Source: a virus
DNA length: 24,124 nt
IMG/VR virus record: IMGVR_UViG_3300042569_001383
Coordinates: 1 to 24,124 of that record
Direction: 5' to 3' (one strand)
Below are positions 1 through 24,124 of this stretch, piece by piece; within the stretch, counting starts at the first letter, position 1; every line of letters starts with the position of its first letter. The translations under genes were made by a program, and so were the position numbers. The notes below the pieces were generated by a model. That model had not been told where the DNA came from, ran no database searches, and saw only the letters and a program-made list of their open reading frames with translations.

Positions 1-327
1 CCAAGCATCGCACGCAACATCATATATTTCTTTTAATGCTGATTTTTTAATTGTGATGTTTTTCATTGTGTCTTGTTTTAAAAGGAGTTTTTTAAATTGT
101 TCAACTATTGTGTCTTGTTTTAAAATGTATTTTTTAAATTGTTCAACGGTTATTTCAGCATATCCGGATTGTACTTCACCATATAAACATGCACCATCAA
201 TTGGAGGATAATGAAATATATTATTAGTGGTACCGGTGTAATGACTTGTACCGTTCTCATTAAAGTACTTGGTAACTTCTGGACTTAATCCGTCTTTAAT
301 ACACCATTTTTCTGTTAAATGTTCCAT
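1..327 (-). CDS. Hypothetical phage protein, C-terminus beyond the left edge
   Basis: The gene starts at the ATG complementary to 325-327 and stays open to the window edge (109 codons visible). The leader reads AAAGGTC before the ATG, a weak Shine-Dalgarno, and the gene follows the stop of its upstream neighbour by 12 bp. The product begins MEHLTEKWCIKDGL and includes WCIKDGL, YFNENG and YAEITVEQFKK. Spaced in the same order, these match WVIRPTN, WFNANG and YTQITFAEFQ in the middle of the adjacent 304-residue protein, and both continue into a similar NITIKK/NITVKK segment. The two genes are therefore probably tandem paralogues. It carries an in-frame 14-residue duplication (VEQFKK..LKQDT twice). 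No function is recognised. Confidence 0.75.
   Translation of the reverse strand, partial: MEHLTEKWCIKDGLSPEVTKYFNENGTSHYTGTTNNIFHYPPIDGACLYGEVQSGYAEITVEQFKKYILKQDTIVEQFKKLLLKQDTMKNITIKKSALKEIYDVACDAW
65..147. repeat. In-frame 42-bp tandem duplication inside a gene
   Basis: Copy 1 is 65-105 and copy 2 is 107-147, with a period of 42 bp (14 codons). The copies differ at only a few bases. In protein terms the unit is I/T-VEQFKK-x-x-LKQDT, so the reading frame is preserved. Confidence 0.85.
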
Positions 328-339
328 GACCTTTATTTT

Positions 340-1254
340 TTATTTACGAGTTGGTACCAAACATATTAAGCCTTCACGGTCTTTTGCAATTTCCCAATTG
401 AATTTGCTATTCAAGTAAAATGCTTTGTCGCGATATTCACCTCGGCTTCTCACTGCAATCAATGCGTTGTCTTCATGGCCGTTTCTTCTATACATTCCCA
501 ATCCGTCAACCTCATCATTGCTTAAATCAACTGCGTTCGTTGGTTCTCCGAATACACCAACCAATGTGCGACGTTGTGATTCCGTTGCTGCTGCAAACAT
601 TTCGTCAACTTCTGTTTGAGTTAATTCAATTAATTCTCCAAATGGATTACGCAATGTTAATTCCGCAATTTTGCTTTTCCATGTTGAACAAGCCACGTTG
701 TGGATTTGTTCTAATTCTGATTTTTTTACTGTTTTCTTTACTGTGATGTTTGTCATTGGTTGTGATTTATTAGGCTTTTCTTTTAATACATGTTCTTGGA
801 ATTCGGCAAATGTTATTTGCGTGTAATTGTCGTTATGTATTCTACTCATAAGACAATGGTTGGTTGGTTCATATGCTGGGAAGTGCCAATAATAATCTTG
901 TTCGCAACCTGGTTCGTATTTTCGTTCTCCATTTGCATTGAACCACGTTAATACTGCAGCGCTTTCCGTTTCGTTGGTTGGACGAATCACCCAATGTGTT
1001 GGTAATGTTTTTGGTTCGATGATATCAAAAAATTCATCCAATGTCAGCACCGTAACTGGGTTGGAAAAATTAGCAGGATTCGATTCATACATGGACATGT
1101 AATCGGCAGATCCACCGTAACCATACCATGGATATGTTTGCGAAGTTCCATCTAAACTAACTCCAAAACGGCCATTCAAATAAGCAATGTATTGTTTCCA
1201 TCTAGGATCTTTTTTCTTGCGTTTAATTGCAAAATACTCTGGTAATTTCTTCAT
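340..1254 (-). CDS. Conserved phage hypothetical protein, 304 aa
   Basis: The protein starts MKKLPEYFAIKRKKKDPRW and has no signal peptide or membrane segment. Aromatic-rich stretches (YPWYGYGGSADY near residue 41; DYYWHFPAYEP near 120) are followed by a lysine-rich linker (NITVKKTVKKSE near 170) and a C-terminal block containing NGHEDNALIAVRSRGEYRDKA. That last block looks like a compact ligand-binding or regulatory domain, but I cannot name a family. The central part resembles the next gene downstream, suggesting tandem duplication with loss of the flanking domains in that copy. It is the first gene after a consensus phage promoter (TTGGAT-N17-TATAAT) and has an A-rich leader ending in AATAAG before the ATG. 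Confidence 0.85.
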   Translation of the reverse strand: MKKLPEYFAIKRKKKDPRWKQYIAYLNGRFGVSLDGTSQTYPWYGYGGSADYMSMYESNPANFSNPVTVLTLDEFFDIIEPKTLPTHWVIRPTNETESAAVLTWFNANGERKYEPGCEQDYYWHFPAYEPTNHCLMSRIHNDNYTQITFAEFQEHVLKEKPNKSQPMTNITVKKTVKKSELEQIHNVACSTWKSKIAELTLRNPFGELIELTQTEVDEMFAAATESQRRTLVGVFGEPTNAVDLSNDEVDGLGMYRRNGHEDNALIAVRSRGEYRDKAFYLNSKFNWEIAKDREGLICLVPTRK

Positions 1255-1269
1255 CTTATTTTTTTTAAT

Positions 1270-1303
1270 ATTATATGAAATTCACAATTAAAATCCAACC
1301 GTT
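1270..1303 (-). promoter_or_regulatory. Phage promoter, TTGGAT-N17-TATAAT
   Basis: The -10 TATAAT lies at 1270-1275 and the -35 TTGGAT at 1293-1298, with 17 bp between and AACGG upstream. The -10 ends 15 bases from the ATG of the 304-residue gene. It starts directly at the stop codon of the upstream 47-codon ORF. Confidence 0.8.
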
Positions 1304-1447
1304 TTATCCGATAAGTTCCGATAATTCTTGTTGCAATAAATTTACTTTGCGTTGCGCACTATCTCGGGTACTTTGTGAATATCCGGCATTGTTTGCTATG
1401 TTGGCATACGCCTCAATTAATTCTAAGATTTCTTCTGGTGTCGTCAT
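1304..1447 (-). CDS. Small hypothetical protein, 47 aa
   Basis: The ORF encodes MTTPEEILELIEAYANIANN followed by a Ser/Gln/Arg-rich helix and ends QQELSELIG. It looks all-helical and acidic, with no recognisable family. It lies 15 bp after the cREC gene, in the same direction, and its TAA stop touches the upstream element of the next promoter, so it would be the last gene of its operon. The clean fit between two firm features and the amphipathic composition support it being real, but it is short. Confidence 0.6.
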   Translation of the reverse strand: MTTPEEILELIEAYANIANNAGYSQSTRDSAQRKVNLLQQELSELIG

Positions 1448-1462
1448 GGTATCTGTATTATG

Positions 1463-1861
1463 TTATTTACCAAATAAATGTTTTTCAGCATTAGCCAAGT
1501 AGCTTTGTATGTTTCGTTTACCGACTGGGTTTGCTGAATGTACCCAGCAAGTTGGCAAATCAACACCGTTATCCAAACAATAATCTACCAACCATTTTGC
1601 ACAATCCAATCCGGTTTCTTCTACACCTAATTGATCTGCGGTATGAGACTCCCAATCTGCGAAATCAACTTCATAATGTATGTCAGCTAAATCGTGGTCA
1701 AAGCTAACCAGATCCGGTACTCCATTGCGACGGATCCATGAACAAAATTCAACATAGTTTTTCACAATGTGCCAATCTGGTTCCCAATATTCTCTAGGAT
1801 TCAACACAATGTAACATGCATCGCGTGGTTGTCGGATATCGTCTAGGAATAGTTTTTTCAT
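1463..1861 (-). CDS. Cyclic-phosphate-processing receiver (cREC) domain protein
   Basis: The 132-residue product begins MKKLFLDDIRQPRD. It shows the ordered motifs of the cREC family: LDDIR (residues 6-10), FDHDL (54-58), TGLDCAKWL (83-91) and a C-terminal HSANPVGKRNI (108-118). The family is a divergent receiver fold predicted to act on cyclic phosphate ends in RNA-repair contexts; that role is family inference. The start at 1861 is chosen over an in-frame upstream ATG because the domain begins exactly there and the upstream gene's TAA lies one base before it (TAAGATG). Other RNA-repair candidates in the window (RNA ligase, HAD-SAK) fit this context. Confidence 0.85.
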   Translation of the reverse strand: MKKLFLDDIRQPRDACYIVLNPREYWEPDWHIVKNYVEFCSWIRRNGVPDLVSFDHDLADIHYEVDFADWESHTADQLGVEETGLDCAKWLVDYCLDNGVDLPTCWVHSANPVGKRNIQSYLANAEKHLFGK

Positions 1862-1862
1862 C

Positions 1863-2546
1863 TTATTTCTTTTTAAATTGTTCAAACCATTCAGTAGGTA
1901 TAGGTCTCCCATTAATATCATCTTCCATTCTTAATACCCATTGAGCTAAATCATATTGATATTTGCTAAATAAATTCTTAACTTCTTCCTCACTATACAT
2001 TTTTTCAGCTTGCCATTTAGCACCTTCAATAAAACACTCTCTTGATGCGTCACATATATCAATACCATTTATAACATAAACTCCTTCGACGTATCTTTTT
2101 TCAGCAGCTTCTTCTAATGTTTCTTGTTTAGGTTCTTCTTGTGGAATGATGATTTCATATCCAACAAATGGGTCTACAGTAAAATCAGAATATCTTTTCT
2201 TAACCTCAACACTCTCACAACTTGGATTTTTAACAAACCATTCAAGGAATTTATCATCAATAGCTTGAACACCATTTGCAATTAAGTCTTGGTCTGTTGT
2301 TAGGATGATTTTTTCCCAATACCTATTTGCATATTCCAATGAATATTCAGGTAAATCTGATGGTTTAAAAATTTCTACACCATTTGTTACCCAACAATTC
2401 CTATTTTTAATTTCTTCATCAGAAGTAATATAAACATTATGATAGCTCTTAGGTTCAATTAGTTGACCTTTTTCCAAATGAAAATTTTCTGCTATGTAAA
2501 ATATTTTACTTGGTTTTTCCGTTTGTATTAAATGTATGTTTCGCAT
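1863..2546 (-). CDS. Conserved phage hypothetical protein, 227 aa
   Basis: The protein begins MRNIHLIQTEKPSKIFYI. It contains blocks I recognise as common in phages and mobile DNA of Bacteroidota: KIILTTDQDLIANGVQAID and EWFVKNPSCESVEVKK in the middle, then ECFIEGAKWQAEKMYSEEEV, and a terminal IPTEWFEQFKKK. No catalytic motif is visible and the function is unknown. The repeated acidic-aromatic modules suggest a mosaic of short domains swapped among phage genes; the terminal EQFKKK segment is also present as a fragment just upstream (2624-2653). It is coupled to a 24-codon ORF upstream and the cREC gene downstream by TAAGATG junctions. Confidence 0.85.
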   Translation of the reverse strand: MRNIHLIQTEKPSKIFYIAENFHLEKGQLIEPKSYHNVYITSDEEIKNRNCWVTNGVEIFKPSDLPEYSLEYANRYWEKIILTTDQDLIANGVQAIDDKFLEWFVKNPSCESVEVKKRYSDFTVDPFVGYEIIIPQEEPKQETLEEAAEKRYVEGVYVINGIDICDASRECFIEGAKWQAEKMYSEEEVKNLFSKYQYDLAQWVLRMEDDINGRPIPTEWFEQFKKK

Positions 2547-2547
2547 C

Positions 2548-2622
2548 TTATTTTAATTTGTTTAGTTTATACATGTATACTAAGAAACTTATAAAAACTA
2601 TTGTTATGCATATATCTGGCAT
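2548..2622 (-). CDS. Small membrane peptide, 24 aa
   Basis: The ORF encodes MPDICITIVFISFLVYMYKL ending NKLK. A single hydrophobic helix with a basic C-terminus predicts an inner-membrane peptide. Its TAA is one base before the next gene's ATG, and its own ATG is preceded by the same TAAGATG junction. This repeated spacing is the main support. Function unknown. Confidence 0.5.
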   Translation of the reverse strand: MPDICITIVFISFLVYMYKLNKLK

Positions 2623-2623
2623 C

Positions 2624-2653
2624 TTATTTCTTTTTAAATTGTATATTTTTCAT
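2624..2653 (-). CDS. Nine-codon leader ORF or 3' gene remnant (MKNIQFKKK)
   Basis: This is the first ATG after the promoter at 2666-2700. The nine-codon frame ends QFKKK-TAA, and the DNA from 2620 to 2642 repeats exactly the end of the 227-residue gene plus the next ATG (1859-1881). It may be a leader peptide that starts translation of the unit, or what is left after deletion of a paralogue between the promoter and its last codons. I favour a remnant whose end was kept because it provides a ribosome entry site. Confidence 0.35.
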   Translation of the reverse strand: MKNIQFKKK

Positions 2654-2665
2654 CTCTTTTTTTAT

Positions 2666-2700
2666 ATTATAAGAAAATAAAATCAATAATCCAACCGTTT
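2666..2700 (-). promoter_or_regulatory. Phage promoter, TTGGAT-N17-TATAAT
   Basis: The -10 is at 2666-2671 and the -35 at 2689-2694, with an exact 17-bp spacer and AACGG upstream. It drives the 9-codon and 24-codon ORFs, the 227-residue gene, cREC and the 47-codon ORF. It begins five bases after the upstream gene's stop. Confidence 0.8.
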
Positions 2701-2705
2701 GCTAA

Positions 2706-3077
2706 CTAGAATTCCGAGTCAAACTCCGCGTCTAAAGCATCATCAAGTTCTTTGTTGAGTTTATCCCATTTAGTCGTTGGATCTGTTTGTTCGATAATCC
2801 AACAATGTTCTAATTCATACGCATTGCCATTTGCCGTTACTAGTTTCCATTCCGTACGTCGTGCTACGTATCGATCCGGACCGACAGTTGGTTGTGGAGC
2901 ATCGGTAGTGCCCTTTTTCTTATCACGCAACCAACATAACAATTCGGTTACATCGTTGTCAAACATGATGGTTTCGGCTGACCTAACATCAACACATGTA
3001 CAACGCAATTTGCCTCCGTACTTGTTGCTTACGTATATAAAATCTTTGCCAATGTAATCTTCTGGGTTAATCATCAT
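2706..3077 (-). CDS. Hypothetical protein, 123 aa, acidic C-terminus
   Basis: The protein begins MMINPEDYIGKDFIYVSNKY and contains a beta-rich middle (CTCVDV, WKLVTANGNAYELEHCWII). It ends in an acidic tail (DDALDAEFDSEF). No family is recognised. The first of two adjacent ATGs (3077) overlaps the upstream DPBB gene's TGA as ATGA, so translation is probably coupled. It is the last gene of its unit, ending five bases before a consensus promoter. Confidence 0.75.
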   Translation of the reverse strand: MMINPEDYIGKDFIYVSNKYGGKLRCTCVDVRSAETIMFDNDVTELLCWLRDKKKGTTDAPQPTVGPDRYVARRTEWKLVTANGNAYELEHCWIIEQTDPTTKWDKLNKELDDALDAEFDSEF

Positions 3078-3412
3078 TTTATAGGTGTTACTGTTACATG
3101 TGCTTTGCCTTGCGAATGTGGAGCAATGTGTCCAAAAGCAGCATAGCTTAAATCTATTCGGTTAGGTGACTTTACACCCATTCGGTCCGTTACACGTACG
3201 GTGCAACACGCTGAGGTCGTGACATTTCGTATCTCTAATCTGGTTCCTAATGCAACATGATTGTAAGCGGCTGTCAATGAATCTCGATGCATCCTTGTAC
3301 CCGAAGCGGTGCGACTGCCGTGCATATCATACCAAGTAGCCACACAAGGCGTAGCAGGTGCAGACAATATGGCAGTCGCAATGTATAATAATAATGCTAT
3401 CATTTTACCCAT
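3074..3412 (-). CDS. Secreted RlpA-like double-psi beta-barrel protein
   Basis: An N-terminal signal peptide (MIALLLYIATAILSAPA) precedes a roughly 85-residue domain matching the RlpA/DPBB fold: ATWYDMHGSRTASGT (25-39), LTAAYNHVALGT (46-57), VRVTDR (72-77) and RIDLSYAAFGHI (85-96). RlpA proteins bind or cleave peptidoglycan glycan strands. The Asp of the VTDR motif is kept (D76). The acidic residue usual after TASG is a Thr, and the usual His in TAAH is Tyr, with a His two places later, so lytic activity is uncertain. An internal ATG at 3403 overlaps the upstream TGA as ATGA and starts precisely at the signal peptide; it may be the true start. The adjacent two-helix membrane gene suggests a role at the envelope, perhaps in lysis or entry. 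Confidence 0.8.
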   Translation of the reverse strand: MGKMIALLLYIATAILSAPATPCVATWYDMHGSRTASGTRMHRDSLTAAYNHVALGTRLEIRNVTTSACCTVRVTDRMGVKSPNRIDLSYAAFGHIAPHSQGKAHVTVTPIK

Positions 3413-3579
3413 GAATTAATTAATAATAATATCGTGCACACTACATACACAAAAGCAGTTTGCTTCAAGATGATTGCCCAAACTTTTCCGGTGCGATCCT
3501 TGGAGGTATCGTTTGCTATGAGTATGAATATGCTACTAGGCAATCCAGCAATCAAAGCTAATATAATCATTGTTGTCAT
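3400..3579 (-). CDS. Small two-helix membrane protein, 59 aa
   Basis: The ORF encodes MTTMIILALIAGLPSSIFIL, a short polar loop (ANDTSKDRTGKVW), and a second hydrophobic stretch (TAFVYVVCTILLLI) before SWVK. Two membrane helices joined by a basic loop, with both ends on one side, is a holin-like layout, but small membrane proteins of other roles look the same. Its TGA overlaps the second ATG of the secreted DPBB gene, arguing for coupled expression and a joint envelope function. No family is recognised. Confidence 0.65.
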   Translation of the reverse strand: MTTMIILALIAGLPSSIFILIANDTSKDRTGKVWAIILKQTAFVYVVCTILLLINSWVK

Positions 3580-3583
3580 GTTG

Positions 3584-3784
3584 TTATTTTTTTGTGAACC
3601 AACGATTCAAAGTGGTCGCTACAGGTTCTGATTGTTTTTTTGTTTTTGTTTTCTTTGTGACAGTTGCAGGCTTTGGTTTCATGAACTGGTCCTCTGCAGT
3701 TACAGTTCCTTCCAATACTTTCCGATATGGAACAATATTGCGTTTTTCGTTGTCGAAATTCAAATTTGGTCTTATTGCTGTCAT
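3584..3784 (-). CDS. Small basic hypothetical protein, 66 aa
   Basis: The sequence MTAIRPNLNFDNEKRNIVPY is followed by a Lys/Thr-rich tail (PATVTKKTKTKKQSE) ending NRWFTKK. It is strongly basic and probably partly disordered, compatible with nucleic-acid binding, but there is no domain match. The ATG overlaps the metallophosphoesterase stop (ATGA), and the frame fills the gap to the two-helix membrane gene. Confidence 0.65.
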   Translation of the reverse strand: MTAIRPNLNFDNEKRNIVPYRKVLEGTVTAEDQFMKPKPATVTKKTKTKKQSEPVATTLNRWFTKK

Positions 3785-4281
3785 ATTCCTAATTCTATTA
3801 ATGTTTTTGGTTTGTATTCAACTCGTTCACAGGAAACACATATGTATCGTTCGTCTGGTATTTCAGTGTCACGATGTGGACGCATTACTTGTTTGTCATG
3901 TATATGGCCATGAATGTTTCGTGGAAATCTGTATTCTAATTCGGATGGATGTATCGGACAATGTGTCAATATGACTCCTTTGTATTGCACCATTCCGGCA
4001 ACACTCGCAACATGTTCAAGTAATTTTGCAACATCTTGTCGGCGGTCATGATTGCCTAACACAACGTGTTTGATTCCGTTGAGTTGATCCAATAACGCAT
4101 ATGGTGCTGACTTCTCCATGGTTACATCACCTAAGATATAAGTCACATCGCGTTTGTCTACAACACTATTCCATTGTGCAATGATGTGTGCATCATGTTC
4201 CGCAATAGTTGCGAAGCCACGTCGGATTGCCATGTTAGCATGCGATAAATGTAAATCGGCTATGAATCTTACTATGCTCAT
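3781..4281 (-). CDS. Calcineurin-like metallophosphoesterase
   Basis: The 166-residue protein starts MSIVRFIADLHLSH. All metal-site motifs are present: DLH (9-11), GD (51-52), GNHD (76-79), a THCP block and a final HGHIHD. Compact phosphoesterases of this kind hydrolyse phosphodiesters or phosphomonoesters of nucleotides or nucleic acids; the substrate cannot be read from sequence. The start at 4281 is chosen rather than an upstream in-frame ATG because the upstream codons overlap the promoter and the beta-strand leading to DLH begins here. A second, unrelated-length metallophosphoesterase is encoded at 8928-9686. Confidence 0.9.
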   Translation of the reverse strand: MSIVRFIADLHLSHANMAIRRGFATIAEHDAHIIAQWNSVVDKRDVTYILGDVTMEKSAPYALLDQLNGIKHVVLGNHDRRQDVAKLLEHVASVAGMVQYKGVILTHCPIHPSELEYRFPRNIHGHIHDKQVMRPHRDTEIPDERYICVSCERVEYKPKTLIELGI

Positions 4282-4293
4282 TTTTTTTATTAT

Positions 4294-4322
4294 ATTATAA
4301 GAAAAATACCGTAAGGATCCAA
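4294..4322 (-). promoter_or_regulatory. Phage promoter, TTGGAT-N17-TATAAT
   Basis: The -10 is at 4294-4299 and the -35 at 4317-4322, with a 17-bp spacer. The upstream AACGG block is absent here. Only 12 bases separate the -10 from the metallophosphoesterase ATG, so the mRNA leader should be about five bases. Confidence 0.75.
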
Positions 4323-4387
4323 GCAATCCACAAACTTTTTTTAGTGCAAGAGACGTAGTAGTATCAAGTAATATGTAGGATAGTATG

Positions 4388-4936
4388 CTATGAAGTAATC
4401 TTTCTAAGTATTAAACAACCATCCTCATCAAGTTTTGGGAGTCCAGTATTTGTTGTGTATTCGGGGTCACCAGTATGTAAACAAAGTATCTCAACCTCAA
4501 TTTCTGTTGGTTGTTGGATTAATTTTTCAAACTCTTGCTCATTTTTTTCCAGCATATAAGTGTCAGCTGCCCCATTGTGTCCTAATTCAAAAGCTTTTTG
4601 CATATCCTCCAAAGTAAACAACTTATCTTTATTTAACTCCATTGCTTTGTTGAAACCATTAATAAATGGTTGTTTAAAAATTGTATGAAGAGATGTTGTT
4701 GAATTTAAACCTAAATTAAATGTAGGGTATTCTTTTTCAGCCAACTTCTCAACATCAACTACTCCAAATATCTTATCACAGTTTTCTTTGGATAGTTTAT
4801 ACTGAGGTTTAACTGAAGCCACCCTTCTACACCATTCATAGTCTGTAGACCCAATAGCAAATCCTTCTTCATTATTTAAAAAATAATGACCATTGTGATA
4901 ACTGTCAGAATCAGTTTTAATTAATTTTGCTTTCAT
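4388..4936 (-). CDS. Conserved phage hypothetical protein, 182 aa
   Basis: The protein begins MKAKLIKTDSDSYHNGHYFL. It has the modular look of many Bacteroidota phage hypotheticals: a beta-rich start (GFAIGSTDYEWCRR), KPQYKLSKENCDKIFG, then a helical HTIFKQPFINGFNKAMELNK and DMQKAFELGHNGA, and a C-terminal WRVEIE-like strand (IEVEILCL) plus DEDGCLILRKI. No catalytic residues are apparent. Its first codons overlap the end of the upstream primase-like gene (ATGA). Confidence 0.8.
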   Translation of the reverse strand: MKAKLIKTDSDSYHNGHYFLNNEEGFAIGSTDYEWCRRVASVKPQYKLSKENCDKIFGVVDVEKLAEKEYPTFNLGLNSTTSLHTIFKQPFINGFNKAMELNKDKLFTLEDMQKAFELGHNGAADTYMLEKNEQEFEKLIQQPTEIEVEILCLHTGDPEYTTNTGLPKLDEDGCLILRKITS

Positions 4937-5547
4937 AATTTCTTTTTTTGTTCTAAACTGTTTGGATAATACAATAGAGTTGGATTTTTCTTTTGGATAT
5001 CAATGTCCGGATATTGTTCACTGAATGTCTTAACATCAAACTTGGCAGTTATTAAGTGATAACCATTTCGAGTTGGTATCACGGCTTCAACTTTTTCACC
5101 CGCGGGTCTAAGCCAGTTTATAAATTGTGATACTTCGGTTACAGCGTGCCAATCGGTGCAATCAATATCAACGATCCAACGTTTTTCTTGTGTCTTGATT
5201 TGACCAACAACGCTATCAAATAGAGATTGCTGTTCCAAGTTGCCGTCCTGGATCCTTTGAGCCAATGCAACCATCATGTTAAGTGATACATCGCGATGAT
5301 TTTGTTTCTGCACATGAATGTAAGCACGTGCTTTGAACATTTCACACATCATCACAATTTCTTCCCAACGTTTGTCTAATTGTTCGGTTGACTTGATGCA
5401 ATAGGTACGAATGGTTCTTACGGATTGATGATTGTCTCGTTCACCAACGGGTTGATCCTTTTTGCGTTTCAATACATACAACATGTAAAAGTCACCTGGC
5501 TCTGAAAAATTCAATAACGATTTGATTTGTTCTTTGTTGTCAATCAT
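4933..5547 (-). CDS. Phage protein with primase (AEP)-like motifs
   Basis: This 204-residue protein belongs to a family I have seen repeatedly in phages and mobile DNA of Bacteroidota. The N-terminal half is helical with RTYCIKSTEQLDKRWEEI and ARAYIHVQKQNHRDV. The C-terminal half has a strand ending in an acidic pair (WIVDIDCTD, D127 and D129) and, about 30 residues later, RNGYHLIT (G162, H164). Acidic pair followed by a G-x-H strand is the order of motifs I and II in archaeo-eukaryotic-primase folds. I do not see a confident third acidic motif, so primase or nucleotidyltransferase activity is inference. Its start lies at a TAAGATG junction after the HD hydrolase gene. Confidence 0.7.
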   Translation of the reverse strand: MIDNKEQIKSLLNFSEPGDFYMLYVLKRKKDQPVGERDNHQSVRTIRTYCIKSTEQLDKRWEEIVMMCEMFKARAYIHVQKQNHRDVSLNMMVALAQRIQDGNLEQQSLFDSVVGQIKTQEKRWIVDIDCTDWHAVTEVSQFINWLRPAGEKVEAVIPTRNGYHLITAKFDVKTFSEQYPDIDIQKKNPTLLYYPNSLEQKKKL

Positions 5548-5548
5548 C

Positions 5549-6091
5549 TTAATCTTGAAATAAAGTTTCTAAATAGTTATACATTGGTGCTAATTCATGT
5601 TCAACACCTTCAACAAAACCTAAACTCTTTACAAAATGTGCATTTTCTTTTTGATACATTCTGAACATTCTAGAACCACTCATTTTTGAGTATTGAACAT
5701 TGGCAATACGATCTGCCATCTTAACAAATACAGCACCCGGAGTGTTTCTAATTCCTTCGTAATATTTGTCATTAGCACGTTCCGCACGAGTTTTTCCTTT
5801 CTCGTTGGATACTGCATAAATAATATCTGCAGCTACGATACCCAATACAGCCTTAACATCGTTGTATGAAACTCTTGTATCTTCAATAAGATCATGTCCG
5901 AAAGCTGCAATTCTTATTGCATTGCGAAAATGACAATCATCCTCTGTATTCCAAGGAAAAATATCCATGAACCGGTCCGCAACATTTGCAACCATCCTCA
6001 AATGAAATTCATATGGCAAATACGTATCATACATATGATTTGTATTGCGATGTTGATTAATGATCCACTGTTGTTGGTCAAATACGTTCAT
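5549..6091 (-). CDS. HD-domain hydrolase of the RelA/SpoT-MESH1 type
   Basis: The 180-residue protein carries one HD domain with the motif series of the (p)ppGpp hydrolase family: H30 in FHLRMVANVADRF, GHDLIEDT (65-72), and KMADRIANV (124-132). There is no synthetase, TGS or ACT domain, so it would be a stand-alone small alarmone hydrolase, comparable in size to MESH1. Such enzymes remove the 3' pyrophosphate of (p)ppGpp; related HD proteins dephosphorylate other nucleotides. A phage copy could keep translation and nucleotide supply high in starved cells. It is the first gene after a consensus promoter. Confidence 0.85.
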   Translation of the reverse strand: MNVFDQQQWIINQHRNTNHMYDTYLPYEFHLRMVANVADRFMDIFPWNTEDDCHFRNAIRIAAFGHDLIEDTRVSYNDVKAVLGIVAADIIYAVSNEKGKTRAERANDKYYEGIRNTPGAVFVKMADRIANVQYSKMSGSRMFRMYQKENAHFVKSLGFVEGVEHELAPMYNYLETLFQD

Positions 6092-6116
6092 GCTTCTTAT
6101 TTTTAATTACATTTAT

Positions 6117-6150
6117 ATTATAAGAAATTTGCATCACGATTCCAACCGTT
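6117..6150 (-). promoter_or_regulatory. Phage promoter, TTGGAA-N17-TATAAT
   Basis: The -10 is at 6117-6122 and the -35 at 6140-6145, preceded by AACGG; the spacer is 17 bp. The region overlaps the stop of the upstream gene by a couple of bases. It drives the HD hydrolase, the primase-like protein and the 182-residue protein. Confidence 0.8.
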
Positions 6151-6721
6151 AATTCCACCATCTGTCAATATTTTCTGACATTAACTTGAACAGCAATGCA
6201 TGACATCTATTTCGATTTTCATATGCAATCTCCATGGCAATGTAATGTTTGTCTTCCAAATTAACTGATTTGCGTTTAAAACGATTCAATTCGCCTGACA
6301 TGACTTTTTTGTATTGTCTAGGATATTTAGCAAAGTATTCATCATATCGGTCCGATAAGGTTTCAGATTTCCATTCCGAATAATCTGGTTTATCTTCTAC
6401 AGGCTCGAACCAATGTCTTGTAGTTTCATAATCCATGTATTCACAATCATAAAAGTCTTCTTGATGCAAACGAATTAACCTAACTACAAGACGCATTCGT
6501 TCTGCATCTCGCTTTGCTTCTGTGTGCAAATCAGTATCGCCAATATATTTAGCTTGAAATTCCAACTTCTTTGCTAGAATCTCGTAAATATAATATTGAT
6601 CCCAGTCACGGTCTTTCCATATGACAGGAAACCATCGCCAAAGATTTTTTACACCTTTGGCAAAGTGTTTGTGCATATAGCGACCATCTCGGTACCACCA
6701 TGTACTAATTTTGTTAAACAT
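6149..6721 (-). CDS. Conserved phage protein of unknown function, 190 aa
   Basis: The protein starts MFNKISTWWYRDGRYMHKHF. It contains a signature common in large phages: NLWRWFPVIWKDRDWDQYYI, then a helical LAKKLEFQAKYI and AKRDAERMRLVVRLI, and a C-terminal block with DKHYIAMEIAYENRNRCHAL. It is rich in Trp, Tyr and charged residues. No enzymatic motif is known to me. The start at 6721 overlaps the upstream 87-codon gene by eight bases; a longer upstream start lacks the conserved look. Confidence 0.85.
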   Translation of the reverse strand: MFNKISTWWYRDGRYMHKHFAKGVKNLWRWFPVIWKDRDWDQYYIYEILAKKLEFQAKYIGDTDLHTEAKRDAERMRLVVRLIRLHQEDFYDCEYMDYETTRHWFEPVEDKPDYSEWKSETLSDRYDEYFAKYPRQYKKVMSGELNRFKRKSVNLEDKHYIAMEIAYENRNRCHALLFKLMSENIDRWWN

Positions 6722-6977
6722 TGTCCGATGCCGTTTTAATCGATTCAACACGTTCCGCAATCATACGGCGTTGTGCTGCACTTCTTGTGGATTCTTTTGC
6801 TAACACTAATTCATATTCAGCCATTAATTGTTCTTGTGGCATTTGTGCGATTACGCGTTGCGATGGTGGCATAAAATCCGTTGCATCGAATTGATTTGCC
6901 ATTTGTCGAACCAATGCTTCCATTTGTTCGTCGTAGGTGCCAACTTCACCTAATTTGTTGATGATGTCTTCTGTCAT
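6714..6977 (-). CDS. Hypothetical protein, 87 aa, helical
   Basis: The sequence MTEDIINKLGEVGTYDEQME is followed by a long predicted helical region (ALVRQMANQF, EQLMAEYELVLAKES, RRMIAERVESIKT), suggesting a coiled coil or helical bundle. No family is recognised. The A-rich leader ends AAATAAC before the ATG without a Shine-Dalgarno. It overlaps the next gene by eight bases. Confidence 0.7.
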   Translation of the reverse strand: MTEDIINKLGEVGTYDEQMEALVRQMANQFDATDFMPPSQRVIAQMPQEQLMAEYELVLAKESTRSAAQRRMIAERVESIKTASDNV

Positions 6978-7005
6978 GTTATTTATTTTTGGTTTTGATT
7001 ATTAA

Positions 7006-7233
7006 TTATCTTTCAAGTATTACAAAGGTACCAAATGCCTTGTCGAACACTTCAAGTAAATGTTCATAATCGCCTGACATCATGTCGTTGATTAATTCAT
7101 GGTATTGGTCTTTATCCCACCCCAATTGCTTTGCAAAGCGTTTTGCATAACCCATAAGTGCAAATGCATTGCCATCCGGACCAGTTAAATCAATTACTAC
7201 AGGTCCATTTTCTTGTTGTTTTTCTCTAATCAT
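7006..7233 (-). CDS. Conserved small phage protein, 75 aa
   Basis: The protein begins MIREKQQENGPVVIDLTGPD, with the block GNAFALMGYAKRFAKQLGWD and then SGDYEHLLEVFDKAFG. I recognise this compact family from many phages (DGNAF-LMGYA near the start, SGDY-HL-EVFD near the end). Its role is not established. The start at 7233 is set by the TAAGATG junction with the upstream gene and by the family's N-terminus; an upstream in-frame start runs antisense-like sequence through the neighbour. Confidence 0.8.
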   Translation of the reverse strand: MIREKQQENGPVVIDLTGPDGNAFALMGYAKRFAKQLGWDKDQYHELINDMMSGDYEHLLEVFDKAFGTFVILER

Positions 7234-7234
7234 C

Positions 7235-7570
7235 TTATTTTGATTTACGTTTAGATTTACTACAACCTGATGATGCAAAATCATCCAAATCAACACCACA
7301 CGGACATGTACTTGACTCGCTATCGAATTGACAATTTTTAAGTGCAGCTTTTTTAGATTCGATCCACACATGTACTTCGGATTTCATAGGAGTTGCATTG
7401 ACGATATCTTTGCTTTGTACTCGTGCTGGCAATATGTCAACGGTACCATCCGGATGCACAGTTTTTGCTACGCGGATTCTTGGAGTAGGTTCTACTGGAG
7501 TTTTGCATAACATTCCGACACGGCGCAATGCTAATAAAAATGATGTGGTGATGTTTCTTTTTCTTTTCAT
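7235..7570 (-). CDS. Hypothetical protein, 111 aa, Cys-rich C-terminus
   Basis: The product begins MKRKRNITTSFLLALRRVGM. It has a proline/valine middle (VEPTPRIRVAKTVHPDGTVD) and a C-terminus with five cysteines in about 30 residues (NCQFD..STCPCGVD..SGCSKSK). A small metal-binding knot or disulfide cluster is possible but unproven. It is the first gene downstream of a consensus promoter and ends TAAGATG at the next gene. Confidence 0.7.
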   Translation of the reverse strand: MKRKRNITTSFLLALRRVGMLCKTPVEPTPRIRVAKTVHPDGTVDILPARVQSKDIVNATPMKSEVHVWIESKKAALKNCQFDSESSTCPCGVDLDDFASSGCSKSKRKSK

Positions 7571-7583
7571 CTCTTTTTTTTAT

Positions 7584-7612
7584 ATTATATGAAATGTTCT
7601 GAATAAAACCAA
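7584..7612 (-). promoter_or_regulatory. Phage promoter, TTGGTT-N17-TATAAT
   Basis: The -10 is at 7584-7589 and the -35 variant TTGGTT at 7607-7612, with a 17-bp spacer. About 14 bases separate the -10 from the ATG at 7570. It drives the 111-, 75-, 87- and 190-residue genes. Confidence 0.75.
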
Positions 7613-7632
7613 CCAATACGGAAGAAACTTTG

Positions 7633-7998
7633 TTATCCTTTAATTAATTTTTTTGTGTTTTGTTCTGCTTCTTTGACTACAAAATATGTGTCAATGAGTT
7701 TATCAATACGAGAATCTATGTATCTTTTAGACACCTTAACTTCTTCGTGTATCTGATTTGCAAGTGTGCGTTCCACCATTGTGATGTCGCGTCCCGTTGC
7801 TTCAAATTGTTGCCAAGTATCAGCATGTTCAGATTGCATATCGCGGATAATCGAATCCGTATTCTGTGTTAGTTGTGTGGATAATTCCTGAACTTGTTTG
7901 TTTAATTTTGATATCATAAGCAAACCTACAACTACCGCAACTATGAATATAATTGCTATAACCGTAAGTACACCTATAACAAATGATGTAATTTCCAT
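7633..7998 (-). CDS. Membrane-anchored coiled-coil protein (i-spanin-like layout)
   Basis: The 121-residue protein has one long N-terminal membrane helix (FVIGVLTVIAIIFIVAVVVG, residues 6-25). Helical, heptad-like sequence follows to the end (SKLNKQVQELSTQLTQNTD, VSKRYIDSRIDKLIDTYF). A strong Shine-Dalgarno, GGAGG at 8005-8009, lies six bases before the ATG, which is unusual in this window. Topology and size match the inner-membrane subunit of two-component spanins, and a small lipoprotein gene lies just upstream. Alternatives are any membrane-tethered coiled coil; no sequence family is recognised. Confidence 0.7.
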   Translation of the reverse strand: MEITSFVIGVLTVIAIIFIVAVVVGLLMISKLNKQVQELSTQLTQNTDSIIRDMQSEHADTWQQFEATGRDITMVERTLANQIHEEVKVSKRYIDSRIDKLIDTYFVVKEAEQNTKKLIKG

Positions 7999-8038
7999 GT
8001 TTTTCCTCCGTATGTCAAAGAACTCCGTATGAGTTGGT

Positions 8039-8128
8039 TTAGATGATACTTAATAGTAGTAGTATTGCATCCAGTATTATTGCGACATATAATGGCCATG
8101 GCCACATTTTAATCAGCCATCGTTTCAT
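8039..8128 (-). CDS. Small membrane peptide, 29 aa
   Basis: The ORF encodes MKRWLIKMWPWPLYVAIILD then AILLLLSII. A basic, Trp-rich start and one hydrophobic helix predict a membrane peptide. Its ATG overlaps the TGA of the upstream lipoprotein gene (ATGA), which argues it is translated. It sits between the lipoprotein and the membrane-anchored coiled coil. Confidence 0.5.
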   Translation of the reverse strand: MKRWLIKMWPWPLYVAIILDAILLLLSII

Positions 8129-8253
8129 CTAGATGCTATGTCATTTTGTGTTGTTTGAGTTGCACCATACGCATCACAATGTTGTGATGATTTACAACTT
8201 AACATTATTAAGCATACAACTAGTATGCAAATTGCGATAATTAATTTTTTCAT
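8125..8253 (-). CDS. Small lipoprotein, 42 aa (o-spanin-like)
   Basis: The product has a basic start MKK, a hydrophobic stretch (LIIAICILVVCLIMLS) and a lipobox-like IMLSC with the lipidated Cys at residue 20. A mature peptide of about 23 residues follows (CKSSQHCDAYGATQTTQNDI). Short polar lipoproteins are typical of outer-membrane spanin subunits and also of many small Bacteroidota lipoproteins. It overlaps both neighbours by ATGA. Together with the membrane coiled-coil gene downstream, a spanin pair is a reasonable but unproven reading. Confidence 0.65.
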   Translation of the reverse strand: MKKLIIAICILVVCLIMLSCKSSQHCDAYGATQTTQNDIASR

Positions 8254-8798
8254 GATAATAAATGTTTGATTATTTTTTCTTTGATACCTACTTGTTTGAT
8301 GCCTTCAAGGCCACGTGGTGTCAATACAAAATTTGTTAAGCCCCATGTCCTCCAAGCTTCGCCATTGGTACTCATATCTAAATCGTCAACTGCGACCCAA
8401 TGAGTAACTTCTGGATGATCCTGCAGGTATTGTTTGATTTCAATTGCCCGGGTTTGTTCCAAGTCCCAATCACGTGACCATATGAAATTATCTCCATGCA
8501 CTGTACAGTCTTTTAAGTTTGGAGTTAAGGCAATAGGCGGTTTGATTCCTCTTGTAACATACATGGCTTGCATCTGTTCCAAGTTGCCTTGACGTTTCCA
8601 ATCTGATGAAATTACTAATTCACAACCAGTTTCATTGATAATTTCCGTTAACACAGCAACAGCTTTTTTGTTGAAATTATCCATACGCGTATCCATTGGA
8701 GTTTCCGGATTGCTGTCAAATCCTGGTTTCTTGAAACGACCACCCCACTCAGATGCTAAACAAATAACACCGTCATGGTCTAAAAATATTACTTTCAT
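8250..8798 (-). CDS. HAD phosphatase of the RNA-repair (HAD-SAK) type
   Basis: The 182-residue protein begins MKVIFLDHDGVICLASEWGG, with the nucleophile motif DHDGV (7-11). Motif II is CELVISSDWKRQGN, and a VAVDDLDM block supplies the metal-binding acid pair of motif IV, followed by FVLTPRGLEGIKQ. The pattern of CxxVISSxW, a TP segment and DDxD matches the HAD domain found in 'Swiss Army Knife' RNA-repair proteins, where it is expected to remove 3' phosphates from RNA ends. The start at 8798 follows the upstream TGA by one base and coincides with the first strand; a longer in-frame start overlaps that gene. Confidence 0.85.
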   Translation of the reverse strand: MKVIFLDHDGVICLASEWGGRFKKPGFDSNPETPMDTRMDNFNKKAVAVLTEIINETGCELVISSDWKRQGNLEQMQAMYVTRGIKPPIALTPNLKDCTVHGDNFIWSRDWDLEQTRAIEIKQYLQDHPEVTHWVAVDDLDMSTNGEAWRTWGLTNFVLTPRGLEGIKQVGIKEKIIKHLLS

Positions 8799-8799
8799 A

Positions 8800-8931
8800 T
8801 CAATCAAATTCAGGGTTTTTAACAAAGTTGCCTTCAATCATGACGAACCGAACTTTTGCTAAAAATCTACGCCATATTATTTTTCTATGACCATCATGGA
8901 ACATTTGCTCCGGTTTCTTTCTTGTTCTCAT
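8800..8931 (-). CDS. Small basic hypothetical protein, 43 aa
   Basis: The ORF encodes MRTRKKPEQMFHDGHRKIIW, then RRFLAKVRFVMIEGNF and KNPEFD. It is strongly basic in the first two thirds and could contact nucleic acid. The ATG overlaps the upstream metallophosphoesterase stop (ATGA), and the TGA is one base before the HAD gene's ATG. The perfect packing is the main evidence; no family is recognised. Confidence 0.6.
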   Translation of the reverse strand: MRTRKKPEQMFHDGHRKIIWRRFLAKVRFVMIEGNFVKNPEFD

Positions 8932-9686
8932 CGGTTTGGCCAAGTTATTTCGTTTGTTTCGTCGTTCCATTTTATTGTTATCGGTGCGTTAGTATATTGA
9001 TATTGTTCGTTTAAAATGGACGCATTGAAGAAATGTGTATGTCCATTGTAATGATATCCAGCTCCTCCGTGAATGTGTCCACAAACATGAATCTTAGGAC
9101 GAATCAATTCAATGCGTTCTTTCAATAACTCGCATCCTAACAACGGAGTATTGTATGGCGCGCCGGAAGTATCTAAATATGTCTGTGCTGGTCCATGTGT
9201 TATAAGAATGTCAGTCCAGGTAGGAATTGCATCCCAACGTGCTTTTAATTCTTCGCCACCTCTTGGCAAATTAAATGCCCAATTATAAAATTCTGGTTGC
9301 CATGGTGATCCGTATATGTGAATATTTTCTTCGGGCATGTCTCCGTTAGGTCCATCAAAATACAAAACCAATTCTTCATCTTGAAGATATTCAATAGTTT
9401 TATAACCAGATAATATGCCTTTAGCCCATTCAGGATCCAATTGCATGATGCGGTCATGATTGCCAGCAACTAATATTTTAGTTTCATATCCTGGAATTGA
9501 ATCGAACCAATCAAAGAATTCAATAGCTTCAGCTTTACTGTAACCAGATCCCATGAAATCGCCGGAGTGAATAAGAATGTCGCCGCCTGGCAAATCAACG
9601 CTTTGTTCTGAACTACGGATGCTACGTGAAGATAATACGTGGTGATGCTTGGTATGCGTATCACTAAGAAATGTAATGGTCATCAT
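8928..9686 (-). CDS. Metallophosphoesterase, MPPED/239-like
   Basis: The 252-residue protein begins MMTITFLSDTHTKH. It has the full metal-site set: SDTH (8-11), IHSGDF (39-44), AGNHD (74-78), ITHGP and CGHIHGG. The spacing, and the block YGSPWQPEFYNWAFNL between NHD and ITHGP, resemble the MPPED1/2 (protein 239) group, some of which are cyclic-nucleotide phosphodiesterases. The substrate is not predictable here. Two adjacent ATGs are possible starts. It is the first gene after a consensus promoter and shares its unit with the HAD phosphatase and the spanin-like genes. Confidence 0.9.
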   Translation of the reverse strand: MMTITFLSDTHTKHHHVLSSRSIRSSEQSVDLPGGDILIHSGDFMGSGYSKAEAIEFFDWFDSIPGYETKILVAGNHDRIMQLDPEWAKGILSGYKTIEYLQDEELVLYFDGPNGDMPEENIHIYGSPWQPEFYNWAFNLPRGGEELKARWDAIPTWTDILITHGPAQTYLDTSGAPYNTPLLGCELLKERIELIRPKIHVCGHIHGGAGYHYNGHTHFFNASILNEQYQYTNAPITIKWNDETNEITWPNR

Positions 9687-9697
9687 CTTTTTTTAAT

Positions 9698-9726
9698 AAT
9701 ATATATAATTTCTGTGAAATATCCAA
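9698..9726 (-). promoter_or_regulatory. Phage promoter, TTGGAT-N17-TATATT
   Basis: The -10 variant TATATT is at 9698-9703 and the -35 TTGGAT at 9721-9726, with a 17-bp spacer. The AACGG block is missing. It lies between the structured RNA candidate and the metallophosphoesterase gene. Confidence 0.65.
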
Positions 9727-9740
9727 ATAATTGAGTTGAA

Positions 9741-10007
9741 AGAGTGATAAAGAATATAGACCAAAACACGGACTAAATCTAAATCAAAGACCCTCTTTAC
9801 CACAAAGGCAAAGACAAAAACTAAGTCTCGGTTGTTAGCCAATTATCCTAACCGGAGAAAGGTAACTTGTCTAACCTGGAGTTCTATCTCAGTTTTGGTG
9901 TATTTTGTAAAGAGGCAGTGTGTAGGCTTCCAAAGGAGCCTAGAATAGTTTCTGTGTAGTATATCAACTTCTAAAGTATATGATCATACGAAAAACCTTA
10001 CCACTCT
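9741..10007 (-). ncRNA. Candidate structured noncoding RNA, about 267 nt
   Basis: This stretch has no credible ORF but contains nested complementary segments. A closing 10-bp helix pairs 9741-9750 with 9998-10007. Inside it, 9792-9800 pairs with 9907-9915 (9 bp) and 9817-9825 with 9888-9896 (9 bp). Smaller hairpins lie at 9829-9854, 9924-9941 and about 9960-9981. Two helices contain one wobble each that is G-U only if the minus strand is transcribed (A-C otherwise), matching the direction of all genes here. I find no tmRNA tag, RNase P core or group I intron core. It lies 3' of the 304-residue gene and 5' of a promoter. Confidence 0.55.
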
Positions 10008-10016
10008 AACATAAAA

Positions 10017-10052
10017 GCGGAGAAAGCAACAGCTCCTGCCATGTTCCTCCGC
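10017..10052 (-). terminator. Hairpin with T-run, possible terminator
   Basis: GCGGAG at one end and CTCCGC at the other form a 6-bp GC-rich stem with a 24-base loop. On the minus strand it is followed by TTTTATGTT. It lies 11 bp after the stop of the 304-residue gene. The long loop and short T-run make it a weak or partial terminator, or the first hairpin of the structured RNA. Confidence 0.4.
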
Positions 10053-10063
10053 CACCTCAAATA

Positions 10064-10978
10064 TTAATTCAATTTACTTAGAAATGCATCAATTGTGTCT
10101 TTGAATCTCGCATCAACGTTGATTCTCAAATTTGCAATTGATTGAATTTCTTTTTGACGATTTTCTTCAGACTCCATTGTGTATTGTTTCGCAGCGTCTG
10201 ACCACGCTTGTCTTGCTGAACGATATTCTGCCATGATGGCATCATTTTCCTTGGAAGCAGCTGCTTGCAAATCTGCGTTGGATCTAGCAATTCTAGCATT
10301 TTCTGCCGTAACTAGATTCTTTACTTTGGCTTTGAAATAGTTAACTCGTTGTTCCATGTTACGGTGCAATGCCGCAATTTGTTCATGAATCTCAGTTAAT
10401 TGCTCACTTGTATGGTGAATAACTACTTGTAACGGTGTCTTCTTACCAGCTTCCACTTCAATCCACTCCAACGTTTTAAGCGTTGGTAACTCAGTTCTTA
10501 AACGGTCTAAGGTACCTTTTTTGTGAATGAATTGGCCATAATGTGCTGCATGTGCCTCAGCTTCCATGTATTCATTTAGCTCCGTTGCAGATAATTGTTC
10601 CCAACCCCACGCTTCGCCAACCGCATCAACGGTATCAACTTCGTTCAAATCCGGATACTCAGGAAGTGGTGCATCATATTGGTACACGCGTCTCTTTGCT
10701 GAGTTTAGCAACTCATCTTTTGCTTTGATGTTTTCCATCAAGAATGCTTGAGTTGCATGCAATTTGGCTTTTTTCACTAACAACTCAACAACGTCAGTTG
10801 GCAACGGATTGCCTTGTGTTTCAATATACGATTCTGTACCAATACGCAATGTTTTAGATGCGTTGTTGATATTAGCCAATTTGAAATCAATATCACGGCA
10901 TGCTTGGTTGCATAAGTTTGATACTGATTGTGCTTGTGATAAAGATAAGCCTGTTGCTGATAAAGAGTGATTTTTCAT
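10064..10978 (-). CDS. Conserved phage coiled-coil protein, 304 aa
   Basis: The protein begins MKNHSLSATGLSLSQAQSVS and continues NLCNQACRDIDFKLANINNA. I recognise this N-terminal signature (ATGLSLSQAQS-SNLCNQ) from many phages. Most of the protein is helical with long charged stretches (residues ~55-110 and ~170-300), predicting an extended coiled coil with a short structured insert (YPDLNEVDTVDAVGEAWGW). The role is unknown; a scaffold or DNA-associated protein would fit. The leader CTAAAAAATAAATAAGAAC is identical to that of the upstream gene. It is the last protein gene of the AAA+ unit. Confidence 0.85.
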   Translation of the reverse strand: MKNHSLSATGLSLSQAQSVSNLCNQACRDIDFKLANINNASKTLRIGTESYIETQGNPLPTDVVELLVKKAKLHATQAFLMENIKAKDELLNSAKRRVYQYDAPLPEYPDLNEVDTVDAVGEAWGWEQLSATELNEYMEAEAHAAHYGQFIHKKGTLDRLRTELPTLKTLEWIEVEAGKKTPLQVVIHHTSEQLTEIHEQIAALHRNMEQRVNYFKAKVKNLVTAENARIARSNADLQAAASKENDAIMAEYRSARQAWSDAAKQYTMESEENRQKEIQSIANLRINVDARFKDTIDAFLSKLN

Positions 10979-11001
10979 GTTCTTATTTATTTTTTAGTTA
11001 A

Positions 11002-11361
11002 TTAGAATAATTCGTTTTTGTGAAATTTTGTTTCTGTTCCGTTTGGATCTTCGAAGTACATTTTTAAATACTTATACATTTTATCAAATGTTTCAAATAC
11101 AAATGATTGACATCCTAATCTTACAATGAATCCGTTATTAACTTGGTTAATTTCTGGTTGATAATTAGCCTTATTGCTTGCCGGCCGAGAATCCACTATT
11201 GGCATATTAATAGATCCGGCCTCATTTGTTCCGTCATATAATGTCGCTTCTGCGCGTATCATCGATGCTACTGGCTCATTACCAGATTCTAAAATGGAGC
11301 GTACTTCGTTGTTATACGCTGTATTTAATTCATTTAATCTAGCTTCTTGTCGTGGTGTCAT
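11002..11361 (-). CDS. Hypothetical phage protein, 119 aa
   Basis: The product begins MTPRQEARLNELNTAYNNEV with a helical N-terminus. A beta-rich C-terminal part follows (NNGFIVRLGCQSFVFETFDK, MYKYLKMYFEDPNG). The last part resembles small phage proteins that end in a YLKMYFEDP-like helix, but I cannot assign a function. Its leader is identical over 22 bases (including ATG) to that of the next gene, so both probably have the same translation efficiency. Confidence 0.75.
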   Translation of the reverse strand: MTPRQEARLNELNTAYNNEVRSILESGNEPVASMIRAEATLYDGTNEAGSINMPIVDSRPASNKANYQPEINQVNNGFIVRLGCQSFVFETFDKMYKYLKMYFEDPNGTETKFHKNELF

Positions 11362-11384
11362 GTTCTTATTTATTTTTTAGTTTA

Positions 11385-12455
11385 TTAAAATGCTAAGTCT
11401 CGGTAAGATTTGTGATATGATTTTGTGGATTCATATGTCAATGATTTCTTTTTGCCATTAACATCTTCATACTCAATTACTGGTGCCGACAATAAATTAA
11501 TACGACCCATATACATGCCGTCTACATATAAATCTCGACCTATCAATGCACTCGGTTTGCGTTTGTATGAATCCGGATTAGGTTCGATGTCAACACTGAC
11601 ATACTTTGGCAATGTTAAAGTTGCGGATTCCGTTACGTCGCCGTCATATACATTGAACGATGTGCCTTTTTCTTTGACATTGAACACTGATTTAAACGCT
11701 GCAGGTGCTTCGTTAAATGTATTTACTTCATGCACAATTGCCTTAACGATGTCAACGGTAATCATTTCTAATACTGAAATAAATTCAATGGTAGCTTCTC
11801 GGTGATCCGTATACAACAACATGTCATCTACAATCTCTTCGATAACGTCACGTTCCAAATCATTGAACTCAACTACGTATCTTAATCTACCTGGACATTG
11901 CAACAAGTTTTCATTAATATACATTTTATTCGTAGTGAATACAAACAATCTTCTATGTTCGGTTTTCAAGGCACCATCCATAATGGTAAGAATATTTTTA
12001 CTAGTATCCACCGTATAGTCTTCAACGTTTTGAGAAAACACTTTTTCAAATTCGTCAACAAATACCGTAATATCTTGTTCAATTCCAGCTAATATTTCCG
12101 ATAATCCTTCAAATTCTTCAGTGATTAAAATAACCGGCATATTGCGTTCTTCTGCCATTTTGTTGCAAATCATTTCGGCAGTCACTGACTTACCAGTTCC
12201 TTTCAATCCGTTCAATAGGATACCTAAATTACCTGTACTATTATCATATGCAGTTGCAACACGATTAATCAATGACATATTGTGGCCATAAATTTTATAC
12301 GGGAAGGTAAAATCTGGTTTGATTTTTTGGAAATACATTGGTTGCAATGGAGGAGTTTTAATTACATACACTCCAGGTGTCAATTTGTTTTCAAATGTTG
12401 CCGTAGATATCGGATAAAAATTATCACCATCTTTTGACCATGCTCTGTTATTCAT
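11385..12455 (-). CDS. AAA+ ATPase
   Basis: The 356-residue protein has a short N-terminal region and an AAA+ core. Walker A is GLKGTGKS (83-90), Walker B VFVDEFEK (131-138), sensor 1 FTTN (173-176), and the candidate arginine finger is in CPGRLRYVVEF (187-197). The lid is followed by a C-terminal beta-rich domain (about 265-356: ATLTLPKYVSVDIEP, ALIGRDLYVDGMYMGRI) that is not part of the ATPase and may bind a partner. Family members act as remodelers of protein or DNA complexes; the target is unknown. It begins right after a consensus promoter. Confidence 0.9.
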   Translation of the reverse strand: MNNRAWSKDGDNFYPISTATFENKLTPGVYVIKTPPLQPMYFQKIKPDFTFPYKIYGHNMSLINRVATAYDNSTGNLGILLNGLKGTGKSVTAEMICNKMAEERNMPVILITEEFEGLSEILAGIEQDITVFVDEFEKVFSQNVEDYTVDTSKNILTIMDGALKTEHRRLFVFTTNKMYINENLLQCPGRLRYVVEFNDLERDVIEEIVDDMLLYTDHREATIEFISVLEMITVDIVKAIVHEVNTFNEAPAAFKSVFNVKEKGTSFNVYDGDVTESATLTLPKYVSVDIEPNPDSYKRKPSALIGRDLYVDGMYMGRINLLSAPVIEYEDVNGKKKSLTYESTKSYHKSYRDLAF

Positions 12456-12470
12456 ATTCTTTTTTTTTAA

Positions 12471-12504
12471 ATTATATAAAATTATTCAATCAATTCAAAC
12501 CGTT
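12471..12504 (-). promoter_or_regulatory. Phage promoter, TTTGAA-N17-TATAAT
   Basis: The -10 is at 12471-12476 and the -35 variant TTTGAA at 12494-12499, with a 17-bp spacer and AACGG upstream overlapping the stop of the preceding gene. It drives the AAA+ gene and the two genes after it. Confidence 0.7.
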
Positions 12505-12790
12505 AACAAAACTTTTTAGTAGAATCAGGATTAGAAGGGTCAAATCCAGCACAAATAGGAGTCAATTTAGATGGTTCAATTACAATATTGGGTTCTTGCC
12601 ATTGTGGCATTGTTGGCTGTGACCATGTTGGATTAGCTGGTACTCCAGGTACGGATCGATCCGGTGTCTGTTTGTTGAATACCAATGCTAAATGATCTTT
12701 GATAATAGCTGTTTGTGAAGAGTTTAAATTTAATGGATTTTCTATCTCCATGAATCCTTGTAACCAATAAGCAAATTGTTCTGCTGTCAT
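12503..12790 (-). CDS. Small conserved phage protein, 95 aa
   Basis: The product begins MTAEQFAYWLQGFMEIENPL, then NLNSSQTAIIKDHLALVFNK. This N-terminal helical module (QFAYWLQGF-EI, Q..IIKDHLALVF) is common among tailed phages, often near structural or DNA-packaging genes. The C-terminal half is Pro/Trp-rich (PTWSQPTMPQWQEP) and probably unstructured. It lies just after the last tRNA gene and has no consensus promoter of its own, so it is likely expressed by transcription through the tRNA array. Confidence 0.8.
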   Translation of the reverse strand: MTAEQFAYWLQGFMEIENPLNLNSSQTAIIKDHLALVFNKQTPDRSVPGVPANPTWSQPTMPQWQEPNIVIEPSKLTPICAGFDPSNPDSTKKFC

Positions 12791-12811
12791 AACTTGTTCT
12801 TTCTGTTTAAG

Positions 12812-12885
12812 TGGACCAGCCTGGACTCGAACCAGGGACCGGCGCGTTATGAGCGCGCTACTCTAACCAACTGAGCTACAGGTCC
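12812..12885 (-). tRNA. tRNA with anticodon CAT (Met or Ile2)
   Basis: The cloverleaf is complete: acceptor GGACCTG/CTGGTCC (one T-T mismatch), D-arm GCTC/GAGT, anticodon stem GCGCG/CGCGC around CTCATAA, T-arm CCTGG-TTCGAGT-CCAGG. The anticodon CAT could be elongator Met or lysidine-modified Ile. CCA is not encoded. Confidence 0.92.
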
Positions 12886-13056
12886 AAATTGCTTGTCTTT
12901 CCAAGCTACCAATAAAATAAAAAACACGCTCTTAAGCATTCTACTCCCAGCTCCGAGGAATTGTATATAACTTAGCCCGATACTCACCGCTGTACAGGTA
13001 CTTAGGTTTGCGTGTTTGCGATCCATGTTCTGATTTCGGGATGAATCTTTCCCACG
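12886..13056 (-). other. 171-base inter-tRNA spacer, no clear gene
   Basis: No tRNA signature is present. One minus-strand ATG frame from 13026 reads MDRKHANLSTCTAVSIGLSY and runs into the neighbouring tRNA, so I do not accept it as a gene. A degenerate tRNA or a small RNA is possible. Confidence 0.4.
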
Positions 13057-13151
13057 TAGTCAGGACAGGATTCGAACCTGCAATGTACTTTGCTAACCTC
13101 TTGTAACCGGCTACATTCCCTAGTTAAGCGTTACCATTCCGCCACCTGACT
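13057..13151 (-). tRNA. Aberrant class-II tRNA-like gene, anticodon unassigned
   Basis: The acceptor AGTCAGG/CCTGACT is perfect. The D-arm (GCG/CGC) and T-arm (GCAGG-TTCGAAT-CCTGT) are good and resemble tRNA-Leu. The 45 bases between D- and T-arms give no normal 5-bp/7-base anticodon arm. Competing stems exist (CTA/TAG, TAACT/GGTTA, TAGCC/GGTTA, AATGTA/TACATT). It may be a damaged, interrupted or repurposed tRNA. Confidence 0.65.
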
Positions 13152-13209
13152 ATTTAAAACTTGTAAAACCCACCCCATGGCAAGGAAACTCCGTTTCGTG
13201 TTTTTTGCG

Positions 13210-13293
13210 TACCCCAGGCGGGACTTGAACCCGCACGAGCATAATGCCCACTGAATTTTAAGTCCAGCGTGTCTACCATTCCACCACCGGGGC
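13210..13293 (-). tRNA. tRNA-Leu (TAA)
   Basis: Class II tRNA: acceptor GCCCCGG/CTGGGGT, anticodon stem CTGGA/TTCAG around CTTAAAA, long variable arm, T-arm GCGGG-TTCAAGT-CCCGC. It reads TTA and TTG codons. CCA is not encoded. Confidence 0.95.
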
Positions 13294-13451
13294 AAATGGC
13301 AATTTAATTGATTAGATCTCACGAAGCATTGCCAACTCCGAATGAAGAACGATTTACGGCTTTACTTCAATGATTCCCGCCTTTGTCTCACGCCCAAAAG
13401 TATGTCGAAAGGTTTCTGGGATACCTATAACCTCAAGTAATCATCTTGTAG
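13294..13451 (-). other. 158-base inter-tRNA spacer with hairpin potential
   Basis: No tRNA is found. The plus-strand segments TCCC, CCTTT, AAAGG and GGGA (about 13374-13420) can pair as a nested hairpin. A minus-strand frame with protein-like content (EVIGIPETFRHTFGRE) lacks any start codon, so no gene is called. Confidence 0.35.
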
Positions 13452-13524
13452 TAGCGGGGGCGGGACTCGAACCTGCGACCTTCAGGTTATGAGCCTGCTG
13501 AGCTACCAACTGCTCTACCCCGCT
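13452..13524 (-). tRNA. tRNA with anticodon CAT, initiator-like scaffold
   Basis: Acceptor AGCGGGG/CCCCGCT, D-arm GAGC/GCTC, anticodon loop CTCATAA, T-arm GCAGG-TTCGAGT-CCCGC. The overall sequence resembles bacterial initiator tRNA (GCGGGG, GAGCAG..GGTAGCTC, GAAGGTCG). It lacks the 1:72 mismatch and three G-C anticodon-stem pairs, so initiator, elongator or Ile2 identity is open. Confidence 0.92.
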
Positions 13525-13530
13525 ATATTG

Positions 13531-13602
13531 TATTCCCACGGAGAATCGAACTCCGATTTTTAGGTTGAAAACCTAATGTCCTAACCGTTAGACGATGGGA
13601 AC
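13531..13602 (-). tRNA. tRNA-Glu (TTC)
   Basis: Acceptor GTTCCCA/TGGGAAT, anticodon stem TTAGG/CCTAA around TTTTCAA, T-arm CGGAG-TTCGATT-CTCCG. Its first 22 bases also encode the last codons and stop of the upstream homing endonuclease gene. Confidence 0.95.
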
Positions 13603-14243
13603 TCATATAATCTTATAAAATCTTTACCATATGTTGAAATGACATACTCAAATTCTTTTTTTAAGTCATCTCGCATCAAAACAACCAAATTTGGTACTGA
13701 TTTTATCTTAGCTAAAGTTTGTTCGTTTACAAAACCTTTTATTTCAATTATCTTGACACCTTGAACGAAATCCGGATAATACTGATATTGTTTTCCATTA
13801 AATGTATACTCGTATGATTGAGTGTTTCTACTAAATGGAATATCATGATCCAGTTGATATATTACCCAAGCTAACTCATAACTGCTATCACACCAAATAC
13901 CTTTATACCAACCATGTTTACCTCTTCCAGCACCTTTTCGATTACCGCCAGAACATTTAATCCAACATTCTGCATGATACTTTTTTATTTTGTATTTAGA
14001 AGTACCAGGTTGATTACAATATTTACATATAAAATTTTGAACCGCAGACCCTTTCCATCCAGGATGTAGTTGTCCAAATTTACCTTTATTAGTAGCACAT
14101 TTTGGATTTCCTTTATTAGCAAGACTTTTTTTTAATCTTACTGCATCATTTTGTACTCTACTATTTCTACATTTCAAAGAACAATATGAAACCAATCCTT
14201 TCGTTGGTTCAAAATCATTGCCACATTTCTTACATGTTTTCAT
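13581..14243 (-). CDS. EDxHD-type (PD-(D/E)XK) homing endonuclease with zinc knuckles
   Basis: The 220-residue protein opens with a Cys4 knuckle (C4, C7, C21, C25), then a basic linker and a second Cys/His cluster (C73, C76, H90, C93). The nuclease domain shows CDSSYELAWVIY (E123), FSRNTQSYEYTFNG, YYPDFV (D158) and EIKGF (E167, K169), the set I associate with EDxHD homing endonucleases related to Vsr-like nucleases. The C-terminus overlaps tRNA-Glu, whose D-loop supplies the stop codon. A consensus promoter, an ATATTTATAA leader element and a Shine-Dalgarno AAAGGAG precede it. It is likely a free-standing mobile gene inserted in the tRNA array. Confidence 0.88.
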   Translation of the reverse strand: MKTCKKCGNDFEPTKGLVSYCSLKCRNSRVQNDAVRLKKSLANKGNPKCATNKGKFGQLHPGWKGSAVQNFICKYCNQPGTSKYKIKKYHAECWIKCSGGNRKGAGRGKHGWYKGIWCDSSYELAWVIYQLDHDIPFSRNTQSYEYTFNGKQYQYYPDFVQGVKIIEIKGFVNEQTLAKIKSVPNLVVLMRDDLKKEFEYVISTYGKDFIRLYEFPSSNG

Positions 14244-14256
14244 ATAACTCCTTTAT

Positions 14257-14266
14257 TATAAATATA
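14257..14266 (-). promoter_or_regulatory. TATATTTATA leader element, copy 1
   Basis: TATATTTATA (minus strand) is followed by ATAAAGGAG and the endonuclease ATG at 14243. The same element precedes the GIY-YIG gene and the 44-codon ORF. Read on the plus strand it is TATAAATATA, like a T4 late promoter box, but nothing is transcribed that way here. Confidence 0.5.
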
Positions 14267-14290
14267 GAGTCGTACCCGTAATTTTTAATT

Positions 14291-14324
14291 ATTATAAGAA
14301 ATATTTTGAAAATATCCAACCGTT
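14291..14324 (-). promoter_or_regulatory. Phage promoter, TTGGAT-N17-TATAAT
   Basis: The -10 is at 14291-14296 and the -35 at 14314-14319, with a 17-bp spacer and AACGG upstream. It drives the EDxHD endonuclease and probably the tRNA genes from Glu onward. Confidence 0.8.
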
Positions 14325-14340
14325 GTTGATATTCTCTCTG

Positions 14341-14412
14341 CGGTCCATGCGAGAATCGAACTCGCGGCACCACCGTGACAGGGTGGTATGTTAGCCACTA
14401 CACCAATGGACC
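14341..14412 (-). tRNA. tRNA-Asp (GTC)
   Basis: Acceptor GGTCCAT/ATGGACC with G73, anticodon loop CTGTCAC in a CCACC/GGTGG stem, T-arm GCGAG-TTCGATT-CTCGC. All arms pair well. Confidence 0.95.
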
Positions 14413-14457
14413 ATTAATAAAAGTCCCCTATCGGTTATAGGATCTTTAAGACTTTTG

Positions 14458-14531
14458 TGGAGCCGGTGGGAATCGAACCCACCACAGATTGCTTGCAAAG
14501 CAGTCTCGTCAGCCTTGAGACATACAACCCC
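14458..14531 (-). tRNA. tRNA-Ala (TGC)
   Basis: The acceptor is GGGGTTG/CGGCTCC with G-U wobbles. The anticodon stem ACTGC/GCAAT surrounds TTTGCAA, and the T-arm is GTGGG-TTCGATT-CCCAC. The D-arm is atypical (GTCTC/GAGAC). Confidence 0.88.
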
Positions 14532-14537
14532 ATTATG

Positions 14538-14610
14538 AGCGATAGACAGGGTTCGAACCTGCGACCCCCGACTTGGAAGGACGGTGCTCTACCATCTGAG
14601 CTACTATCGC
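14538..14610 (-). tRNA. tRNA-Gly (TCC)
   Basis: Acceptor GCGATAG/CTATCGC with T73, anticodon loop CTTCCAA, T-arm GCAGG-TTCGAAC-CCTGT. Its 5' end directly touches the stop codon of the small ORF upstream. Confidence 0.94.
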
Positions 14611-14754
14611 TTAAAAACCATACGACATAAATTGTCTATACATAATATGTTCTTCCTGGCACGCACATTCCGTTAACGTACCTTGAAATAAAATCGAATT
14701 ATCTGACAACGCAATCAATTGATATGTGTCATTAATTAAATGTCTAATTTCCAT
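14611..14754 (-). CDS. Small hypothetical protein, 47 aa, within the tRNA array
   Basis: The product begins MEIRHLINDTYQLIALSDNS and continues ILFQGTLTECACQEEHIMYR. It looks like a compact mixed alpha/beta protein with no known family. The TAA abuts the first base of tRNA-Gly. A consensus promoter lies 20 bp upstream, so this gene leads the unit containing tRNA-Gly, -Ala and -Asp. I chose the ATG at 14754, which sits just after AAAGAG; a longer frame would run back through the promoter. Confidence 0.7.
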   Translation of the reverse strand: MEIRHLINDTYQLIALSDNSILFQGTLTECACQEEHIMYRQFMSYGF

Positions 14755-14774
14755 CTCTTTATTTTTATACTTTA

Positions 14775-14806
14775 AATATATAAAATAAATCAATCGAATC
14801 CAACCT
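14775..14806 (-). promoter_or_regulatory. Phage promoter, TTGGAT-N17-TATATT
   Basis: The -10 variant TATATT is at 14775-14780 and the -35 at 14798-14803, with a 17-bp spacer. It is an internal promoter of the tRNA array. Confidence 0.75.
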
Positions 14807-14827
14807 TTTTGTTACTTTTTTTTTTTG

Positions 14828-14899
14828 AGCTTAAGGAGGGACTCGAACCCCCATACCGAGATTTTGCAGACCTGGACCTTACCAATCGGACACTTAAGC
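14828..14899 (-). tRNA. tRNA-Cys (GCA)
   Basis: Acceptor GCTTAAG/CTTAAGC with U73 (the usual Cys discriminator), anticodon loop CTGCAAA, T-arm GGGGG-TTCGAGT-CCCTC. The anticodon stem has one mismatch. Confidence 0.93.
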
Positions 14900-14904
14900 A
14901 TTTG

Positions 14905-14977
14905 TGGACCGGGAGGGAATCGAACCCCCGACACGAAGATCTTCAATCTCCTGCTCTACCAACTGAGCTACCGGTCC
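14905..14977 (-). tRNA. tRNA-Phe (GAA)
   Basis: Acceptor GGACCGG/CCGGTCC, D-arm GCTC/GAGC, anticodon stem GGAGA/TCTTC around TTGAAGA, T-arm GGGGG-TTCGATT-CCCTC. Confidence 0.95.
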
Positions 14978-14983
14978 TTGTTG

Positions 14984-15056
14984 CACTCCAGGATGGGTTC
15001 GAACCACCGACACCCGGATTTGGAATCCGGTGCTCTACCAACTGAGCTACTGAAGT
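14984..15056 (-). tRNA. tRNA-Trp (CCA)
   Basis: Acceptor ACTTCAG/CTGGAGT with G73, anticodon stem CCGGA/TCCGG around TTCCAAA, T-arm GGTGG-TTCGAAC-CCATC. The CCA anticodon means TGA is not read as Trp by this tRNA. Confidence 0.95.
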
Positions 15057-15080
15057 ATGTAATAAACCTAATTTTGCTTT

Positions 15081-15101
15081 ACTATACCTAGTTGGTATAG
15101 T
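15081..15101. other. Perfect 8-bp hairpin between tRNA-Arg and tRNA-Trp genes
   Basis: ACTATACC and GGTATAGT pair around a 5-base loop. No T-run follows on the minus strand, so it is not a standard terminator; a tRNA-processing or regulatory stem is possible. Confidence 0.5.
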
Positions 15102-15123
15102 GTCGCAATTTTTTATTTTATCG

Positions 15124-15196
15124 TACCCTCGCAGAGATTCAAACTCCGATTCCATCATTAGAAGTGATGTGTCCTATTCCGTTGGACGACGAAGGC
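15124..15196 (-). tRNA. tRNA-Arg (TCT)
   Basis: Acceptor GCCTTCG/CGAGGGT with wobbles, D-arm GTCC/GGAC, anticodon stem CATCA/TGATG around CTTCTAA, T-arm CGGAG-TTTGAAT-CTCTG. It reads AGA and AGG. Confidence 0.93.
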
Positions 15197-15201
15197 AATT
15201 G

Positions 15202-15273
15202 TACTCCGTAAGTGATTCGAACACCTATCTTCCGGTTCGTAGCCGAACGTTCTATCCATTGAACTAACAGAGC
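15202..15273 (-). tRNA. tRNA-Arg (ACG)
   Basis: Acceptor GCTCTGT/ACGGAGT, anticodon stem TTCGG/CCGGA around CTACGAA, T-arm AGGTG-TTCGAAT-CACTT. It reads CGN codons after A34-to-inosine editing. Confidence 0.94.
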
Positions 15274-15422
15274 AAGTAAAGATGATGAATGACTTTATCA
15301 GGAATCTTGGCTTGGAAGCCTTCACACACCATTAGAGAGCTGAGTATTGCTACTTATCCTTAGTGTGTACCCTTGCGACACGTCTCTCCACGCTTGCCAT
15401 TCTACGCTTCGTAACATCTTTG
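15274..15422 (-). other. 149-base inter-tRNA spacer with paired segments and a weak ORF
   Basis: ACACAC (about 15323) can pair with GTGTGT (about 15363), and GGCTT/AAGCC forms a small hairpin near 15309. A 31-codon minus-strand ORF (15322-15417, MLRSVEWQAWRDVSQGYTLR..) begins five bases after the 3' end of tRNA-Leu(TAG). I give it low weight because it has no ribosome-binding context. Confidence 0.35.
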
Positions 15423-15503
15423 TACCTCGGGAGGGACTTGAACCCTCACACCTTTCGGCAACGGTTTCTAAGACCGCCGTGACTACCATTCCACCACCAA
15501 GGC
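15423..15503 (-). tRNA. tRNA-Leu (TAG)
   Basis: Class II tRNA: acceptor GCCTTGG/CCGAGGT, anticodon stem GCGGT/ACCGT around CTTAGAA, variable arm TGCCGAAAGGTGT, T-arm GAGGG-TTCAAGT-CCCTC. It reads CTN codons. Confidence 0.95.
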
Positions 15504-15510
15504 ATATTTG

Positions 15511-15584
15511 GGTGTATGACGGGATTTGAACCCGTGACCTCTTGAATCACAATCAAGCACTCTAACCAACTGAGCTACATACAC
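15511..15584 (-). tRNA. tRNA-His (GTG), no encoded G-1
   Basis: Acceptor GTGTATG/CATACAC with C73, anticodon stem CTTGA/TCAAG around TTGTGAT, T-arm ACGGG-TTCAAAT-CCCGT. The base at -1 is T, whereas bacterial tRNA-His genes normally encode G-1 opposite C73. Confidence 0.94.
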
Positions 15585-15586
15585 AG

Positions 15587-15656
15587 TATCGTATATTGGG
15601 TTCGAACCAATCGAGAGCGGGATATGAGCCTACCCTGTCCACCCAGGACCTACGAT
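15587..15656 (-). tRNA. tRNA with anticodon CAT (Met or Ile2), compact
   Basis: Acceptor ATCGTAG/ATACGAT (six pairs plus a G-A mismatch), short D-arm CCTG/CAGG, anticodon loop CTCATAT, T-arm ATTGG-TTCGAAC-CCAAT. At 70 bases it is the smallest of the set. It is the third CAT tRNA, so one of the three probably decodes ATA. Confidence 0.85.
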
Positions 15657-15662
15657 ATATTG

Positions 15663-15748
15663 AGGAAAGCATTGGAATCGAACCAAATACCTTTGCAGGT
15701 ACACATTGCTTAGCAGGCAAGCCCTATCGCCATCAAGGTTTACTTTCC
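15663..15748 (-). tRNA. tRNA-Ser (GCT)
   Basis: Class II tRNA: acceptor GGAAAGT/GCTTTCC, anticodon loop CTGCTAA in a CTTGC/GCAAT stem (one mismatch), variable arm, T-loop TTCGATT. The discriminator is U rather than the usual Ser G. Confidence 0.92.
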
Positions 15749-15753
15749 AATTG

Positions 15754-15827
15754 TGCGTCTAACTGGACTCGAACCAATAACCTTCCGCGTATCAGGCGGA
15801 TGCTCTAACCAATTGAGCTATAAACGC
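15754..15827 (-). tRNA. tRNA-Ile (GAT)
   Basis: Acceptor GCGTTTA/TAGACGC, D-arm GCTC/GAGC, anticodon stem TCCGC/GCGGA around CTGATAC, T-loop TTCGAGT. It reads ATT and ATC. Confidence 0.94.
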
Positions 15828-15833
15828 ATTGTG

Positions 15834-15908
15834 CTGACCAGGTAGGACTCGAACCTACTATCCTCGGCTTAACAGGCCGTAGCTATATACCACTTAAGCT
15901 TCTGGCCA
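15834..15908 (-). tRNA. tRNA-Asn (GTT)
   Basis: Acceptor TGGCCAG/CTGGTCA with G73, anticodon stem ACGGC/GCCGA around CTGTTAA, T-arm GTAGG-TTCGAGT-CCTAC. Confidence 0.94.
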
Positions 15909-15914
15909 ATATTG

Positions 15915-15995
15915 TGGAAGTGGTAGGGTTCGAACCTACACGCCTTTCGGACTTGATTTACAGTCAAGCGAGCCAGCCAATTGCTCAACACTTCC
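15915..15995 (-). tRNA. tRNA-Tyr (GTA)
   Basis: Class II tRNA: acceptor GGAAGTG/CACTTCC, anticodon stem CTTGA/TCAAG around CTGTAAA, short variable arm TCCGAAAGGC, T-arm GTAGG-TTCGAAC-CCTAC. Confidence 0.95.
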
Positions 15996-16000
15996 AATTG

Positions 16001-16073
16001 TACACCCTATAGGATTCGAACCTATGACATTTGCCATGTAAGGGCAATGCTCTACCAATTGAGCTAAAGGTGC
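16001..16073 (-). tRNA. tRNA-Val (TAC)
   Basis: Acceptor GCACCTT/AGGGTGT, D-arm GCTC/GAGC, anticodon stem TTGCC/GGCAA around CTTACAT, T-arm ATAGG-TTCGAAT-CCTAT. Confidence 0.95.
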
Positions 16074-16078
16074 ATTTG

Positions 16079-16149
16079 TGATCCTGGACGGTAATGATCC
16101 GTCTTCCCCAAATTAAAAGTTTGGTGCATCACCTTAATGCTTCAGGATC
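16079..16149 (-). tRNA. tRNA-Lys (TTT), unusual T-loop
   Basis: Acceptor GATCCTG/CAGGATC and anticodon stem CCAAA/TTTGG around CTTTTAA are perfect. The D-arm is GCAT/ATGC. The T-arm is GACGG-ATCATTA-CCGTC, so the T-loop lacks the usual TTCRA start. Confidence 0.88.
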
Positions 16150-16158
16150 TTTCGTTTT

Positions 16159-16172
16159 GCGATACTTATCGC
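16159..16172. other. 6-bp palindromic hairpin after the GIY-YIG gene
   Basis: GCGATA and TATCGC flank a 2-base centre. It lies between the endonuclease stop and tRNA-Lys. No T-run follows, so it is at most a weak processing or pausing signal. Confidence 0.3.
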
Positions 16173-16206
16173 TCTTGTCACTTTCCATAATTGATCCTTT
16201 TTAACT

Positions 16207-16863
16207 TTAATACTTCCTACCTTTAATCCAACCTAATAACTGAAATTCATTAAATTCGGTTACTTTAATTTTTTTATTCTCAATTCCATTTGTTATCCAA
16301 CAGGTACCAAATTGTGAATTATTCGATCCCACGCAAGTTCCTTTTTTTGCTTCTGACATTTTCTTTTTTGTTTCACTTGAATGTGTCATATTAGTAAAAT
16401 TTCCTTTATGTAACTTAAAATATTCGGTTAATGATTTACTCATATTTTCTCTATATTTTTTAGTTAATTTAGTTTTAGCTAAGTTAGCTAGCCGTTTCTT
16501 TTTACTGTTAATTAAATTAAGTTTCCCAGCATTTATAAAAGCAGATTTATGTTCGTTTGAACTAAATCCTCCATGTCCGCCTTCTTTTAAATTCAAACAC
16601 TTTGAATCTTTAAGGATTTCTTCATTAACTAATTCACGTTCTCGAACTGCTAACAATTCTCTGTCAGGTAAAAATTCTAAGATTTCGCATTTAAAATTTT
16701 CTTTACCATACTTTCGAACCGAATACCATAATCGTTTACCACTACCAATATATCCGTCATTCAACTCGTTTGTCGAATGCATTCCGATATAATACTTACC
16801 GTTTATTAAACATGTAGTTTTATATATAAAATGAAATTTTTTTTCCTTATTGAAGTTTGCCAT
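16207..16863 (-). CDS. GIY-YIG homing endonuclease (Seg-like)
   Basis: The 218-residue protein has the GIY-YIG core: FIYKTT (12-17), KYYIGMHST (23-31), DGYIGSGKRLWYSV (36-49), KYGKENF (51-57) and the acidic RERELVNEE segment (74-82). The C-terminal half is basic with DNA-binding repeats (KKKMSEAKKG, a GSNNSQFGTCWITNG block and LLGWIKGR) typical of phage free-standing endonucleases. It interrupts the tRNA array between tRNA-Lys and tRNA-Pro. The leader has the same ATATTTATAATAAA sequence as the EDxHD gene. Its base composition is more AT-rich than neighbouring genes, in line with recent gain. Confidence 0.92.
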   Translation of the reverse strand: MANFNKEKKFHFIYKTTCLINGKYYIGMHSTNELNDGYIGSGKRLWYSVRKYGKENFKCEILEFLPDRELLAVRERELVNEEILKDSKCLNLKEGGHGGFSSNEHKSAFINAGKLNLINSKKKRLANLAKTKLTKKYRENMSKSLTEYFKLHKGNFTNMTHSSETKKKMSEAKKGTCVGSNNSQFGTCWITNGIENKKIKVTEFNEFQLLGWIKGRKY

Positions 16864-16873
16864 ATTCTTTTAT

Positions 16874-16883
16874 TATAAATATA
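16874..16883 (-). promoter_or_regulatory. TATATTTATA leader element, copy 2
   Basis: The element lies 10 bases before the GIY-YIG ATG and is followed by ATAAAAGA. It is shared with the EDxHD gene and the 44-codon ORF. Confidence 0.5.
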
Positions 16884-16910
16884 TACTACAAATTCCAAAC
16901 AGGAACATGG

Positions 16911-16983
16911 TCTAAATGGTAGGACTCGAACCTACGATCTCAGCATCCCAAATGCCGCGGATTACCAACTTTCCCACATCTAG
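16911..16983 (-). tRNA. tRNA-Pro (TGG)
   Basis: Acceptor CTAGATG/CATTTAG, anticodon stem CGGCA/TGCTG around TTTGGGA, T-arm GTAGG-TTCGAGT-CCTAC. C1 is unusual but pairs with G72. Confidence 0.92.
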
Positions 16984-16987
16984 TTGT

Positions 16988-17033
16988 CAACTGTGTAGCA
17001 ATTGCAAATTACTTTTTGTATAGCGCACAGTTG
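16988..17033. other. 8-bp hairpin between tRNA-Ser(TGA) and tRNA-Pro
   Basis: CAACTGTG (16988-16995) and CACAGTTG (17026-17033) are perfect complements with a 30-base loop. No tRNA fold is apparent. It may be a processing stem or the relic of a removed tRNA. Confidence 0.4.
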
Positions 17034-17042
17034 CTCGCTTTG

Positions 17043-17126
17043 AGGAAGAAGTAGGTGTCGATCCCAATACCTTGCAGTACCACCCGCTTTCAAGGCGGAG
17101 TCACAGGCCGCTGTGATTCATCTTCC
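17043..17126 (-). tRNA. tRNA-Ser (TGA), unusual T-loop
   Basis: Class II tRNA: acceptor GGAAGAT/TTCTTCC (one mismatch), anticodon stem TCCGC/GCGGG around CTTGAAA, long variable arm. The T-arm TGGG-ATCGACA-CCTA starts with A instead of T. It reads TCN. Confidence 0.88.
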
Positions 17127-17133
17127 ATTTTTG

Positions 17134-17207
17134 TTGCCCCGGGAGGAGTCGAACCTCCAAACTCCACAGTCAAAGTGTGGTGACTTTGCCAATTCGTCTA
17201 CAGGGCA
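17134..17207 (-). tRNA. tRNA-Gln (TTG)
   Basis: Acceptor TGCCCTG/CGGGGCA, anticodon stem CCACA/TGTGG around CTTTGAC, T-arm GGAGG-TTCGACT-CCTCC. Confidence 0.95.
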
Positions 17208-17245
17208 TTGTATGGCCAATATGTCAATGAACTCATGTTCTTTTG

Positions 17246-17318
17246 AGCTTTGAGAGGGACTCGAACCCACAACCTCATCATTACAAGTGACGTGCACTAC
17301 CAATTGTGCTATCAAAGC
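17246..17318 (-). tRNA. tRNA-Thr (TGT)
   Basis: Acceptor GCTTTGA/TCAAAGC, D-arm GCAC/GTGC, anticodon stem CGTCA/TGATG around CTTGTAA, T-loop TTCGAGT. It is the first tRNA of the array, just after the terminator. Confidence 0.95.
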
Positions 17319-17326
17319 ATATATGT

Positions 17327-17357
17327 AAAAATCCCGAGCCTAATTAAAGACCCGGGA
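17327..17357 (-). terminator. Intrinsic terminator before the tRNA array
   Basis: On the minus strand TCCCGGGTCT pairs over ten positions (two G-U) with AGGCTCGGGA around the loop TTAATT, followed by TTTTT. It ends the transcript of the 44-codon ORF and shields or attenuates expression of the tRNA array. Confidence 0.85.
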
Positions 17358-17382
17358 CAATTCATTTATATATAAAAATGTA

Positions 17383-17517
17383 TTAACTTATCCCGGAACT
17401 TCCTGTATATTGCTTTGGATCTTGAATCGGCAGCTCCACACAGAAGCGGCTATGATTCGATACCTGATTGGCACTCGACCAACTTAAGCAATTTGATATG
17501 TTAATACGTGTTTTCAT
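17383..17517 (-). CDS. Short ORF, 44 aa, between promoter and terminator
   Basis: The ORF encodes MKTRINISNCLSWSSANQVS, then NHSRFCVELPIQDPK and YTGSSGIS. It has the same TATATTTATA leader element as the two homing endonuclease genes and sits alone between a consensus promoter and a strong terminator. No family is recognised. It may be a small protein, a leader peptide controlling the terminator, or a transcript whose RNA matters more than its product. Confidence 0.5.
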   Translation of the reverse strand: MKTRINISNCLSWSSANQVSNHSRFCVELPIQDPKQYTGSSGIS

Positions 17518-17524
17518 TTCTAGT

Positions 17525-17534
17525 TATAAATATA
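17525..17534 (-). promoter_or_regulatory. TATATTTATA leader element, copy 3
   Basis: The element is found seven bases before the 44-codon ORF, followed by ACTAGAA. It is the third copy of the element seen before both endonuclease genes. Confidence 0.45.
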
Positions 17535-17567
17535 GGGTTACTTACTTTTCTTTTTATTTATATATTA

Positions 17568-17601
17568 AATATATGAACTTTTTTTTTAATTTCCAACCGT
17601 T
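17568..17601 (-). promoter_or_regulatory. Phage promoter, TTGGAA-N17-TATATT
   Basis: The -10 variant TATATT is at 17568-17573 and the -35 at 17591-17596, with a 17-bp spacer and AACGG upstream. The -35 region forms the last codons and stop of the thioesterase gene. Confidence 0.75.
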
Positions 17602-17996
17602 TTGCCAAGAATGTTTAAAATTCTTTTACGTGCTTTATCTCCTAATGGAATTGCATGGCCTTCTTCATCTATTTGCACAAATTTCATGTTGGTTTTGAGT
17701 ACTACCGTTTGCTTTCCGGTGTATACATTGTGTGCACGTGCTTCAATGTACAATGTAACTGATGTGGTACCTAACTCTTCGGGACGACTAAATATTTTAA
17801 GCAATTGACCTTCTTTGCTTGGCTTCTCGAATGTACATTTGTCAATCATTACCGTTACCATGCGGGGCGTATCACATAGTTGCATTGCGTATGCCACTGC
17901 GGATGCATCCAGCCAAGATAAAAGTTTGCCGCCAAAAAGGTTTCCATGAAATCCTAAATCAGATTTCTTTATTGGGTGTGTTGTTATTAGTTCCAT
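17586..17996 (-). CDS. Acyl-CoA thioesterase, hotdog fold (YciA/BACH-like)
   Basis: The 136-residue protein is a single hotdog domain. The helix motif LGFHGNLFGGKLLSWLD (14-30) leads into ASAVAYAMQ; N19, G22-G23 and D30 are in the positions expected for the YciA/BACH group, which hydrolyses acyl-CoA thioesters. Strands follow (RMVTVMIDKCTFEKPSKEGQ, SVTLYIEARAHNVYTGK, QTVVLKTNMKFVQIDEEG). Full length for the family. A fatty-acid enzyme in a phage is unusual; it might alter membrane lipids or free CoA. It ends the long unit that starts at 22680, just after the secreted trio. Confidence 0.85.
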   Translation of the reverse strand: MELITTHPIKKSDLGFHGNLFGGKLLSWLDASAVAYAMQLCDTPRMVTVMIDKCTFEKPSKEGQLLKIFSRPEELGTTSVTLYIEARAHNVYTGKQTVVLKTNMKFVQIDEEGHAIPLGDKARKRILNILGKTVGN

Positions 17997-18016
17997 TGTT
18001 CTGGATATTTTATAGA

Positions 18017-18580
18017 TTATTTAATGATTGTGATGTGACCGTGTATAGATATGCGTTCATCTGAATTTAAAATGCCAAAGTTTATATACCAGATATATAC
18101 TCCATCCGATACCATTTTGCCATTGTACGTGCCATCCCATGTAGCTGCAGAATCAAAACTTTGCCAAATTACGTTGCCCCATCGATTCACAACAATTAAA
18201 TTGAAATCCATGGCATCGAACGCGCCATTAAACACCGGACCCCATGTTGTATTGAATTCATCGCCATTCGGTGTAAAAGTATTTGGAACCCAATATACCA
18301 AATCATCACACTCTTTCACAGTTACCGTAATGGTTTGTGGAGATCCTGGACAATTGTTTGCCACAGGTGTCGCTGACAATGTATACACGCCTGGAGTGTC
18401 CCATGTAATGTTTACGGAGTTTCCATAATAATACTGCGAATTTAACTCCCATTCAATAGTACTAGCAATGTTTGATTGTGTTGAATATGTGTATGTTGCT
18501 GTATCATCGCATAATTCTACCGTCTGTTGCGAGAATAGCCATAATGGCATCCATATTAATATGTACGTGATGAACCGCAT
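18017..18580 (-). CDS. Secreted protein with T9SS type B (gliding-motility) sorting domain
   Basis: From the ATG at 18580, the 187-residue product has a signal peptide (MRFITYILIWMPLWLFSQQ; cleavage before QQ fits the Q-rule). A PKD-like beta domain follows (about 24-90). The C-terminal domain matches the type B sorting signal: VPNTFTPNGDEFN (98-110), DFNLIVVNRWGNVIWQS (125-141), WDGTYNGKMVSDGVYIWYI (148-166) and a terminal IHGHITIIK. In Bacteroidota this domain directs outer-membrane export by T9SS. The ATG overlaps the upstream stop as TAATG; a longer in-frame start only adds antisense-like residues. Confidence 0.88.
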   Translation of the reverse strand: MRFITYILIWMPLWLFSQQTVELCDDTATYTYSTQSNIASTIEWELNSQYYYGNSVNITWDTPGVYTLSATPVANNCPGSPQTITVTVKECDDLVYWVPNTFTPNGDEFNTTWGPVFNGAFDAMDFNLIVVNRWGNVIWQSFDSAATWDGTYNGKMVSDGVYIWYINFGILNSDERISIHGHITIIK

Positions 18581-19134
18581 TAGTTGTGTTGTATTGGGGT
18601 TAATACTGGTATTGAATTTACTTGAACGTTGCTGGTTGTGGTGAATGTACAACCACTTTGCGTGTATGTATATGTTACGATGCTATTAGATACACCCGGA
18701 CAATATTGTGTACCTGACACTCCAACACCAGACCAAGCACCTCCAATTGGCGTGGCTGTTAATGCAACACATGGATCATTTGCACAAAATGGGCCTATAG
18801 GTACAATTGTGGGAGTGACTTGATATATTAATACATTGAGTGTAACTGGCGCTGATACGCATCCAATGGCATTAGTAAATGATACAGATACTGCATTGTT
18901 AATTAATCCTGCGGGACATGCTGACCAATTAACTGATATGCTAGTTGTTCCTTGACCCGCAACTAATGTTGCACATGTAGGTATTGTCCATGTATACGTT
19001 CCTGCCCCTACCGATGGTATTGTGTATGTGGATAACGTGTTGGTTTGATAGCATACGGTATCCGGATTTGTTGTTAGTTGTGACCAAGCCATGCTTGATA
19101 TTAACATTGCGGCAATAAATAATAAACGTTTCAT
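18580..19134 (-). CDS. Secreted beta-rich protein, Ig/PKD-like repeats
   Basis: The 184-residue product starts with a signal peptide (MKRLLFIAAMLISSMAWSQ, ending SQ). Thr/Val/Cys-rich strands follow that resemble the PKD-like repeats of Bacteroidota surface proteins (TYTWTIPTCATLVAGQG, AVSVSFTNAIGCVSAPVTLN, GAWSGVGVSGTQYCPG). It ends PVLTPIQHN, close to the PVLGVISHN end of the upstream protein, but has no T9SS domain itself. A clear Shine-Dalgarno (AAAGGAG) precedes it. It probably acts with the sorting-domain protein encoded next. Confidence 0.8.
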   Translation of the reverse strand: MKRLLFIAAMLISSMAWSQLTTNPDTVCYQTNTLSTYTIPSVGAGTYTWTIPTCATLVAGQGTTSISVNWSACPAGLINNAVSVSFTNAIGCVSAPVTLNVLIYQVTPTIVPIGPFCANDPCVALTATPIGGAWSGVGVSGTQYCPGVSNSIVTYTYTQSGCTFTTTSNVQVNSIPVLTPIQHN

Positions 19135-19143
19135 AGTTCTCCT

Positions 19144-19740
19144 TTAATTGTGACTGATAACTCCTAGTACTGGTGTTGATGCATTAATGGTGCCGTTAAA
19201 CACGGTTAATGCATTTACAGCATCACATGAGTTGCTAGTATAACTTCCCCATAATCCATCTGGACCGGCAGTAACTTGAATCAATAAACTTTGAGGTGTG
19301 CATGCATTTGCTACAGTTAATGTTACACAAAAAGTCCATGTACATGAACCAGAATCGCCAAAATCGTTGCCTGGATTGCCATCTGTAGTTAAATCAAAAA
19401 AGTATCCTGGGCCTACTGTTACAATGGGAGTTGTGGTTGATGTAACGGAAGTACGCCATACCCATTGCCCTCCGGAACCATTTCCTCCACAATTAGCAGG
19501 AGCAGTTTGTGGTGCAACCGATGCCCACCCAGCGCCCAATGTTAAATCGAATCCTTCTATCCAATTGGTTCCTGCCTGCGAATACCCTGTCATGGTATAA
19601 CACATTGTTACTGTTTGTCCTGGTAAATAAGTTCCAGCTGTTGCTTGAGGTGTCAATGTAAATGATTGCGTTCCGGCACATTGCGATACTGCGTAATTGC
19701 ATAACATTAAACATACTATTAATAACCATTTCATATACAT
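19144..19740 (-). CDS. Secreted beta-rich protein, first of a three-gene cassette
   Basis: The 198-residue product has a signal peptide (MKWLLIVCLMLCNYAVSQ; Met1 or Met3 may be the start). A Gly/Thr/Cys-rich beta domain follows, with QSFTLTPQATAGTYLPGQ, TVTMCYTMTGYSQAG, NWIEGFDLTLGAGW and FDLTTDGNPGNDFGDSGS. The pattern (expected-accretion of 'TVTMCYT', 'CTWTFCVTLTV') is that of N-terminal domains of large Bacteroidota cell-surface proteins with C-terminal T9SS signals. Here the domain is a separate gene. It ends PVLGVISHN, like its neighbour. Nine bases separate it from the next gene. Confidence 0.8.
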   Translation of the reverse strand: MYMKWLLIVCLMLCNYAVSQCAGTQSFTLTPQATAGTYLPGQTVTMCYTMTGYSQAGTNWIEGFDLTLGAGWASVAPQTAPANCGGNGSGGQWVWRTSVTSTTTPIVTVGPGYFFDLTTDGNPGNDFGDSGSCTWTFCVTLTVANACTPQSLLIQVTAGPDGLWGSYTSNSCDAVNALTVFNGTINASTPVLGVISHN

Positions 19741-19745
19741 AAATA

Positions 19746-20075
19746 TTATTCCACAATTTTTTCTACATATGTACAGGTTTCACCAGCATCGAACCCCTTT
19801 TCCAATAACAATGGTAACGATGCAGGCTTGCACCACGCATACACTAAATAGCCCCGGAATTTAGATTGTACGTAGTCCCAACGTGCATCCCACAACATTC
19901 GAAAGATTCCTTTACGGCGATGGTCTTCATGTACCCACGCATCCAGGAATTTGATTTTTTCATTTTCTTCTCGTTCCATGTAGATGTGTCCTACAATGTC
20001 TCCGTTCACCATGGCGATCCATGTCTCGAGACGTTGAGCATTGCTCTTAAGATGTATTATTTTAATGTCTTCCAT
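19746..20075 (-). CDS. GNAT-family acetyltransferase
   Basis: The 109-residue protein begins MEDIKIIHLKSNAQRLETWI. It shows the GNAT core: GDIVGHIYM strand, FLDAWVHEDHRRKGIFRMLW (motif A with RRKGI at 53-57 for acetyl-CoA binding), and the C-terminal VYAWCKPASLPLLLEKGFD, the usual 'N/C-x-x-A-x-x-L-Y-x-K-x-G-F' helix. The substrate is unknown. It is short but complete. Its ATG overlaps the stop of the upstream gene (TAATG). Confidence 0.85.
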   Translation of the reverse strand: MEDIKIIHLKSNAQRLETWIAMVNGDIVGHIYMEREENEKIKFLDAWVHEDHRRKGIFRMLWDARWDYVQSKFRGYLVYAWCKPASLPLLLEKGFDAGETCTYVEKIVE

Positions 20076-20470
20076 TATTTTAAATTTTCTTTAACAAAAT
20101 CATCATAAGGTTTATTAATCTTGTCCAATGCATCTGCTATCATTCTTAATTCGTATGACGCCCACGATCCGCCTTGTTCATTCATCCAAAAATGATAGTA
20201 ACCATCTACATCCATTGAGAACGCGCCTAAGCATGCCATGTTTGGTTTGAAAAATACTAGATATCTGAATTTTCCTTCTGGTTTCAATATGATGTTGTCA
20301 TCTTCCTCGTAATTGTAGGCACCATCCGGGCCTATTTGAAAATCATCTGGAACAAATGTTTCAAATTTTTTGTTGAATATGTTATGTAACCAAAAATCAT
20401 AGGTTACGTGTTCTGCAGGTAGTTGACTGTCTTTAAGGTAATTTTGGTACTGTGTTTGTAATGTTGCCAT
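20075..20470 (-). CDS. Hypothetical protein, 131 aa
   Basis: The product begins MATLQTQYQNYLKDSQLPAE. It contains HVTYDFWLHNIF, then a beta-rich part (KFRYLVFFKPNMACLGAFSM, DVDGYYHFWMNEQGG) and a helical end. It looks like a soluble alpha/beta phage protein; no family is recognised. It lies between thymidylate synthase and the acetyltransferase with minimal spacing. Confidence 0.75.
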   Translation of the reverse strand: MATLQTQYQNYLKDSQLPAEHVTYDFWLHNIFNKKFETFVPDDFQIGPDGAYNYEEDDNIILKPEGKFRYLVFFKPNMACLGAFSMDVDGYYHFWMNEQGGSWASYELRMIADALDKINKPYDDFVKENLK

Positions 20471-20473
20471 GGC

Positions 20474-21649
20474 TTAATTTGATAAAGGTGCTTTTATGCT
20501 TGGGTGTGATTGATAATTTGCTAATTGTATGTCTTCTTCAAGTAAACATCGACAAAAATTATCATCAGTAAAATTATTAAATACTGCCGATGCATCAATA
20601 GCTCCAATTCCACATTCACCTGATTCTGTTGGCCAAAATTCTGTGTTGATGTTTAAGGTTGGTAACGGATATGGTTCTCTACCAATCTGTTCTTTTGCTT
20701 GTTCAATGTGATTCAAATACAAATGCGTATCACCTAAATTACCAATTAATTCATCTGGAACCATATTCACTGCTTTTGCTATTATTCCCAATAATAATCC
20801 ATAAGATGCAATATTGAATGGTAACCCTAAGAATGTATCTACTGAACGTTGATTCCACATTAAAGAGATTGCTCTGGTTGGGATATTTCTTGGTGAATTT
20901 TTAAGAGCTTCTAATATTTCTTTCTTTTTTTTACCTTGGCAAGACAACTGCCAAATTAAAGCTGCGCTATTCCCATGTGTGTTTTCAATTGACTTAAACG
21001 CTAATTCTAATCTTTCTTCTAAACTCAACTCTCTTGTATAAACTTGAAATCCAAAGTGACAAGGAGGAAGAACCATTTGATCTAATTCACCTACATTCCA
21101 AGCATTAACCATTAATCGTCTTGAGTCTGGGTTTGTTTTAAGGTCGTTGATTAGGTTCGCAATTTGGTCTATTTGATTCCAAGTAATTATCCTCGTTCCA
21201 TTTTCATCCTTCTCACCAATCATTCCATCCTGTCCTCTCCAATTTCTCCACTGCTTACCATAAATTGGTCCTAACTCACCCCACTTTTCAGCAAACTCAT
21301 CATCTGTTTTGATTTTTTCTATAAACTCTTGATAAGTACACCCTTGAATAAGTTTCCGTGATTGTTTTTCACAGTAGTTCTTATAAGCATCACCATCCCA
21401 AATATGACAATCATTATCTACAAGGAATTTGATGTTTGTATCTCCTCGTAGGAACCATAACAATTCTGTTGTGATTGTTTTGAATGGCATCTTCTTTGTT
21501 GTGAGCAAAGGAAACCCTTCTGACATCTTGTGTCTTATCTGTCTTCCAAAAACAGATAGTGTTCCTGTTCCAGTACGATCTTGCTTCTTGACTCCGTTGT
21601 CTAGGATATCTTGGAGCAATGCTGTGTATTGTTTATCTAACGTGTTCAT
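20474..21649 (-). CDS. thyA: Thymidylate synthase (ThyA) with insertions
   Basis: It converts dUMP to dTMP with methylene-tetrahydrofolate. Conserved blocks: RTGTGT (25-30), FGRQIRHKMSEGFPLLTTKK, ELLWFLRGDTN, GPIYGKQWRNW, DSRRLMVNAWN (175-185), the nucleophile in LPPCHFGFQVY (C197), RSVDTFLGLPFNIASYGLL (268-286) and GDTHLYLNH (306-314). At 391 residues it is about 125 longer than the E. coli enzyme. The extra sequence lies mainly around 86-125 and in a helical segment (about 207-263) just after the catalytic Cys block; such insertions are seen in some protists and phages. A phage copy supplies dTTP for replication. Confidence 0.97.
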   Translation of the reverse strand: MNTLDKQYTALLQDILDNGVKKQDRTGTGTLSVFGRQIRHKMSEGFPLLTTKKMPFKTITTELLWFLRGDTNIKFLVDNDCHIWDGDAYKNYCEKQSRKLIQGCTYQEFIEKIKTDDEFAEKWGELGPIYGKQWRNWRGQDGMIGEKDENGTRIITWNQIDQIANLINDLKTNPDSRRLMVNAWNVGELDQMVLPPCHFGFQVYTRELSLEERLELAFKSIENTHGNSAALIWQLSCQGKKKKEILEALKNSPRNIPTRAISLMWNQRSVDTFLGLPFNIASYGLLLGIIAKAVNMVPDELIGNLGDTHLYLNHIEQAKEQIGREPYPLPTLNINTEFWPTESGECGIGAIDASAVFNNFTDDNFCRCLLEEDIQLANYQSHPSIKAPLSN

Positions 21650-21773
21650 CTACTATAATTTTAATTTTACCTAATGAGAACATATCAACTACTAGTGCAC
21701 ATTCTTTCATATTTTTACATCCACTTAAATCTACTCGTACGATGCGTCTCTTCTGTTTACTTTGTTTGCTCAT
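21633..21773 (-). CDS. Small basic hypothetical protein, 46 aa
   Basis: The ORF encodes MSKQSKQKRRIVRVDLSGCK, then NMKECALVVDMFSLGKIKII and VDEHVR. The basic start and two short strands could suit a nucleic-acid or protein-binding peptide. Its ATG follows the upstream TAA by one base, and it overlaps the thyA start by 17 bases. No family is recognised. Confidence 0.6.
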   Translation of the reverse strand: MSKQSKQKRRIVRVDLSGCKNMKECALVVDMFSLGKIKIIVDEHVR

Positions 21774-21774
21774 A

Positions 21775-22089
21775 TTATTTTGTTCCTAATGTTGGTTTTA
21801 ATGTGAAATCAACCCAAACTCTGCAAACAATTAATTCTAATCCAACCATATATGTGTTTACGGTGTTGTTGGTTGAGAATGTTTCCGAAACGACCATTTT
21901 TCCATCTTTATTTCGTTTACTGGCACCAACAACTTTACTTCGTTTGGCCCATATACCTAACCGGAACGTTGTTCTGAGTTTGTGGGCTTCATAGTTAGAA
22001 CTCAGAACGCCGTCTTTTGCACCTGGTTCCCATCTATGACGTAATACCCATGTTGCTCGGAAAGGGCCAATCTTTGTTCTTGCTATCAT
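21775..22089 (-). CDS. Hypothetical basic beta-rich protein, 104 aa
   Basis: The product begins MIARTKIGPFRATWVLRHRW. It contains LRTTFRLGIWAKRSKVVGAS, KRNKDGKMVVSETF and NTYMVGLELIVCRVWVDFTL. Alternating basic and hydrophobic residues suggest a small beta-barrel, perhaps nucleic-acid binding. The family is unknown. Confidence 0.75.
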   Translation of the reverse strand: MIARTKIGPFRATWVLRHRWEPGAKDGVLSSNYEAHKLRTTFRLGIWAKRSKVVGASKRNKDGKMVVSETFSTNNTVNTYMVGLELIVCRVWVDFTLKPTLGTK

Positions 22090-22093
22090 AATT

Positions 22094-22420
22094 TTATTTA
22101 ATTAAGTCTAACCAATCTGTATCTGCCGGCATAATATTTACCGGAATATCATTTTCAACCCCACGTGCAATAATAGTATTCAACATGTTTTCTGAATATG
22201 ATGTTGCAATTCCATATGCCGTTTTCCAACATACATATACAGATCCAGAATAACCAATAAAATTATAATATTCTCCGGCATCTTCAACACTTTTAATACC
22301 GCTATTGATTTGCCAAGAATCTCCATCTAAATAACCACCTGCCCAAGACGCAAAGACTTTGTAAATTGGATCTGTGTTTCCAATTCGAATCACAACCCAT
22401 TTATCTGTTTTCGTTTCCAT
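22094..22420 (-). CDS. Conserved phage hypothetical protein, 108 aa
   Basis: The product begins METKTDKWVVIRIGNTDPIY. It carries the block KVFASWAGGYLDGDSWQINS followed by YNFIGYSGSVYVCWKTAYGI, which I recognise from small phage proteins of Bacteroidota (FASWxGGYLDGDSW, GYSGSVYxC). No catalytic function is known. A downstream helix (NMLNTIIAR) closes the domain. Confidence 0.8.
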   Translation of the reverse strand: METKTDKWVVIRIGNTDPIYKVFASWAGGYLDGDSWQINSGIKSVEDAGEYYNFIGYSGSVYVCWKTAYGIATSYSENMLNTIIARGVENDIPVNIMPADTDWLDLIK

Positions 22421-22425
22421 GTTTA

Positions 22426-22680
22426 TTAGTTTAAAAACATTGATTGATATTTTTCGCTTTTTTGCAACACAACATAAAATTCATTAATTGACATTGCTCT
22501 AACGCTAGGTTCATCTGGAACATCAATTACGAATTCTAAATCTGCTTTGTCAATTGTTTTCAGATATTGTATGTAGTTATCATATGCTGATATCGTTTCC
22601 TCATCATGAATTACAATCTTTACTGGTGTCGGTAAAACTTGATTCATACCAACGCCTAAATTAACTTCGAATATTTTCAT
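22426..22680 (-). CDS. Hypothetical protein, 84 aa
   Basis: The product MKIFEVNLGVGMNQVLPTPV is followed by KIVIHDEETISAYDNYIQYL and ends RAMSINEFYVVLQKSEKY. It looks alpha/beta and acidic; no family is recognised. It is the first gene of the long unit containing thyA and starts only 11 bases after a -10 box, so its mRNA is practically leaderless. Confidence 0.75.
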   Translation of the reverse strand: MKIFEVNLGVGMNQVLPTPVKIVIHDEETISAYDNYIQYLKTIDKADLEFVIDVPDEPSVRAMSINEFYVVLQKSEKYQSMFLN

Positions 22681-22691
22681 TTTTTTATTTT

Positions 22692-22720
22692 ATTATAAGA
22701 AATTTAATTCAAATTACCAA
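22692..22720 (-). promoter_or_regulatory. Phage promoter, TTGGTA-N17-TATAAT
   Basis: The -10 is at 22692-22697 and the -35 variant TTGGTA at 22715-22720, with a 17-bp spacer. The -35 encodes the final Trp and stop of the upstream gene. The AACGG block is absent. Confidence 0.65.
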
Positions 22721-23058
22721 GTGTCAATCTCAGTTAAATCCAACATAGTATTGGCTAATGAACTATAAACTGTGACTACAACACCAACAGCATTCGGACT
22801 AAATGTATATTCATATTCGCCGTATGATCCATAGATTGCTTTGATATGTTCTTGCCACTCGTTGAATTTTTTTGCTTGAGACATGGATAATCCATATGTT
22901 TTTTCGTAAACAAAGTTACCGTAATCTGAATTTGTTTTCCATGTTTCAAACATACGTTGCGTCCATTCAGGTCCAGCATCATGAGTTAATCCATCTTCAA
23001 ATTCTACGTGAGTGTTAGACAATATGAATGATGTCCAATTTAATAACCAATGTTCCAT
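22714..23058 (-). CDS. Hypothetical protein, 114 aa
   Basis: The product begins MEHWLLNWTSFILSNTHVEF. It contains GNFVYEKTYGLSMSQAKKFN, EWQEHIKAIYGSYGEYEYTF and ends in strands (GVVVTVYSSLANTMLDLTEI). It is soluble and aromatic-rich, with no recognisable family. Its stop overlaps the promoter of the next unit. Confidence 0.75.
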   Translation of the reverse strand: MEHWLLNWTSFILSNTHVEFEDGLTHDAGPEWTQRMFETWKTNSDYGNFVYEKTYGLSMSQAKKFNEWQEHIKAIYGSYGEYEYTFSPNAVGVVVTVYSSLANTMLDLTEIDTW

Positions 23059-23060
23059 AA

Positions 23061-23453
23061 TTAGTTTTGTTTTCGTTTTTCATACTCAGCATCACATAAA
23101 GTTGCGTGCCAACCTAAATCAGTACGTAGTTTGCCAGGCGTACCTGTTACTTCGCAAATTTCATAGCTATCGTGTTCTGCTTTGCGAATTCTATCAAATA
23201 CCGCATCGGTTGCGCCATTGATATAAAATCGTAATCCGCCAAACTTTTCTTTTACTTGGCAAGTTTGTCTATCCCAACCCAATGCAATTAGGTCTTCAAT
23301 TAATTCTTTTAAAAGTGGAAACCAACCTGTTTCGCACTCAAAGATACCAGAACTAGTAATTGGTTCTCGGTCTGTATAGTAACCATGTTGCAACCCTCCT
23401 ATAGATTCAAGGAAGTTGTCCATTTCTACTCGTGTCATTGTGAGTTTACTCAT
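23061..23453 (-). CDS. Conserved phage protein with possible zinc-ribbon end
   Basis: The 130-residue product contains GWFPLLKELIEDLIALGWDR, then QVKEKFGGLRFYINGATDAV, EICEVTGTPGKLRTDLGW and ATLCDAEYEKRK. I recognise the LKxLIEDLIALGW...QVKEKFGGLRFYI family from many phages; the C-terminal part often has two CxxC knuckles. Here only single Cys remain (EICEVTG, TLCDAEY), so metal binding is doubtful. The role is unknown. Confidence 0.82.
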   Translation of the reverse strand: MSKLTMTRVEMDNFLESIGGLQHGYYTDREPITSSGIFECETGWFPLLKELIEDLIALGWDRQTCQVKEKFGGLRFYINGATDAVFDRIRKAEHDSYEICEVTGTPGKLRTDLGWHATLCDAEYEKRKQN

Positions 23454-23904
23454 TTTTTAAACGGTTAATTAAATAGCTTAGTACTGCAAATTCAGATTCA
23501 TGAAACCCAAATTGTTTAACGCCACAATCGCTACTGATAACGACATCATAACCTTCACCATTAGTCCATTCCGTAACCTCGATAAAATCATGTTCTTTAT
23601 GCCATATGGTTTGCAGTGTAGAAAATACGGACTTGCGTTGTTTGATTTCAGTTTTACCAACGTAATATTTTTCAGCATACTCAGCATCACTTAAAGTTTC
23701 ATCTTCAACAACTGCGAGTTGTTCTCGTATATTTTTAATATTGAAAATTCCACCTGGTAACTGGTCTTTTGTAAGTACCGGAGTACTGTCTTCATAAAAC
23801 TCAGCATATGGTTCATTTGTAAACCAAACCTCGGTAGAAGTCCGACGAGCAATTTCTATTAACTTGCCGGACTTGTTGCGTACATAATAAATTGTCTCTT
23901 CCAT
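23446..23904 (-). CDS. Hypothetical phage protein, 152 aa
   Basis: The product begins MEETIYYVRNKSGKLIEIAR. An acidic middle (EDETLSDAEYAEKYYVG) precedes a C-terminal module (TIWHKEHDFIEVTEWTNGEG, YDVVISSDCGVKQFGFHESE). That module (HDFIEVTEWTNGEGYDV) looks like a shared phage domain, but I cannot name it. It is the first gene after a consensus promoter and overlaps the next gene by eight bases. Confidence 0.78.
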   Translation of the reverse strand: MEETIYYVRNKSGKLIEIARRTSTEVWFTNEPYAEFYEDSTPVLTKDQLPGGIFNIKNIREQLAVVEDETLSDAEYAEKYYVGKTEIKQRKSVFSTLQTIWHKEHDFIEVTEWTNGEGYDVVISSDCGVKQFGFHESEFAVLSYLINRLKNE

Positions 23905-23918
23905 CTTATTTTTTCATT

Positions 23919-23951
23919 ATAATATGAAATTTAATTGGAGATTCCAACCTT
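23919..23951 (-). promoter_or_regulatory. Phage promoter, TTGGAA-N17-TATTAT
   Basis: The -10 variant TATTAT is at 23919-23924 and the -35 at 23942-23947, with a 17-bp spacer and AAGG upstream overlapping the RNA ligase stop. Confidence 0.65.
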
Positions 23952-24124
23952 AATGTGAATCGCCTACATTATTTTTTTCGCCATAAATCAAATAATCTGG
24001 ATTGATTACTTTGGCTACTTGACGACGACTACCACTTAATTCTTTGATTACGATGCCTTCGTGTGGTACTTTGGTGCCTTCAATGAAATTCTTGAAAGTG
24101 AATTGGTCTTGTACTTCTTGTGAC
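23950..24124 (-). CDS. Probable RNA ligase, C-terminal part (start beyond right edge)
   Basis: Fifty-seven residues are visible, read from the window edge: FKNFIEGTKVPHEGIVIKEL, then GSRRQVAKVINPDYLIYGEK and NNVGDSH. EGIVIK fits nucleotidyltransferase motif IV and the AKVINPDYL segment fits motif V with its Lys, the arrangement of phage RNA ligases (Rnl2-like or related). These enzymes seal nicks in RNA through an adenylate intermediate. The catalytic KxDG motif lies outside the window. Its presence fits the other RNA-repair candidates and the tRNA array. Confidence 0.65.
   Translation of the reverse strand, partial: SQEVQDQFTFKNFIEGTKVPHEGIVIKELSGSRRQVAKVINPDYLIYGEKNNVGDSH

Follow-up and report, generated by a model that had tools for sequence, protein, structure and literature searches.

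Three consecutive genes, here called A, B and C in the order in which they follow one another, lie on the minus strand of the window (the whole stretch of DNA that was analysed), which spans bases 1-24,124 of a virus record of 144,950 bases. The features of the locus are as follows.

19739..19746, minus strand: late-promoter-like element, ATATTTAT, 4 nt before the likely start of gene A
19144..19740, minus strand: gene A as an open reading frame, 198 aa
19144..19734, minus strand: gene A from its conserved start, putative secreted tip subunit, 196 aa (reading frame, alignment and model)
19147..19152, minus strand: His-Asn at the exact C-terminus of A, invariant in 23 of 23 aligned A proteins
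18580..19134, minus strand: gene B, putative secreted spacer or adaptor subunit with two Ig-like domains, 184 aa (reading frame, PF19408 and model)
18838..19074, minus strand: PKD_6 domain of B, residues 21-99
18583..18588, minus strand: His-Asn at the C-terminus of B, present in 17 of 18 aligned B proteins, with His-Asp in the other
18578..18582, minus strand: TAATG, in which the B stop and the C start overlap by one base, as in most relatives
18017..18580, minus strand: gene C, putative secreted anchor subunit with a PKD-like domain and a type B T9SS sorting domain, 187 aa
18023..18289, minus strand: type B T9SS sorting domain of C, residues 98-186

Alignment with relatives suggests that the true A start is at 19734 (MKWLL..., 196 aa). 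The earlier note had described three coupled genes, each opening with a signal peptide that ends in SQ, the first two of which share a PVL-x-x-I-x-HN ending, and the sequence agrees with it on each point: A and B are separated by 9 bp (19135-19143) and B and C are joined by TAATG, the signal peptides end in ..AVSQ (A), ..AWSQ (B) and ..LFSQ (C), and A and B terminate in TPVLGVISHN* and PVLTPIQHN*, respectively. As judged by eye, the Sec signal peptides obey the Q-rule in all three proteins and across relatives. A glutamine at the end of the signal peptide follows the general Q-rule of Bacteroidota (PMC5837995), and the SQ ending is as such a general trait of that group, not one peculiar to the cassette.

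The full type B sorting domain claimed for the last gene is recovered, and the lack of a model match that the earlier note named as one refutation is thereby excluded, as C exceeds the cut-offs of both TIGR04131 (E 4.4e-12, 46 bits against a cut-off of 35, model positions 3-84 of 85) and PF13585 CHU_C (E 1.7e-13, 50.9 bits against 27). A search with PKD models likewise upheld the suggestion of PKD-like content, B matching PF19408 PKD_6 (E 2.4e-9, 37.8 bits against a cut-off of 25), and the first domains of B and C are homologous to one another and PKD-like (hhalign probability 96.8, E 2e-10). No match to A was found in Pfam, NCBIfam or PHROGs, and the PHROGs search matched no part of the cassette to a known phage family. 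Neither A nor B matched TIGR04131, TIGR04183, PF13585 or a PF18962-type model, so that each is without a type A or type B C-terminal domain (CTD) of its own; by sequence they are not T9SS cargo, and they may work as part of one. SprB repeats (PF13573) were sought in the three proteins of the window and not found. AlphaFold models both A (pLDDT 87) and B (pLDDT 91.8) as beta-sandwiches whose C-terminal tails form an extended coil. Against the PDB the fold of A returns generic, weak beta-sandwich matches (the best being 9ifr, CLIPPER, at E 8e-4 and TM 0.34/0.51), and it also resembles a viral prediction annotated as a GEVED domain-containing protein from Virus NIOZ-UU157 (33% identity), while the B model resembles GhpA (TM 0.53 at best) and other Ig-type adhesion modules. 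The alignments also contain seven invariant cysteines in A and three in C, odd numbers that leave room for a disulphide between subunits.

The phage origin given in the earlier note is confirmed by the remainder of the record, which is the 145 kb genome of a T4-like myovirus with a tail sheath (phrog_23), portal (phrog_213), major head protein (phrog_138) and terminase (phrog_2), and which also encodes GroEL. As judged by capsid, the nearest isolate is Flavobacterium phage vB_FspM_immuto, whose major capsid protein is 57% identical along its full length and whose host is Flavobacterium sp. LMO8, and the hosts of this large T4-like virus are Flavobacterium-type bacteria. No cassette is present in immuto, either in the stretch from thyA to the thioesterase gene or in that from sheath to hub, and a tblastn comparison of A, B and C with 50,697 phage records matched uncultured records only and no isolated phage; these two results argue that the module is accessory.

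Among uncultured viruses the cassette is widespread. Scans of IMG/VR yielded 57 A loci, 147 matches to the B profile and 445 matches to the C profile. The same split arrangement was sought in other phage contigs and found throughout, well in excess of what chance would give, B and then C lying downstream of all 57 distinct A genes that have at least 1.3 kb of downstream sequence (these counts are of distinct sequences, not independent isolates). Among relatives there is little variation in gene length or at the B/C junction. The cassette occurs in at least four genomic settings, including the thyA/GNAT/thioesterase neighbourhood seen in the window, a stretch running from the tail tube gene to a baseplate-hub-like gene, and two more. 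Some neighbours are themselves of note. Genes for secreted proteins precede the cassette at L192:2473-4932 and L194:2484-4934, where type A T9SS domains are found below the cut-off, and at L198:2277-4493, where a thermolysin family model matches in part; in the phage group that includes L065 and L064, a gene for a family 16 glycosyl hydrolase (L065:6728-7444, E 8e-15) directly follows the cassette.

The three-gene form has counterparts in which the same parts are joined. In cells, as the earlier note had supposed, the corresponding product is one polypeptide: of six cellular ORFs with an A domain, five encode single proteins of 845-1714 aa that carry this domain as their N-terminal region and a type B CTD at the end, the sixth (in L074) being cut by the contig end. 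The A domain is rare in cells, occurring in 2 of the 396 Bacteroidota genomes that were sampled, of which the seed genome is one, and B-type domains are common there (173 of 295). Phages also carry fused homologues of 466-819 aa, a few of which end at a contig edge, with an N-terminal head followed by B-type and C-type domains in one chain, and two uncultured phages of 635 and 642 kb carry long fused ORFs of 732 and 1670 aa. Fused and split forms can occupy equivalent positions; the flanks of fused L014 match those of split L010 and L018, with two flanking proteins at 74-87% identity, the flanks of fused L009 match those of split L022, L057 and L062, and the flanks of fused L013 match those of split L033 and L023. 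A tree of the C domain, built quickly and with long branches, groups 68 of 69 split sequences in a single clade (SH-aLRT 97) that lies within fused phage proteins, with L069 a long outlier, and the split/fused label requires 2 changes against a shuffled mean of 23. A single origin of the split form is likely from this topology.

Within the split form, the conserved ends of A and B and the exchange of whatever protein precedes B are the most informative characters. The terminal His-Asn is encoded by varying synonymous codons in both A and B, and no such tail is found at the matching junctions of the fused proteins. At loci without A, the gene directly before B encodes another secreted protein of 262, 322, 349-353 or 490 aa, and these non-A tip proteins also end in [P/G]xIxH[N/D] or a close variant of it. 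The substitutes contain an ALK/LTK glycine-rich domain or SprB repeats, the latter present in tips L188 and L196 as well as in fused L007, and weak fn3-like or galactose-binding-like stretches are added in two longer tips that contain A. On the C-domain tree, tip type changes at least six times. Several other explanations of the tail were considered and set aside. A nucleotide constraint of overlapping genes is rejected on account of the varying codons and A-B distance, isopeptide ligation through the terminal Asn/Asp on account of the lack of a conserved Lys in the mature proteins, and an intein-like reading was dropped, as no Hint domain was found and the stop codon follows directly. HN-tailed split genes were also looked for in cells, and the idea was rejected: a 30-base B-tail pattern occurred in 1 of 396 Bacteroidota genomes, at a locus without the cassette. 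A stricter form of the pattern matched 65 viral contigs.

Given the HN tails, the tip exchange, the PKD-like domains shared by B and C and the extended-coil form of the tails, it is reasonable to postulate a modular docking code, in which the IxH[N/D] tails of subunits without a sorting signal of their own would dock on the PKD-like domain of the next subunit, one CTD anchor would export the three-part complex, and phages would exchange tips by a swap of the first gene. The homologous first domains of B and C would be a natural common receptacle for such tails. We put this code forward tentatively and judge its chances to be somewhat short of even. If true, subunits would leave through the T9SS by piggyback, and the virus would display a structure of several subunits on the surface of its host.

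The timing of expression can be approached through the element upstream of A, which overlaps the stop codon of the GNAT gene. The motif [AG]TATTTAT lies immediately ahead of the start in 51 of 61 distinct A genes, as against 1 of 69 B genes and 1 of 70 C genes, and before about half (9 of 19) of the fused genes. In this genome it precedes the sheath, tube, portal, baseplate-region and GroEL genes and is not found in the first 13 kb, and in immuto a TATTTAT core precedes the terminase, gp20, sheath, tube, hub and tape-measure genes. Because of its position before structural genes in both phages, the motif looks like the late promoter of this clade of T4-like Flavobacterium phages, and the cassette is probably a late operon. 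As the element ends about 4 nt before the A start codon, the cassette mRNA is perhaps leaderless, and the other genes that start 4-6 nt after the element suggest leaderless mRNAs as well. The virus record (G000) contains 44 [AG]TATTTAT sites on the coding strand, for example at 92637, 90108, 113544 and 29278.

We consider the cassette to be a late, phage-encoded, three-subunit surface adhesin that is shown by way of the host T9SS, and assign a probability of roughly 0.6 to this reading. A single A-B-C mRNA would be made from the putative late promoter, and each protein would pass through Sec and lose its signal peptide to signal peptidase. Once in the periplasm, the tip, be it A or a substitute, would dock on B, and B on C, each contact presumably joining the extended IxH[N/D] tail of one subunit to the PKD-like first domain of the subunit that follows, such that the docked subunits would rebuild the linear adhesin that the fused homologues make as one chain. 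The type B CTD of C would then carry the assembly through the host SprA translocon, A and B leaving the cell by piggyback on C, an arrangement that fits the fused homologues. To our knowledge, there is no precedent for the export of a CTD-less protein that rides upon a partner. No PorP/SprF shuttle gene (PF11751) was found in this genome or in 14 other phage records, some of which may be incomplete, and the idea of a phage-borne shuttle was rejected on these 15 records; the same model finds eight PorP_SprF genes in a host MAG. A PorP/SprF-like shuttle is required by type B substrates and is frequently encoded alongside them, and orphan substrates exist (PMC12618676, PMC9143113). As no phage shuttle gene was found, C is presumably an orphan substrate that borrows a host shuttle, and a host PorP/SprF-type protein would anchor the assembly on the surface or on the gliding track, where the swappable tip would bind an outside ligand. 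The most likely purpose would be to occupy or mask the surface to which phages adsorb, with less superinfection and less progeny lost on spent cells as the result; another would be to fix infected cells to neighbours or particles. The change of motility that the earlier note proposed may be a further effect. That the cassette is common to many aquatic phages suggests a remodelling of the surface of cells that are about to burst.

An alternative is that only C is exported and that A and B act in the periplasm, for example upon the envelope or in lysis, their link with C being one of operon economy. The restriction of the T9SS CTD to C is what such a division would predict. However, the fused homologues at equivalent loci place head, B-type and C-type domains in one exported chain, and the host A-domain proteins are single chains of type B cargo, and we regard a periplasmic role for A and B as unlikely. 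Slightly less probable still is that C is a decoy, which competes for the host T9SS translocon or SprF-like shuttles and so depletes the gliding adhesins that other phages use as receptors, with A and B secondary. The lack of a shuttle in the phage records examined is in keeping with this, as are the reports that phages can adsorb by way of gliding and T9SS surface proteins, mutation of which gives resistance (PMC13288928), and that the SprB CTD delivers cargo to the gliding machinery (PMC12618676). For jamming, however, a CTD alone would be enough, yet A and B are always kept; the diversified tips argue for ligand binding over mere export jamming, and late expression would come late for a role in exclusion. 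Very improbable, in our estimation, is a virion component that decorates the tail or capsid: the late-promoter-like element and the location between tail tube and baseplate hub in one phage group are as expected of one, but Sec signal peptides and an outer-membrane export signal are not, the genomic position varies among four settings, and the related isolate immuto makes virions without the cassette. A single host gene broken into three frames, or an artefact of assembly, which the earlier note had named as what would overturn its reading, might be entertained given the single-chain cellular A-domain proteins, but is excluded for practical purposes by the recurrence of this split, with its gene lengths, overlaps and HN ends, across dozens of distinct contigs and by the diversity of the split clade.

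The surface adhesin proposed here has clear relatives among host proteins. SprB and Fjoh_3952 of Flavobacterium johnsoniae and PG1035 of Porphyromonas gingivalis share with the cassette a Sec signal peptide, Ig/PKD-like domains and a TIGR04131 C-terminal domain, and SprB repeats are common to SprB and some phage tips and fused forms. Each host type B adhesin is one chain, and a PorP/SprF gene often lies next to its gene, whereas the cassette is phage-borne, comprises three chains with HN tails, and has no shuttle gene that we could find. The C profile also matches the C-terminal CTD end of GhpA, the grappling-hook adhesin of Aureispira (9flp, E 3.6e-13); unlike the cassette, GhpA is one chain of 5898 residues, and the likeness seen is one of sequence and fold. 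Phage T5 encodes a superinfection-exclusion surface protein, Llp, which may have a purpose in common with the cassette, namely the blocking of further phage binding; this comparison is by description only, Llp being a small lipoprotein and the cassette product a multi-subunit, T9SS-displayed protein. Phage proteins with a host export signal, like C, have been described in a Cryophage cargo with a type A T9SS domain (PMC7468147) and in the crAss-BACON ORF (PMC6949934), each a single protein, and the portions of these two descriptions consulted contain no split cassette, HN tail or tip exchange.

Beyond these two reports, a literature search for phage-encoded type B or gliding-associated domains returned nothing, and a split, HN-tailed, tip-swapping type B cassette appears undescribed in the literature searched. 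There, phage genes with T9SS signals have so far been noted in passing, as single proteins; what emerges from this analysis is a widespread, conserved and probably late phage module whose three secreted chains appear to reconstitute an adhesin of host type. Were the assembly confirmed, it would mean that the T9SS is able to export a multi-protein complex on one signal, would furnish surface display in Bacteroidota with a short docking tag, and would give phages of gliding aquatic bacteria a concrete route by which to alter the surface of the infected cell.

Several other features of this phage were observed. An array of 23 tRNA genes occupies 12811-17318 of the window and is broken by two ORFs (13581-14243 and 16207-16863) that are homing endonuclease-like by eye, both with the late-promoter-like element just upstream. 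A small protein encoded at 3074-3412 is related to the RlpA family (TIGR00413, E 1e-11, below the cut-off) and may act on the envelope. A second secreted protein, of 422 aa, is encoded at 32759-34027 of the virus record (L077:12759-14027), with a CUB match (E 8e-8) and weak F5/8 type C matches; the idea that it is a second T9SS cargo was dropped, as it matches neither TIGR04183 nor any other T9SS domain. At about 44,800-54,000 of the record (L078) lies a run of ORFs that, by eye, resemble glycosyltransferases and sugar-modifying enzymes.
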